A stretch of DNA of 64,000 bases from Brevundimonas sp. SH203 (GTDB lineage Bacteria > Pseudomonadota > Alphaproteobacteria > Caulobacterales > Caulobacteraceae). The stretch lies in contig NZ_BDMM01000001.1 of NCBI RefSeq assembly GCF_002157625.1, positions 496,001 through 560,000 on the forward strand, in the 5' to 3' direction. The notes under the pieces are model-generated. The model did not search any database, had not been told where the DNA came from, and worked only from the letters and a program-made list of their open reading frames with translations. A program made the position numbers and the translations under genes. Positions 1-64,000 of the stretch are shown here, one piece after another (position 1 is the first letter of the stretch; each line of letters begins with the position of its first letter).

Positions 1-294
1 GAGACCCCGGCCATGCTGGGCGATACGGACGTTCAGGGCCTGATCCGCGACATCGCCGACGACCTGTCCGAACATGGCCAGGCCCTGTCGCTCAAGGAAC
101 GCCTCGCCGCCATCTGCGGCACCATGGCCTGCCACGGCAGCGTCCGCTCAGGCCGCATCCTCTCCGCCCCCGAAATGAACGCCCTCCTCCGCCAAATGGA
201 AGCCACCCCGCATTCGGGCCAGTGCAACCACGGCCGCCCGACCTATGTGGAGCTGAAGCTGCACGATCTGGAGAAGCTGTTTGGGAGAAGGTGA
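1..294 (+). CDS. mutL: DNA mismatch repair protein MutL, C-terminal fragment
   Basis: This is the last 97 residues of MutL; the rest lies left of the window. MutL couples mismatch recognition by MutS to strand incision and removal. Visible C-terminal dimerisation-domain motifs are [10 protein letters not shown], the stretch [13 protein letters not shown], the CNHGRPT element that corresponds to the CPHGRP metal-site motif, and the terminal FGRR (FxR motif). Reading is open from base 1 in the same frame, so no start is visible. GC-rich codon use contrasts sharply with the AT-rich gene pair that follows. Identification is very secure. Confidence 0.95.
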
Positions 295-385
295 ATCATG
301 GTTAACTGGCCGGTACTCGCCATGCGCCGAAATCGCTCATCAGGCCAAATCCAATATTTTTAGCCGAATCCAAAAACAGCTAAAT

Positions 386-407
386 TTCAACTAACTCGAC
401 AGTTGAA
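386..407. promoter_or_regulatory. Inverted repeat upstream of the DUF262/HEPN operon
   Basis: A perfect 7-bp inverted repeat (TTCAACT, 8-base spacer, AGTTGAA) lies about 65 bases before the DUF262 start codon in an AT-rich gap. Its size and position fit an operator or part of a promoter for the two-gene operon. No convincing -35/-10 pair was found next to it. The regulatory role is inferred from symmetry and position only. Confidence 0.35.
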
Positions 408-472
408 CAGGCATCCTCTGGCGCAAACCGCAGCAATCCGCCACACTGTCAATTCAATCGTAGGTCGAGCAA

Positions 473-1582
473 ATGCTAGAAAAAGAAATTACTGCCGCGC
501 AGCGGCTCGTAAGAACCGATGCGTATCAGATGTCCATCGGAGAGCTCGTCAATATGTATACGGGCGATGAAATTATCATCGACCCAGAGTTTCAACGACT
601 TTTTCGTTGGGAGATCGGTCAAAAATCGAAGCTCATCGAGTCTCTCTTACTTGGCATTCCACTCCCATCAATATTCGTTTTCGAACGCCAAAATGGCCAA
701 TGGGAACTTATTGATGGCCTGCAAAGGCTGTCGACTATTCTGGAATTTATGGGACTACTCAAAGGACCAGACAAAAATCTTTTACCTCCGTCTGTTCTAG
801 AGGCCACAAAATACCTACCATCTTTAAGTAACGCTGTATGGGAGTTAACAGACGACGTTCCTGACGCACCAAAAAGCGCTCAGAGTCCTTTAGATAAATC
901 TCTTCAACTAGCCATCCGGCGTGGCCGAATTGGCGTAGAAATTCTCAAACGCCCCAGCGACGAAGAGACAAAATTTGATTTATTTCAACGACTTAACGCT
1001 GGCGGCACAACCGCAAATGCACAAGAATTGCGCAACTGCATAATGCTGATGGTTAACCCTGAATACTTCAGATTCATCAAAGAATCGGCCAATTTACCTA
1101 CATTCCGGTCTATAGTATCTCTTTCTGATGAGCAGATTGAGAAGCAAAGACATATGGAGCTAGCCGTACGCTTCATTGTTCATGCAAATATCAACTATGA
1201 TGGCAAACTTGATGTAGAAGAATACATAGATGAGGGGATCGTCACTCTTGCGAAAGAGGGCAAAGGGCAAGCGGCATACGATCTAATCCGACGAGTCTTT
1301 GACCTTCTTAATAGAGCAGTTGGGCATGACGCATTGCGTAAGCATGATGGGAACCGACACACCGGACGTGTGGGACTTGTTGCCCTTGAAGCAATCGCAG
1401 TTGGTGTAGCAAAAAATCTCGACGCGATTGAGCGGACACAGAATCCAGCCTCATTCGTCGCCAGCAAGATAATGCAATTTTGGCAACAACCAGAGGCTGC
1501 AACACTCATGTCTCCTGGACTCCGCGGAACATCCAGGATTCAGAAGACGATCCCCCTCGGTGAGGGATGGTTTAAACCTTGA
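473..1582 (+). CDS. DUF262 (ParB/GmrS-N-like) domain protein
   Basis: A 369-residue protein of the DUF262 family, whose ParB-like fold is the NTP-dependent part of type IV restriction factors such as GmrSD, BrxU and SspE. Family motifs are plain: FQRLFRW at residues 40-46, IDGLQRLSTI at 80-89 (the DGQQR signature with Leu for the second Gln), and FQRLNAGGT...ELRN at 171-188. I see no DUF1524/HNH nuclease region at the C-terminus, so this is a stand-alone N-domain protein whose effector is probably the next gene. Its TGA stop overlaps the TTG start of that gene. Base composition is far more AT-rich than the neighbourhood, which points to horizontal transfer. The biological role is unproven. 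Confidence 0.85.
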   Translation: MLEKEITAAQRLVRTDAYQMSIGELVNMYTGDEIIIDPEFQRLFRWEIGQKSKLIESLLLGIPLPSIFVFERQNGQWELIDGLQRLSTILEFMGLLKGPDKNLLPPSVLEATKYLPSLSNAVWELTDDVPDAPKSAQSPLDKSLQLAIRRGRIGVEILKRPSDEETKFDLFQRLNAGGTTANAQELRNCIMLMVNPEYFRFIKESANLPTFRSIVSLSDEQIEKQRHMELAVRFIVHANINYDGKLDVEEYIDEGIVTLAKEGKGQAAYDLIRRVFDLLNRAVGHDALRKHDGNRHTGRVGLVALEAIAVGVAKNLDAIERTQNPASFVASKIMQFWQQPEAATLMSPGLRGTSRIQKTIPLGEGWFKP

Positions 1583-2223
1583 GCAAGGCACGAACAGAAG
1601 CCGAACTCACGGCACAACTTACGGACGACCGCAATTGGCGCATACGTGAGATTTCCGACCTCGTAAGCTTAACAGAAAATGCTGATGCGGTCGCTCGTCA
1701 GGTTCTGCTCAGAGCACTCGTTGCCATCTGTTATGCACACTGGGAAGGGGGAGTAAAATTTTCAGCAAGCAAATATATGGAATTCATCTCACTTCGGAAG
1801 ATGAGTTACGACTCTCTCAATCCTCAGTTTAGGCGAAATTATTTCTTACCTCGCCTTTCCACCATCGCACAGTCTGGAATAAGCCTTTCTGAGAGATGTA
1901 GATTGATTGATGATATAATATCATCTGGCAATAAGCGATTTTCGCGCATCAACTGCGAACTGATCGACACAAAATCAAATCTAAACTACAAGGTGTTTGG
2001 CGAATTATGTGAGGTTTGTGGCGTCGATTTATCACCTTTCTCTGACAAAACCACCTTTATCGATGTCGTGTTGTTAAAACGTAGGAATGCGATCGCGCAT
2101 GGTGAGGAAACCCTGATTGATATCGCCGACCTGTCAAATATCTCTAATGGAACGATCAACTTAATTCGATCTTTCTCGGATGCACTTGAGAACCAGATAT
2201 ACCTTGGCGGCTTTCGCGCTTAA
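1579..2223 (+). CDS. HEPN-domain protein, MAE_28990/MAE_18760-like putative RNase
   Basis: A 214-residue, mostly helical protein carrying the HEPN catalytic signature R-x4-H as R169-N-A-I-A-H174, inside RRNAIAHGE near the C-terminus. HEPN proteins with this motif are commonly metal-independent RNases used as toxins or abortive-infection effectors. The overall look (RALVAICYAHWEGGVKF early, RRNAIAHGE late) matches the MAE_28990/MAE_18760 family, which from memory is often encoded beside a DUF262 gene. The start is a TTG overlapping the upstream stop as TTGA, implying translational coupling. AT-rich like its partner. RNase activity and target are inferred. Confidence 0.8.
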   Translation: MSKARTEAELTAQLTDDRNWRIREISDLVSLTENADAVARQVLLRALVAICYAHWEGGVKFSASKYMEFISLRKMSYDSLNPQFRRNYFLPRLSTIAQSGISLSERCRLIDDIISSGNKRFSRINCELIDTKSNLNYKVFGELCEVCGVDLSPFSDKTTFIDVVLLKRRNAIAHGEETLIDIADLSNISNGTINLIRSFSDALENQIYLGGFRA

Positions 2224-2238
2224 CTGTTGGCAAATCCC

Positions 2239-2691
2239 ATGCCCTCCATCCTCTTCGTCTGCCTCGGCAACATCTGTCGCTCTCCCCTCGCCGAGGCCGC
2301 CCTGCGCGCGGAGGCTCAGCGGCTTCACCTCGACCTGATCGTGGATTCCGCCGGGACCGGGGACTGGCATGCGGGCGAGGCGCCGGACCCGAGGGCGCAG
2401 GCGACGGCGCGGCGGCATGGGGTGGAGATTTCGGGGTTGAAGGCGCGGCAGGTGACGCAGGCGGACTTTCGCCGCTTCACCCACATCGTCGCCCTGGACC
2501 ACGACAATCTGAACGCCCTGAGCCGTCTGCGTCCCGCCGACGCGACCGCCGAACTCAGCCTGTTGCTCGATCATGTGCCCGGCCGCGAGGGCCAGGCCGT
2601 CGCCGATCCCTATTTCGGCGACGACGACGGCTTCGAGACGACCTGGGCCGAGGTCACGGCGGCGGCGCGGGCCCTGGCCGCCAAATTGTAG
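2239..2691 (+). CDS. Low-molecular-weight protein tyrosine phosphatase
   Basis: A 150-residue cytoplasmic LMW-PTP. The N-terminus MPSILFVCLGNICRSP contains the C-x5-R-S phosphate-binding loop (CLGNICRS), and the C-terminal DPYFGDD supplies the general-acid aspartate (DP motif). These enzymes remove phosphate from tyrosine, or in arsenate-reductase relatives reduce arsenate; the VDSAGTGDWH stretch is typical of the phosphatases. The ATG used here sits 12 bases inside a longer TTG-started frame and gives the family's usual N-terminus. GC-rich codons mark the return to native sequence after the AT-rich island. Confidence 0.92.
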   Translation: MPSILFVCLGNICRSPLAEAALRAEAQRLHLDLIVDSAGTGDWHAGEAPDPRAQATARRHGVEISGLKARQVTQADFRRFTHIVALDHDNLNALSRLRPADATAELSLLLDHVPGREGQAVADPYFGDDDGFETTWAEVTAAARALAAKL

Positions 2692-2723
2692 GCCCACGTC
2701 CGTATCTGACGTAGCGCTGGTTT

Positions 2724-3188
2724 ATGGCTGCGGGCATGACCGACGTTTACCGCATCCGCGCCGCCCGGACCTGGGCCCAGGCCCGCGCCGACTATCTGTC
2801 CGGCCTCAGCGCCGAGGCCGTGTGCCGCCGCCACGACCTGGGCCTGTCCGCCTTTCGCCGCCGCGCCCGCAAATACGGCTGGCGGCGCAGCGATCAGGTC
2901 GAGCCGCCGCCGGACGAGATCGACCTGAACCTCTATGCCGACATGGACATGGACGACCTGGCCCGCACCGCGCGCCTGCGGTTCGCCGAGGCGATCGAGA
3001 GCGGGCGCGCGACCGACGCCCGTCGCTGGCGTCGTCTGGCCGACGAACTGCGCCGCGAGGCCCGCGATTTCGACGCCGACTTCTTCCGGGGCCTGAGCAA
3101 GGACGAGATCGCCTCTTGTCAGGCCACCATGCGCCGCGAGATCGAAGAGGAGGACGAGGCCCTGCTGGGTCCGCCGCCCGAGGGCTGA
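2724..3188 (+). CDS. Hypothetical helix-turn-helix-like protein
   Basis: A 154-residue protein of unknown function. Residues about 15-55 (TWAQARADYL...GLSAFRRRARKYGWRR) resemble a helix-turn-helix of the kind seen in terminase small subunits and transposase N-termini. The middle is helical and Arg/Asp-rich, and the tail is acidic (EIEEEDEALLG). No catalytic motif is visible. It follows the phosphatase gene by about 30 bases on the same strand and ends just before a bidirectional terminator, so it is probably the last gene of that unit. DNA binding is a guess from sequence character. Confidence 0.6.
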   Translation: MAAGMTDVYRIRAARTWAQARADYLSGLSAEAVCRRHDLGLSAFRRRARKYGWRRSDQVEPPPDEIDLNLYADMDMDDLARTARLRFAEAIESGRATDARRWRRLADELRREARDFDADFFRGLSKDEIASCQATMRREIEEEDEALLGPPPEG

Positions 3189-3221
3189 TCCAGCTGCGAT
3201 CCGCTCGCAAAAATCTGCACG

Positions 3222-3253
3222 AAAGTACACTCAAAAAAATCGGAGTGTACTTT
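3222..3253. terminator. Bidirectional intrinsic terminator
   Basis: A perfect 11-bp stem (AAAGTACACTC / GAGTGTACTTT) with a 10-base loop, flanked by A and T runs on both sides, sits between two convergent genes. It can terminate both the rightward HTH-like gene and the leftward rsmD operon. Confidence 0.85.
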
Positions 3254-3259
3254 TCCCGC

Positions 3260-3835
3260 TCAGGCGGCGGGGGTCAGGACCTTCAGGAACAGCACACGCG
3301 CCGCGCCATAGTCGCGGGCGTCCAGCCGCTGATAACCGGGGGTGTCGATCTCCGGCTCGTCCGACCCGCGCTCGAACACCACCAGGGCGCCGGGCTTCAG
3401 CCAGTCGCCTTCGGCGAGACGCGCCAGCGTTTGCTCCCCCAGCCCCTTGCCATAGGGCGGGTCCAGGAAGGCCAGGTCGAACGCCTCGGCGATGGGGCCG
3501 GGCCGGACGCCCAGGTCGGTGGCGCTGCGGCGATGGACCCGCGTGCGGCCCATCAGGCCATAGGCGTCGGCGTTCTCGCGGATGGCGCCGCGCGCCCCGT
3601 CGTCCGTCTCTACGAACAGGCAGAAGCCCGCGCCCCGGCTGACCGCCTCGAACCCCAGGGCGCCCGATCCGGCGTACAGGTCGATGACCCGCATCCCCTG
3701 CAGGCTCTCGCCCCAGGCGGCGTGTTCCAGCACGTTGAACACCGCCTGGCGCGCCCGGTCGGAGGTCGGGCGCGTGCCCTGCCCCTCCGGCGCGACGATG
3801 GCGCGGCCCTTCAGGCTGCCGGCGACGATCCGCAT
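3260..3835 (-). CDS. rsmD: 16S rRNA (guanine(966)-N2)-methyltransferase RsmD
   Basis: A 191-residue class I SAM-dependent methyltransferase that methylates G966 of 16S rRNA during 30S assembly. Motifs: MRIVAGSLKGR at the N-terminus, PTSDRARQAVFNVLEH, the SAM-binding VIDLYAGSGALGFEA, and the catalytic FLDPPYG motif of N2-guanine methyltransferases. The start is the ATG that shares one base with the stop of the upstream TMEM175 gene (TGATG), which supports coupling. It is the last gene of a leftward operon ending at a terminator. Confidence 0.95.
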   Translation of the reverse strand: MRIVAGSLKGRAIVAPEGQGTRPTSDRARQAVFNVLEHAAWGESLQGMRVIDLYAGSGALGFEAVSRGAGFCLFVETDDGARGAIRENADAYGLMGRTRVHRRSATDLGVRPGPIAEAFDLAFLDPPYGKGLGEQTLARLAEGDWLKPGALVVFERGSDEPEIDTPGYQRLDARDYGAARVLFLKVLTPAA

Positions 3836-4491
3836 CAGGCCGCCCCGCCATAGCGCCGCCCGACCCAGACGCGCCCGGCGATCACCAGCCCCAGAGCCAG
3901 GGCGATCAGCGCCGCGAACAGCCCCGCGCCCCTGGCCATCAGGAAGAAGCTCAGCGCGCAGGCCAGGCCCGGCATCAGGGCGTGGGTCACGACGACCGAG
4001 GCGCTGACGGCCCAGTGCGGCCGGGGCCGGATCGCATCGGCGGCGAAGGCGGCCCAGCCATAGGCGGCGGCGTGCATGACGCCCACCGCCGCGACCAGGC
4101 TCAGATAGATCCACGCCCCCTCGCCGCTGCGCGGCTGCTCGTACAGCAGGGTGGTGGCGAACGGCATCAGCACCACTCCGGCCAGGGCCAGCATGTTGAA
4201 GATCATCACCCCGTGGCTGAAGCCGACCATGTTGGCGAACACCCGCCGGTGCGTGTTCCAGAACACGCCGATGATGGCGAAGCTGAGCGCAAAGGCCGTG
4301 AACATCGGCCACCGCTCGGCCCACAGACTGGCCCACCGCCCGTTCCAGCCTTCCGGCACATGCAGTTCGATGGCCAGCAGGGTGATGGCGATGGCGAACA
4401 CCCCGTCCGAGAACAGCAGCAGCCGGTCCAGCCCATGATCCTTGTGCGGCGCGACCTGCGTCGTCTCGGCGGTCATCCCCTCGTCCCCCAT
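3835..4491 (-). CDS. TMEM175 (DUF1211) family integral membrane protein
   Basis: A 218-residue protein of the bacterial TMEM175 potassium-channel family. The hallmark FSDGVFAIAITLL lies in the first membrane helix (about residues 28-40), followed by several further hydrophobic segments, for about six in total. The FSD motif lines the pore in characterised members. A second in-frame ATG six codons inside (MTAETTQ) could be the true start. It lies between the GFA gene and rsmD in a leftward run. Ion selectivity cannot be judged from sequence. Confidence 0.88.
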   Translation of the reverse strand: MGDEGMTAETTQVAPHKDHGLDRLLLFSDGVFAIAITLLAIELHVPEGWNGRWASLWAERWPMFTAFALSFAIIGVFWNTHRRVFANMVGFSHGVMIFNMLALAGVVLMPFATTLLYEQPRSGEGAWIYLSLVAAVGVMHAAAYGWAAFAADAIRPRPHWAVSASVVVTHALMPGLACALSFFLMARGAGLFAALIALALGLVIAGRVWVGRRYGGAA

Positions 4492-4507
4492 CGTCAGTCC
4501 AGCGGCT

Positions 4508-4918
4508 TCACGCTTCCGGCGGCGCGAACCGGGCGTACAGTTCGTCCGTGGTCAGTCTCGGACGCTCGCCCGCCAGTGCATAGGTCGCCGGCTTGCTCTC
4601 GATGCAGACCTCGTCCTCCAGCGCAAAGGCGGCCGGATCGTCGAACGCCTGGGCCGACACCATGGTCGTGGTCCCGTCGTTGGAGCGCCAGAACAGGCCC
4701 GTTCCGCAGGTCGGGCAGAACTGACGCACGGCCCAGTCGGACGAGGCGTAGGTCGCCACCTCGCCCGTGACCCGCACGCTGTCGCCGCAGTCCACGCTGA
4801 ACGGCACGCCGCCCGACAGACGGCGGCACGTATCGCAGTGGCAGGCGTGCATCCCGCCTCTGGGCGTGGCCGTGAAGGTGACGGCGCCGCACAGGCACCG
4901 CCCGGTCGAGGTGGTCAT
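4508..4918 (-). CDS. GFA family zinc protein
   Basis: A 136-residue protein of the GFA / centromere-protein-V superfamily, named after glutathione-dependent formaldehyde-activating enzyme. Zinc-binding cysteines occur in order as CLCG (near residues 8-11), CHCDTC, and CPTCG. Most members have no proven enzymatic role and spontaneous formaldehyde activation is disputed, so only the fold is assigned. It sits between the pseudouridine synthase gene and the TMEM175 gene, probably in one leftward transcript. Confidence 0.88.
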   Translation of the reverse strand: MTTSTGRCLCGAVTFTATPRGGMHACHCDTCRRLSGGVPFSVDCGDSVRVTGEVATYASSDWAVRQFCPTCGTGLFWRSNDGTTTMVSAQAFDDPAAFALEDEVCIESKPATYALAGERPRLTTDELYARFAPPEA

Positions 4919-4940
4919 CGTTCAGTCCCCTGCGGCGGCC

Positions 4941-6446
4941 TCAGCGCGGCGTGCGCGGCTTGCCGCCGGGGCTGCGTCCGCTGGTTCCCGACGGTCCCGC
5001 CGGCTTGCCGCCGCTGCGAGGCTTGAAGTCCCGTCCGCCCGACCTGGAGCCGCCGCCGTCACGCGGCTTGCCCGCGCCGAACTTGCCGCCGGCGGGCTTG
5101 CGCCGATCGTCGATGAACTGGTCGTCGCGCGGCTTGAAGGCGCGCTTGGGCCGATCCCCGTCCTCCCGCACGGGGCGGTCGCCGGCGGGCGCGGTGCGTT
5201 CGCGCGGCTTGAAGCTCTTGGTATGCTCGAACTTGGGCGCGGCCTTGGCCCAGCCGGTCTTCTTGGCCGGACGCTCGCGGCGCTCGACCGCATCGGCCTG
5301 GGCCGTCTCGGCGGCGCGGACGCGGCTGGGCTTTCTCGACGGGTCCGACATGGCCGAGCCCGAGCGGCCCTTGACGATGGGCGTGGACACCCGGCGTCCG
5401 GGGATGGGCGCGGGCGTCTCGACCGTATTGCCGGTCGGCAGGTTCTCGGGCCGGATATAATCGGCCAGCATCTCGCGGATCACGCGAGGCCCGACCTCCT
5501 CGACCGCCCCGACCGGCAGGACGTCCAGACGGAACGGGCCATAGGCCAGGCGGATCAGCCGGTTGACCGTCAGGCCGACGGACTCCAGCACCTTCCTGAC
5601 CTCGCGGTTCTTGCCCTCGGTGATCGAGACCGAGATCCACAGGTTGGCCGGGGCCTTGCCGTCCTCGGACTTGCTCTCCTTGGCCTTGTCCAGCGTCGCC
5701 TCGATGGGGCCGTAGGCGACGCCGTCGACGACCACGCCCTCCTTCAGCTTGTCCAGCTGCTCCTGGGTGATCTTGCCCCGCGCGCGGGCGCGGTACTGGC
5801 GGACCAGCGAGGTCGAGGGCAGCTCCAGCGCGCGGCTAAGCTCGCCGTCATTGGTCAGCAGCAGCAGGCCTTCGGTCGCCAGGTCCAGCCGTCCGACCGA
5901 GATCACGCGCGGCAGACCGGCCGGCAGGGCGTCGAACACCGTCGGCCGCCCGGTCGGATCGCTGTGGCTGGTCAGCAGGCCGGCGGGCTTGTGATAGCGC
6001 CAGACGCGCGTCGCCTGGGTCGAACCGATGGGCTTGCCGTCCACCGTGATCACGTCGTCGCGCGTCACCAGGGTCGCGGGCGTGTCCAGGATGCGGCCGT
6101 TGACCGCCACCTTGCCCAGGCCGATCAGACGCTCGACCTCGCGTCGCGAGGCGATGCCGGCGCGGGCCATGGTCTTGGCGATTCGCTCGGCGCGCAGCGG
6201 CGTCTCCGGCGCCTTGGACCTGGCGTCCTTGCCGCCCTTGTCAGTGCGAGGCTTGTCGCTGCGAAGCCGGTCGGGCTTGTCGCCGAACCGCTTTGCGCCG
6301 TCGTCGCGAGGGCCGCGCGGCTTGTCGCCGAATGATCTCGTCCCGTCGCCGCTCTTGCGGGGACCGGAGGATTTAAAGGGCCGGGGCGACCGTTCGTCTT
6401 GACGGGCGCGGGGCTTCTTGTCGTTGTCGTCTGTATGGCGGACCAT
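4941..6446 (-). CDS. rRNA pseudouridine synthase, RluB/RsuA family, with long disordered tails
   Basis: A 501-residue protein with a central S4 RNA-binding domain (ERIAKTMARAGIASRREVERLI) and an RsuA/RluB/E/F catalytic domain carrying the active-site motif GRLDLATEGLLLLTNDG. The signature GKNREVRKVLESVGL follows. It isomerises uridine in 23S or 16S rRNA. About 80 residues before and about 170 after the core are Arg/Lys/Gly/Pro-rich and low in complexity (repeats of FGDKP, SGGR and GGKPR type), roughly doubling the E. coli length. The chosen ATG overlaps the divergent tadA start by 12 bases; a shorter start inside the basic N-terminal region cannot be excluded. Confidence 0.88.
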   Translation of the reverse strand: MVRHTDDNDKKPRARQDERSPRPFKSSGPRKSGDGTRSFGDKPRGPRDDGAKRFGDKPDRLRSDKPRTDKGGKDARSKAPETPLRAERIAKTMARAGIASRREVERLIGLGKVAVNGRILDTPATLVTRDDVITVDGKPIGSTQATRVWRYHKPAGLLTSHSDPTGRPTVFDALPAGLPRVISVGRLDLATEGLLLLTNDGELSRALELPSTSLVRQYRARARGKITQEQLDKLKEGVVVDGVAYGPIEATLDKAKESKSEDGKAPANLWISVSITEGKNREVRKVLESVGLTVNRLIRLAYGPFRLDVLPVGAVEEVGPRVIREMLADYIRPENLPTGNTVETPAPIPGRRVSTPIVKGRSGSAMSDPSRKPSRVRAAETAQADAVERRERPAKKTGWAKAAPKFEHTKSFKPRERTAPAGDRPVREDGDRPKRAFKPRDDQFIDDRRKPAGGKFGAGKPRDGGGSRSGGRDFKPRSGGKPAGPSGTSGRSPGGKPRTPR

Positions 6447-6917
6447 GATGAGCGGTTCATGCGCATGGCGCTGGACCAAGCGCAAGCGGCGGCGGACGCA
6501 GGAGAGGTGCCCGTGGGTGCAATTCTTGTCGATCCGGCCTCGGGCGAGGTGATTTCGACCGGCGCCAACGGCCCCATCGCCGCCCACGACCCCACGGCCC
6601 ACGCCGAGATCGTGGCCATGCGGCGGGCGGCGACGGCCCTGGGCAACTATCGCCTGACCGACCTGACCCTCTATGTGACGCTGGAGCCGTGCGCCATGTG
6701 CGCCGGCGCCATCAGCCACGCCCGCATCGGCCGCGTCGTCTGGGCCGCCGACGATCCCAAGGGCGGCGCCGTCATCCACGGCCCGCGCCTGTTCGAACAG
6801 CCGACCTGCCACTGGCGTCCGGCGACCGACTCGGGTCCTCTGGCCCAGGAGGCGTCCTCCCTGCTCAAGTCCTTCTTCCGTCAACGGAGGGGAACGGCGG
6901 CGGGGCGCGCACGTTAG
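6435..6917 (+). CDS. tadA: tRNA adenosine(34) deaminase TadA
   Basis: A 160-residue zinc deaminase converting A34 to inosine in tRNA-Arg(ACG). Motifs: GEVPVGAILVD, the zinc/proton-shuttle HAEIVAMRRA, and PCAMCAGAI with the two zinc cysteines. The ATG chosen gives MADHDERFMRMAL, the usual TadA N-terminus; the frame stays open further upstream but that would run into the divergent pseudouridine synthase gene. The C-terminus (QRRGTAAGRAR) is slightly extended and basic. Confidence 0.93.
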   Translation: MADHDERFMRMALDQAQAAADAGEVPVGAILVDPASGEVISTGANGPIAAHDPTAHAEIVAMRRAATALGNYRLTDLTLYVTLEPCAMCAGAISHARIGRVVWAADDPKGGAVIHGPRLFEQPTCHWRPATDSGPLAQEASSLLKSFFRQRRGTAAGRAR

Positions 6918-6965
6918 ACCGCCGCGAAAGCGTCGCCGTTGGGCGGCGCCGAGGAGGGAAAGACC

Positions 6966-7409
6966 TTGTCCAAACCGGATCTGCCGCAATCCATCGTGTT
7001 CAGCGGCCTGGCGGCCCCGACCCTTCTTGGGATTCTGGCCCTTTTGACCGCCTGCGGCCCCGACCCCGACAAGGCCCCCCGCACGGGCGACGAGGTCAAG
7101 GAACGCGCCATCGAGGCCCAGACCGCCCGCCAGCGCACGGGCGCCGAGATCCAGGACCGCACCCTGAACCGCGTCGTCCACACCGTCTATCTGTGCGACA
7201 ACGGCGAGCGCCTGTCGGTCGACTTCGACAATCCGCGCCAGATGGCCACCGTCCGCAACTCGTCCGGCGAGGCCGTGGACCTGTATCAGGAACGCGCCGC
7301 CGACGGCATCTGGTATCGCGCCTCCAACGTCGAACTGCGCGGCAAGGGCGTCCTGGCCACCTGGTCCGTCGAAGGCCGCCAGCCGACCGACTGCCGGGCG
7401 GTGGACTGA
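6966..7409 (+). CDS. MliC-like lipoprotein
   Basis: A 147-residue lipoprotein. A signal segment ends in the lipobox LLTAC, so it should be lipidated and exported. The mature part resembles MliC/PliC c-type lysozyme inhibitors: VHTVYLCDNGERLSVDFDN early, and a final ...DCRAVD giving the paired cysteine. The lysozyme-contacting SGARY-type segment is poorly conserved (ADGIWYRASN), so inhibition is uncertain. The start is a TTG: a strong GAGGAGGG ribosome-binding site sits about six bases before it, favouring it over the TTG nine codons upstream. Confidence 0.75.
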   Translation: MSKPDLPQSIVFSGLAAPTLLGILALLTACGPDPDKAPRTGDEVKERAIEAQTARQRTGAEIQDRTLNRVVHTVYLCDNGERLSVDFDNPRQMATVRNSSGEAVDLYQERAADGIWYRASNVELRGKGVLATWSVEGRQPTDCRAVD

Positions 7410-7449
7410 TCCGGTTGCGGCGCGCGCCTGCGGCGCCCAACTCCAGCCC

Positions 7450-8487
7450 ATGTCGCTGATCGACCGCCTCGGACTGTCCGTTCCCATCATCCAGGCCCCG
7501 ATGGCGGGCGTCTCCACGCCCCGGATGGCGGCGGCCGTGTCCGACGCCGGCGCCCTGGGCTCCATCGCCGTCGGGAACGTCGATGCGGACGCGGCCGCCC
7601 GGATGATGGCCGAGACCCGCGCCCTCACCGACAGACCCTTCAACGTCAATCTGTTCGTCCACGCCGAACCCCGGCGCGATCCGGCGCGGGAAGCAACCTG
7701 GCTGGAGGCCCTGACGCCCCGGTTCGCGGCCGTGGGCGCCGCCCCGCCGAGCCGTCTGGGCGTGATCTACCGCAGCTTCGCCGACGACGACGCCATGCTG
7801 GCCTGCCTGCTGGCCGATGCCCCGGTCGTGGTCAGCTTCCATTTCGGCCTGCCCGACGCGGCCCGCATCCGCGCCCTGAAAGGGGCCGGCTGCCTGCTGC
7901 TGGCCGGCGCGACCTCGCTGGACGAAGCCCTGGCCTGCAAGGCGGCGGGCGTCGACGCCGTGATCGCGCAGGGGTGGGAGGCCGGCGGCCATCGCGGGAT
8001 GTTCGACCCCGACGCTGAGGACGACCGGCTGGGCATGGCGTCCCTGACCCGCCTTCTGGTCGCCCGCGCGGGCCTGCCCGTCATCGCTTCGGGCGGGATC
8101 ATGGACGGGCGCGGCGTCCGCGTGGCGCTGGATATGGGCGCCGTTGCGGTCCAGATGGGCACCGCTTTCGTCGCCTGTCCCGAGAGCGCGGCGGACGAGG
8201 CCTATCGCGCCACCCTGGCCGGGGACGCCGCCTTCCACACCGTCATGACCCGCGCCATCTCGGGCCGCCCCGCGCGCGGCCTGACCAATCGCTTCACAGA
8301 ATGGGGCGCGACCACCGCCGCCGTTCCGCCCGACTATCCGGTCGCCTATGAAGCTGGAAAGGCCCTGAACGCCGCCGCCAGGACCGCTGGCGAAACCGGC
8401 TTCGGCGCCCACTGGGCCGGTCAGGGCGCGCCCCTGGCCCGCCCCCTCCCCGCCCCCTCCCCGCCGCCGACCTGGTCGCCGAGATGA
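7450..8487 (+). CDS. Nitronate monooxygenase family flavoprotein, frameshifted C-terminus
   Basis: A 345-residue TIM-barrel FMN enzyme of the nitronate monooxygenase / 2-nitropropane dioxygenase family, oxidising alkyl nitronates. Motifs: PIIQAPMAGVSTP near the N-terminus, AQGWEAGGHRG with the catalytic-site histidine, PVIASGGIMDGRGV and AVQMGTAF for FMN phosphate binding. The last dozen residues are unusual (SPPPTWSPR): an 11-bp tandem duplication shifts the frame. Removing one unit restores an ending ...LPAADLVAEMNA and a stop that overlaps the convergent gene's stop. The catalytic barrel is intact, so the protein is probably functional. Confidence 0.9.
   Translation: MSLIDRLGLSVPIIQAPMAGVSTPRMAAAVSDAGALGSIAVGNVDADAAARMMAETRALTDRPFNVNLFVHAEPRRDPAREATWLEALTPRFAAVGAAPPSRLGVIYRSFADDDAMLACLLADAPVVVSFHFGLPDAARIRALKGAGCLLLAGATSLDEALACKAAGVDAVIAQGWEAGGHRGMFDPDAEDDRLGMASLTRLLVARAGLPVIASGGIMDGRGVRVALDMGAVAVQMGTAFVACPESAADEAYRATLAGDAAFHTVMTRAISGRPARGLTNRFTEWGATTAAVPPDYPVAYEAGKALNAAARTAGETGFGAHWAGQGAPLARPLPAPSPPPTWSPR
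8441..8462. repeat. 11-bp tandem duplication causing a frameshift
   Basis: Two perfect adjacent copies of GCCCCCTCCCC lie at the 3' end of the nitronate monooxygenase gene. Because 11 is not a multiple of three, the extra copy changes the reading frame for the last codons. Slippage in a C-rich tract, or an assembly error, are both possible causes. Confidence 0.9.
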
Positions 8488-8491
8488 ACGC

Positions 8492-9079
8492 CTAGCCGAA
8501 CGCCGCCAGCCGTCGATCCAGCCGGTCGCGGATCTCGGGCCAGTCGTCGTCGATGACGGCGAAGATGGCGGTGTCGCGCGCGCGGCCGGTCCAGGTGGTC
8601 TTGTGCTTCCTCAGCACCCCTTCGGCCCTGGCGCCCAGTTTCAGGATGGCGGCCTGGCTCTGGGCGTTGACGGCGTCGGTGATGATCTCGACCCGCACCG
8701 CCCCGGCCTCGAAGGCGTGGCCCAGCAGCAGCCGCTTGCAGGCCGGATTGATCGGCCCGCCCCGCGCCTCGGGCCGATAGAAGGTCGAGCCGATCTCGCA
8801 GCGTCGATGGGCGGGATTGATCTCGTACAGGCTGGTCGTGCCGACCACCGCCCCGTCCGACCGCCGCCGCACCGCATAGGCGATCCGCGTCCCCGCCCGC
8901 ATCGCGGCCAGCGCCGCCGTCCACCAGCCGTCGAAATGCTCGCCCTGGGCCGAGCCGACCATGATCGCCCAGGCGTCGGGATCGCAGTCCAGCGCCGCCC
9001 GCACCTCGGCCTTCAGCCCGTCCTCGAACGGCTCCAGCCGCACGAACCGATCCTCCAGCGGCCCGACGCCGATCCGCAT
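8492..9079 (-). CDS. GNAT family N-acetyltransferase (RimJ/RimL type)
   Basis: A 195-residue acetyltransferase of the Acetyltransf_3 group. It shows the family's opening (GPLEDRFVRLEPF), a central beta-strand block (GTTSLYEINPAHRRCEIGSTFY) and the late VEIITDAVNAQSQAAILKLGARAEGVLRKH segment, where the NxxS and Lys/Arg residues are typical of RimL-like enzymes. The substrate is unknown. Its ATG shares one base with the aroB stop (TGATG), so it is translated as the third gene of an aroK-aroB operon. Its TAG stop lies within a CTAG shared with the ancestral stop of the convergent gene. Confidence 0.85.
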   Translation of the reverse strand: MRIGVGPLEDRFVRLEPFEDGLKAEVRAALDCDPDAWAIMVGSAQGEHFDGWWTAALAAMRAGTRIAYAVRRRSDGAVVGTTSLYEINPAHRRCEIGSTFYRPEARGGPINPACKRLLLGHAFEAGAVRVEIITDAVNAQSQAAILKLGARAEGVLRKHKTTWTGRARDTAIFAVIDDDWPEIRDRLDRRLAAFG

Positions 9080-10185
9080 CACGCCGTCGCCCCCTCTGCG
9101 ATCAGGAAGGCCCGCACCCCGGCCGCATCCACGCCCTTGGCCACGAAGGCCCGGCCGATCCCGTGCGCCAGGATCAGGGTCAGCGCCCCGCCCTCGGCCT
9201 TCTTGTCCCCGGCCATCAGGGACAGCAGCCGATCCGCCGCGAACGTCCCGGCCTGATCCAGCCGCGTCGGCAGGCCCGCCGCCGCGACCACCGCCTCGAC
9301 CCGCGCGGCGTCCTCGCCCGAACATAGCCCCTCGGCCGCCGAATAGCGGAAGGCCATGCAGCAGCCCAGCGCCACCGCCTCGCCGTGGGCCAGGGCGTCC
9401 TCGTCGAAGCCGACCTCCGTCTCGACCGCATGGCCGAAGGTGTGACCCAGGTTCAGCAGGGCGCGCCGCCCCGCCTCCTTCTCGTCCTCGCCGACCACGG
9501 CGCTCTTGATCTCGACCGAGCGGATCACCGCCCGCTCCAGCGCCGCCGGATCGCCGCGCGCGCCCGCCGCCCCCTCGTCCGCCAGCCAGTCGAAGAAGGC
9601 CGGATCGCAGATCAGCCCATGCTTCAGCACCTCGGCCCAGCCCGAACGCACCTGACGCTCCGGCAGGGTCGCCAGCACGTCGATGTCGGCCAGCACCAGA
9701 CGGGGCTGGTGGAAGGCGCCGACCAGGTTCTTGCCGCGCGGCGTGTCGATGGCCGTCTTGCCGCCGACGGACGAATCCACCTGGGCCAGCAGGGTCGTCG
9801 GAACCTGCACGAAGTCGATCCCGCGCATGTAGAGCGCCGCCGCCAGACCGGCCAGATCGCCCACGACCCCGCCGCCCAGCGCCACGACCACGTCCTTGCG
9901 GTCCAGCCCGATCTCAAGCAGTCGGTCCAGCACCCGCTCCAGCTGGGCGAAGGATTTGGACCCCTCGCCCGCCGGCACGGCGACGATCTCGGTCCTCACG
10001 CCCGCCGCCGCCAGCGATTCGACCAGGGCTGCGCCGTGAATGGCCGCCACCGTCTCGTCCGTGACGATCACCGTGCGTCCCTTCGCCAGCGGGGCGATCC
10101 GCGCGCCCGCCTGGGCCAGAAGGCCGCGTCCGACCACGACGTCATAGGCGGCGAAGGCGCCGCCGCTCACGGGAAGGGTGGTCAT
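9079..10185 (-). CDS. aroB: 3-dehydroquinate synthase
   Basis: A 368-residue NAD- and metal-dependent enzyme that cyclises DAHP to 3-dehydroquinate, the second step of the shikimate pathway. Visible motifs: [14 protein letters not shown] (NAD-binding glycines), [30 protein letters not shown], and the metal ligands in [12 protein letters not shown] and HGEAVALG. Its start overlaps the aroK stop by four bases (ATGA), the standard alphaproteobacterial aroK-aroB arrangement. Length and motifs are complete. Confidence 0.97.
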
Positions 10186-10748
10186 GTCCGGGTCTCCGCG
10201 CGTCTTCGGTTGCGCCAGTGCCGACGCAGGTTCTTGTGGATGGCGTCGACCGCCTGGCCGTGCGAGCCCTGGCCCACATCGACCGTCACGTCCGCCTCGC
10301 CATAGATGGGATAGCGGGCCTCGGCCAGGGTCGTCAGCACCTGCAGCGGGTCCTTGCCGCGCAGCAGGGGCCGGGTGTCGCGCCGCGCCACCCGATCGGC
10401 GATCACAGCCAGATCGGCCCTCAGCCATACCGTGTCGGCCCGTTCCTTCAGCAGGGCCCGCGTCTCGGGGTTCATCATCGCCCCGCCGCCGGTGGCCAGG
10501 ACGATGGGCGGCCCCTCCAGCAGGCGGCGCATCACCCGCGCCTCTCCGGCCCGGAACTCTTCCTCGCCCAGGGCGGCGAAGATTTCCGACACCGTCATGC
10601 CGGCCGCCTCTTCGATCTCCACGTCCCCGTCCGCGAAGGGCAGCTTCAGCCGATTGGCCAGCCGGCGCCCCACCGACGATTTGCCCACCCCCATCAGGCC
10701 GACCAGGGCTATGGTGCGGCTCGGCGCCGGATTCGCGCGCCGCCTCAT
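10182..10748 (-). CDS. aroK: Shikimate kinase
   Basis: A 188-residue P-loop kinase phosphorylating shikimate at the 3-hydroxyl. Walker A is [26 protein letters not shown] holds the shikimate-binding Asp; the ATGGGA loop and the RDTRPLL lid arginine follow. The ATG at [12 protein letters not shown] was chosen because the longer open frame adds an Arg-rich stretch unlike any shikimate kinase. Divergent from xerD, about 125 bases apart, so that gap must hold both promoters. Confidence 0.95.
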
Positions 10749-10873
10749 CCGGCGGCTCCGGCGGAACGGACGGTCGAAGGAACGGCGAAGGCGAAGGCGC
10801 AGGCAGGCATGATCCCTGAAACCTCTACACCAAGCCAGACCGTGCGCCATCCGTCCGAAGGCAGGTTCGGTCG

Positions 10874-11794
10874 ATGACGCCCCAGATCGAGGCCTTTCTG
10901 GAGATGATGGCGGTCGAACGCGACGCCTCGCCCCATACCCTGTCGGCCTATGGCCGCGATCTGGCCGACGCCGAGACCGCCCTTTCGGACGCGGGCGGCC
11001 TGATGGGCGCGGACGCCGAGGCCGTGGAGGCCTGGTTCGCCGACCTGTCGCGGCGCGGCCTGTCCGCCGCCACCGCCGCGCGCCGCCGCTCCTCCGCCCG
11101 CCAGTTCTACCGTTTCGCCCTGGCCGAGGGGTGGCGCGCCGACGATCCCTCGCGCCGCCTCGACGCGCCCAGACAGGGCCGATCCCTGCCCAAGGTCCTG
11201 AGCCGAGCCGAGATCGACGCCCTGTTGGCCGCCTCGGCCGCGCGCGACGCGGCGGCGGGCCTGCGCCTGGTCGCCCTGGTCGAGATGGCCTACGCCTCGG
11301 GCCTGCGGGTGTCGGAGCTGCTGGGGCTGAAGGTCGAGGCCGTGCGGCGCGATCCGGCCTATCTGATCGTGCGCGGCAAGGGCGGCAAGGAACGGCTCGC
11401 CCCGCTCAACCCCGCCGCGCGAGAGGCGATCAGGGCCTGGCTGACCGCCCGCGACGCCAGACTCAAGGGCAAGGACGCGCGCAAGCCCGAGGCGCCCGAC
11501 AGCCCCTGGCTGTTCCCCTCCTCCGGCCGCACCGGCCACCTGACCCCGCGCCGCTTCGCCCAGCTTCTGGACGAGGCTGCGATCACGGCCGGCGTCGACC
11601 CGGCCCGCGTCAGCCCCCACGTCCTGCGCCACGCCTTCGCCACCCACCTGCTGGAAGGCGGCGCCGACCTGCGCGTCGTCCAGACCCTGCTGGGCCACGC
11701 CGACATCGCCACCACCCAGATCTACACCCACGTCGCCACCGATCGCCTGGCCCAGGTCGTCCACCAAAACCACCCCTTGGCGCGCGAGGACTGA
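10874..11794 (+). CDS. xerD: Tyrosine recombinase XerD
   Basis: A 306-residue site-specific recombinase resolving chromosome dimers at dif with XerC under FtsK control. The catalytic set is complete: R145 (ASGLRVSEL), K172 (GKGGKER), H249 and R252 (SPHVLRHAFATH), H275 (LLGHADIATTQ) and nucleophile Y284 (IYTHV). The N-terminal SAM-like core-binding domain is present. Gene position beside aroK and before accA fits a chromosomal Xer protein, not a mobile integrase. XerD rather than XerC is chosen from overall similarity. Confidence 0.92.
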   Translation: MTPQIEAFLEMMAVERDASPHTLSAYGRDLADAETALSDAGGLMGADAEAVEAWFADLSRRGLSAATAARRRSSARQFYRFALAEGWRADDPSRRLDAPRQGRSLPKVLSRAEIDALLAASAARDAAAGLRLVALVEMAYASGLRVSELLGLKVEAVRRDPAYLIVRGKGGKERLAPLNPAAREAIRAWLTARDARLKGKDARKPEAPDSPWLFPSSGRTGHLTPRRFAQLLDEAAITAGVDPARVSPHVLRHAFATHLLEGGADLRVVQTLLGHADIATTQIYTHVATDRLAQVVHQNHPLARED

Positions 11795-11811
11795 CGGCGC
11801 ATATTCGAGCG

Positions 11812-12036
11812 ATGGCTCAAGAGTTCTACGTCAAGGCGATTTGGGACCCCGAAGCGGGGGTCTGGTGCAGCGAGTCGAATATCGTGGGGCTGGTGCTGGA
11901 AACGGCGACGCTCGGCGAGTTCGAGAACCTCGCGCGCCATTTCGCGCCCGAGCTTCTGGCGGAAAACCTCGGCATTCACGGCGCCGTCCCAGTGCGTTTC
12001 GAAGCTGCAGGTGGGTTTGACGTGATCGCAGCGTAG
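11812..12036 (+). CDS. DUF1902 protein, HicB-like putative antitoxin
   Basis: A 74-residue protein with the DUF1902 pattern: FYVKAIWDPEAGVWCSES, then LVLETATLGEFENLARHFAPELL. The fold is the HicB-type partial RNase-H-like domain, here without any DNA-binding extension. Such proteins commonly act as antitoxin to a HicA partner, and a HicA gene lies 165 bases downstream. It follows xerD closely and may be co-transcribed with it. The gap between antitoxin and toxin is unusually long for this class. Confidence 0.75.
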   Translation: MAQEFYVKAIWDPEAGVWCSESNIVGLVLETATLGEFENLARHFAPELLAENLGIHGAVPVRFEAAGGFDVIAA

Positions 12037-12065
12037 GTTCGTCCGCTCCCCCATTTGGCGAATTT

Positions 12066-12120
12066 AATTCAAATGATTCAATAGCAGATAAATCTCTGCA
12101 AAAGCTGGCCATTTGAAATT
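12066..12120. promoter_or_regulatory. Operator-like inverted repeats before hicA
   Basis: In an AT-rich 165-base gap there is a TCAAATG ... CATTTGA inverted repeat (positions 12069-12075 and 12110-12116) enclosing a smaller GCAGA-N6-TCTGC hairpin (12084-12099). The arrangement suggests a regulatory site or hicA promoter region. It is supported only by symmetry and AT-richness. Confidence 0.35.
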
Positions 12121-12201
12121 ACTGATGATTTCTCGACGCTCGTCCGCCCCCTATCTTGGCGCAACAAAACTGCACGGATTGAAAGACGAAAGACCGAGCA
12201 G

Positions 12202-12396
12202 ATGCCCAAGGACTTCTATCCCGAACTGACCGCCCTTCTCTTCGCCGCTGGCTGGCGTCGCGTCAGCAACGCCAAAGGCAGCCATGAGAAATGGCGGCAT
12301 CCCGAGCAGCCGCATGGGGTCATCGTGCCGCGCTCGAAGAGTCGACACACCGCCAACTCGGTCCTCAAACAGGCCGGTTTGCCCAAGGCCTTCTGA
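12202..12396 (+). CDS. hicA: HicA family toxin (mRNA interferase)
   Basis: A 64-residue dsRBD-like protein of the HicA/YcfA family. The pattern LLFAAGWRRVSNAKGSHEKWRH contains the conserved catalytic histidine (KGSHEKW), followed by a basic stretch and the terminal GLPKAF. HicA toxins cleave mRNA when not bound by HicB. The likely partner is the DUF1902 protein encoded upstream. The ribosome-binding site is weak. The coding sequence is somewhat less GC-rich than the adjacent housekeeping genes, in line with an acquired cassette between xerD and accA. Confidence 0.85.
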   Translation: MPKDFYPELTALLFAAGWRRVSNAKGSHEKWRHPEQPHGVIVPRSKSRHTANSVLKQAGLPKAF

Positions 12397-12486
12397 ACCC
12401 CCGCTTGCCCGGCGGCGTCGACCTCTCTAGTTTCCCCCGCCTTCCCCAAGGGCGCTTTCGCCCGTTTGCAGTTCCCGGACGCCTTG

Positions 12487-13434
<948 letters not shown>

Positions 13435-13564
13435 GCCGCCCAAGCGTCAGCATTAACGCGGCGTCCATCATCGTCTGACAGGCTGGCGCCCTAGTCCAAC
13501 AGCGGCGACGGGGCGTGCGACCGGCCATGATCAAGACGGCGGGTTCGATGCGGGACCAGACGAC

Positions 13565-14116
13565 GTGAGCGGCGGCGATTCCCTGCGCGAAAGCGCCGTC
13601 TTCAACCTGGCGGGCGCGGTGACGATGGTCGTCGACGATTCGCCCTTCTCGCTGACGCTGACGTCCAACGCCCTGGCCGGTTTCGGCATCCGGCCCAGCT
13701 TCGCCATCGGCAGCGGCGCCGAGGCCAAGCAGATGCTGGCCGACAGGACCGTCGATCTGCTGGTGGTCGACACCGACATGCCCGACATCGACGGGTTCGA
13801 GCTGGTCCGCTGGCTACGTCAATCCGCCCCAAATCCCAACGCCTTCATCCCCGTCATCATGACCGCCAGTCACATCCGGCGCGGCCGCGTGGCCGAGGCC
13901 CGCGATTGCGGCGCCAACTTCGTCGTCACCAAGCCCTTCAGTCCGGCCCTGCTGCTGGAACGCATCCTGTGGGTCGCGCGCGACACCCGGCCCTTCCTTG
14001 AGGTCGGCGACTATCTGGGGCCGGATCGCCGGTTCCGTCACACCGATTACGACGGCGTCGAACGCCGTGCGGACATGTTGCGCCGCAAGACCGCGATGGA
14101 GAGCGTGTCTCTATGA
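13565..14116 (+). CDS. Single-domain response regulator with C-terminal extension
   Basis: A 183-residue receiver-domain protein. Acidic pocket D24-D25, phospho-acceptor D69 (VVDTDMPDIDG), switch T100 and conserved K123 (TKPFSP) are all present, so it should be phosphorylatable. About 50 residues follow the receiver, including GPDRRFR and GVERRADM, too short for a DNA-binding domain. The start is a GTG; no in-frame ATG lies close upstream. It overlaps the next gene by four bases (ATGA), so the two products probably work together. The cognate kinase is not adjacent. Confidence 0.88.
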   Translation: MSGGDSLRESAVFNLAGAVTMVVDDSPFSLTLTSNALAGFGIRPSFAIGSGAEAKQMLADRTVDLLVVDTDMPDIDGFELVRWLRQSAPNPNAFIPVIMTASHIRRGRVAEARDCGANFVVTKPFSPALLLERILWVARDTRPFLEVGDYLGPDRRFRHTDYDGVERRADMLRRKTAMESVSL

Positions 14117-14592
14117 CCGTCATCACCCACAATCAGAAGCGCTCGCGCCTGTCCGAGATGATGGACCGCCCCGGCGGCATCAGCGTCGGCGCAGCCCTGG
14201 CCCAGGCCAGATCCAATCTGGACGCTCTGCAGGGCCAGGCGCGCGACATCATCACCCAGAACATCGCCGTCCTGCTGGCCCGGCCCGATCCCGACCTGAT
14301 CGAGCCGCTGCGGCTGGACGCGGCCTATTCGGCCTCCAGCCAGATCATCGACGCGGCCAGCCCCTTTTCGATGGACGACCTGTGTACGGCGGCCAAGGGG
14401 CTGTGCGACCTGCTGGACGCCGCGCCGCGTCAGGGCGGCTTCGACTGGCGCATCGCCACGGTCCACGCCCAGGCCATGAAGGTGCTGCTGTCCCTGCCGC
14501 CCGAAGAGGCCCAGGCCCGCACCGCCATCCTGGCCAACCTGCACGAAGTCCTGCGCCGCAAGCTGCCGCCCGTGGATCAGTCGGCGGGCTGA
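14113..14592 (+). CDS. Unknown protein coupled to a response regulator
   Basis: A 159-residue, mainly helical, soluble protein I do not recognise. It begins with a Lys/Arg-rich stretch and MMDRPGGISVGAALAQA, then amphipathic helices with regularly spaced Leu and Ala. No cysteine cluster, membrane segment or catalytic motif is visible. Its ATG overlaps the stop of the receiver-domain gene, which suggests translational coupling and a role as partner or output of that regulator. Its last 16 bases overlap the convergent ABC transporter gene. Confidence 0.6.
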   Translation: MTVITHNQKRSRLSEMMDRPGGISVGAALAQARSNLDALQGQARDIITQNIAVLLARPDPDLIEPLRLDAAYSASSQIIDAASPFSMDDLCTAAKGLCDLLDAAPRQGGFDWRIATVHAQAMKVLLSLPPEEAQARTAILANLHEVLRRKLPPVDQSAG

Positions 14593-16400
14593 GCCGCCCT
14601 TCCGGCGCGGGTCTGCTTCTTCCACAAGGCGGCGTATTCCCCGCCCTGACGCGCCACCAGCTCATGGTGAGCGCCGCGTTCGACGATCCGCCCGGCCTTC
14701 AGCACCAGAATCTGATCCGCGTCCGCCACGGTCGACAGCCGGTGCGCGACGACCAGGGTCGTGCGGCCGTGCCTGGCCTTCCTCAGCGTCTTCTGGATCG
14801 CCGCCTCGGTGCGGCTGTCCAGGGCGCTGGTCGCCTCGTCCAGGATCAGGATGCAGGGATCGGCCAGCAGGGCGCGGGCGATGCCGACGCGCTGGCGCTC
14901 GCCGCCCGACAGTTTCAGCCCGCGCTCGCCCACCTTGGTCTGCATCCCGTCGGGCAGACCCCGGATGAAGCCGGCCAGTTCCGCCGCCTCGGCCGCCGCC
15001 CAGACCTGGGCCTCGTCGGCGTCGGGGCGGGCGAAGGCGATGTTGGCCGCCAGGGTGTCGTTGAACAGGGCCACGTCCTGCGGCACCAAGGCCACCGCCG
15101 CCCGCAGCGAGGCCTGGGTCACGTCGCGCGCGTCATGGCCGTCGATCAGCACCCGCCCCTCCTGCGGGTCCAGAAGGCGCAGGGCCAGTTTGACGATGGT
15201 GGACTTGCCCGCCCCCGACGGCCCGACCAGGGCCGTGGTCGTGCCGGGCGCCGCGAAGAAGCCGACGTCCTCCAGCCCGTTGGCGCGGGCGTCGTGGCGG
15301 AAGCCGACGTGTTCGAACCGAACGGCCGCGCCGCGCGCATCGGCCGGGCGCGGCAGGGCGACGGCGTCGGGCGCATCCGCCACCTGCGGCGTCTGGCGCG
15401 TCACCTTCAGCATCTCCTCCATGTCGATGAAGGACTGACGGATTTCTCGGTAGGCGAAGCCCAGGATGTTCAGCGGCGCATAGAGCGAAATCATGATCAG
15501 GACGGCGGCGGTCACGTCGCCCGGCCCCATCCGGCCCGCCGCCGCCTCGAACCCGGCCATCACCGCCATGACGCCCAGCCCCAGGTTCATCACCAGGGCC
15601 TGCATCCCGTTCAGCATGGCCAGCGAACTGTTGGCCTTCAGCGACGCCTGGGCGTAATCGCCCAGCGCCCGTTCATAGGTCTGGGCCGCGCGGCGCTCGG
15701 CCCCGAAGGACTTGACCGTCTCATAGTTCAGAAGGGCGTCGACCGAGACGCCGGCGGCCTCGGAATCGGCGGCGTTCATGATGCGCCGATGCTCCAGCCG
15801 CCAGTTGGACATGGCGAAGGTGGCGGCGGTGTAGATGACGACCGCCACCACGGCGACGGCGGCGAAGCGCCAGTCGTATTTGCCGCCCAGAACGGCCGCC
15901 GCCAACACCAGCTCCACGCCGGTCGGAACCAGGTTGAAGGCCAGGATGCGCAGCAGGAAGTCCACCGCCCGCGATCCGCGATCCATCGTCCGCGACAGGG
16001 CGCCCGAGCGTTTGGTCTGGTGAAAGTCCAGCGACAGGCTCAGCGCATGGGCGAAGGCCTCGGCCGCCGTGGCGCGCTGGGCCGCTGCACGCACGGGGGC
16101 GAACACCACGTCCGACGCCAGTGGCGACACCGCCGACAGCAGCCGCACCAAGGCCCAGCCGACCGCGAAGGCGGCGAAACCCCAGCCGACGGCCGCCGCC
16201 GCCCCCTGCCCCGCCGCCAGCCGATTGACCGCCGCGCCCAGCACCAACGGCGCCAGCACGCCCAGCCCCTTGCCCGCCAGCGTCAGGGCGATGGCCGAAA
16301 CCAGCCGCAACCGAAGCTGCGGCGCGCCGGATCGTCCCACCAACCGCGCCAAGTCCGCGAGCGCCGTCAGCGTCGCCGGTCCATCTGCCTTGTCATCCAT
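14577..16400 (-). CDS. Atm1/HMT-type ABC exporter (fused membrane and ATPase domains)
   Basis: A half-transporter of about 607 residues with six membrane helices followed by an ATPase. The ABCB7/Atm1 signature NYETVKSFGAE is present in the membrane domain. ATPase motifs are Walker A GPSGAGKST, Q-loop VPQDVALF, signature LSGGERQR, Walker B ILILDEATSALD and the H-loop AHRLSTV. Atm1-like exporters move glutathione conjugates or persulfides and protect against metals. The start is uncertain: in-frame starts reach 30 codons further upstream, but MDDKADGPATL gives a family-like length. It is downstream of the threonine aldolase gene. Confidence 0.9.
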   Translation of the reverse strand: MDDKADGPATLTALADLARLVGRSGAPQLRLRLVSAIALTLAGKGLGVLAPLVLGAAVNRLAAGQGAAAAVGWGFAAFAVGWALVRLLSAVSPLASDVVFAPVRAAAQRATAAEAFAHALSLSLDFHQTKRSGALSRTMDRGSRAVDFLLRILAFNLVPTGVELVLAAAVLGGKYDWRFAAVAVVAVVIYTAATFAMSNWRLEHRRIMNAADSEAAGVSVDALLNYETVKSFGAERRAAQTYERALGDYAQASLKANSSLAMLNGMQALVMNLGLGVMAVMAGFEAAAGRMGPGDVTAAVLIMISLYAPLNILGFAYREIRQSFIDMEEMLKVTRQTPQVADAPDAVALPRPADARGAAVRFEHVGFRHDARANGLEDVGFFAAPGTTTALVGPSGAGKSTIVKLALRLLDPQEGRVLIDGHDARDVTQASLRAAVALVPQDVALFNDTLAANIAFARPDADEAQVWAAAEAAELAGFIRGLPDGMQTKVGERGLKLSGGERQRVGIARALLADPCILILDEATSALDSRTEAAIQKTLRKARHGRTTLVVAHRLSTVADADQILVLKAGRIVERGAHHELVARQGGEYAALWKKQTRAGRAAQPAD

Positions 16401-16537
16401 GCTCCCGGCCTGCTGCGCCTTGACCATCGGGTCGCGCCGGCCGCCTGAGCGCTCACCACGCATCGCCATGATCCGCATATGGAAACCCAATGCGACCGGG
16501 GAAAGGCCACGCTGGCCGGCGGCGGAGGATTAGTCGC

Positions 16538-17554
16538 TCAGTCTAGGCCCGCGATCGCTTCGATCAACTCGTCCACCGCCGTCTGCTGCGTGGCCCAGGA
16601 ACAGACGAACCGCACCGAGCCGTCGTCGAACGGATAGCAGGCCCAGCCCAGAGCGTTCAGACGGGCGTGCGCCTCGGGCGACATCCGCACGAAGACGGCG
16701 TTGGCCTCGACCGGATGCGCCAGGACGAAGGACGAGCGCGTGGCGATCCCTGCCGCCAGCCGTTGCGCCATCAGATTGGCGTGGGCGGCCCCCGCCTCCC
16801 AGTCGCCGCTTTCCAGCAGGCCCAGCATCGGCCCCGACAGCAGCCGGGCCTTGGACGCCGTCTGTCCCGCCTGCTTCAGCCGATTGTCCAGCCGCCGGGC
16901 CAGGGTCTTGTCGAACAGGACGATGGCCTCGGCGCAATTGGCCCCGGCCTTGGCCCCGCCGAACACCAGAACGTCCACGCCCAGGCGCGGAATGTCCTTC
17001 AGGTCGAACCCGGCCGCCGCCGCATTGGCCAGCCGCGCCCCGTCCATATGCACCCGATAGCCCAGCGCCTTCGCCGGCTCGATCAGGTGGCGCAGCTCCT
17101 CCTCGGTATAGACCGCGCCATATTCCGTCGCCTGGGTCAGGGACAGGGCTGCGGGCGGCTGGCGATGACCGACCTCGGCCTCGGCCAGCTGCGCCTGCAG
17201 GGCCACAGGGTCGATCTTGCCGGAAAAGCCCGGCAAGCCGATCAGGCCGACGCCGTGACCGAAGAAGCCCGGCGCCCCCGTCTCGTCGGTGCAGATATGG
17301 GCCGAATGGTGCGCCAGCACAGCCTCATAGGGCTGGGCCAGCATGGACAGGGCGATGGCGTTGGCGGCCGTGCCGCTGAAGACGAACCGCACCTCGGCGT
17401 CCGCATCCAGGCGCTGGCGAATCTGATCGGCGGCGCGCGCGGTGATGTCGTCGGCGCCATAGGCCCGGGCGAACCCCTTGTTGGCGCGCACCAGCCCCTC
17501 AATGGCGCTCAGCGCCATGCCGGCCGTATTGTCGGACCCGAAGTCGTAACGCAT
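16538..17554 (-). CDS. ltaE: Low-specificity L-threonine aldolase
   Basis: A 338-residue PLP enzyme splitting L-threonine or allo-threonine to glycine and acetaldehyde. It shows RYDFGSDNTAGM at the N-terminus, SGTAANAIAL for cofactor phosphate binding, HMDGARLANA with the Asp contacting the pyridine nitrogen (D171), and the Schiff-base lysine K202 in FGGAKAG. This GGxKxG form belongs to the Pseudomonas-like branch rather than E. coli LtaE. Its ATG shares a base with the stop of the MscS gene (TGATG), implying co-translation. Confidence 0.9.
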   Translation of the reverse strand: MRYDFGSDNTAGMALSAIEGLVRANKGFARAYGADDITARAADQIRQRLDADAEVRFVFSGTAANAIALSMLAQPYEAVLAHHSAHICTDETGAPGFFGHGVGLIGLPGFSGKIDPVALQAQLAEAEVGHRQPPAALSLTQATEYGAVYTEEELRHLIEPAKALGYRVHMDGARLANAAAAGFDLKDIPRLGVDVLVFGGAKAGANCAEAIVLFDKTLARRLDNRLKQAGQTASKARLLSGPMLGLLESGDWEAGAAHANLMAQRLAAGIATRSSFVLAHPVEANAVFVRMSPEAHARLNALGWACYPFDDGSVRFVCSWATQQTAVDELIEAIAGLD

Positions 17555-18498
17555 CAGCCCGCCTTGCGCGGATCGGCGGGCGTCGCCGCGCCGACGGGAT
17601 CGTCCTTGGCGTCGCCATAGGGGACGGCGACCTGATGCGGGAACGGAATCTCGATCCCGGCGTCGTCCAGCGCCTCCTTGCCGCCCTGCATCAGGTCGGC
17701 CTGGGTCTGCCACCAGTCGCCGACCTTGACCCAGGCGTGCAGCGTGACCTGCACCGAACTGTCCAGCAGAGCCGTCACCCCCGACCAGGGCTCGGGATCG
17801 TGCAGCACCTTGTCGTGCGCCTTGGCCACGTCGGTCAGCACCTGACGCGCCCGGTTCAGGTCGTCGCCATAGCCGACGGTGAACTTGATCTCGATCCGGC
17901 GGGTCTGCTGGCCCGTCAGATTGGTCAGGGAATCGCTCAGGACCTTGGAGTTGGGAATGACGATCTTGTGGTTGTTGGCGTTCGACAGCTGGGTCGTGAA
18001 CAGGTCCAGCCGCTGCACCGTGCCCGACATCCCTCCCACGTCCACCACGTCGCCGACGCGATAGGGCCGCAGCACCAGCAGCATGATCCCCGACGCCACG
18101 TTCGACAGGGTGCCCTGCAACGCCAGGCCGACCGCCAGCGAGGCCGCGCCCAGGACCGCGATGATCGAGGTCGTCTGCACGCCCAGCCGTTGCAGCACGG
18201 CGATCATGCCGACGATGATGACCACCACCCGCACCACCTGCACCGCGAAGCTGAGGACCGTCGGGTCGTGACGGAAGCCGCGCACCCGCGACAGGGTCCT
18301 GCGCGCCGCGCCCGACGCCCATTTCGCCGCGAACAGGGTCGCGATGAAGATCAGGATGGCGATGGTCAGATTGACCGCGAACTCGCCCGCCAGCTCGGTC
18401 AGCTTGGTCAGCATCACCGCATCCACGGCGATGGCCTTGCGGCCGGCGGTGACGGCCTGGTCGATGGAAGCGATGTCGAGGGGCATGGGCGAGGACAT
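17554..18498 (-). CDS. MscS-family mechanosensitive ion channel
   Basis: A 314-residue small-conductance mechanosensitive channel. Three hydrophobic segments precede the pore helix GAASLAVGLALQGTLSNVASGI, which has the Gly/Ala packing and GLALQ element of MscS. The beta domain follows (PYRVGDVVDVGG, VIPNSKVLSDSLTNLT). It releases solutes on hypo-osmotic shock. The C-terminus has a short Pro/Ala/Asp-rich tail. Two in-frame ATGs (residues 1 and 5) are both possible. It is cotranscribed with the downstream threonine aldolase gene. Confidence 0.92.
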   Translation of the reverse strand: MSSPMPLDIASIDQAVTAGRKAIAVDAVMLTKLTELAGEFAVNLTIAILIFIATLFAAKWASGAARRTLSRVRGFRHDPTVLSFAVQVVRVVVIIVGMIAVLQRLGVQTTSIIAVLGAASLAVGLALQGTLSNVASGIMLLVLRPYRVGDVVDVGGMSGTVQRLDLFTTQLSNANNHKIVIPNSKVLSDSLTNLTGQQTRRIEIKFTVGYGDDLNRARQVLTDVAKAHDKVLHDPEPWSGVTALLDSSVQVTLHAWVKVGDWWQTQADLMQGGKEALDDAGIEIPFPHQVAVPYGDAKDDPVGAATPADPRKAG

Positions 18499-18549
18499 GG
18501 GCCGGGTCTAACGCCTGACGCGCCGATTGGAACCCCGGCCGGGCCGATT

Positions 18550-20244
18550 TTACGCCTTGGCGATGCGCCCGCCGCCGCTTTCGATGGCGTCCAGCAGGTC
18601 CATGACGGACTCCAGGGTGTCGGCCTCGCGCGCCGGCTTGTCCCAACGGATGCGGCTGACGCGCGGAAACCGCATCGCCACCCCGGACTTGTGCCGGGTC
18701 GAGCGGTTCAGCCCCTCGAAGGCGATCTCCAGCACCAGGCCGAAATCCCGCTCGGCCCGCACCGACCGCACGGGGCCGAAACGGTCCACCGTGTGGTCGC
18801 GCACGAACTTGTCCAGCTGCTTCAGCTCCTCGTCGGTGAAGCCGAAATAGGCCTTGCCCACCGGCGTCAGCGCCCCCTCCCCGGTCCAGACGCCGAAGGT
18901 GTAGTCCGAATAGAAGCTGGAGCGTTTGCCGTGCCCGCGCTGGGCATACATCAGCACCGCGTCGATGACGTGCGGATCGCGCTTCCACTTGAACCACGGC
19001 CCCTTGGGCCGTCCCGCCAGATAGGGGCTGTCCCAGCGTTTCAGCATCAGCCCCTCGGCCGCCGCCCCGACCGGCGGATCGGCCCTGAGGCGCGCCAACT
19101 GGTCCCAGTCGGCATAGTCGACCAGCGGCGACAGATGCAGCCGCTCCCCCGCATGGTCCGCCACCAGCGCCTCCAGCCGCGCGCGACGCCGGCGCAGCGG
19201 CAGACTTCTCAGGTCTTCGCCGTCCTGCGCCAGCAGGTCATAGGCCACCACCGCCGCCGGAAAGGCCTGCATCGCCTTGGCGTCCACCGTCTTGCGGTTC
19301 AGCCGCTGCTGCAGATCGCCGAACGGCGCCACCGCCCCATCGCGCCAGACGATCAGTTCTCCGTCGATGGCGCCCTCGAACGCCAGCGCGTCCATGACAT
19401 CGGGAAAGGCGGCGGAAATCTCGTCGCCCGTGCGGGAATAGAGTTTACGCACCTCGCCCTCCAGAACGGCCTGGACGCGGATGCCGTCCCACTTCCATTC
19501 GGCGGCGTAATCGGCCGGGGACAGTTTCGGCAGATCGACCGCCTCGTCGATGGCGACCGCCAGCATGACGGGCCGGAACCGGCCCGGCGCGTCCGGGCTG
19601 GGCCGTTCGGCGCGCCCTTCCAGCCAGGCGAACAGATCGGCATAGGGCGGCTCCACCGCGTGCCAGACCTCCTCGATGGCCGAGGCGTCCAGCGTCTCCA
19701 GCGCCGTCTCGCCCTCTTCCCCTTCCGGCGACGGCGGGGCGGGCGCGACATCGGGGCGCATCATCGCCGCCGCCGTCTTGGCCAGCCGCGCCGACAGACC
19801 GACCCGCAGCGCCCCGGTCATCAGTTTCAGCAGCGCCCACCGCCCCTTGGGCTCCAGCGCGTCCAGCCAGTTTTCCAGCAGCCCTCGCACCGCGGCCCGG
19901 CTGGCGGTCCTCAGGGCGTCCACGACCTCGGCCAGTTCCGGCTCTCGGTTTGGGCGGCGGTCCGGCGTCACCGGCCAGATCAGGGCGACCGTCTCGGCTA
20001 AATCGCCCACATAGTCGTAGGACCAGCCGAACAGCACGCTGTCCACCCGCCCCTCCACCGCCTTGCGGATCATCGCCGGCTTGGCGGCGTCGAAAGTCAG
20101 GTCGCCGGTCAGGGCCGCCAGGGCCCATCCCCGATCCGGGTCCGGCGTCGCCCGCAGATAGTCGCGCACCAGCACCAGTTTGGCGTTGCGCGACGCGGTC
20201 AGGGACAGACGATCCAGAAGCTCGGCGAAGGCGCGCATGGGCAT
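18550..20244 (-). CDS. ATP-dependent DNA ligase (cisplatin-response type)
   Basis: A 564-residue ligase with an N-terminal DNA-binding domain, an adenylation domain and an OB fold. The nucleotidyl lysine is K251 in EWKWDGIRVQ; later motifs are DGELIVW, EGLMLKRWDSPYLAGRP and WFKWKRDP. It belongs to the group usually annotated as cisplatin damage-response ATP-dependent ligase. In many proteobacteria that gene sits next to a ligase-associated DEXH helicase and a ligase-associated mRNA-3'-end-processing-like exonuclease. Neither is adjacent here. Confidence 0.92.
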   Translation of the reverse strand: MPMRAFAELLDRLSLTASRNAKLVLVRDYLRATPDPDRGWALAALTGDLTFDAAKPAMIRKAVEGRVDSVLFGWSYDYVGDLAETVALIWPVTPDRRPNREPELAEVVDALRTASRAAVRGLLENWLDALEPKGRWALLKLMTGALRVGLSARLAKTAAAMMRPDVAPAPPSPEGEEGETALETLDASAIEEVWHAVEPPYADLFAWLEGRAERPSPDAPGRFRPVMLAVAIDEAVDLPKLSPADYAAEWKWDGIRVQAVLEGEVRKLYSRTGDEISAAFPDVMDALAFEGAIDGELIVWRDGAVAPFGDLQQRLNRKTVDAKAMQAFPAAVVAYDLLAQDGEDLRSLPLRRRRARLEALVADHAGERLHLSPLVDYADWDQLARLRADPPVGAAAEGLMLKRWDSPYLAGRPKGPWFKWKRDPHVIDAVLMYAQRGHGKRSSFYSDYTFGVWTGEGALTPVGKAYFGFTDEELKQLDKFVRDHTVDRFGPVRSVRAERDFGLVLEIAFEGLNRSTRHKSGVAMRFPRVSRIRWDKPAREADTLESVMDLLDAIESGGGRIAKA

Positions 20245-20290
20245 CCCTGTTCCGGCGCGCCAACCGTCGCCGTCCGTCCAGAACGAAGAA

Positions 20291-20316
20291 CGCCCCGGAG
20301 GTTTCCCTCCGGGGCG
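20291..20316 (-). terminator. Terminator downstream of the RcnB-like gene
   Basis: A perfect 11-bp GC-rich stem (CGCCCCGGAGG / CCTCCGGGGCG) with a 4-base loop follows the RcnB-like gene's stop by about 20 bases. On the leftward strand it runs into TTCTTCGTT, a short U-rich tail. Confidence 0.75.
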
Positions 20317-20335
20317 CCAACGGCCTTGCGGTCGA

Positions 20336-20851
20336 TCAGTTGAACAGGCCGGCGATCACGGCGGTGATCAGGCCGCCCGCCACGGCCGCCAGCACCACGT
20401 CGTTGCCGCTGCGGACATAGTTGTAGCCCTGGGGCGGCGGACGCAGGCCATAGCGGTCATAGTCCCGGATCACATAGTCGCTGGTGCGATAGTAGGACGG
20501 CATCCGCTGGCCATAGCTCCACGTCCGAACCGCATAGCCGCGCGGCGGCTCGTAACGCGGGGCGTAATAGCGGCGCTGCGCCTGCTGCCAGCGGGCGTAG
20601 GCGCGCTGTTCCTCGCGATAGGCGTGGCGTTCGCGGCGCTGCGCCTCGTGGAAGTCGCGGCGTTCGTGCCTTTGCTCGCGTCGGAAGTCGCGCGGGCCGG
20701 GGCCGTGGGGGCCGTGAGGGCCATGCGCGGCGGGTCCGTGGGGACCGTGCGGGCCGGGCGGCGGTCCCGGCAGGGCCGAGGCGGCGCCGGCGACGCCCAT
20801 CGCGCCGGCGGCCATGACTGCAGCGATCGCGGCGGTGAGGGTCTTTCTCAT
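20336..20851 (-). CDS. RcnB-like periplasmic protein
   Basis: A 171-residue exported protein. A signal peptide (hydrophobic to about residue 27, cleavage near ASA-LPG) is followed by a His/Gly/Pro-rich segment of repeated GPHGPH units that could bind nickel or cobalt. An Arg/Glu/His-rich helical stretch comes next, then the RcnB pattern (YVIRDYDRYGLRPPPQGYNYVRSGNDVVLAAVAGGLI). RcnB in E. coli helps keep nickel and cobalt homeostasis. Metal binding here is inferred from composition. It is monocistronic, with its own terminator. Confidence 0.8.
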   Translation of the reverse strand: MRKTLTAAIAAVMAAGAMGVAGAASALPGPPPGPHGPHGPAAHGPHGPHGPGPRDFRREQRHERRDFHEAQRRERHAYREEQRAYARWQQAQRRYYAPRYEPPRGYAVRTWSYGQRMPSYYRTSDYVIRDYDRYGLRPPPQGYNYVRSGNDVVLAAVAGGLITAVIAGLFN

Positions 20852-20988
20852 GGTCGTGTCTCCATCTGCGGCCGAAAACGATTCGACGTAGGGCCTTTAT
20901 GGAGGGGCGGGCCTGAGGCCAGTCTGAACCGCATCGTTCGGACGCGGTTCATGCGGCGGCCATGCCTTGGCCGCAATTCGACCGCCCG

Positions 20989-22824
20989 TCAGGCGGCGGC
21001 CGAGGCCTCGGACGGGGGCTGGAACGTCTGGGCCACGGCGTCGCGCCCGCCGCCGACCCGCCCCATCAGTTGGGCCAGGGCGCTGAAGTCGATGGGCTTG
21101 TTCAGATAGGCGTCGGCGCCGGCGTTCAGGCCCGCCGCATGGTCTTCCGAGCGGGCCGAGGCGGACAGGACCACGATGGGCGTCTGGGCGTTCAGCCCCC
21201 CGCCGTCGCGGATCAGCCGGGTCGCGCTCAGTCCGTCCAGCACGGGCATGTTCACGTCCATGATGATCAGGTCGAACGACTGGGCGGCGGCCATATCCAC
21301 CGCGATCCGGCCATTCTCGGCGGTCGCCGTGACGTGGCTGGCCGAGCTCATCCAGGCCTCCAGGATCATGCGGTTGACCGGATGATCCTCGACCACCAGC
21401 ACCTTGAGCGTCTCGCCGCCCTCGATCTCGGCATGGACCTCTTCGGCCAGGACGGGCTTGGCCCATTCCACGACTTCGGCCTCGATATCCAGGGTGAAGC
21501 ACGACCCTTCGGCCAGTTTGGAAGTGACGGTGATGTCGCCGCCCATGATGTTGGCCATGCGCCGCGCGATGGTCAGCCCCAGGCCCGTGCCGCCGAACCG
21601 GCGCGTCGAGGAGCTGTCGACCTGGGTGAAGGGCAGGAACAACCGCTCCAGATCGGGGGCGGCGATGCCCGCCCCGCTGTCCTGGACCACGAACTGGAAC
21701 CGGGCGCGCTGGTCCGAAATCCGCTGGGCGCGGACGGTGTAGCGGATCGCGCCCGTCTCGGTGAACTTGACGGCGTTGGACAAGAGGTTCTGCACCACCT
21801 GGCAGACGCGCAGGGGATCGCCGCGCACCACCGTCGGCATCTCGCCCTCGAAGGTGGAGACGAACTCCAGCCCCTTGGCCTCGGCCTGGGCTTCGAACGG
21901 GCCGGTGATGCGCTTGTGCAGGCTGTCGAGGACGACGTCCACGACCTCGAAATTCATCTTGCCCGCCTCGATCTTGGTCATGTCGAGGATGTCGTTCAGC
22001 AGCGACAGCAGATTGTCGCCCGAGTTGCGGATGATCGACAGATATTCACGCTGGGTCGTCTCCAGCCGGGTGGAGCCTAGCAGCTGGGCGGCGCCCAGAA
22101 CCCCGTTCATCGGCGTGCGCAGCTCGTGCGAGATCACGCCCAGGAAGTTGGACTTGGCGTCATTGGCGGCGTTGGCCTTGTCGCGCGCGGCCTCCAACTC
22201 CTCGATCAGATGCGCCTGATGCGACTGAAAGGCGCGGATGCGCTCCTCGCGCAGCAGGGTCATGGTCACGAGGACGAACAGACCGGCGGCCGTGAACGGC
22301 ACCACCGCCAGCATCGACCAGAACTCGCCCGTGCCCCACAGGCTGCCCAGGATCACCGCCGCCGCCGCGCCATAGGGCGACGAGATGATCAGCGCCTGAC
22401 GCGGCGAACTGCGCAGCTGCGCGAAGACCAGCACATAGCCCGAGATGATCAGCGCCAGCGCCAGCGGCCGGCCGAAGTCCGAGGGGGAAAACCAGGCCAG
22501 CAGGGGCGCCATCGCCCAGGCCCCCGTCGTCGCCGTGGCCACCAGGGGGAAGATCATGCCCCAGCCGGCGTCGACGCGGTGGCTAAGCCGCTGCTCCACC
22601 ACCCCGCGCAAAGACCCGGCGGCCAGGGTGAGCCCGAACCACAGGACGGCCTGCAGCCATCCAACGGTGCCCAACAGGCCGATGGCCCAGGAGGCGATGA
22701 TCATATAACGCAGGTACTGCGTCTGAAGTATCGCGGTCAGGGCCTGGGCGGCGTCGCCTGCGCGCTGATCTCCTGGCAGCGCCTTCGCAACGCCATCCGA
22801 TTCCACCATATCCCAGAGCCCCAC
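20989..22824 (-). CDS. Hybrid sensor histidine kinase/response regulator
   Basis: A 611-residue membrane kinase. Roughly six hydrophobic segments span residues 38-190, followed by a coiled linker, a HisKA domain with H233 (VISHELRTPMNG) and a HATPase domain with N-box N350, G1 DSGAG (382-386) and G2 GGTGLGL (411-417). The C-terminal receiver has acceptor D523 (IIMDVNMPVLDG) and the Lys of LNKPID. No PAS or other known sensor domain is visible. No response-regulator gene is adjacent. A second in-frame start (MVESDG) lies five codons in. Confidence 0.93.
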   Translation of the reverse strand: MGLWDMVESDGVAKALPGDQRAGDAAQALTAILQTQYLRYMIIASWAIGLLGTVGWLQAVLWFGLTLAAGSLRGVVEQRLSHRVDAGWGMIFPLVATATTGAWAMAPLLAWFSPSDFGRPLALALIISGYVLVFAQLRSSPRQALIISSPYGAAAAVILGSLWGTGEFWSMLAVVPFTAAGLFVLVTMTLLREERIRAFQSHQAHLIEELEAARDKANAANDAKSNFLGVISHELRTPMNGVLGAAQLLGSTRLETTQREYLSIIRNSGDNLLSLLNDILDMTKIEAGKMNFEVVDVVLDSLHKRITGPFEAQAEAKGLEFVSTFEGEMPTVVRGDPLRVCQVVQNLLSNAVKFTETGAIRYTVRAQRISDQRARFQFVVQDSGAGIAAPDLERLFLPFTQVDSSSTRRFGGTGLGLTIARRMANIMGGDITVTSKLAEGSCFTLDIEAEVVEWAKPVLAEEVHAEIEGGETLKVLVVEDHPVNRMILEAWMSSASHVTATAENGRIAVDMAAAQSFDLIIMDVNMPVLDGLSATRLIRDGGGLNAQTPIVVLSASARSEDHAAGLNAGADAYLNKPIDFSALAQLMGRVGGGRDAVAQTFQPPSEASAAA

Positions 22825-22883
22825 CTTCTGTTTGGTGGCGTGACGCTAGGACGAAGGTTCTAAGACGATGTGAACGCTGATTT

Positions 22884-23183
22884 TTACGCCTCGGCCTCGT
22901 CCGGCGTCAGGGCCTTGACCGACAGGGCGTGGACGGGGCCGGCCAGTTCGTCCTTCAACAGCGCATTGACCGCGCGCTGGCGCGCCAGTCGCGACTGGCC
23001 CTGGAAAGTCTCGGACACGATCACCAGATTGAAGTGGCTCTCGCCGCCGGGCCTGGCGTCCATTCCGCCTTCATGGTGGTGGCCGGCGTGCCGCCAGCTG
23101 TCATCCTCGATCTCCAGCCGACTGGGGGCCAGTCCCTCGGTCAGTTTTGCACGAATAATTGCCGCGACCGGGCCTTCCGACAT
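22884..23183 (-). CDS. BolA family protein
   Basis: A 99-residue BolA-fold protein, likely a partner of monothiol glutaredoxin in iron-sulfur handling. It starts at MSEGPVAAIIRAKL; a His-rich segment (DDSWRHAGHHHEGG) contributes candidate cluster ligands, and SHFNLVIVSETFQGQSRLARQRAVNALLKDEL is the family core. It is divergent from a DnaJ-domain gene with only about 45 bases between start codons, an arrangement I recall as common in alphaproteobacteria. Confidence 0.93.
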   Translation of the reverse strand: MSEGPVAAIIRAKLTEGLAPSRLEIEDDSWRHAGHHHEGGMDARPGGESHFNLVIVSETFQGQSRLARQRAVNALLKDELAGPVHALSVKALTPDEAEA

Positions 23184-23228
23184 GATCGATTCCTTGATGC
23201 AGTCCAATTCGGCCCTACACTTCGGCTG

Positions 23229-23897
23229 ATGTCCGCCTCCTTTCAATACAAGCCGCGCTTCACCGACATCCGCGTGAAGCCGCCCAAGCCCGAGGAAGAG
23301 GCGGCCCAGGCCGACGTCCTGCACCTCAAGCCGGGCGAAAAGCCGTGCCAGTGGCCCGACTGCCGCAAGGCCGCGACCGCCAAGGCGCCCAAGTCGCGCG
23401 ACCGGCTGAACGACTTCTACGAATTCTGCCAGCCCCACGCCGGCGAATACAACAAGGGCTGGAACTTCTACGCCGGCATGAGCGAGGGCGAGGTCCGCGC
23501 CGCCCAGGAGAACGAGGCCATGACCGGCGGCCGCCCGACCTGGGAGATGAAGGCCGGCAAGTTCACGCGCGAGGCCGCCGCCTTCGCGTCCAAGATGGGC
23601 ACGTCCAACACCACCGGCGCCGGCTCGTGGCGCGACAGCTTCGGCCTGTTCGGCCGCAAGGGCGATCAGGCGCCGCAGTCCCCGACCGAGGACCGGCGCG
23701 TGGGCAAGCTGGAACGTGCGGCCCTCGCCGACCTGGGCCTGGACCCCGGCGCCGACAAGGCCAAGGTGAAGGCCAGCTATCATGAGATGCTGAAACGCTT
23801 CCACCCCGACACCAACGGCGGCGACCGCGGCGCCGAGGCCAAGCTGCAGCGCGTCATCAAGGCGTGGAAGACGCTCAAGAAGGCCGGGCTGGCCTAA
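23229..23897 (+). CDS. J-domain protein with cysteine-containing N-terminal region
   Basis: A 222-residue protein whose C-terminal 60 residues form a J domain with the HPD tripeptide (MLKRFHPDTNGGD), so it should stimulate an Hsp70 such as DnaK. The N-terminal half has a CxxxxC plus downstream C pattern (CQWPDCRKAA, FCQPHAGEY) that may bind metal, and a GWNFYAGMSEGEV segment typical of the alphaproteobacterial family. Its TAA stop overlaps the TAG stop of the convergent gene. The client is unknown. Confidence 0.88.
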   Translation: MSASFQYKPRFTDIRVKPPKPEEEAAQADVLHLKPGEKPCQWPDCRKAATAKAPKSRDRLNDFYEFCQPHAGEYNKGWNFYAGMSEGEVRAAQENEAMTGGRPTWEMKAGKFTREAAAFASKMGTSNTTGAGSWRDSFGLFGRKGDQAPQSPTEDRRVGKLERAALADLGLDPGADKAKVKASYHEMLKRFHPDTNGGDRGAEAKLQRVIKAWKTLKKAGLA

Positions 23898-24463
23898 GGC
23901 CTCACAGGTGCCTTGGATATCAGCTGATCCGCGATCATTTGCTGGGCCTTGGCGTTCATATAGATCAGCGCCTGTTCCGCCGCCACACGATCCGCCCGGT
24001 TCGCAGTCGACAGGCCGAGCGACGCCAGAAAAGTCGCCCCTGCGCGTTGATCGGGGCAGGCCGGACCTTCGATGCCGAAAGGTTTGGCTGCATTATTGAA
24101 AACGCAACTGCGAGCTGCCTCGCTCGCCTCATCCCAGGCGCGATCCAGGCGCGCCCTGCTCAGACCCTTCTCGCCTTCGACCCGCGCCGAAGCGCCCAGC
24201 TGGATCACGTGGGACGCAATGGCGGCTTGAATCCAGCGTGGCGGCAAATCAGATCGGCCAGTACAGTCTTGCGAGATCGCCAGAAGGTTGGCGCTGCGTT
24301 GAGCAAGGGTGCGCATAGCCTGCGACATGCTGCGGTCATAAGCGGCGACCACCGCCTGCTGCTCCGCCTCCGGCAGGCGTGACCAAACGCAGGCCCCCGT
24401 TGGCGGCGGCACGTCGGGCGTGGACATAAGCGCAATCGCGGCGAGAATCTGGATCATGGCCAT
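23894..24463 (-). CDS. Hypothetical exported protein
   Basis: A 189-residue protein I do not recognise. A short hydrophobic N-terminus (MAMIQILAAIALMS) looks like a signal peptide or anchor. The rest is helical with four cysteines (near GACVW, QDCTG, RSCVF, PACPD) that could form two disulfides in the periplasm. Codon use is a little less GC-biased than in the neighbours. It is convergent with the J-domain gene. No operon partner is evident, and the function is unknown. Confidence 0.55.
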   Translation of the reverse strand: MAMIQILAAIALMSTPDVPPPTGACVWSRLPEAEQQAVVAAYDRSMSQAMRTLAQRSANLLAISQDCTGRSDLPPRWIQAAIASHVIQLGASARVEGEKGLSRARLDRAWDEASEAARSCVFNNAAKPFGIEGPACPDQRAGATFLASLGLSTANRADRVAAEQALIYMNAKAQQMIADQLISKAPVRP

Positions 24464-24529
24464 CCCCCTTGTCCCAACCCGTAGCCGTCACTGGCACAAT
24501 CTTAGCGACAGAAGCAATCCGTCGTGGCG

Positions 24530-25207
24530 TCACTCTGCATAGATCATCTTGCGGCTCATCCCGCCGTCCACTGTCAGCACCTGTCCCGTCACGAACGGCG
24601 CCTCGGCCAGATAGAGGACCGCCTGGGCGATGTCGGCGGAGCAGCCGACGCGGCCGACCGGGTGCTGATCGTGATCGACCGGCCGCAGACCTTGACCGTC
24701 GGAAATCCAGCCCGGCGCGACGGCGTTGACCCTGACCTTTGGCCCCAGACTGATCGCCAGCGCATAGGTCAAGGCGACCAGCGCGCCCTTGGACGCCGCT
24801 TAGGCCTCGGTCTCCGGCTCGGACATGAAGGCGCGGGTAGAGGCCATGTTCACGATGGACCCGCCGTCCCTCAGCAACGGAATGGCCGAGCGGCACATCA
24901 GAAAGGCGCCGGTCAGATGGCTGTCGACCACCTTGCGCCAGTCGGCCAGCGACAGATCGACCAGCAGCCCATTCACTGGATCGGCGACCCCGCCGTTATT
25001 GACCAGCAGGTCCAGCGCCGACCAGCCCAGCGTCTGGAACGCGCGCGCCACGGACTGTTCGTCGCCGACATCGCAGTCGATGTGACGGGCCGCCCCCTCG
25101 CCCGGTTTCAGGTCGAACGAGGCGACCTCCCATCCCCGATCCGACAGGGCCTGGCAAAGACCCGATCCGATCAGGCCCGATCCGCCCGTGACGATGGCTT
25201 TCTTCAT
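24530..25207 (-). pseudogene. Short-chain dehydrogenase/reductase with a stop at the catalytic tyrosine
   Basis: A 225-codon SDR reading frame broken by one in-frame TAA. The Rossmann motif (TGGSGLIGSGL), the DVGDE turn, VNNGGVADP, and the substrate-loop STRAF are intact before it; [11 protein letters not shown], the NAD-facing [13 protein letters not shown] and the normal C-terminus are intact after it. The stop (24800-24802) reads EAxAASK where other SDRs have the active-site YxxxK, so a TAC or TAT codon for the catalytic Tyr has become TAA. A truncated 135-residue product would be inactive. Otherwise nothing else is decayed, so the change is recent or a sequencing error. Confidence 0.9.
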
Positions 25208-25245
25208 GGCGTCAGAACCGGCGGGGCGCCGGTTGGTTGCGACGC

Positions 25246-26478
25246 TCAGGGCCGACCGGCGGCCATGGTGTTCGAGGCCGTCATCATCGGGGCGACCGGC
25301 TCGCGGAAATAGCGGTCGATGCCGTCCGCGACCGTCTTCATCAGGCGGCGACGCGCCCGTTCGTCGGTCAGCATCCGCTCGTCCTCGGGATTGGTGATGA
25401 AGCCCATCTCCAGCAGCACCGCCGGCACGTCGGGCGCCAGCAGCACGGCCAGACCCGCATCGCGGTGGCTGCGGCGCAGCAGCGGCGTCTCGGAGCCTTC
25501 CAGATGGGTCAGCAGGACCCGCGCGAACTGGGCCGAACGGTTCTGGGTGGCGCGCTGGGTCATGTCCAGCAGGATGCGGTCAACCGACGGATCGCGGCCC
25601 GGCAGGTGCAGTTCGCGGTGCCAGTTGTCGCCGCGCGTGAACTCGCGCACCGCCCGGCCCGCGCCCTGTTCGGACAGGGTATAGACGCTGGCCCCGCGCA
25701 GCGCCGGATCGGAACCGGCGTCGGCGTGCAGGGAGATGAACAGGTCAGCATCCGCCTGACGCGCGATGGCCACGCGGCGATACAGGTCCACATAGCGGTC
25801 GTCGTCGCGCGTCAGACGCACGCGATAGCGCCCGGTCCGCTCCAGCTCGCTTTTCAGCGCCAGGGCGGCGGCCAGGGTGACGGTCTTCTCGCGCGCGCCG
25901 GCGCCGCTGGCGCCCGGATCGTTTCCGCCATGACCGGCGTCGATGACGATCAGCGGCTTTCCGGCCCGGCGCGGCGCGGGCGGCGGGGCCGATGGCGAGG
26001 GCGCGCGGGCGGCGGCGACGGCACCGCCCACCGCCTTCAGGTCGATGACATAGCGATAGTGGCTGACTCCGTCGCCGGGCGGCAGCAGGAAGCGGCGTTC
26101 GATCTCGCTGCCGCGCGCCAGCTCCAGCTGCACGCGCGACGATCCGCCCGACGCGGACACGGCGTAGGACCGCACCAGGCCCGATCCGTCGCCGTTCAGG
26201 CCCCGCCCCGTCGCCACGCCGTTCAGAGCCAGGGTCACGCGCCCCTCGCCGCCGGCGTCGACCACCCGGCCCTGCGCCGCCTTTTCCAGATCGATGACCA
26301 CGCGGGTCCGGTCGCCGTCGGCGCCGAAGCGCACGCTGAGGACATCGCCCTGCGCGCCCCAGGCCAGACCGCGCGTGCCGAACAGCCCGACGATGCACAT
26401 GACCACGAAGGCCAGGGCGGTCATCGCCCATTCCTTCGCGCCCCAGCGTGCAACTCCCGACAAAAAGCGACCGCTCAT
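25246..26478 (-). CDS. amiC: N-acetylmuramoyl-L-alanine amidase (AmiC type)
   Basis: A 410-residue periplasmic enzyme that cleaves the bond between MurNAc and the stem peptide to split septal peptidoglycan. After a signal/anchor helix (about residues 18-41) comes an AMIN-like beta domain, a Pro-rich linker, then an Amidase_3 domain. Zinc and catalytic residues are visible in VIDAGHGGNDPGA, the Glu of REKTVTL, SLHADAG and LLEMGFITN. A small GC hairpin (25216-25234) follows the stop, before the SDR pseudogene. Confidence 0.93.
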   Translation of the reverse strand: MSGRFLSGVARWGAKEWAMTALAFVVMCIVGLFGTRGLAWGAQGDVLSVRFGADGDRTRVVIDLEKAAQGRVVDAGGEGRVTLALNGVATGRGLNGDGSGLVRSYAVSASGGSSRVQLELARGSEIERRFLLPPGDGVSHYRYVIDLKAVGGAVAAARAPSPSAPPPAPRRAGKPLIVIDAGHGGNDPGASGAGAREKTVTLAAALALKSELERTGRYRVRLTRDDDRYVDLYRRVAIARQADADLFISLHADAGSDPALRGASVYTLSEQGAGRAVREFTRGDNWHRELHLPGRDPSVDRILLDMTQRATQNRSAQFARVLLTHLEGSETPLLRRSHRDAGLAVLLAPDVPAVLLEMGFITNPEDERMLTDERARRRLMKTVADGIDRYFREPVAPMMTASNTMAAGRP

Positions 26479-26649
26479 CCCGACGACGAACCCACCACCG
26501 TTTACTGAGCCGCCTTATCGCCCGGCTCTCGTATTCAGGGGGTTAAGGCGAACACTAAAATATTCGGCGTTCTTCGGTGCTCGGCCAAAAACCAGAAGGA
26601 CATAACAATCCGGATATTCATGAGCGCAGATCGCCTAATAAGCCCCCGC

Positions 26650-27879
26650 CTATCCGACCGTCCAATCCGCCTCATCTCCGACAAACACCGCAAGCCCCAA
26701 CGGACGAGCATCAGCGCCCATACCGACCTCACAGGGACGCAGGGGCGGGCGCGTGATCAGCCACATGAATTCACGACCCGGAGTTTCACACTCGACCCAC
26801 CCCTCAAGGCGGTTCTCGACCCTGACCATGGGGAACAGCTTCTCTCCGACTTGAAGAGACACCCCCTCCCAGTGCTCATCGCTGATCGCCATCAGAACAG
26901 GAAACGATATGCGAGTACGTTTTGCTGGAAGCTCTTGAAAACCGAGAGGGACCTTTTCTTTGGCGCTCCAACGAAAATATCTGTCATCCGCTTCTTCCAG
27001 CCCGTGCCAACCACTCACCCCCCTCATAAGGGGCAGATGATCCAGAGTCAAAGGAACGGCGAGAACTTGAAACCTATCTACATACCTCTTGGCCATAGAG
27101 GAAAGATGATTACGCCAAATAAAGAAACCCCAATCACATATTCTGTATTGAAAATTATTTTTTCGACAAAACACATCTATCGTATTTGCAGAAAAAAATG
27201 AAATATGACCATTCCTCGGCCCAAAATATTTCCAATTATCTCTTAAATCTGCAATATTATCTGGTATATATTCTTGACTGAAGAACATAACCCCACCTTC
27301 TGACATCGCTGATGACATCAGGTTAATTGTCCCCCTAGGGTCCGGACTATGCTCAAGGACCTCGTACGCTGATACAATGTCAAATTTTCTATCCGGCATG
27401 TCACCGCCAGCATAGGGATCATAGCTAGCAATATCCCGAATGCCATAACGATTCATTTCCTGCTCAAGAACGCCTCGGCCGGAACCAAAATCAAGCATCG
27501 ACAAATTTGGAATTAAATCACCCGCGCGATTGAATATTATACTCGAAATAAATCTTGACCGTGTTCCGTCATACTCGGGATCATAAACAGCATAATGATC
27601 GTTATAAATGTTTTGTGTGAAATCTTCATGAGACCAATCATCACAAAAGTCAGTGAATATGTGCTCGCACACCACACATCTGTAATGATTAACGGCCACA
27701 CCATACTGTCCAGTAGCAATGCCACATGAGTTTTTTGAAAAATCTACGCTAAAAAAATAATCAGCAGCATCGCCACACATCTTACAGACACGAGAAATTT
27801 CAACCGGCGGCAGCCGCCCCTCAAGGGCGCCGCCTAGCAACTCTCTCACCCGGACATCGCCCGTATCATCACCAAACAT
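26650..27879 (-). CDS. Class I SAM methyltransferase with N-terminal zinc-ribbon and C-terminal beta domain
   Basis: A 409-residue protein. N-terminal CKMC and CVVC pairs suggest a zinc-binding domain as in sugar C-methyltransferases. A methyltransferase core follows (MLDFGSGRGVLEQEM, YDPYAGG, DIVSAYEVLEHSPDP, GGVMFFSQEYIP). The C-terminal 130 residues contain GWHGLEE...RYFRW and ARPLGLAV, resembling a beta-sandwich found at the ends of glycan-biosynthesis enzymes. The ATG is favoured over an upstream TTG by a GGAG site about eight bases before it. It is strikingly AT-rich, especially in the 5' two-thirds, which indicates horizontal transfer between amiC and rne. Substrate unknown. Confidence 0.78.
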   Translation of the reverse strand: MFGDDTGDVRVRELLGGALEGRLPPVEISRVCKMCGDAADYFFSVDFSKNSCGIATGQYGVAVNHYRCVVCEHIFTDFCDDWSHEDFTQNIYNDHYAVYDPEYDGTRSRFISSIIFNRAGDLIPNLSMLDFGSGRGVLEQEMNRYGIRDIASYDPYAGGDMPDRKFDIVSAYEVLEHSPDPRGTINLMSSAMSEGGVMFFSQEYIPDNIADLRDNWKYFGPRNGHISFFSANTIDVFCRKNNFQYRICDWGFFIWRNHLSSMAKRYVDRFQVLAVPLTLDHLPLMRGVSGWHGLEEADDRYFRWSAKEKVPLGFQELPAKRTRISFPVLMAISDEHWEGVSLQVGEKLFPMVRVENRLEGWVECETPGREFMWLITRPPLRPCEVGMGADARPLGLAVFVGDEADWTVG

Positions 27880-27983
27880 GCCGATCTCCAACCATAATCA
27901 CGCTGCACATTGATACACCCCAATGCGGTGCATCAACACCCTCTGCGCGAACCCTCTCCACATATTCAAAGCCCTCAATCATT

Positions 27984-28012
27984 TTGCATTTCCTTTGAAT
28001 GGCGCCTATTGT
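27984..28012 (+). promoter_or_regulatory. Candidate sigma-70 promoter for rne
   Basis: TTGCAT and TATTGT hexamers are separated by exactly 17 bases, in the direction of rne. This predicts transcription from about 28019 and a leader of about 330 nucleotides. The -10 box overlaps a CTATT-GTGT-AATAG palindrome. No experimental support is available here. Confidence 0.5.
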
Positions 28013-28018
28013 GTAATA

Positions 28019-28347
28019 GTTGCGATCGATCGCGTCATCGTCCAGTGCGACTTTAGACGCGCACTCCCCGCAGCGCTGACTTTCAACTCATTCCGATGAT
28101 CGTCCGGCCTAGCCGTCGATCTGACGAAAGGGTTCGAGACGCTCCTTTGAACGGAGCGCTTGAACCCCGGATGAACATAACCTCATGGGCCAACCCGCCT
28201 GCACACCTCGTCGGCAGCAACTTGCCGCACTCGCACTTCGCGAGGGGATGTTGCATGCCTTGGCCCCTTTCCCCGTTCGGCGAGCCGCCACGACCCTGCC
28301 CAGTTTCCTGGGAGGGCGGGCCAGCGCGCGCCAGAGAGAGATATTCC
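28019..28347 (+). promoter_or_regulatory. Long structured 5' leader of rne
   Basis: This stretch between the candidate promoter and the rne start has no credible gene. It contains hairpins: CGCTCC-N7-GGAGCG (28140-28158) and a larger one centred on CCCAG-TTTC-CTGGG (28299-28312) extended by flanking CCC/GGG. RNase E mRNA in enterobacteria is autoregulated through a long leader, so a similar role is plausible, but that is inference. It ends in an AGAGAGAG ribosome-binding region. Confidence 0.45.
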
Positions 28348-31026
28348 ATGTCAAAGACAATGCTGATCGACGCGGCCCACCCGGAGGAAACCCGGGTCGC
28401 CATCGTGGACGGACGCCAGATTGAGGAATTCGATTTCGAATCCCGTGCGAAGCGCCAGCTTCGCGGCAACATCTACCTCGCCAAGGTCACGCGCGTAGAG
28501 CCCAGCCTTCAGGCCGCCTTCGTCGAATACGGCGGCAATCGCCACGGCTTCCTGGCCTTCAACGAAATCCACCCGGACTACTACCAGATCCCCGTCGCCG
28601 ACCGCGAAGCCATCATGGCCGAGGCGCACGACGACGAGGACGAAGACGATCTGGATCGCGAATCGACCGGCGACGACGTCGATCCCGACGCCGCCCTGGC
28701 CGACGAGGAGCGGCTGAAGCGCCGTTTGATGCGTCGCTACAAGATTCAGGACGTCATCAAGCGCCGCCAGATCCTGCTGGTTCAAGTCGTCAAGGATGAG
28801 CGCGGCGCCAAGGGCGCGGCCCTGACCACCTGGCTGTCGCTGGCCGGCCGCTACTGCGTGCTGATGCCCAACACCGGCAAGGGCGGCGGCATCAGCCGCA
28901 AGATCACCAACACCTCGGACCGTCGCCGCCTGAAGAGCGCCGTCGCGGCCCTGGACGTGCCCAAGGGCATGGGCCTGATCATCCGCACGGCCGGCGCCAA
29001 GCGCACCAAGGCCGAGATCAAGCGCGACTATCAGTATCTGCTGCGCCTGTGGGAGACGATCCGCGAGACCACCCTCGCCTCTCACGCCCCCTCGGTGATC
29101 TACGAGGAAGAGAATCTGGTCCGCCGCGCCGTGCGCGACATGTTCGACAAGGACTTCGACGGCATCCAGGTCGAGGGCGTCGAGGGCTTCAAGGAAGCGC
29201 GCGACTTCATGCGCGTGCTGATGCCCGCCCAGGCCAAGAAGGTTCACCTGTATCGCGGCTCGCGTCCGCTGTTCGCGGCCAACGGCATCGAGGAACTGCT
29301 GACCCAGATCCACCAGCCGGTCGTGCCGCTGAAATCCGGCGGCTATCTGGTCATCAACCAGACCGAGGCGCTGGTCGCCATCGACGTCAACTCGGGCCGC
29401 GCCACCAAGGAACGCAACGTCGAACAGACGGCGTTCAAGACCAACATGGAGGCCGCCGTCGAGGCGGCCCGCCAGCTGCGCCTGCGCGACCTCGCCGGCC
29501 TGGTCGTCATCGACTTCATCGACATGGACGAGGGCAAGAACAACCGCGCCGTGGAGAAGGTGCTGAAGGACGCCCTGTCGTCCGACCGCGCCCGCATCCA
29601 GATGGGCCGCATCTCGCCGTTCGGCCTGATGGAGATCAGCCGCCAGCGTCGCCGCCTGGGCGTGATCGAGGGCGCCACCGAGGCCTGCCCCCACTGCCAG
29701 GGCACCGGCCGCATCCGCTCGGCCGAATCCGCCGCCCTGATGACCCTGCGGGCCGTCGACATCGAGGCCGGCAAGAACGGCGCGGGCGTTGTGGTGCTGA
29801 AGGTCTGCACCGCCGTCGGCCTCTATATCCTGAACCACAAGCGCGCCTATCTGCAGGCGCTGCTGGAACGTCGCGGCCTGAACGTCATCGTCCAGATCGA
29901 CGACAGCCTGGGCCAGGGCGAACACACTATCGAGCGCACCGAGACCAACGAGGACTTCGTCGCGCCCGAGATCGAGATGCCCGATCTGAACGACGACTTC
30001 GACGCCTCCCTCTATGAGGACGAAGAGGACGACGAGGACGAGGAGATCGTCGCCGACGACGAGGACGAAGACGAGGACGCGCTGGAGCGCGAGGACAGCG
30101 ACGACGACGAACCGCGCGAACGCTCGGAGCGTCACGACGGAAACGGTCGCGGCCGCAACCGTCGCCGCCGTCGCGGCGGTCGGCGCGACGACGAGGCCGT
30201 GGACGCCGTCGCGGTCGACGACGCCTCGGACGACGAGGATGACGAGAACGGCCGTCGCCGCCGTCGCGGCCGTCGCGGCGGTCGCCGGATGCGCGAGGAC
30301 GGAGAGCGCGACGTCTATACCTGGGTGCGCGGCCGCACGCCGTCGCTGGACGATCCCTATGTCTGGTTCGACCCGCTGAATCCCGGCCGAAACGAAGGTC
30401 GCGGCGAGCGTCCCGAGCGTCCCGAGCGGGCCGAACGCCCGACCGCCGACGCCGGCGTCGAGACCCTGGCCGCCACGGTCGGCGCGTCCAACGACGAAGC
30501 GTCCAACGAGGAAGGCGGCCGTTCGCGTCGCCGTCGTCGTCGCGGCCGGGGTCGTGGCGGCGAGGCCGGCGCGGCGCATGAGATCAAGGTCGAGAGCCGC
30601 GCCACAAACGAAGGCATGCCGCCTGACGGCTCGCCCGAGACGCCGATGGCGGTCATGGTCGAACCGGCCGCCGAAGCCGTCGAGGCCGCCCCGCCCGTCG
30701 TCGCGCCCGAGCCTCAGCGTCGCCGCGTGCGCCGCAAGTCGGCCAGCGCCAGCGTCGAGATCGCGACAGAGCCGCACCCCGACACGGCCATCGAGCCGAA
30801 CGAGGCGACGGTCGAGGGCGAACCCGCCGAACTGGACGTGACCCCGCAAGAGGCGCTGGTCTCCGAAACGGTCGAGATCGCGCCGGTCGAGCCGTCGCCC
30901 GCCGTCCTGGCCGAACCCTTCGTCGCGCCCAAGCCGGAGATCGACGTCGAGGCCATCATCGCCGAAGATCCCAACCAGATCGTCGCGCCGCCCGAAAAGC
31001 CGAAACGCGGATGGTGGCGCCGCTGA
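28348..31026 (+). CDS. rne: Ribonuclease E
   Basis: An 892-residue endoribonuclease and degradosome scaffold that starts mRNA decay and processes rRNA and tRNA. The S1 domain is interrupted by an acidic insertion (EAHDDEDEDD...), typical of alphaproteobacteria. The DNase I-like core carries the catalytic aspartates in AIDVNSG and DFIDMDEG, and the Zn-link is CPHCQGTGR. The C-terminal third is disordered, alternating acidic runs with Arg-rich segments (RRRRGRR) that likely bind RNA. It ends in KPKRGWWRR, the PNPase-docking tail known from Caulobacter. The frame is open upstream; MSKTMLIDAAHPEET is the conserved start. Confidence 0.96.
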   Translation: MSKTMLIDAAHPEETRVAIVDGRQIEEFDFESRAKRQLRGNIYLAKVTRVEPSLQAAFVEYGGNRHGFLAFNEIHPDYYQIPVADREAIMAEAHDDEDEDDLDRESTGDDVDPDAALADEERLKRRLMRRYKIQDVIKRRQILLVQVVKDERGAKGAALTTWLSLAGRYCVLMPNTGKGGGISRKITNTSDRRRLKSAVAALDVPKGMGLIIRTAGAKRTKAEIKRDYQYLLRLWETIRETTLASHAPSVIYEEENLVRRAVRDMFDKDFDGIQVEGVEGFKEARDFMRVLMPAQAKKVHLYRGSRPLFAANGIEELLTQIHQPVVPLKSGGYLVINQTEALVAIDVNSGRATKERNVEQTAFKTNMEAAVEAARQLRLRDLAGLVVIDFIDMDEGKNNRAVEKVLKDALSSDRARIQMGRISPFGLMEISRQRRRLGVIEGATEACPHCQGTGRIRSAESAALMTLRAVDIEAGKNGAGVVVLKVCTAVGLYILNHKRAYLQALLERRGLNVIVQIDDSLGQGEHTIERTETNEDFVAPEIEMPDLNDDFDASLYEDEEDDEDEEIVADDEDEDEDALEREDSDDDEPRERSERHDGNGRGRNRRRRRGGRRDDEAVDAVAVDDASDDEDDENGRRRRRGRRGGRRMREDGERDVYTWVRGRTPSLDDPYVWFDPLNPGRNEGRGERPERPERAERPTADAGVETLAATVGASNDEASNEEGGRSRRRRRRGRGRGGEAGAAHEIKVESRATNEGMPPDGSPETPMAVMVEPAAEAVEAAPPVVAPEPQRRRVRRKSASASVEIATEPHPDTAIEPNEATVEGEPAELDVTPQEALVSETVEIAPVEPSPAVLAEPFVAPKPEIDVEAIIAEDPNQIVAPPEKPKRGWWRR

Positions 31027-31085
31027 TCGGTCACGATTAGACTGTCAGGATGCAGGCGGGGGCCGGTCGCTATTGGAGTTCAGCC

Positions 31086-32486
31086 ATGAGGTGGCTTCCC
31101 CGATCTGCATCCCGTCTTCTGGCGGCGGCGGCGACGGCCTTGATGGCCCTCTCCGTCGCCGGCCAGGCCGCCGCACAGAGCCTGATCCGCGACACCGAGG
31201 TCGAGGGCATCGTGCGCGAATGGGCCGACCCGGTCTTTACGGCCATGGGACTGAACCCGTCCGACATCCAGGTCATCCTGGTCAATGACGACGACCTGAA
31301 CGCCTTCGCCACGCGCGGGCGGATCATGGGCGTCAACACCGGCCTGATCCTGCGCACCAAGACGCCGAACGAACTGCTGGGCGTGATGGCGCACGAGGCG
31401 GGCCACATCAAGAACCGCCACACCCTGCGCGACGGCGCCCAGAACGCCGGCAAACAGCCGATGTTCATGACCATGGCCCTGGGCGCCCTGGCCATCGCGG
31501 CCGGCGCGCCCGACGCCGGCGTGGCCCTCTTGGGCTCCAGCCAGTATTTTGGCGCGCTGGGCGCCCTGCGCTATATGCAGGGCCAGGAGGGCGAGGCCGA
31601 TCTGACCGGCGCGCGCGGGCTGGAGGCGGCTGGCGAATCCGGCGCGGGGCTGGTGTCCTTCTTCGACAACTTCCGCTCGCAGGAGGTCTTCTCCGACGCG
31701 CGCCGCTATCCCTATTTCCGCAGCCACCCCCTGTCGTCCCAGCGCATCGAAAGCCTGCGCCGCTACGTGCAGGAACAGCCGCACTACGATCATCGCGACA
31801 GCCCCGAACGGGTGGCCCAGCACGCGCTGATCCTGGCCAAGATCCACGCCTTCATGGACGCGCCCAGTGCGACGCTGAGGGACTATCCCTCCACCGACGT
31901 CTCCCTGCCCGGCCGCTACGCCCGCGCCATCGCCTGGTATCGCGACGGCCAGACGGACAAGGCCCTGGCGGCTGTGGACGCTCTGATCGCCGGCGACGTG
32001 GCCAATCCCTATTTCCAGGAACTGAAGGGTCAGATCCTGTTCGAGGAAGGCCGCCCGGCCGAGGCCGTCGCCGCCCACCGCGAGGCCGTGCGACTGAAGC
32101 CCGAGGCCCCTCTGCTGCGCATCAACCTGGCCCACGCCCTGATCGAAACCAACGACAAGGCCAATCTGGACGAGGCCATCGACCAGCTGAAACGCGCCGT
32201 CGTCGCCGAGAAGGACAACACCATGGCCTGGCGCCTGCTGGCCCAGGCCTACGCCTCCCAGGGCAAGGAGGGCGAGGCCCGTCTGGCCTCGGCCGAATAC
32301 TATTTCGCCGGGGGCGACGAGAAACAGGCGACCCAGTTCGCTCTGCGCGCCCGCTCCATGCTGGACCCGCATTCCATCGAATGGCGCCGGGCGGTGGACA
32401 TCGTCTTGGCCTCGGGCGCCACGCCCGACGATCTGCGCGACCTCGACCAGCGCGAGGCCGCACGTCGTCCCACGACCCTGAACTGA
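31086..32486 (+). CDS. M48 family zinc metalloprotease with TPR domain (BepA-like)
   Basis: A 466-residue periplasmic protein. A signal peptide ends near QAAAQ (about residue 31). The zinc motif is H103-E-A-G-H107 and the third ligand Glu is in GQEGEADLTG. The C-terminal half forms TPR-like helices (DKALAAVDALI, GRPAEAVAAHREAVRLKPEAP, ANLDEAIDQLKRAV). This layout matches BepA/YfgC, which checks outer-membrane protein assembly and LptD maturation. It heads a rightward three-gene run with a DsbA-like thiol oxidase, consistent with envelope protein quality control. Confidence 0.9.
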   Translation: MRWLPRSASRLLAAAATALMALSVAGQAAAQSLIRDTEVEGIVREWADPVFTAMGLNPSDIQVILVNDDDLNAFATRGRIMGVNTGLILRTKTPNELLGVMAHEAGHIKNRHTLRDGAQNAGKQPMFMTMALGALAIAAGAPDAGVALLGSSQYFGALGALRYMQGQEGEADLTGARGLEAAGESGAGLVSFFDNFRSQEVFSDARRYPYFRSHPLSSQRIESLRRYVQEQPHYDHRDSPERVAQHALILAKIHAFMDAPSATLRDYPSTDVSLPGRYARAIAWYRDGQTDKALAAVDALIAGDVANPYFQELKGQILFEEGRPAEAVAAHREAVRLKPEAPLLRINLAHALIETNDKANLDEAIDQLKRAVVAEKDNTMAWRLLAQAYASQGKEGEARLASAEYYFAGGDEKQATQFALRARSMLDPHSIEWRRAVDIVLASGATPDDLRDLDQREAARRPTTLN

Positions 32487-32508
32487 CCTTTTCCGACTGC
32501 GAGACTTC

Positions 32509-33300
32509 ATGACCGACGACGCCAACGCGCCCGCCCCCGAGACCAAGGCCGCATCCGAACCGAAGACGTCGGGCGTCTTCAGCGGCGCGCGCGCCGGCTA
32601 TGTCGCCCTGGGCCTGTCCGTCGTCGCCCTGGGTCTGGCCGCCGCCCCCTATTTCACCGGCGGGTCCAACGTCCGCGCCTATCTGCTGGAACACCCCGAG
32701 GTGTTGCAGGAGGCCAGCCAGGCGCTTCAGGCCAAGGAGGGTCAGGCGCGCGTGGACGAGACCAACGCCGCCGCCGCCGCCAACGCCGGCCTCCTGGCGC
32801 CCGACAGTCGCGACCCGGCCTTCGGCCCGGCGGACGCCAAGGTGACGGTGATCGAATTCTTCGACTTCCGCTGCCCCGGCTGCAAGGCCGTGGCCCATGA
32901 CTACCGCGCCCTGATGGCCGCCCACCCGGAGGTTCGTTTCGTCTTCAAGGACTGGCCGATTCTGGACCGGGGCGACGACATCACCTCGCAATACGCCGCC
33001 CGCGCCGCCCTGGCCGCGCACCAGCAGGGCAAGTATCTTGAGGTTTACGACGCGCTGATGAACGAGCGCGCCCTGACCCTGGCGTCCATCGACGCCATCC
33101 TGGCCGCCCACGGCGTGGACATGACCCGCGCCAAGGCGACCCTCGCCTCGCCCGAGACCACCCGCCACATCGCCGACATCCACACCACGGCCGCCGCCCT
33201 GCGCCTGCAAGGCACGCCCACCTTCTTCGTCAACGGCAAGGCCGCCGCCAGCATCGACCCCGCCGAAATCGGCAAGATGATCGAGGCCGCCAAACGCTGA
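32509..33300 (+). CDS. DsbA-family thiol:disulfide oxidoreductase, membrane anchored
   Basis: A 263-residue protein with a disordered cytoplasmic N-terminus, one membrane helix (about residues 28-50) and a periplasmic thioredoxin fold with an inserted helical domain. The redox motif is C122-P-G-C125 (FFDFRCPGC), and the cis-proline loop is GTPTFF. The ScsC/BdbD-like group transfers disulfides to or from exported proteins. It starts 22 bases after the M48 protease stop and is followed within 8 bases by the next gene. Confidence 0.9.
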   Translation: MTDDANAPAPETKAASEPKTSGVFSGARAGYVALGLSVVALGLAAAPYFTGGSNVRAYLLEHPEVLQEASQALQAKEGQARVDETNAAAAANAGLLAPDSRDPAFGPADAKVTVIEFFDFRCPGCKAVAHDYRALMAAHPEVRFVFKDWPILDRGDDITSQYAARAALAAHQQGKYLEVYDALMNERALTLASIDAILAAHGVDMTRAKATLASPETTRHIADIHTTAAALRLQGTPTFFVNGKAAASIDPAEIGKMIEAAKR

Positions 33301-33308
33301 TTCTGCCG

Positions 33309-33866
33309 ATGCTGAAACGGCTGCCCTGGGCTCTGGTCGTCTTCCGGCTGCTGTGCGCGCCTGCGCTGGTCGGCCTGTCGCTGATCGCGCCGCAGGCGGG
33401 CGGGGCCGCGGCGGTCCTGCTGTCGCTGGCGGTGTTGTCGGACATCTTCGACGGCGTCGTGGCGCGGCGGCTGAAGGTGGTCACGACGACGCTTCGACGC
33501 TGGGACGGGCGGGCGGACGTGATCTTCTGGCTGGGCGCGGCGCTGGCCCTGTGGCTGATGCATCCCGCGCTGGCCGCCGTCGTGGGACCGCTCGTTCTGG
33601 CGCTGCTGGGGCTGGAGGCCGTCAATCACGCCGTCAGCTTCGCCCGCTTTCGGCGAGAGGCCTCGCCGCATCACTGGCTGTCCAAACTGTTCTGCCTGTG
33701 TCTGTGGGCGCTGTTCGTCCAGTTGTTCGTGTCTGGCCAGGCCGATGGACTGCTGTGGCTGACCTTCTGTCTGGGCGTGCTGTCGCAGATCGAGGCCTTC
33801 GCCATCACCCTGCGGCTGAAGACCTGGCGTTGCGACGTGCCGTCCGTCTTCGCCTTGGGTCGTTAA
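33309..33866 (+). CDS. CDP-alcohol phosphatidyltransferase family protein
   Basis: A 185-residue membrane protein with about six hydrophobic segments. The CDP-alcohol motif D-x2-D-G-x2-A-R-x8-G-x3-D-x3-D is present as D45, D48-G49, A52-R53, D66 and D70, but the second glycine position is Leu62. The four aspartates that hold the metal and the nucleotide are intact, so activity is still likely. Such enzymes join a CDP-linked lipid to an alcohol in phospholipid synthesis; the alcohol here is unknown. Third gene of the rightward envelope run. Confidence 0.82.
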   Translation: MLKRLPWALVVFRLLCAPALVGLSLIAPQAGGAAAVLLSLAVLSDIFDGVVARRLKVVTTTLRRWDGRADVIFWLGAALALWLMHPALAAVVGPLVLALLGLEAVNHAVSFARFRREASPHHWLSKLFCLCLWALFVQLFVSGQADGLLWLTFCLGVLSQIEAFAITLRLKTWRCDVPSVFALGR

Positions 33867-33878
33867 AATACCATCCCC

Positions 33879-33947
33879 GCCCTTCGGGTCCGGGTTCTTC
33901 GCTCCGCTCAGCCCCGGAATGACGGCTATAGAGTGCCGATTGAACTT
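33879..33947. repeat. Partial copy of a palindromic intergenic repeat
   Basis: This stretch between convergent genes contains GGGTTCTTCGCTCCGCTCAG and CCCCGGAATGACG, ending in ATTGAACTT. The same words occur in the longer palindromic element near 40 kb, including the ATTGAACTT end. It looks like one arm of that element and may also end transcription between the convergent genes. Confidence 0.75.
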
Positions 33948-35667
33948 ACGCCTCGGCCAGGCTCATCCGGCCGCCGATCCATTCGACGCCCGCGTGGCGC
34001 AGGGCGTCGTTCGCCGCCGCCTCGTCGCCCAGCGCCTGTTCGGCGCGGTAGAGGACATAGTAGCTGTAGGGATCGTTCGGCCAATCCTTCAGCAGTTCGC
34101 CGATCTTGGCCTTGGCCCCCGCCGCGTCGCCCGACGCCAACAGGGCCGCCGCCAGGCTGCGGCGGGTGGGATACCAGATCATCGGCGGGTCGCCGCCCTC
34201 GGGGTTCATCGCCTGGATTTCAGCGGCCCGGCCGTAAGCGGCGATGGCGGCGGGATAATCGCGGTCGATCATGGTCGCCCGTCCCTCCAGCACCTTCTGG
34301 AACAGTTCGGCGAAGCCGGTCTGGCGATCCGCCATCGGCCCCTTGAACGCCTTGTCGGCCAGCAGGGCGGCGATGCCCGCCGCCTCGGCCTGCACCGCGC
34401 GCGCATCGCCGCGTCGGGCCGCCGCCTCGCCCCGCGCATAGCGCCAGCCCACCCGCATCAACGGCCGTCCCGCGTCCGGCTCCGGCAAGGCCGCGACCTG
34501 GGCCGCCGCGCCGAACCGGCCGTACAGGGCATAGGCGTCCGCCGCCATGATCTGGCGATAGGTCCAGTAGCCGTCCTCGCCCGCGTCGGGCGCGGCCAGC
34601 AGTTGCGGATAGGTGGCCATATACCAGTCGGCCAGCTCCAGCCCCTTCTCGGCCCCGCCCGCCATCAGGGCGCCGCCCATGCCGAAATGGATGTTGTGGG
34701 CGTGCAGCCGCATGCCGCGAACGCCGCCGGGCGGTCCGACCAGCCGGTCGTAGTTCTTGTCCAGCGCCACGGCCTGGACGTTGGACATCATCGCGTCCTT
34801 GTAGCGTCCGACCCGATAGAAGGTGTGCGACGGCATATGCACCAGATGACTGGCCCCCGGCGCCAGCAGCGCCAGCCGCTCGCCATAGGCCAGGGCGCGG
34901 TGCGGATCGTCCGACCATTCGGTCAGGTGGATATACAGGTGGATGGCGCCGGGATCGTTCGGCTTGACCGTCAGGGCGTGTTCCAGAATCCTCATGGCGC
35001 GCGTCACGGCCGGGTCGGTCGCCTTGCCGTTCTTGTCCCACCACTCGCCCTCGGGCTGCAGCATCCAGGCGTCGGCGGCGATGTTGGCGATGGAGACGTC
35101 GCCGGGATGGCGTTTGGCGATCCGGTCCATGGCGCGCGCGAACCGCAGGGCGCGGGTCTGTTCCCGACCGGAATAGCGTTGGATCAGGGCGTCGATCATC
35201 TGTCGCTGCACCGGCGTCGCGTCGCGGGCCAGCCGCCGGGCCTCGCGCGCGACCCGCAGGCCGGTGGCGATGGATTCGGAGTCGCTCCCGCCCCCGTTCA
35301 GGTTCGGCCCGATGGCCCAGGCCTCGCCCCAGGCGCACATGCCGCACGACGGGTCCAGCTGTCGCGCCTTTCGGAAGGCGCGCACCGATTCCGAATGTTC
35401 GAACGCCCAGCGCAGACGCACGCCATAGTCGAACCAGGCCTGGGCCTCGGGCGTGCTGGCGTCGACCACAAAGCCGTCGCTGCCGAAGCCGGGCACCATG
35501 ACCATGTCGGCCGTCGGCTGGACATCGCCGACCGCGCCCACCCGGCCGCAGACCTGGGGATTGGCGATCAGGGCCAGGGTCGCCGCCGTGGCGGTCGCAT
35601 CGGCCACCGCGACCGGCGCGATCAGACAGGCGACCGAAACCGTCGCGACCCACAGACCCTTGCGCAT
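33946..35667 (-). CDS. Exported TPR-repeat protein
   Basis: A 573-residue protein with a signal peptide (MRKGLWVATVSVACLIAPVAVA). Helical repeats of TPR type run through it (WFDYGVRLRWAFEHSESVRAFRKA, RAMRILEHALTVKPNDPGAIHLYIHL, AAIAAYGRAAEIQAMNPEG, YSYYVLYRAEQALGDEAAANDAL). Cysteines in the CGMCAWGEAWA segment are typical of this alphaproteobacterial family. The start follows a strong GGGGAGG site; the longer frame upstream is not supported. It probably scaffolds protein contacts in the periplasm. Function unknown. Confidence 0.78.
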   Translation of the reverse strand: MRKGLWVATVSVACLIAPVAVADATATAATLALIANPQVCGRVGAVGDVQPTADMVMVPGFGSDGFVVDASTPEAQAWFDYGVRLRWAFEHSESVRAFRKARQLDPSCGMCAWGEAWAIGPNLNGGGSDSESIATGLRVAREARRLARDATPVQRQMIDALIQRYSGREQTRALRFARAMDRIAKRHPGDVSIANIAADAWMLQPEGEWWDKNGKATDPAVTRAMRILEHALTVKPNDPGAIHLYIHLTEWSDDPHRALAYGERLALLAPGASHLVHMPSHTFYRVGRYKDAMMSNVQAVALDKNYDRLVGPPGGVRGMRLHAHNIHFGMGGALMAGGAEKGLELADWYMATYPQLLAAPDAGEDGYWTYRQIMAADAYALYGRFGAAAQVAALPEPDAGRPLMRVGWRYARGEAAARRGDARAVQAEAAGIAALLADKAFKGPMADRQTGFAELFQKVLEGRATMIDRDYPAAIAAYGRAAEIQAMNPEGGDPPMIWYPTRRSLAAALLASGDAAGAKAKIGELLKDWPNDPYSYYVLYRAEQALGDEAAANDALRHAGVEWIGGRMSLAEA

Positions 35668-35734
35668 TGCCGCCTCCCCGCGTGTGCAGGGGTCATTGTG
35701 CGCTGGAATCTCTCGCGCGCCAATCCGCCGCCGA

Positions 35735-36979
35735 TCAGGGCCGGGTGACGGCCAGGGTGTCCTCGGGCCGGCCGTCGCCAACCGGCGCCGAAATCCCCAG
35801 CATCCGCGCCAGGAACGGCTGGACGTCCACGCTGTCCAGATCGCTCAGACGACGTCCCGCCGCCACGCCCGGCCCGTGGGCGACGAAGAGGGCCGCCATC
35901 TCCGGCGCCTGATTGTCGTATCCGTGCGCCCCGCCCGCACGGGTCACGGGCCGGTCGCGCGTCGCGGTCAGCCAGCCCGTCTCGACCAGACAGACGATCC
36001 GGCCCACGCGCGGGTTGGAGCCATAGACCAGACGCGCCGGCACATCGGCCTTGTTCCAGCATTCCATGTGCGGATGCCGACCGATCAGCTTCTGCTGCAC
36101 CTCCGCCTCGCGGCCGGGCGTCGGATCGGCGGTCAGCACCGCCCCGCCATAGCCGATCTTCAGCGCCGCCGGATCGAGGATGTCGTCCAGCCAGATCACC
36201 CGGTCGGGCGAGGTCGCCGCCATGCCGTGATCGGACACCACCACCAGCATCGTCCGGTCGTACAGCCCCCTGGCCTTCAACCCCTCGATCAACCGCCCGA
36301 TCGACGCATCGACCGAGGCGACGGCGGCGCGCGTCTCCGGCGCATCCGGCCCGTTACGATGGCCAGCGGTGTCGACGATGTCGAAATACAGGGTCTCCAG
36401 TCTGGGCCGCTGGTCCGCCGGCAGGTCCAGCCACGACAGCACCCGGTCCACCCGCGCATCGCCCGGCATCCCCTGATCGAACGGCGCCCAATGGCTGGGG
36501 CGCACGCCGCGAATCTCGACCTCCGATCCCGGCCAGAACAGGGTTCCGGTACGGATGCCCGCCTTCTCGGCCGTGACCCAGATCGGCTCGCCCTGATCCC
36601 AGAAGCCGCTCTCCTTGCTGGCCATGGTGAAGACGCCCAGCCGCGCGTCGGTGAAGCGGTTGGCCACCACGCCGTGATGGTCGGGATGCAGCCCCGTCAC
36701 CAGCGTATAGTGGTTGGGGAAGGTCACGCTGGGGAAGGACGGCCGCATCGGCCCGAACGCGCCCGTCGCCACCAGGCCGTCCAGCACCGGCGTCTGACCC
36801 TTGCCCAGATAATCCGGCCGGAATCCGTCGATGGAGATCAGGATCACCCGATCCGGCCGCGCCGCCTGAACCGCCGCATCGACCGCGGCCTGCGGGCTCT
36901 GCCCCGTCGGGGTTCCGGCGCACGAAGACAGGGCCAGGGCGACGGCGACGATCAGACCGGCGAGCGGGAAACGAAACAT
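35735..36979 (-). CDS. Type I phosphodiesterase/nucleotide pyrophosphatase lipoprotein
   Basis: A 414-residue alkaline-phosphatase-superfamily enzyme related to NPP/ENPP phosphodiesterases. The N-terminal signal ends in the lipobox LSSC. Metal and nucleophile residues are recognisable: ISIDGFRPDYL (first Asp), PSVTFPNHYTLVTG (catalytic Thr), DIVDTAGHRNGP, VSDHGMAA and the late GAHGYDN. It should hydrolyse phosphodiester or pyrophosphate bonds of a nucleotide or lipid outside the cytoplasm. It is transcribed leftward, divergent from the ABC transporter genes. Confidence 0.9.
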   Translation of the reverse strand: MFRFPLAGLIVAVALALSSCAGTPTGQSPQAAVDAAVQAARPDRVILISIDGFRPDYLGKGQTPVLDGLVATGAFGPMRPSFPSVTFPNHYTLVTGLHPDHHGVVANRFTDARLGVFTMASKESGFWDQGEPIWVTAEKAGIRTGTLFWPGSEVEIRGVRPSHWAPFDQGMPGDARVDRVLSWLDLPADQRPRLETLYFDIVDTAGHRNGPDAPETRAAVASVDASIGRLIEGLKARGLYDRTMLVVVSDHGMAATSPDRVIWLDDILDPAALKIGYGGAVLTADPTPGREAEVQQKLIGRHPHMECWNKADVPARLVYGSNPRVGRIVCLVETGWLTATRDRPVTRAGGAHGYDNQAPEMAALFVAHGPGVAAGRRLSDLDSVDVQPFLARMLGISAPVGDGRPEDTLAVTRP

Positions 36980-37078
36980 GGGCGACCTCGAAGACGACAC
37001 GAAACGATTGCCTAAACTTAATGCGCGACAGCCGCACGACGGCTTGTGGGAACGGCGTTCTCGCGCCAAGCTTGCATC

Positions 37079-37990
37079 ATGGACACCGTCATCGAAATCC
37101 GCGGCCTCACCAAGACCTATGGGGCCGTGAAGGCTCTGGACGGTCTGACCCTGTCGATCCCGCGCGGCGGGGTTTACGGGGTGCTGGGCCCCAATGGGGC
37201 GGGCAAGTCGACCCTGTTCCGCACCCTGCTGGGTCTGATTCGCCCGACCGAGGGCCAGGCCACGGTGATGGGCGGTCGCATCGGCGATCCGGCGGCGATG
37301 CGCCGCATGGGCTCCATGATCGAGACGCCGCGTTTCCCGCCCTTCATGACCGCGCGCCAGGTGCTGGTCTGGCTGGCCCAGGCCCACGGCGGCGTCAGCG
37401 GCGCCGAGATCGACAACTGGCTCCAGCGCGTCGGACTGGCCGAGGCCGCGAACCGGCGCGTGAAGGGGTTTTCGGTCGGCATGCTGCAACGCCTAGGCGT
37501 CGCCGCCGCCCTGATGACCAAGCCCGATCTGGTCATTCTGGATGAACCGACCAGCGGCATGGACCCGCCCGGCATCCAGGAAATGCGCGCCCTGATCCGC
37601 AGTCTGGCCGACAACGACGGCGTGACCGTCATCCTGGCCAGCCACCAGCTTCAGGAGGTCCAGCGCGTCTGCGACCGCGTGGCCATCTTCAACAAGGGCA
37701 AGGTCATCACCGAGGGCCGGGTTTCCGACCTGACCGCCTCGGGCGAGCGCCTGCGTCTGTCCGTCACCCCCCTGGCCAAGGCCATGGCCGTGCTGGGCGA
37801 GCGCGCTACGCTGGACGGCGACGCGCTTCTGGCCACAGCCCCCCGCGCCGAGGCCCCCGCCCTGATCAAGGCCCTGGTCGAAAACGGCGTCGACATCGAG
37901 GAGGCCCGCTGGATCGGCGCCGACCTGGAAGACGTCTTCATGAGCGAGACCGGCTGGACCGGCGTGCAGGAGCAAAACCGTGCTGGCTGA
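37079..37990 (+). CDS. ABC transporter ATP-binding protein (ABC-2 type)
   Basis: A 303-residue ATPase subunit. Walker A is GPNGAGKST, the signature loop is FSVGMLQRLGVA (as in bacitracin/lantibiotic exporters rather than LSGGQ), Walker B is LVILDEPTSGMDPPG and the H-loop ASHQLQEV. About 80 further residues after the ATPase may contact the permease. Its end overlaps the permease start by 11 bases, so the two form a translationally coupled exporter. Substrate unknown, perhaps an antimicrobial peptide or lipid. Confidence 0.92.
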   Translation: MDTVIEIRGLTKTYGAVKALDGLTLSIPRGGVYGVLGPNGAGKSTLFRTLLGLIRPTEGQATVMGGRIGDPAAMRRMGSMIETPRFPPFMTARQVLVWLAQAHGGVSGAEIDNWLQRVGLAEAANRRVKGFSVGMLQRLGVAAALMTKPDLVILDEPTSGMDPPGIQEMRALIRSLADNDGVTVILASHQLQEVQRVCDRVAIFNKGKVITEGRVSDLTASGERLRLSVTPLAKAMAVLGERATLDGDALLATAPRAEAPALIKALVENGVDIEEARWIGADLEDVFMSETGWTGVQEQNRAG

Positions 37991-38837
37991 CGCGATCCGA
38001 TCCGAAACCTATCGCCTGTCGCGCAACCGCACCGCCCTGTTCTGGAGCGTGCTGTTCGTGCCGATCATCGGCGTCCTTCTGTCCACGCTCGGCTTCGTGG
38101 TCGCCAAGGCCAACATGGCCAAGCTGGCCGGCAAGCTGCCGCCGGAAGTCCTGAAGGGCGGCCCGCTGGATCTGGGCCTGACCCTGGTCAAGAGCGCCGG
38201 CGATTTCGCCAATCCGGCCATACTGATGTTCGTCCTGATCGGGGCGGCGACCATCTACGCCGGCGACTATCGCTGGGAGACCTGGCGACTGATCAGCGCG
38301 CGCAACACGCGCACGAACCTGGTCGCCGGCAAGGTGGCGGTCACAGCCCTGTTGATCCTGCTGGCGACCTTCGCCGCCCTTATCTCCGACGTCATCGCCA
38401 GTCTGATCCAGGCGGCGGTGTTCGGCCGTTCGCTCACCTTCACGATGACGGGCGACGCCGCTGCCGATTTCGGCCTGCTGGGCCTGACCGGCTGGGCGCG
38501 CATCCTGCAGTTCACCCTGCTGGGCCTGCTGGCGGCAGTGATGACGCGGTCGCTGCTGGCCGCCCTGTTCGCGCCGCTGGTGATCGGCGTGGGCCAGTTC
38601 TTCCTGCCGCAGATCCTGATGCCCATGGGCGTCATGCCCGACGGCTGGCTGCTGCCTTTGCTGTCCCCCGGCATGGCGACCGACCTGCTGAAGGGCGCCG
38701 TTCAGGGGGGTGCGGCGGCGGCCGAACTGCCCGATCATGCGGTGGTGAAAGGCTTGCTCGGCCTGGCCCTGTGGATCGCGGTTCCCTTCGCGGCGGCCGT
38801 GGCCTGGTTCAACACCCAGGACCTGTCAAAGGAATAG
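37980..38837 (+). CDS. ABC-2 type transporter permease
   Basis: A 285-residue membrane protein with about six hydrophobic segments and the N-terminal sequence SETYRLSRNRTALFW typical of ABC-2 permeases. A large extracytoplasmic loop (NMAKLAGKLPPEVLKGG...) follows helix 1, and the YRWETWRLISARNTRT segment is the cytoplasmic coupling region. The start is a GTG inside the ATPase gene. Its 3' end overlaps the convergent LysR gene by 29 bases. Confidence 0.88.
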   Translation: MLADAIRSETYRLSRNRTALFWSVLFVPIIGVLLSTLGFVVAKANMAKLAGKLPPEVLKGGPLDLGLTLVKSAGDFANPAILMFVLIGAATIYAGDYRWETWRLISARNTRTNLVAGKVAVTALLILLATFAALISDVIASLIQAAVFGRSLTFTMTGDAAADFGLLGLTGWARILQFTLLGLLAAVMTRSLLAALFAPLVIGVGQFFLPQILMPMGVMPDGWLLPLLSPGMATDLLKGAVQGGAAAAELPDHAVVKGLLGLALWIAVPFAAAVAWFNTQDLSKE

Positions 38838-39723
38838 GCGGCGGGGGGCTGCGTTCGCCTTCCGCGACCAGCCAGTCGCGGAAGGCGTCCACGGCGGCGT
38901 CGCGACGCCCCTCCGGCCGCAGGAAGGCGAACCACGACTTTCGCTCCACGAAGCCGAACGGCGCGACCAGCCGCCCCGCCATGACGTCGGGCGCGACAAA
39001 CGCCCAGGGCGCAATGGCCACGCCCAAGCCCGAGGCGGCCGCCTCGACCAGCGAATGGTTGTGGGCGAACTCCCGCTCCGGCGCCTCGCCCAGCGTCACA
39101 CCCGCCAGATCGGCCCACACCGCCCACGCCTGACGGAAGGTCGCCGAGCGAAGGCGCGGCGCCGCGCCCAGCGCCCGTAATGTCGCCCATCGGCTCATCA
39201 GCTCCGGCGCGCCCACCGGCCCCTGATACTGGGACAGAAACCGGGTGCTTTCGGTGCGGGCGTGGCGCTGGTCCGGCTCCACGATGCGGATGGCGCCGTC
39301 GAACCGATCCCGGCGAAAATCGACCGGCAGATAGGATTCCGACAGCCGCACCCTGATCTCGGGATGGGCGTCCAGAAAGCCCGGCAGGCGCGGGATCAGC
39401 CATTTCAAAGCAAAGGTGCCTAGGCAGGAAATCTCGATCTCGCGCACCGCCTCGCCCCGCGCCTGGGTCACCGCGTCCGTGATCGCGCCGAAGGCGGGCG
39501 TCAGTTGATCGGCCAGCCGCCGCCCGGCCTCGGTCAACGTCAGAGCATGACGCGGCCCGCTGACCAGCCGCACGCCAAGGGCGTCCTGAAGCGCGGCGAT
39601 CTGGCGGCTGACCGCCCCGTGGGTGACGCACAGTTCGGCCGCCGCCCGCGTCATACTGGCGTGGCGCGCAAAGACCTCGAAGGTTCGCAGCGCATTCAGC
39701 GGTGGCGGCGCACGGCCCGTCAT
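38809..39723 (-). CDS. LysR-family transcriptional regulator (GcvA-like)
   Basis: A 304-residue regulator. The winged helix-turn-helix is at the N-terminus (LNALRTFEVFARHASMTRAAAELCVTHGAVSRQIAALQDALG), followed by a linker helix and a two-lobe effector-binding domain (ISCLGTFALKWLIPRLPGF, AAASGLGVAIAPW). Overall it resembles GcvA/AmpR-like members. The ATG at MTGRAPPPLN is preferred over one five codons upstream. Divergent from the small membrane-peptide gene; the target is unknown. Confidence 0.92.
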   Translation of the reverse strand: MTGRAPPPLNALRTFEVFARHASMTRAAAELCVTHGAVSRQIAALQDALGVRLVSGPRHALTLTEAGRRLADQLTPAFGAITDAVTQARGEAVREIEISCLGTFALKWLIPRLPGFLDAHPEIRVRLSESYLPVDFRRDRFDGAIRIVEPDQRHARTESTRFLSQYQGPVGAPELMSRWATLRALGAAPRLRSATFRQAWAVWADLAGVTLGEAPEREFAHNHSLVEAAASGLGVAIAPWAFVAPDVMAGRLVAPFGFVERKSWFAFLRPEGRRDAAVDAFRDWLVAEGERSPPPPIPLTGPGC

Positions 39724-39796
39724 GTGATCTCCCCTCACACAGCCTTCACCGCATAATCGATTTCACGACACGCGCCTATCGGCTTCAACCTGGCCG

Positions 39797-39916
39797 ATGT
39801 CGCACCTCGATCCTCCGCCCCGCCCGCCGTGCCGTCCCCTGCTGGAGCAGATCGCCTATGGTCTGTGCATCGTCGTCATCTGGCTCATGGCCCTAGCGGC
39901 CATTCTGGACGGCTAG
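39797..39916 (+). CDS. Small single-pass membrane peptide (39 residues)
   Basis: A short open frame, ATG to TAG, encoding 39 residues: a Pro-rich start (LDPPPRPPCRP), then a helix from about residue 19 to 37 (IAYGLCIVVIWLMALAAILD) long enough to cross the membrane. Codon use is GC-rich at third positions, like real genes here. No strong ribosome-binding site is visible. It lies between a LysR gene and a palindromic repeat. Real expression is uncertain. Confidence 0.42.
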   Translation: MSHLDPPPRPPCRPLLEQIAYGLCIVVIWLMALAAILDG

Positions 39917-40108
39917 GTCAAATGGACATTCGTGAAGAGAGGCGTCTCGGCTCGTCATTCCGGGGCTGAGCGAAGCGAAGAACCCGGAACCCAGGGCCAC
40001 AGTCGCGCTGCTGAACGCATCCAATGCCTGATGCCAGCCTCCTGGGTTCCGGGTTCGTCCTTCGGACGCCCCGAAATGACGTTATCAGGCCAGATGTCTA
40101 TTGAACTT
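39914..40108. repeat. Palindromic MITE-like intergenic repeat, full copy
   Basis: A long imperfect inverted repeat. The left arm at about 39953-39995 (CGTCATTCCGGGGCTGAG, then GAACCCGGAACCCAGG) pairs with the right arm at about 40041-40081 (CCTGGGTTCCGGGTTC, then CCCCGAAATGACG). Outside these, the ends AGGTCAAATGGACAT and ATGTCTATTGAACTT are imperfect terminal inverted repeats. No coding capacity is credible. A partial copy lies near 33.9 kb. It resembles non-autonomous elements scattered in intergenic DNA of related bacteria. Confidence 0.75.
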
Positions 40109-40181
40109 GGAGCCGCTTCTCCATGGGGGCGTAATCCGCGCCGACAGTTGAGCCATCCCAAGCCAAAACGCCGACAACGCA

Positions 40182-40213
40182 AAAGGGCGGCCGGATCGCT
40201 CCGACCGCCCTTT
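40182..40213 (-). terminator. Terminator of the ribosomal super-operon
   Basis: A 14-base stem with one mismatch (AAAGGGCGG-C-CGGA / TCCG-A-CCGCCCTTT) and a 4-base loop follows rplQ by about 25 bases. On the leftward strand the stem runs into TTTTGCG, fitting an intrinsic terminator. Confidence 0.85.
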
Positions 40214-40239
40214 CGGCGTCTGGTCTGTGGGACCAAGAC

Positions 40240-40656
40240 TTAGTCTTCGTCGCCTTCATAGGCCAGGACGGGACCGGAGTCCTTGCCCTTGGCTTCGACG
40301 TCGCGATCGACGAACTCGATCACGGCCATCGGGGCGTTGTCGCCGTGACGGAAACCGGCCTTCATGATGCGGATGTAGCCGCCGTTGCGCTCGCTGTAGC
40401 GCGGGCCCAGGGTTTCGAACAGCTTGCCGACCTGCGGCACGTCGCGGACCTGGCTGATGGCCTGACGACGAGCGTGCAGATCGCCCTTCTTGGCCAGAGT
40501 GACCAGCTTCTCGACGAAGGGACGCAGTTCCTTGGCCTTGGGCAGGGTCGTGGTGATTTGCTCGTGCTTGATCAGCGAGGCGGCCATGTTCGCGAACATG
40601 GCGGTGCGGTGGCTGGTCGTGCGACCGAGTTTACGATGGGCGGCGCCGTGGCGCAT
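40240..40656 (-). CDS. rplQ: 50S ribosomal protein L17
   Basis: A 138-residue L17, recognised from [24 protein letters not shown] and [27 protein letters not shown]. It binds 23S rRNA near the exit-tunnel side and contacts L32 and L22. The acidic tail (AYEGDED) is typical of alphaproteobacteria. Last gene of the block; a structured gap of about 109 bases with an imperfect hairpin around GGTATCTCC / GGAGACC separates it from rpoA. Confidence 0.98.
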
Positions 40657-40765
40657 CAGGGTCTCTCCTACTCCGGGCCCGGTATCTCCTGATCGGAGAC
40701 CTAGGCCCGTAATCTTCTAACCGCCCCGACATTCTCCCCGAGAGGAGACGGGCGGAGGGTTGAAC

Positions 40766-41785
40766 TTAGATCTGGTCGTCGAACTTCTTGGCCAGATCTT
40801 CGATGTTTTCGGGCGGCCAGTTCGGCACGTCCATGCCGAGGCTGAGGCCCATCGTCGCGAGAACTTCCTTGATCTCGTTCAGCGACTTGCGGCCGAAGTT
40901 CGGGGTGCGAAGCATTTCGCCCTCGGTCTTCTGGATCAGGTCGCCGATATAGACGATGTTGTCGTTCTTCAGGCAGTTGGCCGAACGGACCGACAACTCC
41001 AGCTCGTCCACCTTCTTCAGCAGCGCCGGGTTGAAGGGCAGGTCGGGCTTGCCGTCCGACTGCTCGACAGCCTTCTTGGGCTCCTCGAAGGTGATGAAGA
41101 TCTGCAGTTGGTCCTGCAGGATGCGCGCGGCATAGGCCACGGCGTCCACAGGCGTCACCGCGCCGTTGGTTTCGACTTCCAGCAGCAGCTTGTCATAGTC
41201 CAGCGACTGGCCCTGACGGGTCGGCTCGACGCGATAGGCCACCTTCTTGACCGGCGAATACAGCGCATCCACGGCGATCAGGCCGATGGGGGCGTCTTCC
41301 GGGCGGTTCAGTTCAGCGGCGACATAGCCCTTGCCGTTCTGGACGGTCAGTTCCATGCGCACCGAGGCGCCGTCGTCCAGCGTGCAGATGACGTGATCGG
41401 GGTTCAGAACCTCGATGTCCGCCGGCACGTCGATCTGGCCGGCCGTCACCGCGCCGGGGCCCGTGGCGCGCAGGGTCATGCGCTTGGGGCCTTCGGCGTG
41501 CATACGCAGCGCCAGTTGCTTGATGTTCAGAACGATGTCGACCACGTCTTCGCGCACGCCTTCCAGCGACGAGAACTCATGGACCACGCCGTCGATCTGG
41601 ATGGCCGTGACCGCCGCGCCTTGCAGCGAGGACAGCAGAACGCGGCGGAGCGCGTTGCCGAGCGTCACGCCGAAGCCACGCTCAAGAGGCTCGGCCACCA
41701 GGCGCGCCTTGCGCTGGGCGTCGGAGCCGGTCTCGATCTGGGGCTTCTCGGGACGGATCAGCTCTTGCCAGTTTCTTTCGATCAT
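40766..41785 (-). CDS. rpoA: RNA polymerase alpha subunit
   Basis: A 339-residue alpha subunit. The N-terminal domain ([24 protein letters not shown]...[12 protein letters not shown]) dimerises and binds beta and beta'. The C-terminal domain ([42 protein letters not shown]) contacts UP-element DNA and activators. Length and motifs are normal. It lies between rpsK and rplQ as in most bacteria. Confidence 0.98.
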
Positions 41786-41879
41786 TTTGTCCCTCGAACG
41801 GGTTTCGTCGGCTCCGGCCTTGTCGACGAGGCCATGGTGGAGCCGACGGAGATGGGGTGTGCCTGAAACCTAGTCGCGA

Positions 41880-42269
41880 TCAGACGCGACGACGCTTGGG
41901 CGGACGGCAACCGTTGTGCGGCATCGGCGTGACGTCGCGGATGGTCGTGATCGTCAGACCGACGGCCTGCAGGGCGCGCAGGGCCGATTCACGGCCGGAA
42001 CCCGGACCCGAGACGTTCACTTCCAGCGTCTTCAGGCCATGTTCCTGAGCCTTCTTGCCGGCGTCTTCCGCAGCCATCTGGGCGGCGTAGGGGGTCGATT
42101 TACGCGAACCCTTGAAGCCCATGTGACCCGCCGACGACCAGGAAATCGCGTTTCCTTGCGCGTCGGTGATGGTGACCATCGTGTTGTTGAAGCTGGCGTT
42201 CACGTGGGCGACGCCCGAGGTGATGTTCTTGCGTTCGCGGCGCTTTACGCGACCCGGTTCCTTGGCCAT
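41880..42269 (-). CDS. rpsK: 30S ribosomal protein S11
   Basis: A 129-residue S11 of the small-subunit platform. Identified from [38 protein letters not shown] and the ending [16 protein letters not shown], which is nearly invariant. It follows rpsM by about 14 bases, so the two are cotranscribed. Confidence 0.98.
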
Positions 42270-42283
42270 CGGTCAGCTCTCTC

Positions 42284-42652
42284 TTACTTCTTCTTGCCGG
42301 CGATCGGCTTGGCCGGACCCTTGCGGGTGCGAGCGTTGGTGTGGGTGCGCTGACCGCGGACCGGCAGGCCCTTGCGGTGACGCAGGCCGCGATAGCAGGC
42401 CAGGTCCATCAGACGCTTGATGTTCATCGACGTCTCGCGGCGCAGGTCGCCCTCGACCGTGTGATCCTTGTCGATCGTTTCGCGGATCGACAGGACTTCG
42501 GCGTCCGTCAGCTGGTTCACGCGACGGGCGGGCTCGATGCCCACCTTCGAGGTGATGTCCTTGGCGGCGGCGGGGCCGATGCCATGGATGTACTGAAGCG
42601 CGATTTCCACGCGCTTGTTGGTCGGGATGTTGACGCCAGCAATACGGGCCAC
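42284..42652 (-). CDS. rpsM: 30S ribosomal protein S13
   Basis: A 122-residue S13 that bridges the subunits and contacts P-site tRNA. The true start is a GTG giving (M)[14 protein letters not shown], the universal S13 N-terminus, with a GGAG site six bases upstream. A longer frame from an upstream ATG adds 12 residues unlike S13. Helix-two-turn motif [10 protein letters not shown] and the tail [25 protein letters not shown] are intact. Confidence 0.97.
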
Positions 42653-42688
42653 GAAATTCTCCAGATACGCGTTAGTCAGACGCAACAA

Positions 42689-42738
42689 ACGCTCCGGTTA
42701 ACAAACCAGGAGCGTGGCGCCCTTCGCGGGAAGGCGCC
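42689..42738 (-). promoter_or_regulatory. Hairpins in the tonB-like/rpsM gap
   Basis: Two adjacent stem-loops lie in the roughly 127-base gap upstream of rpsM. One is ACGCTCC ... GGAGCGT (42689-42715), the other GGCGCCCTTC / GAAGGCGCC with one bulge (42716-42738). They may terminate transcription from adk and the TonB-like gene, or form a control leader for rpsM-rpsK-rpoA-rplQ. The role is inferred. Confidence 0.5.
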
Positions 42739-42779
42739 CTTATACAGATGATTCACAGGCCGTCAACGTCTGCCGTGGA

Positions 42780-43517
42780 TCAGCGCGGCGGCCGGCCGAA
42801 ATCGACCCCGACGGTGACACGCTGGCCCTCAACCGGGCGGCCGTCCTCGGTCGGCGGCTGGAAGCGGAAGAAGCCCGACACCTGAAGCCCCGCCACGCCG
42901 AAACCCAGGCCCGGCGGCGTTTCGTTCACCACGCGGCAGTCGTCCAGTCGATTGTCCAATCGGATGACGCAGGACAACTCGGCGCGGCCATAGCGGCTGC
43001 GGGCGGCCGGCGGATGGTTGGCGCGGATCTGGCCCATGGTCGGCCCCATGACCAGGCGCGGTCCGGTCGATCCGCTGCCGGGGCCCGAACCCGATCCGAC
43101 GCCCGATCCGGCGCCGCTCCCCTGCCCGCCCTGGCCGAAGCCCGGTTGGGGCGACGGCGCGGGCGCGACGCCGACGACGGGCGCGGGCGTCGGGGCCGGT
43201 TTGGGCGGCGCCGGCAGCTCGGGCGGACGCGGCTGTTTCGGCGGCGGGGGCGTGTGGATGCGCGACGGCGCGGCGGGCGCCCCGCCCCCGGTCTGAGGCG
43301 CAGGCGGCTGTTCGGACAGCGGCGGGGGCGGATCGTAAAGCACCACTTCGAACGACGGCGGCTCGGCGACGGCGGGAACCTGCGGCGCCCGCCCGTCGAC
43401 TTGCCCCAGCAGCAGGAACAGCCCCGCCTGCACGCCCGCGACGGCGCAGAAAACGGCGAAGGCGCGCCAGCGTTTGCGGGCGCGCCTTTTGTTCGGATTG
43501 GCGTCGTCGTCCTTCAT
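42780..43517 (-). CDS. TonB-like proline-rich protein inside the ribosomal block
   Basis: A 245-residue protein with a short basic cytoplasmic start (NKRRARKRWR), one membrane helix (about residues 18-38), a Pro-rich periplasmic spacer (PPPPLSEQPPAPQ, PPPKQPRPPELPAPP), a Gly/Ser linker, and a C-terminal TonB-type domain (GRAELSCVIRLDNRLDDCRVV, FGVAGLQVSGFFRFQPP). This is the layout of TonB-family energy transducers, which link ExbBD to outer-membrane receptors. No exbBD genes are nearby. Its location between adk and rpsM is unexpected. Confidence 0.78.
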   Translation of the reverse strand: MKDDDANPNKRRARKRWRAFAVFCAVAGVQAGLFLLLGQVDGRAPQVPAVAEPPSFEVVLYDPPPPLSEQPPAPQTGGGAPAAPSRIHTPPPPKQPRPPELPAPPKPAPTPAPVVGVAPAPSPQPGFGQGGQGSGAGSGVGSGSGPGSGSTGPRLVMGPTMGQIRANHPPAARSRYGRAELSCVIRLDNRLDDCRVVNETPPGLGFGVAGLQVSGFFRFQPPTEDGRPVEGQRVTVGVDFGRPPR

Positions 43518-43547
43518 CGGACGTCTAACGCCCGAGGTCGGCTTTGG

Positions 43548-44108
43548 TCACGCCAGAGCTTCGTCGATGGCCTTGGCGACCGAGTCGATCGACCCCATGC
43601 CGTCGGCCTCGGTCAGCTTGCCCTGGGCTTCATAATAGGGAAGCAGCGGAGCGGTGTTGCGGTTGTAGGCCTCCAGCCGAACCTTGAAGGATTCGGGATT
43701 GTCGTCGGGCCGCCCCTGTTCGGCGAACCGTTTGGCGATCCGTTCGGTCAGGGCGGCGTCATCGACCTTCAGCCGAACGACGGCGTCGATCTGTGCGCCG
43801 CGTTGGGCCAGCATGGCGTCCAGGGCCTCGGCCTGGGCCACGGTGCGGGGGAAGCCGTCGAAGATCGCGCCGCCGGCGGCCTCGGCCTCGGGCAGGCGAT
43901 CCTCGATCAGGGCGATGACGATCTCGTCTGTGACCAGATCGCCGCGCGCCAGCACATCCTTGACCTTCAGCCCCAGTTCCGAGCCGGAGGCGATGGCCGC
44001 CCGCAGCATGTCGCCGGTGGAGAGCTGGACCATGCCCTTCTCTTCCACCAGCCGCTTGGCCTGGGTGCCCTTGCCCGCCGCCGGCGGTCCGAACAGGATC
44101 AAGTTCAT
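43548..44108 (-). CDS. adk: Adenylate kinase (short type)
   Basis: A 186-residue kinase equilibrating ATP + AMP with 2 ADP. Motifs: P-loop LFGPPAAGKGTQAKRL, AMP-site QLSTGDMLRAAI and IFDGFPRTVAQAEAL. The LID region is short (AKRFAEQGRPDDN...), without the zinc-cysteine or extended LID of the long form, as usual in alphaproteobacteria. It lies downstream of secY, as in many bacteria. Confidence 0.97.
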   Translation of the reverse strand: MNLILFGPPAAGKGTQAKRLVEEKGMVQLSTGDMLRAAIASGSELGLKVKDVLARGDLVTDEIVIALIEDRLPEAEAAGGAIFDGFPRTVAQAEALDAMLAQRGAQIDAVVRLKVDDAALTERIAKRFAEQGRPDDNPESFKVRLEAYNRNTAPLLPYYEAQGKLTEADGMGSIDSVAKAIDEALA

Positions 44109-44145
44109 GCTTCAGCCCTCCCCTGGGCGTCTGTCAGCTTAAGAC

Positions 44146-45525
44146 TTAGCGGCGAACCGGCGCGGGCGCGCCGCGACCGCCACGACCACGCAGCTTCGCC
44201 TTCTTGATCAGGCCTTCGTACTGGTGCGCCAGCAGTTGGGACTGAATCTGGGCCACAGTGTCCATCGTCACCGAGACCACGATCAAGATAGACGTTCCGC
44301 CAAAGTACAGGCTGTTGCCGAACTGGCTGACGATGAACTCCGGCAGAAGGCAGACGGCGGTGATGTAGGCCGCGCCGATCACCGTCAGACGGGTCAGGAC
44401 ATAGTCCAGATACTCCGCCGTGCGCTTGCCCGGACGGATGCCCGGCAGGAAGCCGCCGTATTTCCGCAGGTTCTCGGCCGTGTCCTCGGGATTGAAGGTG
44501 ATCGAGGTGTAGAAGAAGCAGAAGAAGACGATCAGGGCGGCGTACAGCGCCATGAACAGCGGCTGGCCGTGCGTCAGCTGCGCCGTCACCAGCGGCAGCC
44601 AGCTCATCCAGCTGGGCAGGTCGGCGTTGGCCGTCATGGTCGCCACCGTCGTCGGCAGCATCAGCAGCGACGAGGCGAAGATCGGCGGGATCACGCCGGC
44701 GGTGTTGACCTTCAGCGGCAGGAACGACCGCTCGCCGCCCGCCATCCGGTTGCCTTCCTGGCGCTTCGGATACTGGATCAGAAGACGGCGCTGGGCGCGT
44801 TCCATGAAGACGATGAAGACCACGGTGGCCACGGCCAGGATGGCGATGAACAACAGGGCGAAGGCCGACATCTGGCCTTGCTGGGCCAGGCCCAGCAGAC
44901 GCGCGATGGTGGACGGCAGGACCGCCACGATACCGGCGAAGATGATCAGCGAAATGCCGTTGCCGACGCCGCGCGCCGTCACCTGCTCGCCCAGCCACAT
45001 CAGGAACATGGTGCCGCCGGTCAGGGTCACGACCGTCGAGACGATGAAGAAGATGCCCGGATTGTCGACCAGGCCCGCCGTGCTGTTCAGGCCGGCCGCG
45101 ATGCCGAACGACTGCGCCAGCGCCAGAAACACCGTCAGATAGCGGGTGTACTGGTTCAGCTGCTTGCGGCCGCTCTCGCCACCTTCCTTCTTCAGCTTCT
45201 CCCAGGGCGGATACACCGTGCCCATCAGCTGCACGATGATCGACGCCGAAATGTAGGGCATCACGTTCAGGGCGAAGATGGCCATACGCTCGACCGCGCC
45301 GCCCGAGAACATGTTGAACATGTCCAGGATGCCGCGCTGGCCCGACGGGTCCTGGAAGAACTGCAGGAAGGCCTGCGAGTTGATGCCCGGGATCGGAACA
45401 TAGGTGCCGATGCGATAGACCAGAAGCGCGCCCAGCGTGAACAGCAGGCGTTTGTGCAGCTCGGTCGCCTTCGCGAACGAGCCGATGTTCATATTGGCGG
45501 CGAGTTGTTCTGCGGCCGAAGCCAT
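44146..45525 (-). CDS. secY: Preprotein translocase subunit SecY
   Basis: A 459-residue channel with ten membrane helices forming the SecYEG pore. Recognised from LHKRLLFTLGALLVYRIGTYVPIPGI, FFQDPSGQRGILDMFNMFSGGAVERMAIFALNVMPYISASI (plug region) and TAENLRKYGGFLPGIRPGKRTAEYLDYVL (cytoplasmic loop for SecA and ribosome). The tail is basic (KKAKLRGRGGRGAPAP). A 129-base hairpin-rich gap precedes it after rplO. Confidence 0.98.
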   Translation of the reverse strand: MASAAEQLAANMNIGSFAKATELHKRLLFTLGALLVYRIGTYVPIPGINSQAFLQFFQDPSGQRGILDMFNMFSGGAVERMAIFALNVMPYISASIIVQLMGTVYPPWEKLKKEGGESGRKQLNQYTRYLTVFLALAQSFGIAAGLNSTAGLVDNPGIFFIVSTVVTLTGGTMFLMWLGEQVTARGVGNGISLIIFAGIVAVLPSTIARLLGLAQQGQMSAFALLFIAILAVATVVFIVFMERAQRRLLIQYPKRQEGNRMAGGERSFLPLKVNTAGVIPPIFASSLLMLPTTVATMTANADLPSWMSWLPLVTAQLTHGQPLFMALYAALIVFFCFFYTSITFNPEDTAENLRKYGGFLPGIRPGKRTAEYLDYVLTRLTVIGAAYITAVCLLPEFIVSQFGNSLYFGGTSILIVVSVTMDTVAQIQSQLLAHQYEGLIKKAKLRGRGGRGAPAPVRR

Positions 45526-45536
45526 TATGCGTCCCC

Positions 45537-45648
45537 ACGACTGATTGAGTCGTCAGATAGGCGGAAAGCGGCCCTCATGCGAGGGCCGCTTCCGTTGTTT
45601 CGTCGTCGCAGATGTAATCAGGTCACGACCTAATCAGCCGCGACGACG
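45537..45648 (-). promoter_or_regulatory. Hairpin-rich gap between rplO and secY
   Basis: Three nested or serial stem-loops lie here: ACGACT-N5-AGTCGT (45537-45553), close to the secY start; a perfect 11-bp stem AAGCGGCCCTC-ATGC-GAGGGCCGCTT (45566-45591); and CGTCGTCG ... CGACGACG (45601-45648) enclosing AGGTC-AC-GACCT. The 11-bp stem followed by TTTCC on the leftward strand could attenuate transcription into secY. The function is inferred. Confidence 0.5.
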
Positions 45649-45654
45649 CATGAC

Positions 45655-46248
45655 TTAGCCCTTGGCGGCGGCGCGCTTGGCGCGGGCCGAGACCTTGTTG
45701 GCGTCGCCCTGCGGCGCCTTGGCGGCCGGGGCCTTGCCCTTGGCGGCGTTGCGCTTCTCGACGCGCGCGGCGGCCTTGGCTTCGGCTTCGATGCGTTGCT
45801 CGACGACCGAACCGCCGGCGGCTTCGATGGCCTTCTTGGCGCCCGAGGTGGCCGACCAGACGACCAGGTTCAGCTTGGCCTTGATCTCGCCGGTGCCCAG
45901 CAGGCGCACGCCGTCCTTGACGCGACGGATCACGCCGGCGGCGACCAGGGCGTCGCCCTTGATTTCCGACTTGGCGTCCAGCTTGCCGGCGTCGATGGCG
46001 TCCTGCAGGCGCCACAGGTTCACTTCAGCCAGCTTCAGCGCGTTGGGATTGTTGAAGCCGCGCTTGGGCATACGCATGTACAGCGGCATCTGGCCGCCTT
46101 CGAAGCCCAGCAGGCTGACGCCCGTCCGCGACTTCTGACCCTTGACGCCGCGACCGGCGGTCTTGCCCTTGCCCGAACCGGGGCCACGGCCGACACGCAT
46201 GCGCTTCTTGTGCGCGCCTTCGTTGTCGCGGATTTCGTTCAGTTTCAT
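45655..46248 (-). CDS. rplO: 50S ribosomal protein L15 with long Ala/Lys-rich tail
   Basis: A 197-residue L15. The N-terminal GxGxGKG segment ([24 protein letters not shown]) and [18 protein letters not shown] are standard. After the core there is an extra C-terminal tail of about 45 residues rich in Ala and Lys ([36 protein letters not shown]), which E. coli L15 (144 residues) lacks. The tail probably binds rRNA on the ribosome surface. Confidence 0.97.
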
Positions 46249-46370
46249 GTGCCTGATCCTTTCGGGTTCTAGCGCCCGGACATGACCTCGGGGTGAGGCG
46301 ACCGGACTCGGCTTGGAAAAAATGAAGGGCCGCTCATAGGCGACCCCCGAAACATAAGCAAGATGCGAAA

Positions 46371-46400
46371 CGCCCTCCCCCGGTGTTCCGAGGGAGGGCG
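46371..46400 (-). terminator. Terminator-like hairpin after rpmD
   Basis: A perfect 9-bp stem (CGCCCTCCC / GGGAGGGCG) with a 12-base loop directly follows rpmD; on the leftward strand it runs into TTTCG. It sits in the 158-base rpmD-rplO gap and could lower readthrough or protect the upstream mRNA. Confidence 0.55.
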
Positions 46401-46406
46401 AAAGGC

Positions 46407-46595
46407 TTACTTCTCGACCACTTCCACCAGATGGTGGACCTTGGCGATCATGCCGCGAACCGAAGGGGTGTCCTCCAGGGTCGCTTCACGACCCATGCGG
46501 TTCAGGCCCAGGCCCACCAGGGTGGCGCGCTGGTCGTTCTTGCGGCGGATCGGCGAACCGATCTGCTTGACGGTGACGGTCTTCTTATCGGCCAT
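46407..46595 (-). CDS. rpmD: 50S ribosomal protein L30
   Basis: A 62-residue L30 ([40 protein letters not shown]), matching the short bacterial form that binds near 5S rRNA and domain II of 23S rRNA. It starts within a few bases of the rpsE stop. Confidence 0.96.
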
Positions 46596-46598
46596 GAC

Positions 46599-47207
46599 TT
46601 AGGACTCCACAGCTTCCGGCGCCGAGGCGCCGTCGTTGCGGCGGCCCATCAGGTCGGCGACCTTCTTGCCACGCTTCGAAGCGACCTGACGCGGCGACGA
46701 CTGGACCTTCAGGGCCTCGAACGTCGCGCGGATCATGTTGTAGGGGTTCGACGAGCCGGTCGACTTGCCCACGACGTCCTGGACGCCGAGGGTTTCGAGG
46801 ACCGCACGCATCGGACCACCGGCGATGACGCCGGTGCCGGGAGGGGCGGCGCGCATCATGATCTTGCCGGCGCCCCAACGGCCGTTGCCGTCGTGGTGCA
46901 GGGTGCGGTTCTCGCGCAGCGGAACGCGGATCATCGTCTTCTTGGCTTCTTCGGTCGCCTTGCGGATGGCTTCCGGCACTTCGCGCGCCTTGCCGTGACC
47001 GAAGCCGACGCGGCCCTTGCCGTCGCCGACGACCATCAGGGCTGCGAAGCTGAAGCGACGGCCGCCCTTCACGGTGGCGGCGACGCGGTTGATGTGAACC
47101 AGCTTCTCGACGATGTCCGAATCCGGGCCATCGACAGCGGGAGCGTTGCGGTTGTCACGACGGTTGCGATCGTTGCCGCCGCCGCCGCGTTGGGGTTGTT
47201 GCGCCAT
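46599..47207 (-). CDS. rpsE: 30S ribosomal protein S5
   Basis: A 202-residue S5 needed for translational accuracy. The core has [44 protein letters not shown] and the C-terminal [21 protein letters not shown]. An N-terminal Gln/Arg/Gly/Asn-rich extension of about 30 residues ([19 protein letters not shown]) and a short acidic tail exceed the E. coli form, as in other alphaproteobacteria. Confidence 0.97.
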
Positions 47208-47219
47208 CTGTCGCGTCCC

Positions 47220-47576
47220 TTAGAAGTTCAGGCCGGCTTCACGCGCGGCTTCCGCCAGCGCCTTCACCCGTCCGTGATAGATGTACTCGCCCCGGTCGAA
47301 GACGACGTCCTTGACGCCCTTCTCGATGGCGCGTTCGGCGATCAGCTTGCCGATCGCGGCGGCGGCGGCCGTGTCCGAACCGCGCTTGCCCTTGCCGCCT
47401 TCCAGCGACGAGGCGGCGGCGATCGTCACGCCCTGGGCGTCGTCGATGATCTGGGCCGAGATGTTCTTGTCCGAACGATAGACCGACAGACGCAGACGAC
47501 CGTTGGCGACAGCCTTCAGGCGACGGCGAGTGCGCTCCGAGCGGCGCTTGGCTTGTTGTCGAAGAGAAAGAGCCAT
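47220..47576 (-). CDS. rplR: 50S ribosomal protein L18
   Basis: A 118-residue L18 that carries 5S rRNA to the large subunit. Identified from [32 protein letters not shown] and the ending [25 protein letters not shown]. Normal length and compact spacing to rplF and rpsE. Confidence 0.97.
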
Positions 47577-47579
47577 GAC

Positions 47580-48113
47580 TTACTTCTTCTTGCCTTCCTT
47601 GCGACGGACCGTCTCGCCCGCATAACGGACGCCCTTGCCCTTGTAGGGCTCCGGCGGACGCAGCTTGCGGATGACAGCGGCGATCTGGCCCACGGCCTGC
47701 TTGTCCGCGCCCGAGATCTTGATCTCGGTCTGCTTGGGCACGGCGAAGCTGACGCCGGCGGGCGGGGCGATATCGACTTCATGCGAGAAGCCGAGCTGCA
47801 GCGACAGGGCGTCGCCCTTCATCGCGGCGCGGTAGCCCACGCCGACCAGCTCCAGCGACTTTTCGAAGCCCGAGGTGACGCCGACGACCATATTGTCGAC
47901 CAGGGTCCGCGACAGACCCCACATCGCGCGGGCGCGAGGGGTGTCCGAACGCGGGGTCAGCGACAGGTCGTCGCCGTCCTGCTTGACTTCGATCTCGTCG
48001 GCGACGGTCCAGGCGCGTTCGCCCTTCGGACCCTTGACGGTGATGTTCTGGCCGTCGAGCGTGACAGTCACGCCCTTCGGCACGGCGATGGTTTTCTTGC
48101 CAATACGGGACAT
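47580..48113 (-). CDS. rplF: 50S ribosomal protein L6
   Basis: A 177-residue L6, two related alpha/beta domains near the sarcin-ricin loop and the EF-G site. Recognised by [42 protein letters not shown] and [29 protein letters not shown]. The stop of rpsH is two bases upstream. Confidence 0.98.
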
Positions 48114-48114
48114 A

Positions 48115-48513
48115 TCAGTAGACCCTGCAGAGGACTTCGCCGCCGACGTTGGCGTCGCGCGCGGAAGCGTCGGACATGACGCCCTTCGAAGTCGAGAGGA
48201 TCGAGATGCCGAGGCCGTTCTTGACGGGCTTCAGATCGCCGATCGCCGAATAGACGCGGCGGCCCGGCTTGGACACGCGCGCGATCTCGGCGATGACGGG
48301 CTGGCCGTCGAAGTACTTCAGCTCGATCTCGAACTGCGGAAACTCACCCGGGTTCTGAACCAGGTTGTAGCCGCGGATGTAGCCTTCGTCCTGCAGCACG
48401 TCGAGGACGCGCTGGCGCAGACGGGAAGCGGGGGTCAGCACCTTGGAACGCTTGCGGGTCGCCGCGTTCTTGATGCGAGCGATCATGTCGCTCAGGGGAT
48501 CGTTGATCATCAT
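48115..48513 (-). CDS. rpsH: 30S ribosomal protein S8
   Basis: A 132-residue S8 that nucleates the central domain of 16S rRNA. Identified from [19 protein letters not shown], and the C-terminal [33 protein letters not shown] with the STSKG rRNA-binding loop. In E. coli S8 also represses this operon. Confidence 0.98.
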
Positions 48514-48528
48514 GTCTGTTCGCTCCCC

Positions 48529-48834
48529 TTACCAGCTCGACTTCGTCAGGCCGGGAATCTGGCCCAGGTTGCCCAGTTCGCGCAGCGCGATCCGGCTCAT
48601 CTTGAGCTTGCGGTAGAACGCGCGCGGACGACCCGTCACTTCGCAACGGTTGCGAATGCGGCTCGGCGCGGAGTTGCGCGGCAGGGCGGCCAGTTGCAGG
48701 CGCGCCTCGAAGCGCTCCTCCAGCGGCAGGTTCTCGTCATTCGCGGTCGCCTTCAGGGCGGCGCGCTTTGCGGCATACTTCGCAACCAGGGCCTTGACGG
48801 CTTCGTTGCGGTTTACGGCGCTTTTCTTAGCCAT
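48529..48834 (-). CDS. rpsN: 30S ribosomal protein S14 (zinc-free type)
   Basis: A 101-residue S14 of the long C-minus form: no CxxC zinc pairs, but the typical [27 protein letters not shown] start and [27 protein letters not shown] core and SSW ending. It binds the 30S head near the A site. Confidence 0.97.
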
Positions 48835-48853
48835 TGTGCTCTTCCCTTCCCGC

Positions 48854-49414
48854 TCAGTTCTTCACGAACGGGAACTTGAACTCGGTGAGGAGAGCCTTGG
48901 CTTCCTCATCGGTCTTGGCCGTGGTGCAGACGACAATGTCCATGCCCCACATCTGATCGATCTGGTCGTAGTTGATCTCGGGGAACACGATGTGCTCCTT
49001 CAGACCCGTGGCGTAGTTGCCGCGACCATCGAAGGACGTGCCCTTCAGACCGCGGAAATCCTTCACGCGCGGCAGCGCGATCGTGATGAACCGGTCCAAG
49101 AACTCGTACATCTGGTCGCCGCGCAGCGTGACCTTGCCGCCGATGACCATGCCTTCACGCAGCTTGAAGCCGGCGATGGAGTTGCGGGCCTTGGTGGCGA
49201 CGGCCTTCTGGCCGGCGATGGCCGTCAGGTCCTTGAGGGCGGTCGCCGCCTTCTTGGAGTCCGCAACGGCTTCGCCGATGCCCATGTTCAGGACGATCTT
49301 GTCCAGCTTGGGCACCTGCATCTCGTTCGTATAGCCGAACTTTTCCTTCATCACCTGGCGGATGCGCACGTGATATTCGCCCTTGAGGCGCGGAGAGTAT
49401 TTTTCGGTCGCCAT
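48854..49414 (-). CDS. rplE: 50S ribosomal protein L5
   Basis: A 186-residue L5 that binds 5S rRNA and contacts P-site tRNA. Markers: [47 protein letters not shown] and [30 protein letters not shown]. Its ATG shares one base with the rplX stop (TGATG), so the pair is coupled. Confidence 0.98.
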
Positions 49415-49722
49415 CAGATGACGTCTCCCGTCGTCTTGGCGATGCGGACCTTGGTGTCCCCATCGATCTTGAAGCCGACGCGGGTCGCCTTGCCGTTGGC
49501 GTCGGCGATCGCGACGTTCGACAGGTGAAGCGAGGCTTCCTTGTTCTTGATGCCGCCTTGCGGGTCAGCCTGGCTCGGGCGCGTGTGGCGCTGAACCATG
49601 TTGACGCCTTCGACGACGACGCGGTTTTCGGAAGGCAGGACCTTCAGCACGTTGCCCGTGCGGCCCTTGTCCTTGCCGGTGAGGACGACGACGCGGTCGC
49701 CCTTCTTGATCTTGGCGGCCAT
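49414..49722 (-). CDS. rplX: 50S ribosomal protein L24
   Basis: A 102-residue L24 with a KOW motif ([26 protein letters not shown]), an assembly initiator binding the 5' end of 23S rRNA. The second half ([15 protein letters not shown]) is the typical loop at the tunnel exit. Confidence 0.98.
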
Positions 49723-49723
49723 G

Positions 49724-50092
49724 TTACAGGACCTCCGGAGCCAGCGAGATGATCTTCATGTGGTTCTTGGCGCGCAGTTCGCGGGGAACCGGGCCGAAGA
49801 TCCGCGTGCCGACAGGCTCGTTCTGCTTGTTGACGATGACGGCGGCCGACTTGTCGAAGCGGATGACCGAGCCGTCCTTGCGTTGGATGTCCTTGGCGGT
49901 GCGCACGACGATGGCGCGAACGACGTCGCCCTTCTTCACGCGGCCGCGCGGGATGGCTTCCTTCACGGAGGCGACGATTGTGTCGCCGATCGAGGCGTAG
50001 CGGCGCTTGGAGCCGCCCAACACCTTGATGCACATGACCCGGCGGGCGCCCGAATTATCGGCCACTTCCAGGTTAGTTTGCATCTGGATCAT
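49724..50092 (-). CDS. rplN: 50S ribosomal protein L14
   Basis: A 122-residue L14, five-stranded barrel at the subunit interface (bridges to 16S h14). Identified from [33 protein letters not shown] and the ending [18 protein letters not shown], both nearly invariant. Confidence 0.98.
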
Positions 50093-50110
50093 AAGATCAG
50101 ATCCTTCTGA

Positions 50111-50353
50111 TTACGAGGCCGAGGCCGGGGAGATGACTTCCCAGCGCTTCAGCTTGGACTTCGGGGCGCACTCGACGATGCGAGCGATGTCGCCGACCTT
50201 GAGCGCGTTGGCTTCGTCGTGCGCGTGGTACTTCTTGGAGGACCGGACGGTCTTCTTCAGAAGCGGGTGGAGCAGCGTGCGCTCAACCTTCACGACGACG
50301 GTCTTTTCGCCCTTGTCGGACACGACCACGCCTTCGAGAATTCGCTTGGGCAT
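50111..50353 (-). CDS. rpsQ: 30S ribosomal protein S17
   Basis: An 80-residue OB-fold S17. [25 protein letters not shown] is the conserved N-terminus, so a 25-codon upstream extension in the same frame is rejected. [21 protein letters not shown] ends the core. It lies between rpmC and rplN. Confidence 0.97.
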
Positions 50354-50363
50354 ATTCGTTTCC

Positions 50364-50561
50364 TTACGAGGCCGCACGCTTCTCGCGCAGAAGCGTCGAG
50401 ATGCGGGCGATGTCTTTGCGCACTTCACCCACGCGGTGGGTCTTTTCCATCTGGCCGGTGGCCGCCTGGAAGCGCAGGTTGAACTGTTCCTTCTTGAGCT
50501 TCAGCAGCTCGTCGGCCAGTTGATCGGTCGTTTGCGACCGCAGATCGGCGATCTTGGTCAT
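50364..50561 (-). CDS. rpmC: 50S ribosomal protein L29
   Basis: A 65-residue two-helix L29 beside the exit tunnel, where trigger factor and SRP dock. Markers: [33 protein letters not shown] and [15 protein letters not shown]. Its ATG overlaps the rplP stop (TAATG). Confidence 0.97.
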
Positions 50562-51001
50562 TAGGCGGCTACCTCGACATGAGCGACGCCGGCGTCGATG
50601 CGGGTCACGACCTTGGTGCGGACCGGCAGCTTGGCTGCGCCGAGACGGAGCGCTTCGCGGGCGACATCGTCCGGAACGCCGTCGATTTCAAACAGGATAC
50701 GGCCAGGGTGGCAGCGCGCGGCCCAATGGTCCACGGCGCCCTTGCCCTTACCCATCCGGACTTCGGCCGGCTTGCCCGTGACGGGCAGGTCGGGGAAGAC
50801 GCGGATCCAGACGCGGCCCTGACGCTTCATCTGGCGGGTGATCGCGCGGCGAGCCGCTTCGATCTGACGCGCGGTGATGCGTTCCGGCTCCAGCGTCTTC
50901 AGGCCATACGACCCGAAGTTCAGCGAGAAGCCGCCCTTGGCCGAGCCGTGGATGCGGCCCTTGAAGGCCTTGCGGTACTTGGTCTTCTTCGGTTGCAACA
51001 T
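50561..51001 (-). CDS. rplP: 50S ribosomal protein L16
   Basis: A 146-residue L16 near the A-site tRNA elbow. Recognised by [49 protein letters not shown] and [11 protein letters not shown]. The [11 protein letters not shown] segment carries the arginine known to be hydroxylated in E. coli. Confidence 0.98.
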
Positions 51002-51004
51002 GAC

Positions 51005-51759
<755 letters not shown>

Positions 51760-51760
<1 letters not shown>

Positions 51761-52140
51761 CAGGCGGCCTCGCCGGCTTCGCGGACCACGATGGTGATCT
51801 CGCTGAACGGTTTCAGGATGCGCGACGAGCGACCACGAGCACGGCTCGCGAAACGCTTCATCACCAGGTTCTTGCCCACGAAGGCCTCGGCGACGACCAG
51901 GTTGTCGATGTCGAGGTTGTGGTTGTTCTCGGCGTTGGAGATCGCCGAATACAGCACCTTGCGGACGTCGCCGGCGATGCGCTTACGGCTGAATTCCAGC
52001 TCGTTCAGCGCCTTCTGAACCGGCATGCCGCGGATCGAGGCGGCCACCAGGTTCAGCTTTTGCGGGCTGATCCGCACGTTCACCAGCTTGGCGCGGGCTT
52101 CGGTCGAACCGACGCGGCGCGTGTTCTTGGTCTGGGCCAT
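51760..52140 (-). CDS. rplV: 50S ribosomal protein L22
   Basis: A 126-residue L22 whose beta-hairpin lines the exit tunnel. Identified from [34 protein letters not shown] and [23 protein letters not shown]-type hairpin residues ([19 protein letters not shown]). Its start overlaps nothing upstream; its stop meets the rpsC start. Confidence 0.97.
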
Positions 52141-52143
52141 CGG

Positions 52144-52422
52144 TTACTTCCTCTTGGCCTTCTTGTCCGCCGCGTGGCCCGGGAAGTTCCGGGTCGGGGC
52201 GAACTCGCCGAGCTTCATGCCGACCATCTCTTCCGAGACCGACACGGGCACGTGCTTCTGACCGTTATGGACGCCGAACGTCAGACCGACGAACTGCGGC
52301 AGGATGGTGGAGCGGCGCGACCAGGTCTTGATCACGTCCTTGCGGCCCGACGATTGAACGGCGTCGGCCTTCTTGAGCAGATACCCGTCGACAAACGGGC
52401 CTTTCCAGGAGGAGCGGGCCAT
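52144..52422 (-). CDS. rpsS: 30S ribosomal protein S19
   Basis: A 92-residue S19 in the 30S head. Markers: [43 protein letters not shown] and GHKLGEF-like [21 protein letters not shown]. Standard length and position between rplB and rplV. Confidence 0.97.
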
Positions 52423-52424
52423 TC

Positions 52425-53261
52425 TTAGCGAGCCTTCTTAACGTGGCGGGTACGGATGATGTACTTGTCCGTAGCCTTGTTCTTACGGGTACGGGTGCCC
52501 TTGGTGTCCTTACCCCACGGCGTGACGGGGGTGCGACCACCAGAGGTCCGGCCTTCACCACCACCATGCGGGTGGTCGATCGGGTTCATGGCGACGCCGC
52601 GGACGTGCGGACGCCAGCCCATGTGACGCTTGCGACCCGCCTTGCCCAGGTTCTGGTTCATGTGGTCGGGGTTCGAAACCGCGCCCACCGTGGCGATGCA
52701 GCCGTCCAGGACCATGCGCAGCTCGCCCGAGCCGAGACGGATCTGGGCGTAGCCCTGATCGCGACCCACCAGCTGGGCGTAGGCGCCGGCCGAACGGGCC
52801 AGCTGGGCGCCCTTGCCCGGCTTCATTTCGATGTTGTGGATGATCGTACCCACCGGCATCGAACGGAGCGGCATGGCGTTGCCCGGCTTCACGTCGGTCT
52901 TTTCGCCCGCCACGATCGTGTCGCCCGCCTTAAGGCGTTGCGGCGCGATGATGTAGGTCTTCTCGCCGTCCTCGTAGGTCACGAGGGCGATGAAGGCCGT
53001 GCGGTTCGGGTCGTATTCCAGACGCTCGACCGTGCCGACCATGTCCCACTTGCGACGCTTGAAGTCGATCTTGCGGTACAGGGTCTTGGCGCCGCCGCCG
53101 CGGAAGCGGACCGCGATGCGACCGCCCTGCCCGCGTCCGCCCGACTTGGTCAGGCCTTCGGTCAGCGACTTTTCCGGACGGCCCTTGTGGAGTTCCGAAC
53201 GGTCGACCAGCACGAGGGCGCGACGGCCCGGCGAAGTCGGATTGTAGGTTTTCAAGGCCAT
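52425..53261 (-). CDS. rplB: 50S ribosomal protein L2
   Basis: A 278-residue L2, needed for subunit joining and peptidyl-transferase assembly. Markers: [34 protein letters not shown] and the conserved histidine-containing loop [21 protein letters not shown]. The ending [11 protein letters not shown] is standard. Confidence 0.98.
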
Positions 53262-53265
53262 CTGA

Positions 53266-53568
53266 TCAGAGCCCCGTGGTCACGTCGATCGACTGGCCTT
53301 CGGCCAGCGTCACGATAGCTTTTTTGATGTCGACGCGACGACCCAGGATGCCCCGGAAGCGCTTGGTCTTGCCCTTTTGAACCAGGGTGTTGACCTTGAC
53401 GACGTTGACTTTGAACAGGCTTTCGACCGCCGCGGCGATCTCGTCCTTGGAGGCCGTGTCCGCGACGCGGAAGACGACCTTGTTCTGCTCCGACAGGATC
53501 GTGGCCTTTTCGGTGATCACCGGGGCCAGGATGGTGTCGTAGTGCTTGGCGGTAGGTTGAGCGGCCAT
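53266..53568 (-). CDS. rplW: 50S ribosomal protein L23
   Basis: A 100-residue L23 at the tunnel exit, the main docking site for trigger factor and SRP. Markers: [28 protein letters not shown] and [27 protein letters not shown]. Its ATG overlaps the rplD stop by one base. Confidence 0.97.
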
Positions 53569-54206
53569 TACGCGGCTTCCTTATCGCTGAAGCGGGCTTC
53601 GATCGCCTCGATGGCGGCCTTGGTCAGCACCAGCTTGTCCGCGCGCAGGATGTCATAGACGTTCAGGCCGGCGTTCGGCAGCACGTCGATGTGCGGGATG
53701 TTGCGTGCGGCCAGGCCGAAGTTCGTGTCGACTTCCGGGCCCGCGATGATGAGCGCCTTGGTCCAGCCCAGCTTGCCGAACGTCTCGCGCAGGGCGGACG
53801 TCTTGGCTTCCTTGACCGAGACGGTGTCGACGACGATCAGGTCGCCGGACTTTGCCTTGGACGACAGGGCGTGACGCAGGGCGAGCGCGCGGATCTTCTT
53901 CGGCAGCGAGAAGCCGTGGTCGCGAACGACCGGACCGAAGGCGCGCGAGCCGCCGACGAACTGCGGCGCACGGCGCGAACCGTGACGAGCGCCGCCGGTG
54001 CCCTTCTGCTTGTACATCTTCTTGCCCGTGCGAGAGTTCTCGTTACGGGTCTGAACCTTGTGCGTGCCGGCGCGGCGCTTGGCCAGTTGCCAGTTGACGG
54101 TGCGGGCGAGGATGTCGCCGCGGATGTCGGAAATGCCGAAGACGGCGTCCGACAGCTCCACGTCGCCGGCAGCCTTGCCGTCGAGTTGGATGACAGAGAG
54201 TTTCAT
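53568..54206 (-). CDS. rplD: 50S ribosomal protein L4
   Basis: A 212-residue L4 whose loop reaches into the exit tunnel. Markers: [53 protein letters not shown]-type core (here split by normal spacing), and [31 protein letters not shown]. In E. coli L4 also represses the S10 operon through the leader. Confidence 0.97.
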
Positions 54207-54955
54207 TACGCTTCACCGCCTTCGGTCGCTTCGACGGGGGCTTCTTCAGCCGGGGTCGAGGCGGGTTGAGCAGCAGACTTGCTCGACTTCAGCGCGCCGG
54301 GGAACGGAGCGTCGGCCGGGCGAGCCTTCTTGATGGCGTCGCGAACCTTGACGTAGCTGCCGTCGTGACCCGGGACAGCGCCCTTGATCAGGATCAGGCC
54401 ACGCTCGGCGTCCACGCGGACGACGGTCAGGTTCTGGGTGGTGACGGTTTCGGTGCCGTAGTGGCCGGCCATCTTCTTGCCGGGGAACGTGCGACCCGGG
54501 TCCTGACGGTTACCCGTCGAACCGTGCGAACGGTGCGAGACCGAGACGCCGTGGGTGGCGCGAAGGCCGCCGAAGTTCCAGCGCTTCATGGCGCCGGCGA
54601 AACCCTTACCGATGGTCTCGCCCTGGATGTCCACCTTCTGGCCGACTAGGAAGTGTTCGGCCGACAGTTCGGCGCCCACGTCCAGCAGACCGTCCGCATC
54701 GACGCGGAACTCGGTGACATAGGCCTTGGGCTCGACTTCCGCCTTGGCGAAGGTCTCGCGTTGAGCCTTGTTGGTGTTCTTGGCCTTCTTCGTGCCAGCG
54801 CCCAGCTGGAGAGCGACGTAACCGTCACGCTCCTGGGTACGTTGGCCGACGACCTGGCAGCCGTCGAGCTGCAGCACAGTGACCGGAACGTGCGCGCCGT
54901 CTTCGGCGAACACGCGGGTCATGCCCAGCTTCTTGGCGATCACGCCCGTGCGCAT
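54206..54955 (-). CDS. rplC: 50S ribosomal protein L3
   Basis: A 249-residue L3 that starts 50S assembly and reaches the peptidyl-transferase centre. Markers: [35 protein letters not shown] and [24 protein letters not shown], which holds the glutamine methylated in E. coli. A low-complexity Ala/Glu/Pro tail of about 35 residues follows the core. Confidence 0.97.
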
Positions 54956-54976
54956 CGGATCCCGCCTCTTTCTACT

Positions 54977-55282
54977 TTAAATCTTGATCTCGACGTCCAC
55001 GCCGGCGGACAGGTCGAGCTTCATGAGCGCGTCCACGGTCTGCGGGGTGGGGTCGACGATGTCGAGCACGCGCTTGTGCGTGCGGATTTCAAACTGCTCA
55101 CGCGACTTCTTATCGACGTGCGGAGAGCGGTTCACGGTGAACTTTTCGATCAGGGTCGGCAGCGGAATCGGACCGCGAACGGTCGCGCCGGTGCGCTTGG
55201 CTGTATTGACGATCTCGCGCGTCGAGAAATCGAGGACGCGATGATCAAAGGCCTTGAGCCTGATGCGGATGCTTTGATCCAT
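54977..55282 (-). CDS. rpsJ: 30S ribosomal protein S10
   Basis: A 101-residue S10, first gene of the ribosomal block and also a NusB partner in antitermination. [18 protein letters not shown] is the conserved start, so a six-codon upstream extension is rejected. [35 protein letters not shown] is nearly invariant. Unlike many genomes, no tuf or fusA precedes it; a promoter region of about 230 bases does. Confidence 0.98.
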
Positions 55283-55517
55283 ATCGGTGCTTACTTCCAA
55301 TGCGGTCGGAGGACCGCGTCCCTGTGAACCATTTCAAAGACCGAAGGCCTTCGGGCGCTAGGCCCTCAGGATACGCAAATCCGCAAAAACGATCGGCCCA
55401 CGCAGTACCCCGCGAAGGCCGTTGAAGTCCCAAGAAGCTGCAAAGAACAGTGACTTAGGTCGTTCTTGCGAACCGCGTCTGCAGCGAACTGCACAGCCGG
55501 TCCAACAAGAGTGGTGG

Positions 55518-55546
55518 CTTATGCCTACCGATTCCGTTTTCGTCAA
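55518..55546 (-). promoter_or_regulatory. Candidate promoter of the ribosomal super-operon
   Basis: On the leftward strand TTGACG and CATAAG lie exactly 17 bases apart, close to the sigma-70 consensus. This predicts a leader of about 230 nucleotides before rpsJ. The leader contains a perfect 14-bp palindrome (CCGAAGGCCTTCGG, 55341-55354) and a hairpin GCGGTC-GGAG-GACCGC (55302-55317), possible sites of feedback control. Confidence 0.6.
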
Positions 55547-55562
55547 GCGGCGAAACCAAGGC

Positions 55563-55590
55563 GGAGACAGGATTTCGTCAGCCTGTCTCC
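55563..55590 (-). terminator. Hairpin at the end of the thioesterase gene
   Basis: A perfect 9-bp stem (GGAGACAGG / CCTGTCTCC) with a 10-base loop overlaps the thioesterase stop codon. No clear U-run follows, so its strength as a terminator for the metE unit is uncertain. Confidence 0.5.
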
Positions 55591-56342
55591 AGCGCCCGAT
55601 CCCACCCCGAAATCGGCGTCGCCCGGCCGGTTTCATCGACCGCCACCATGACGAACTCGGCGGCCGCCGAACGGCGTCGGTCGCCGGTCAGCAGGCTTTC
55701 AGCCCATAGCTCGACCTCCACCGTAACCGAGGACCGGCCCACCCTTGTCGCGCGCGAGGCCAGTTCGATCAGGTCGCCCTCGTGGATGGGGGCGGAGAAG
55801 TCGATCCGGCCGGAAGCCGCCATCACCATGACCGCCCGGGCCCGTCGCGTGGCGCAGACGAAGGCCGCCTTGGCCATCAGCTTCAGCGCGTCGCCGCCAT
55901 ACAGGGTGCCATAGTGGTTGGTCCAGGTCGGGAACACCGTCTCCACCGCCCGCAGCCAGCCGTCGTCGGTCGCATCGACGGCCGGAACGGGCGCAAGGGC
56001 GCCCTGCCCCTCGGTCTTCGGCGTCACCATGTTGAAGACGCCCTGCGTACACAGCCGCCGCTCGCCGCTGACCGGCGCCTCGGCCCACAGCTGGACCTCG
56101 ACGCCCATCGAGGTGCGCCCGACACGGACCACCCGCCCGGTCGCCTCGACCATCTCCCCGATCCGGGCGGGGGCGGCGAAGTCGATCCGCTCGCACCCGG
56201 CCGTCACGATGGGCCGCCGCGCATGACGCGCAGCGGCCAGGAAGGCGACCTTGTCCAAGTGCGCCAGACCGACGCCCCCGAACAATGTGCCGTGGTGGTT
56301 GGCGTCCCCGGGGAACACCATGTCGATCAGGGTGACGCTCAT
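55578..56342 (-). CDS. Tandem-hotdog acyl-CoA thioesterase
   Basis: A 254-residue protein made of two hotdog domains in tandem. Each carries the YciA/BACH-type pattern: [25 protein letters not shown] then [15 protein letters not shown] in the first half; [25 protein letters not shown] then [14 protein letters not shown] in the second. The paired Asn/Asp and Gly residues of the active site appear in both. It should hydrolyse acyl-CoA. The start overlaps the metE stop by four bases (ATGA), so it is translated with metE. Confidence 0.88.
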
Positions 56343-58678
56343 GCCGAGACGACGACCTGCCGCGCGACCTTGGCCGCCGACACCATATTGAGCAGGGCGG
56401 CCTCCGTCTCGGGCCAGCCGCGCGTCTTCAGCCCGCAGTCCGGGTTCACCCACAGCCGATCCGCCGGCAGCTTGCCCGCCGCCGCCGTCAGCAGGGCCGA
56501 CATCTCCTCGACCGAGGGAACGCGCGGCGAGTGGATGTCATAGACGCCCGGCCCGATCTCGGCCGGATAGCGATAGTCCGAAAACGCATCCAGCAGCTCC
56601 ATCTGCGAGCGCGACGTCTCGATGGAGATCACGTCCGCATCCATCGCGCCGATGGACTGGATGATGTCGTTGAACTCGGAATAGCACATATGGGTATGAA
56701 TCTGGGTCTCGTCCTTCACCCCCGAGGCGCTGATGCGGAAGCATTCCACCGCCCAGTCCAGATAGGCCGCCCAATCCGCGCGCCGCAGCGGCAGCCCCTC
56801 GCGCAGCGCCGCCTCGTCGATCTGGATCACCACCGCCCCGGCCGTCTCAAGGTCCGTCACCTCGTCGCGAATGGCGAACGCGATCTGGCGGCAGGTGGCG
56901 CCGCGCGGCTGGTCGTCGCGCACGAAGGACCAGTTCAATATGGTCACGGGCCCGGTCAGCATCCCCTTCATCGGGCGATCCGTCAGCGACTGGGCGTAAC
57001 GCCACCACTCCACCGTCATCGCCTTCGGCCGCGACACGTCGCCATAGATGATCGGCGGCCGCACGCAGCGCGAGCCATAGGACTGCACCCACGCCGCCTT
57101 GGTGAAGACGAAGCCCGACAGCTGTTCGCCGAAATACTGGACCATGTCGTTGCGCTCGAACTCGCCGTGGACCAGCACGTCCAGACCCAGGTCTTCCTGC
57201 CACTTCACCGTCCGCGCCGTCTCTTCACGCAGGAAGGCGGCGTAGGCGGCGTCGTCGATCAGCCGCCTGCCGTGGTCGGCGCGGGCCTTTCGCACCTCGG
57301 CCGTCTGGGGGAACGAGCCGATGGTCGTGGTCGGATAGGCCGGCAGCCCCAGTCGACGCTGCTGCACCGGACGGCGGATCTCAAAGCTGGAGGCGCGTCG
57401 GGCCAGGGCCGGATCGGCCTGCGCCGCCCGCGCCTGAACCTTCGGGTCGTTGATGCGCGGCGAGGTGCGACGCGACGCGACCGAGGCGGTCGAGGCGTCC
57501 AGTTCGGCCTTCACCGCCGCCCGGCCTTCATTCAGCGCGCGTGCGAGGGTGGCCAGTTCGGCGACCTTCTGCACCGCAAAGGCCAGCCAGTCCCTGATCT
57601 CGGCGTCCAGCCCCGTCTCCCGCTCCAGATCGATCGGCGTGTGCAGCAGGGAGCAGGACGGCGCCACGATCACCCGACGCCCGGCGGCGACCAGCGGCTC
57701 CACCCGGTCCAGCACCGCGTTCAGATCGGCCTTCCACACATTGCGCCCGTCGATGACGCCCAGAGACAGCACCTGATCCGGCCGCGTCCGCGACGCCACC
57801 TCGGCCAGCTGCTCCGGCGCCCGCACCAGATCCAGATGCAGCCCGTGGACCGGCAGCTTCAACGCCGTCTCCACATTGTCGCCCAGCGCTCCGAAATAGG
57901 TCGTCAGCATCACCTTGATCGGCGGCGTCACGTCGGTCAGCACTCGATAGGTGTGATCGAAGGCGGCCCGCGCCTCTGCAGTCAGGTCCGTGACCAGGCA
58001 GGGCTCGTCCAGCTGAACCCAGGTCGCCCCCGCCCGCGCCAGCGACCTCAGCACCTCGGCATAGACCGGCAACAGGCGCGGCAGCAGGCTCAGCACGTCG
58101 AACGCCTCGCCCCGCGTCTTGCCCAGCAGCAGATAGGACACCGGACCCAGCAGGACGGGCCGCGTCTCGATCCCCTGCGCCCTGGCCTCCAGATATTCGT
58201 CCAGCGCCTTTGTCGACCCCAGGCGGAACGTCTGGTCGGCCGTGAACTCGGGCGCGAGATAGTGGTAGTTGGTGTCGAACCATTTGGTCATCTCCATCGC
58301 CGGGACGCCCTCGCCCGCCCCGTGGACATGACCGTGTTCGCAGACCTGGCTCTCGCCGCGCGAGCCGCGCGCCATGGCGAAATAGGTCGCCAGATCGACC
58401 CGCTCGCCCTTCCAGCCATAGGCGGCGGGCACGGCCCCCACCATCGCCGTCAGGTCCAGCACCTGATCATAAAGAGAGAAATCGTTGGACGGCGCGATGT
58501 CGGCGCCCAGGTCGCGCTGTCGCGCCCAGGTCAGGGCGCGCAGTTCGGCGGCGGTGGACAGCAGGGCCTCGGCGTCGATCTTTCCGGCCCAATAGGCCTC
58601 CAGCGCGGTCTTCAGTTCGCGCTTGGGGCCGATGCGGGGAAAGCCGAGGGTGGCGACCTGGACGGGATGACGGATCAT
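56339..58678 (-). CDS. metE: Cobalamin-independent methionine synthase
   Basis: A 779-residue enzyme transferring methyl from methyltetrahydrofolate-triglutamate to homocysteine without B12. The N-terminal barrel begins [15 protein letters not shown]; the C-terminal barrel has [15 protein letters not shown] and the zinc ligands His and Cys of [12 protein letters not shown] with Cys of [10 protein letters not shown]. Length is normal. It is transcribed from a leader that carries a cobalamin riboswitch, so it should be repressed when B12 is available and a B12-dependent MetH can work. Coupled to the thioesterase gene. Confidence 0.97.
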
Positions 58679-58794
58679 GGCGTTCGAAACCTGTGTTGTG
58701 GCCAGGCTTCGGACAGGGTCGCGCGAGCGTCGTCGCGGACGAGAATGGTCCGGCGGCGCCAATGCGGCCTGACCGGACACCCCGCCGGAGGACG

Positions 58795-58965
58795 TTATCT
58801 GTCGGGGCAGGTCTCCTGGCTCACGGGTCACGGCTTCGGGTCCGGCCTTCCCGGCGCGAACGCCAGTGACACGAGATGGACCTTCGGCTCGCCGCTCACA
58901 GTTGCGGGGGCAGCGCCGGCGTCGCACCGGCTTCCCTCTTAGCTCCGTCCGATCCGAAGACCGGG
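58795..58965 (-). promoter_or_regulatory. Cobalamin (AdoCbl) riboswitch upstream of metE
   Basis: Read on the leftward strand, the region shows the cobalamin riboswitch landmarks in order: GGGAAGCCGGTGCGAC (around 58936-58921), GCTGCCCCCGCAACTGTGAG, and the B12 box AGCCAGGAGACCTGCC (58821-58806). It lies between the metE promoter and start codon. Binding of B12 should block metE expression. The exact ends are estimates; about 115 bases between the box and the start codon form the expression platform. Confidence 0.95.
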
Positions 58966-58985
58966 CGCAGAACCACGACTCGGAT

Positions 58986-59014
58986 ATCAAATCCCACCCG
59001 AGTCGCCACGTCAA
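58986..59014 (-). promoter_or_regulatory. Candidate metE promoter
   Basis: On the leftward strand TTGACG (59014-59009) and TTTGAT (58991-58986) are spaced by 17 bases. Transcription would begin near 58979, just ahead of the cobalamin riboswitch, which fits a riboswitch-bearing leader. Confidence 0.55.
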
Positions 59015-59019
59015 TAGAC

Positions 59020-59035
59020 ATAAGGATATGCTTAT
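59020..59035. promoter_or_regulatory. ArsR-type palindrome next to the metE promoter
   Basis: ATAAGGATATGCTTAT is a near-perfect 16-bp palindrome (ATAAG-N-ATAT-N-CTTAT) lying six bases upstream of the candidate -35 box, with a further ATATCTTTATAT stretch beside it. The form resembles binding sites of ArsR-family regulators of methionine metabolism such as SahR/SamR, as far as I recall. Regulator identity is inferred. Confidence 0.45.
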
Positions 59036-59243
59036 ATCTTTATATGATGGGCGAGCGTTAACCGCCTGCCCTCCCGCCTCCGCGATAGCGACACATTCTT
59101 GCCGCACTGCGTGACAGTCGCGCAACAGGACTACGACAGCGGCTCACCGAACAACGGTTTAATGCTGCGCTTCGTCCGTATGCTGATAGCAGGCGCCCCT
59201 CCCGGACCCCCATCCGGGCAAGGACTGCTAAGGACAAAACACA

Positions 59244-59993
59244 ATGAAGACGATCCTCCTCGCCTCGGCCGCCGCCGCCACCCTGTTCGCCGCTCCGGCC
59301 TTCGCCCAGGACGCCATCGGTTCGGTCGGCGTGACCTATTCGAACCCGACGATCAAAGCCGCCGGCAACGACATCGACGGCGACATCTGGTCGGTCGACG
59401 GCACCGTCGCCCTGCCGGCCAAGGACTGGACCGTGACGCTGAACGGCGCGGTCGATCACACCAAGGCCTTCGGTGAAGAAGACACCTCGGGCAAGGCCGC
59501 CGCTCACCTGACCAAGATGTGGACGTCCGACGTTCGCGCCGGCGGCTTCGTCGCCGCCAACGGCATCGGCACCGGCGACACCCTCTGGACCGTGGGCGCC
59601 GAAGCTCAGAAGTATCTGGCCGGCTCGACCCTGACCGGCCTGGTCGCCTGGACCGACGCCGACGCCGGCGACATCTGGACCGTCGGCGGCGACGCCGCCT
59701 TCTACGTCATGCCGAACCTGCGCCTGAACGCGGGCGTCGCCTACAACAACATCCGCCCGAACGGCGGCAACAACGCCGACGCCTGGACCTATGGCGTGGG
59801 CGCCGAATACGAGTTCGAGAACACCCCGTTCTCGGTGGGCGCCTCCTACACCCGCGCCGACCTGGACGCGGCTGACGTCGACACCTGGTCGCTGGGCCTG
59901 CGCTACTCCTTCGGCGGCGACCTGCAAGCCCGCGATCGCGCCGGCGCCAACCTGGGCGTCGCGGCGATCACGAGCGTCCTGGGCATTCGCTAA
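59244..59993 (+). CDS. Outer-membrane beta-barrel protein
   Basis: A 249-residue exported protein. The signal peptide is MKTILLASAAAATLFAAPAFA, cleaved before QDAIG. The mature part consists of alternating amphipathic strands with aromatic ends (DIWSVDGTVALPAKDWTVTLNGAVDH, AFYVMPNLRLNAGVAYNNI, WTYGVGAEYEFENTPFSVGASYTRA, WSLGLRYSFGG), typical of small barrels. No porin family can be named. An AAGGAC site precedes the ATG and a perfect terminator follows, so it is a strong stand-alone gene. Confidence 0.78.
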   Translation: MKTILLASAAAATLFAAPAFAQDAIGSVGVTYSNPTIKAAGNDIDGDIWSVDGTVALPAKDWTVTLNGAVDHTKAFGEEDTSGKAAAHLTKMWTSDVRAGGFVAANGIGTGDTLWTVGAEAQKYLAGSTLTGLVAWTDADAGDIWTVGGDAAFYVMPNLRLNAGVAYNNIRPNGGNNADAWTYGVGAEYEFENTPFSVGASYTRADLDAADVDTWSLGLRYSFGGDLQARDRAGANLGVAAITSVLGIR

Positions 59994-60020
59994 GCCTTTC
60001 GGAGCGATCCGATAGAGACG

Positions 60021-60052
60021 AGCCCCGGCGGAGCGATCCGCCGGGGCTTTTT
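60021..60052 (+). terminator. Intrinsic terminator of the beta-barrel gene
   Basis: A perfect 12-bp stem (AGCCCCGGCGGA / TCCGCCGGGGCT), 4-base loop, then a run of five T residues, about 27 bases after the stop codon. Confidence 0.93.
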
Positions 60053-60074
60053 CATGGGTCATGCTCCACAAGAA

Positions 60075-60106
60075 AAGGCCCCCGGGGTTCCACGACCGGG
60101 GGCCTT
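60075..60106 (-). terminator. Intrinsic terminator of the GIN-domain gene
   Basis: A perfect 11-bp stem (AAGGCCCCCGG / CCGGGGGCCTT) with a 10-base loop follows the convergent gene's stop; on the leftward strand it continues as TTCTTG after the stem's own T residues. Confidence 0.85.
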
Positions 60107-60130
60107 GCCTTGCGGACGGAGAGGCGGACC

Positions 60131-61024
60131 TCAGCGTCCGATCTGCAGCGTGCCCGACCCGACCACGGTGCGCGACACCGCTCCGGTGGCGGAGGCGACG
60201 CGGACATTGCCCGATCCGGCGATGGCCACGCTCAGGTCGCGGGTCGCACCGCCATAGCGCACGTCGCCCGACCCGCCGATGGCCACCGTCAGCTTGTCCA
60301 TCCGCCCCTGGCGCACATTGACGCCCCCCGAGCCGCCGATGGACAGATCGCCCTCGCCGCCTGCGCTGGCCACCTCGACATTGCCCGATCCGCCCACGGC
60401 CGCCTTCAGATTTCCCGTGGGGCCGGCGTAGATGCTGCCCGACCCGCCCACATTGGCCTCCAGCGCGCGCGAAGATCCCGCCCGGATCGAGCCGGAGCCG
60501 CCGACTCCCAGCGACACGCGGCCGTCGACATTGGCCACGTTCCACGCCCCGCAGCCGCCGCTGTTCAGTTCGACGGAGCGTGCGCCGCGTCCGACCGAGC
60601 CGAACACCGCCCCACCCGCGCTGACATCCACGTCGCGCGGCGTGCGGATCACGATCATCGGCGCGTCTTCCATGCGCAGCCGGCCGATGTCGCCGACCTC
60701 GACGGTCGCGCCCCGGCCGGGATGGGCGGGATCGGCCTGACTGGCGTTGCAGCCGCGAATACGGTTTCCGCCATTGGCCCAGAAGGCGCCGTTGCGGCCC
60801 AGTCCGCCGTCGATGCGGACGTCGCGCCCCACGCGGCGCACCTGAACGGCCGGCAGGCGCGAACCGCCTTGCGTGACCTCGACCCCCACGTCCTGACGAT
60901 CCTCGACGATCACGACGACCCGCGCCACGGCGTTGCGGATCTGGACCTCTGCGGCCGATGCGGGCGCGGCGGCCATGCCCGTTAGGGCGGCGGCTGTGGC
61001 GGCGGCGATCAATGCGGTCTTCAT
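60131..61024 (-). CDS. GIN-domain (DUF2807-like) exported repeat protein
   Basis: A 297-residue protein with a signal peptide (MKTALIAAATAAALTGMAAAPASA). The C-terminal 170 residues are built from short repeats with GGSGS, GSGNV and GSGDV turns (for example LGVGGSGSIRAG, ANVGGSGSIYAG, AIGGSGDVRYGG, AIAGSGNVRVAS), the signature of head-GIN or DUF2807 beta-solenoids. Two Cys pairs may form disulfides. The role of such proteins is unclear; a surface or periplasmic adhesin-like function is possible. It has its own terminator. Confidence 0.8.
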   Translation of the reverse strand: MKTALIAAATAAALTGMAAAPASAAEVQIRNAVARVVVIVEDRQDVGVEVTQGGSRLPAVQVRRVGRDVRIDGGLGRNGAFWANGGNRIRGCNASQADPAHPGRGATVEVGDIGRLRMEDAPMIVIRTPRDVDVSAGGAVFGSVGRGARSVELNSGGCGAWNVANVDGRVSLGVGGSGSIRAGSSRALEANVGGSGSIYAGPTGNLKAAVGGSGNVEVASAGGEGDLSIGGSGGVNVRQGRMDKLTVAIGGSGDVRYGGATRDLSVAIAGSGNVRVASATGAVSRTVVGSGTLQIGR

Positions 61025-61108
61025 TCGGCTGTTCCCTTCCGGTCTGTTGAGGGAAAGGTGCGCGCCGCGCGCCGCGAAGTCATTTTAACTTCAGGTCATG
61101 AACGCGAA

Positions 61109-62023
61109 TTAACCCGCGGGCCTCAGCATCCCGGCGCCGTCGGCCGCCCCGACCTCCGGCTCGAAGTCACGCTCGAAATGGGCGATGCGGCTTTTCATCG
61201 CCCCGGCCTTCTTCAGCGCCAGAGACGCGGCCCAGCGCGCGGCCAGTTCCGGCGTCGCCATGCCGTCCGTCTGGCGCGGCCGCCCGCCCCGGCTGCGGAT
61301 CACCGCATTGGTGAACAGCGCCCCGTTCCTGAACCGCGACGGCCAGGTCTGGAAATCCATCGACAGGCTGACGCAGAACCGATCCAGATTCTCCACCCGA
61401 TGCGGCGCATACAGCGGCCAGGTCAGCGCCCGTCCCGGCTCCAGATCCATGACCTGGGCGTCGTCCTCGAACGCCAGGGTATAGGGCAGTTCCTCGGTCG
61501 TCTGGCGCGTGACGACCTGTTCCATGTTGCGCTCGGCCAGGTGCCGCTCGTCGCCCGGATAAACGAACAGCCGCTTGCGCCCGCGCAGGTGGAACAGCAC
61601 CACCCCCGCCGCGTCGAAATGATAGGGCACCCGCGCCTTGGGCGACGACAGGATCAACTGCCCCGCGTTCCGCACCGCCCGCATCCCCGGATAAGTCGCC
61701 TGGATGGCCGCGAAGTCCGTCATCGCCGCCGCCCACAGCTCGGGCCAGCCGCGTTCGACCTGGCGCAGATTGACCCACAGCCGCCCCTGTTTGATCGCCT
61801 CCAGCAGCTCCTCGCCCGACAGCCGCCCGCGCGCGCCGGTGCGCAGGGACACCTGCCCCTCGTCGTCGTAGTCGTACAGGTTGATGTCGAACAGTTCGGC
61901 CGGATAGCGGTCCAGCACCGCCGCCAGGGCCGCATCCTCGGCGAAGCCTTGCTCAACCAGCGTATGCGGATGCTGCCTGGCCTCGGCGATCGGGCCGGGA
62001 TAGCGGGTGCGGCGTTCGGTCAT
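61109..62023 (-). CDS. Cupin/JmjC-like protein
   Basis: A 304-residue protein with a jelly-roll core. The candidate iron ligands are H and D of YHFDAAGVVLFHLRGRKRLFVYP and a later H in YAPHRVENLDRFCVS, the HxD...H pattern of JmjC/cupin_8 2-oxoglutarate oxygenases. The ATG at MTERRTRYPG has a GGAG site eight bases upstream; the longer start would place that site inside the coding region. It lies 13 bases after the GNAT gene stop and shares its transcript. Substrate unknown. Confidence 0.75.
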   Translation of the reverse strand: MTERRTRYPGPIAEARQHPHTLVEQGFAEDAALAAVLDRYPAELFDINLYDYDDEGQVSLRTGARGRLSGEELLEAIKQGRLWVNLRQVERGWPELWAAAMTDFAAIQATYPGMRAVRNAGQLILSSPKARVPYHFDAAGVVLFHLRGRKRLFVYPGDERHLAERNMEQVVTRQTTEELPYTLAFEDDAQVMDLEPGRALTWPLYAPHRVENLDRFCVSLSMDFQTWPSRFRNGALFTNAVIRSRGGRPRQTDGMATPELAARWAASLALKKAGAMKSRIAHFERDFEPEVGAADGAGMLRPAG

Positions 62024-62036
62024 TGCGACGTCTCCT

Positions 62037-63197
62037 TCACGCATGGGCGACGCGCGCGGGCGTCTTCTTGCGGGCGGCCAGCTTGTGCGCCATGGCGCGG
62101 GCCGCCGCCGCCGTCCCCTTCAGCCGCCCGGCCGATGTGGGTTCGCACGCCTCGATGGTGGCCCAGCGACGACGCAGGGAGGTTCGCACCTTCTCGTCCT
62201 TGTCCCCCGCCTGCGCCAGGACGCCCGCGGCCATGTCGCCCAGCGCCTGGCTCAGGCCCGGCTTCAGCACTACGGCCTCGCGCACCGTCTGGCGGGCGTT
62301 GACGAAATACTTCTTGTAGGGCTCGCCCTCGAAACCGAAGTCGAACACGCGGAACCCCTCGGCCGAAGCCAGCCGCATCGTGTCCATGCTCAGCAGGATG
62401 CCCGGCGAACACCGCGCCAGCGAGGGCTCATAGACCGGGAACCAGAAATGGTAGCGCCGCCCGGCGTGCAGCGAGAACTCCACCGCCACCAGCTTGTCGC
62501 CCGCGTGCATCGCCGCCATCGAGGCGCCGAAGTCCGCGCGCGGATCGGCCATCAGCGCGTGCAGCAGATCGCGCGTCCAGCCACAGGCGAAGATGTCGTG
62601 CAGGCCCGACCGCCGATACTGGGCCGCCTTCAGGTCGATCAACTGATCCAGCAAAGCCGCGTCGCGCAGCCCGCGCTCGACCCGGACCGTGCCCAATTCG
62701 GTCTCCAGACTGCGACGCGCCCGTTCCTTGTCCTTGAAATATTTGCCGAAGGTCGTGCGCCGTTCGGCGTACCAGGCGTCATAGCCGTCCTCGGGCATGG
62801 CGGCCTGCACCGTCTGGCGCGTCTGGCCCGTCTCGCCCGCGCCGATCCAGCCCGGCACGTTCAAGCTCCGCGCCTTCAGCAGGCCCGCAACCTCCTCCAG
62901 CGAAATCGTCTCGCCGACCGGCGCGATCACGCCGTGATAGTCGTTCATCGGCGCGCCCAGCGGCTGCACCGCCCCGCCCCGCCGCTGGTGCGGGAAGAAG
63001 CCCACGATCCGGCCGTCGCGCCGGAACACCGCGATGGCCGCGCCGGGGCAGACGCGGCTGGCGATCTCGGCGTAATCCCAGCGAAAATAGGGGCTGGCCA
63101 GATCCGGGTTCTCGGCCGTCCACGCGCGCCACAGGGCGACGGCGGCGCTGTCCAGCGCTCCGGCCTCGACGATCTCGACCTGCAGTTTTCCGCTCAT
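62037..63197 (-). CDS. GNAT-fold acetyltransferase, CelD/BcsL-like
   Basis: A 386-residue protein with the double-GNAT layout of the CelD/BcsL (Acetyltransf_6) group: AVFRRDGRIVGFFPHQRRGGAVQPLG in the first half, and KLVAVEFSLHAGRRYHFWFPVYEPSLARCSPGILLSMDTMRLASAEGFRVFDFGFEGEPYKKYFV-type core in the second, with GEPYKKYF the most diagnostic part. Such enzymes modify exopolysaccharide or peptidoglycan precursors. It is followed by a cupin/JmjC-like gene. The basic C-terminal tail (AARKKTPARVAHA) is unusual. Confidence 0.82.
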   Translation of the reverse strand: MSGKLQVEIVEAGALDSAAVALWRAWTAENPDLASPYFRWDYAEIASRVCPGAAIAVFRRDGRIVGFFPHQRRGGAVQPLGAPMNDYHGVIAPVGETISLEEVAGLLKARSLNVPGWIGAGETGQTRQTVQAAMPEDGYDAWYAERRTTFGKYFKDKERARRSLETELGTVRVERGLRDAALLDQLIDLKAAQYRRSGLHDIFACGWTRDLLHALMADPRADFGASMAAMHAGDKLVAVEFSLHAGRRYHFWFPVYEPSLARCSPGILLSMDTMRLASAEGFRVFDFGFEGEPYKKYFVNARQTVREAVVLKPGLSQALGDMAAGVLAQAGDKDEKVRTSLRRRWATIEACEPTSAGRLKGTAAAARAMAHKLAARKKTPARVAHA

Positions 63198-63347
63198 GCC
63201 ATCCTCGTCGGACCCCGTGTCGCAGGGCCCATTCCAGTCTCAACCTTGCACGAACCGCGTTTCAGCACGGTTGACCGGCATGGTGAACAGACGTTGACGG
63301 AGCCGTCGCCCGCCCCGTGCGTTTCCCGATCTTCCAGGGAGACGATT

Positions 63348-63509
63348 ATGACCGACAGCCGCCCAGACGACCGTAAAGTCGAAAACGAAAACCTCCGTCC
63401 GGACCAGCCCGGACAGCCGCCTCGCCCGGCCACCGAGCCCCAGGGCTCCAAAGGCTCGTCCAACTCTGGCGACACCGAAACCGATCCCGCCACAGGCAAG
63501 CCCAACTGA
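63348..63509 (+). CDS. Small disordered acidic/polar protein (53 residues)
   Basis: A 53-residue open frame starting MTDSRPDDRKVENENLRPDQ, rich in Pro, Ser, Asp and Gly and with no hydrophobic core, so likely disordered. An AGGGAG ribosome-binding site lies seven bases before the ATG, which makes translation credible. It is followed about 37 bases later by the L,D-transpeptidase-like gene. Function unknown. Confidence 0.55.
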   Translation: MTDSRPDDRKVENENLRPDQPGQPPRPATEPQGSKGSSNSGDTETDPATGKPN

Positions 63510-63546
63510 TCGCGCCCCTCCCCGACCGCCTGCCGAAAGCCTTTCG

Positions 63547-64000
63547 ATGATTCGTCCCGCCTGCCTCGCCGCCTTCGCCGTTCTGTCCCTGACCGCCGCC
63601 TGTTCGCCCAAGGAGGAAACCAAGGCCCCGACGGTCGAGGTCGGTCAAACCGGCCCCCTGTCGCGCGACGCCATCGAAAACGCCGCCTACGCTCAGCCGT
63701 CGCCGCAGAACGCAAACGCCCAAACTCAAACCCAGCCCCAGCCCGACCCCGCCCTGATCCGCGCCCAGGTTCTGCTGCAACGCGCGCGCTTCTCGCCGGG
63801 CGCCATCGACGGCCTCGCCGGCTCCAACATGCGCCAGGCCCTCTCCGCATTCCAGAAGGCGCAGGGCCTGCCCGTCAACGGCCAGTTGGACGCCGAGGTC
63901 ATGGGCCGCCTGCGCGCCGCCGGTCAGGGCGCGATCACCACCACCTATAGGATCACGCAGCAGGACATCGCCGGGCCGTATCTGGGCACGGTCCCCACCG
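63547..64000 (+). CDS. Peptidoglycan-binding lipoprotein, L,D-transpeptidase-like (5' part)
   Basis: The first 151 residues of a protein cut by the window edge. The signal ends in the lipobox LTAAC, so it should be lipidated. A Gln/Pro-rich linker is followed by a PG_binding_1 domain (ALIRAQVLLQRARFSPGAIDGLAGSNMRQALSAFQKAQGLPVNGQLDAEVM). After that comes TTTYRITQQDIAGPYLGTVP, as in lipoproteins that continue into a YkuD L,D-transpeptidase domain. The catalytic domain is not visible here, so the enzyme name is an inference. Confidence 0.8.
   Translation, partial: MIRPACLAAFAVLSLTAACSPKEETKAPTVEVGQTGPLSRDAIENAAYAQPSPQNANAQTQTQPQPDPALIRAQVLLQRARFSPGAIDGLAGSNMRQALSAFQKAQGLPVNGQLDAEVMGRLRAAGQGAITTTYRITQQDIAGPYLGTVPT

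Follow-up and report, generated by a model that had tools for sequence, protein, structure and literature searches.

A predicted SahR operator and a cobalamin riboswitch, arranged in series upstream of metE in Brevundimonas, suggest a two-input gate

SahR control of metE and B12 riboswitch control of metE are each known separately. In the SahR regulon (Leyn et al. 2014), as far as the available text of that account goes (PMC4239095), an ArsR-family regulator with a long palindromic site has sahR, ahcY, metH, metF and metK as its core targets, and metE is a less frequent one: within four groups, 29% of the SahR genomes are listed as having it under predicted SahR control. SahR of Desulfovibrio is reported to respond to S-adenosylhomocysteine (SAH; available text of PMC4239095 and PMC8877191), and PMC8877191, likewise in its available part, presents SahR as a repressor. 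The Brevundimonas locus analysed here is like that regulon in the family of the regulator, in the long palindrome and in the targets sahR, metF, metH, metK and ahcY, and unlike it in having a riboswitch: neither ‘cobalamin riboswitch’ nor ‘B12 riboswitch’ occurs in the accessible text of PMC4239095.

The closest described riboswitch is that of metE in Caulobacter crescentus (PMC6538847, available text), where a leader homologous to ours allows B12 to shut off translation with a K1/2 of 0.062 nM, and where a second riboswitch stands at btuB, as is probably the case here. Without B12, btuB (B12 import) and metE account for about 4.5% of protein synthesis in Caulobacter, according to the same text. 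That text, as far as available, contains no occurrence of SahR and, because its reporters were placed on a vanillate promoter, a transcriptional input could not appear in them. In Bacillus clausii, metE responds to a methyl-cycle signal as well as to B12, as we suppose for Brevundimonas, but does so through a NOR gate of two RNA aptamers, SAM-I and adenosylcobalamin (PMC9481103, available text), whereas Brevundimonas has one riboswitch and a predicted DNA-binding protein. With one Rfam match in the window rather than two aptamers, the metE region does not belong to the class of tandem SAM/B12 riboswitches; it may still work like such a gate, as a protein-plus-RNA counterpart to the all-RNA gate of Bacillus metE. 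In the open-licence literature we found no publication that joins SahR and a B12 riboswitch at metE or mesX.

Our analysis concerns a window of 64 kb (G000, contig C1, positions 496001-560000) from a Brevundimonas genome of 3.15 Mb. We propose, with a probability of roughly 0.7, that the metE region is a two-input gate, in which a SahR repressor is released by SAH and a B12 riboswitch blocks translation. A SahR-type repressor, encoded before metF and metH, would occupy a palindrome at -41 to -56 and mask the -35 region of the metE promoter. As SAH, the product of methylation, builds up, SahR would be released and metE transcribed, the transcript and the B12 aptamer beginning at the same base; bound B12 would then close the leader, and no MetE would be made. 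The MetH operon carries the same operator and no B12 riboswitch. With two gates in series, MetE should thus appear only when the methyl cycle requires homocysteine to be remethylated and MetH has too little B12 to do it. This suggests that the choice between a B12-dependent enzyme and a costly B12-free one is made at a single gene, with a protein sensing the methyl cycle and an RNA sensing B12. Several orders of the Alphaproteobacteria have this layout, which stands before two different enzymes, so that common laboratory strains would do for testing the proposal. Computation supplies the operator, its membership of a regulon, the layout of promoter and leader, the riboswitch family, the conservation and the co-occurrence with SahR; SahR binding, SAH as the ligand, repression as the sign at metE and the translational mechanism in this species are what we infer. 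The features of the region are collected in Table 1.

Table 1. Features of the metE control region, in window coordinates.
Feature	Position	Strand	Basis
metE, B12-independent methionine synthase, 779 aa	56339..58678	-	TIGR01371, 1125.9 bits
Candidate operator, 24-bp inverted repeat, 10/12 positions paired; 16-bp core 59020-59035	59016..59039	.	sequence and conservation in relatives
-35 box TTGACG	59009..59014	-	read from sequence; TTGAC recurs in relatives
-10 box TTTGAT (weak)	58986..58991	-	read from sequence; missed by strict scan
Probable +1, at the first base of stem P1 of the aptamer (GTCGTGG)	58979	-	homology to published C. crescentus +1
Cobalamin riboswitch aptamer	58789..58992	-	RF00174, Rfam limits
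Hairpin predicted immediately 5' of the metE start codon; may be the expression platform	58685..58711	-	folding

The palindrome core, ATAAGGATATGCTTAT, has zero mismatches to the pattern; with two mismatches allowed, the pattern occurs once in the window and never in 100 shuffles. The initial annotation of this DNA had described a 16-bp palindrome upstream of the metE promoter, which is indeed there, exact and once in the window; it had also said that the palindrome abuts the -35 box, a loose description, since the core is 5 nt away from the box and the extended 24-bp repeat ends 1 nt away. The spacer of the promoter, TTGACG-N17-TTTGAT on the minus strand, has the 17 nt claimed for it; moreover, TTGAC is kept in relatives and a published start fits. 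The MetE closest to ours among the named loci, at 89% identity, is from a Brevundimonas MAG. On the far side of the control region lies a divergent gene for an outer-membrane beta-barrel protein (OMP_b-brl, Porin_4) at 59244-59993.

At up to one mismatch the palindrome has four sites in the genome, and its reversed control none. These sites precede metE, metK, ahcY and a gene for an ArsR-HTH-methyltransferase protein (sahR) that is followed by metF and metH. The search at ahcY, metH and metK that the initial annotation had proposed therefore comes out in full, since the three sites besides that of metE are those of ahcY, metK and sahR-metF-metH; such a set indicates an ArsR-type methyl-cycle regulator, and the description of the palindrome as ArsR-type is supported by operator sites at methyl-cycle genes that include the own gene of an ArsR-family regulator. 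The regulator has 319 aa and matches PF01022 (HTH_5, 52.5 bits, cut-off 22), NF033788 (77.4 bits, cut-off 55) and, over residues 155-251 of 319, PF08241 (Methyltransf_11, 78.7 bits); among the 25 of 49 NCBIfam matches listed for it, no family is named for SahR. A methyltransferase-like domain that binds SAM or SAH is typical of alphaproteobacterial SahR, and the domain found here probably binds SAH. After sahR and metF, metH comes as two reading frames of 360 and 917 aa, which correspond to opposite ends of the metH model (L167:3162-7062). The palindrome looks like the operator of a SahR-type regulon, a palindrome of about 20 bp at sahR, ahcY, metF/metH and metK being the mark of such a regulon, to which, judging from sequence, SahR would bind at metE as well.

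Within the genus the regulon is nearly constant. An exact match to the degenerate site is present in 59/61 genomes, with no match of the reversed control in any of the 61, the exceptions being G004 (66% complete) and G020; SahR is found at E <= 1e-137 in 57/61, with partial matches in G039 (E 2e-69) and G037 (E 2e-25) and matches of only about 1e-8 in G024 and G041. Site and regulator part company in G041, with two sites and no clear SahR, and in G020, with SahR and no exact site. The operator precedes sahR at all 30 loci examined.

A strict sigma-70 scan lists no promoter at the metE leader; for the second hexamer it requires A as the second base, and the hexamer here has T. Our call of the promoter is based on conservation and on the published start site. 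TTGAC is present by eye in 18/18 leaders of the genus, in all 27 of the family leaders L168-L194 and in 18/18 of the named leaders with a riboswitch. The start site comes from a C. crescentus reporter of the metE 5' UTR, which extends from +1 to the start codon and is driven by a vanillate promoter (PMC6538847, available text). Nucleotides 1-40 of this reporter match another locus (100% in G133), and from nucleotide 41, GTCGTGG, it is the metE leader (99% in G180, G133 and G149). We read its first 40 nt as the vanillate promoter, and +1 is then the first base of the aptamer. A start upstream of TTGAC, with a -10 box inside the palindrome, was considered and rejected, since nucleotides 1-40 of the reporter do not come from the metE leader. 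With +1 placed by homology at 58979, the core of the operator spans -41 to -56.

For the comparison of leaders we anchored each on palindrome, TTGAC and riboswitch. By this rule 90 of 101 leaders qualify, near-duplicates included (70 counted as distinct), and eleven are excluded: L186 with a degenerate palindrome, L212 with TTGCA, L219, L220 and L223 without a riboswitch, L089, which is cut off, L090, L092 and L105 with no palindrome, and L259 and L270, in which the gap between palindrome and TTGAC is 1 nt. The rule itself demands TTGAC, so the conservation of TTGAC was judged on unfiltered sequences. The first base of P1 follows the beginning of TTGAC by 34-36 nt in most leaders; distances of 29 and 37 also occur, and those of 29 nt probably stem from a wrong anchor. 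From palindrome to TTGAC the gap is 7 nt in 70 of the 90 anchored leaders, 5 in 13, 6 in 5 and 4 in 2. Compared with TATAAT, the best -10 box matches at two of six positions in 22 of these operator-bearing leaders, at three in 52 and at four in 16, with a mean of 2.93 against 1.89 in shuffles, and never at five or six.

What would SahR do at such a promoter? At sahR and metK, in the genus, the operator lies between a CTTG-type -35 box and the -10 box, which is a plain repressor position, while at ahcY (seven loci, among them that of our genome) the -35 box follows the operator after 6-7 nt, the same arrangement as at metE; the boxes of all three genes are our reading. At metE and ahcY, where the operator is upstream of -35, repression is therefore less obvious than at sahR and metK. 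One could imagine that SahR activates metE from -41 to -56 by aiding the weak -10 box, so that metE, and ahcY alike, would fall as SAH rises, with sahR and metK still repressed. We regard this as unlikely. The position just upstream of -35 with a narrow gap of 4-7 nt, repeated at ahcY, is what an activator would show, but the narrow gap would also suit occlusion of the -35 box, and the gap of 1 nt in L259 and L270 speaks against activation. The -10 boxes offer a second argument: the operator-less leaders L090, L092 and L260, whose genomes have no SahR match, score 5, 5 and 4 (GATAAT, GATAAA), and stronger -10 boxes are what the loss of an activator should favour and the loss of a repressor should not. 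These three leaders are, however, probably a single clade, two being from Bradyrhizobium, and the -10 box of ahcY is a fair one (4/6) despite its operator. Moreover, the available text of PMC8877191 calls SahR a repressor. Repression relieved by SAH is the most likely sign at metE, because SahR is described as a repressor and, in Desulfovibrio, is reported to respond to SAH.

It is also conceivable, though in our view improbable, that SahR acts at metE but senses SAM, the SAM/SAH ratio or some other methyl-cycle compound rather than SAH. A general SAM-dependent methyltransferase domain forms the C-terminal part of the regulator and could accept either SAM or SAH, and according to the available text of PMC4239095 no effector has been established for the related SamR. 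On the other hand, the SAH response reported for Desulfovibrio SahR (PMC4239095 and PMC8877191, in part) argues for SAH, as does the presence of ahcY, the gene that removes SAH, among the targets in this genome.

The second input, in the SAH and B12 gate that we favour, is the riboswitch. The minus-strand match to RF00174 scores 121.2 bits (gathering score 31.5, E 7.1e-30) over model positions 1-189 of 189, in agreement with the full cobalamin riboswitch of the initial annotation, and it is the sole Rfam match at gathering threshold in the 64-kb window. It sits in the 5' leader of a B12-related gene, a leader that begins at 58979 by homology, with metE starting at 58678. The whole genome holds two cobalamin riboswitches, one at metE and the other upstream of a receptor gene that, by its sequence, is probably btuB-like; the genome-wide search, with these two in total, thus finds none at the metH operon. 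At the end of the leader a hairpin of 9 bp is predicted directly 5' of the start codon. The last 121 nt of the leader are not unusually stable overall (folding z -1.18, with 28/200 shuffles equally stable), and a sequence scan of the metE leader finds no terminator-like site. We take the second step to be translational because the C. crescentus metE leader shuts translation off, so that, by analogy, B12 would act on translation in Brevundimonas too. The two-input reading of the initial annotation largely stands. For the B12 input that had been proposed, there is the B12 control measured on this homologous Caulobacter leader (PMC6538847, available text).

A search for MetE in the genus gave matches in 21/61 genomes, comprising seven full-length proteins, eleven short MetE-like ones (E 3e-17 to 4e-21) and three weak ones. 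Full-length and short loci together number 18 (seven metE, eleven of the short-MetE/mesX type), and each of them has riboswitch and palindrome, in the order palindrome, TTGAC, aptamer, with 15 palindromes exact and three with one mismatch; at the three weak loci no palindrome is found even when two mismatches are allowed. We take the eleven short-MetE loci, from their sequences, to be mesX-mesD operons. In L043 the gene after the leader is MesX (PF08908, 586.5 bits), and the other ten were assigned by the likeness of their start sequences, five of them also by locus alignments, rather than by family searches. MesD requires MesX and oxygen, not B12 (PMC7857596, available text), and ‘riboswitch’ does not occur in the available part of that text.

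In the family the sample is 249 genomes, of which 95 have a MetE match and 55 a full-length one; 54 were examined, the fragmented G193 being set aside. All ten half-site positions are kept in 53/54 full-length metE loci (8/10 in L186), and the palindrome is followed by TTGAC in 52/54, L212 having TTGCA instead. Loss of the palindrome in relatives, which would have told against its role at metE, is therefore not what is seen in the 18/18 leaders of the genus or in these 53/54. A riboswitch is present in 51/54, by Rfam in 11 and by the aptamer core pattern only in 40; L219, L220 and L223 (G139, G194 and G179) have none by Rfam and keep palindrome and TTGAC. Elsewhere, 16 of the other short-MetE loci, whose genes may be mesD, were examined, L231-L245 from other genera and L246 from the genus; L232, L233, L235, L236, L238-L240, L244 and L245 were searched with Rfam and the remainder by pattern. 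Palindrome and riboswitch are both present in L231, L239, L240, L241, L242 and L246, the palindrome without a riboswitch in L233, an aptamer-core match without the palindrome in L234, and neither in L232, L235-L238 and L243-L245.

How could two different enzymes come to share one leader? G018 carries mesX-mesD (L247, 7800-10330) where the window has metE (56342-58694). Its flanks are 79% and 94% identical to those of the window and 88% and 97% to those of G027, which has metE, and the alignment is interrupted at the leader and again past the end of metE. The G018 leader is 95-100% identical to the metE leader of G027 through most of the aptamer and 78% in the promoter block, and after that it is 92-95% identical to the mesX type; the switch falls where the aptamers are nearly identical, at their 3' end. 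By its sequence G231 (L252) looks like the reverse chimera, and in G017 (L042) the leader is of the mesX type as far as roughly the start codon of metE. The thioesterase gene downstream is shared with four mesX-mesD loci (L253-L256) and may be a second recombination arm. These sequences suggest that metE and mesX-mesD have been exchanged under one operator-promoter-riboswitch leader, with breakpoints at or after the 3' end of the aptamer; judging by the chimeric leaders, the riboswitch seems to be the joint at which one B12-free synthase is exchanged for the other under a single control region. One may go further and combine this with a SahR whose sign is set by operator position, a repressor at sahR and metK and an activator at metE, mesX-mesD and ahcY, the whole being a portable starvation gate moved between the two synthases by recombination within the aptamer. 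This combination we consider unlikely, and repression at metE remains our preferred sign.

Among the named alphaproteobacterial metE loci L087-L106 a riboswitch lies upstream in 18/20, the others being L089, which is cut off, and L105 (Paracoccus), which is without one. SahR was sought at E <= 1e-15 in 22 genomes (those of L087-L106, plus L109 and G605, the genome of L260) and found in 17. L089 cannot be scored; in the 16 SahR-positive genomes that can, the operator is present in all 16 (9 or 10 of 10 half-site positions), against one of the five genomes without a SahR match (L101, a 2.6-Mb MAG), being absent in L090, L092, L105 and L260. Worked by hand and uncorrected for kinship, Fisher's exact test of operator against SahR gives about 8e-4. 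L090, L092 and L260 keep riboswitch and TTGAC with the operator absent.

This co-occurrence bears on a further reading, in which the palindrome belongs to another regulator, or to the divergent gene at 59244-59993, and has no part in metE control. That gene does share its intergenic region with metE, and a few genomes have the site without a SahR match or SahR without the site. Yet the site stays in place with the metE or mesX leader even among different neighbouring genes, it recurs at other methyl-cycle genes, and it is absent in four of the five genomes without a SahR match, so that we regard this reading as very improbable indeed and retain the palindrome as a predicted SahR operator of metE.

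A sample of the class comprised 387 genomes, with full MetE in 40 and SahR at E <= 1e-30 in 203. Of its 29 new loci, 20 were searched with Rfam and nine more by pattern only, the fragment G576 being left aside; the upstream offset was set at 1500 nt throughout, which is wrong near contig ends (about 315 nt in L268 and about 561 nt in L285). A riboswitch on the metE strand lies within about 700 nt upstream in seven of the 20 (L258, L259, L260, L262, L264, L270 and L271), and five of these seven have the operator (L258, L259, L262, L264 and L270); L271 has riboswitch and SahR and no operator, and L260 has neither SahR nor operator. Operator and riboswitch were both found in 6/40 class genomes with full MetE, our own included. 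The full layout of operator and riboswitch is thus widespread in the Alphaproteobacteria, without being universal. Four of the named loci have a further cobalamin riboswitch on the other side of metE, about 0.2-1.0 kb past its 3' end (L095:4509-4706, L098:5194-5407, L104:5302-5526 and L106:5191-5405).
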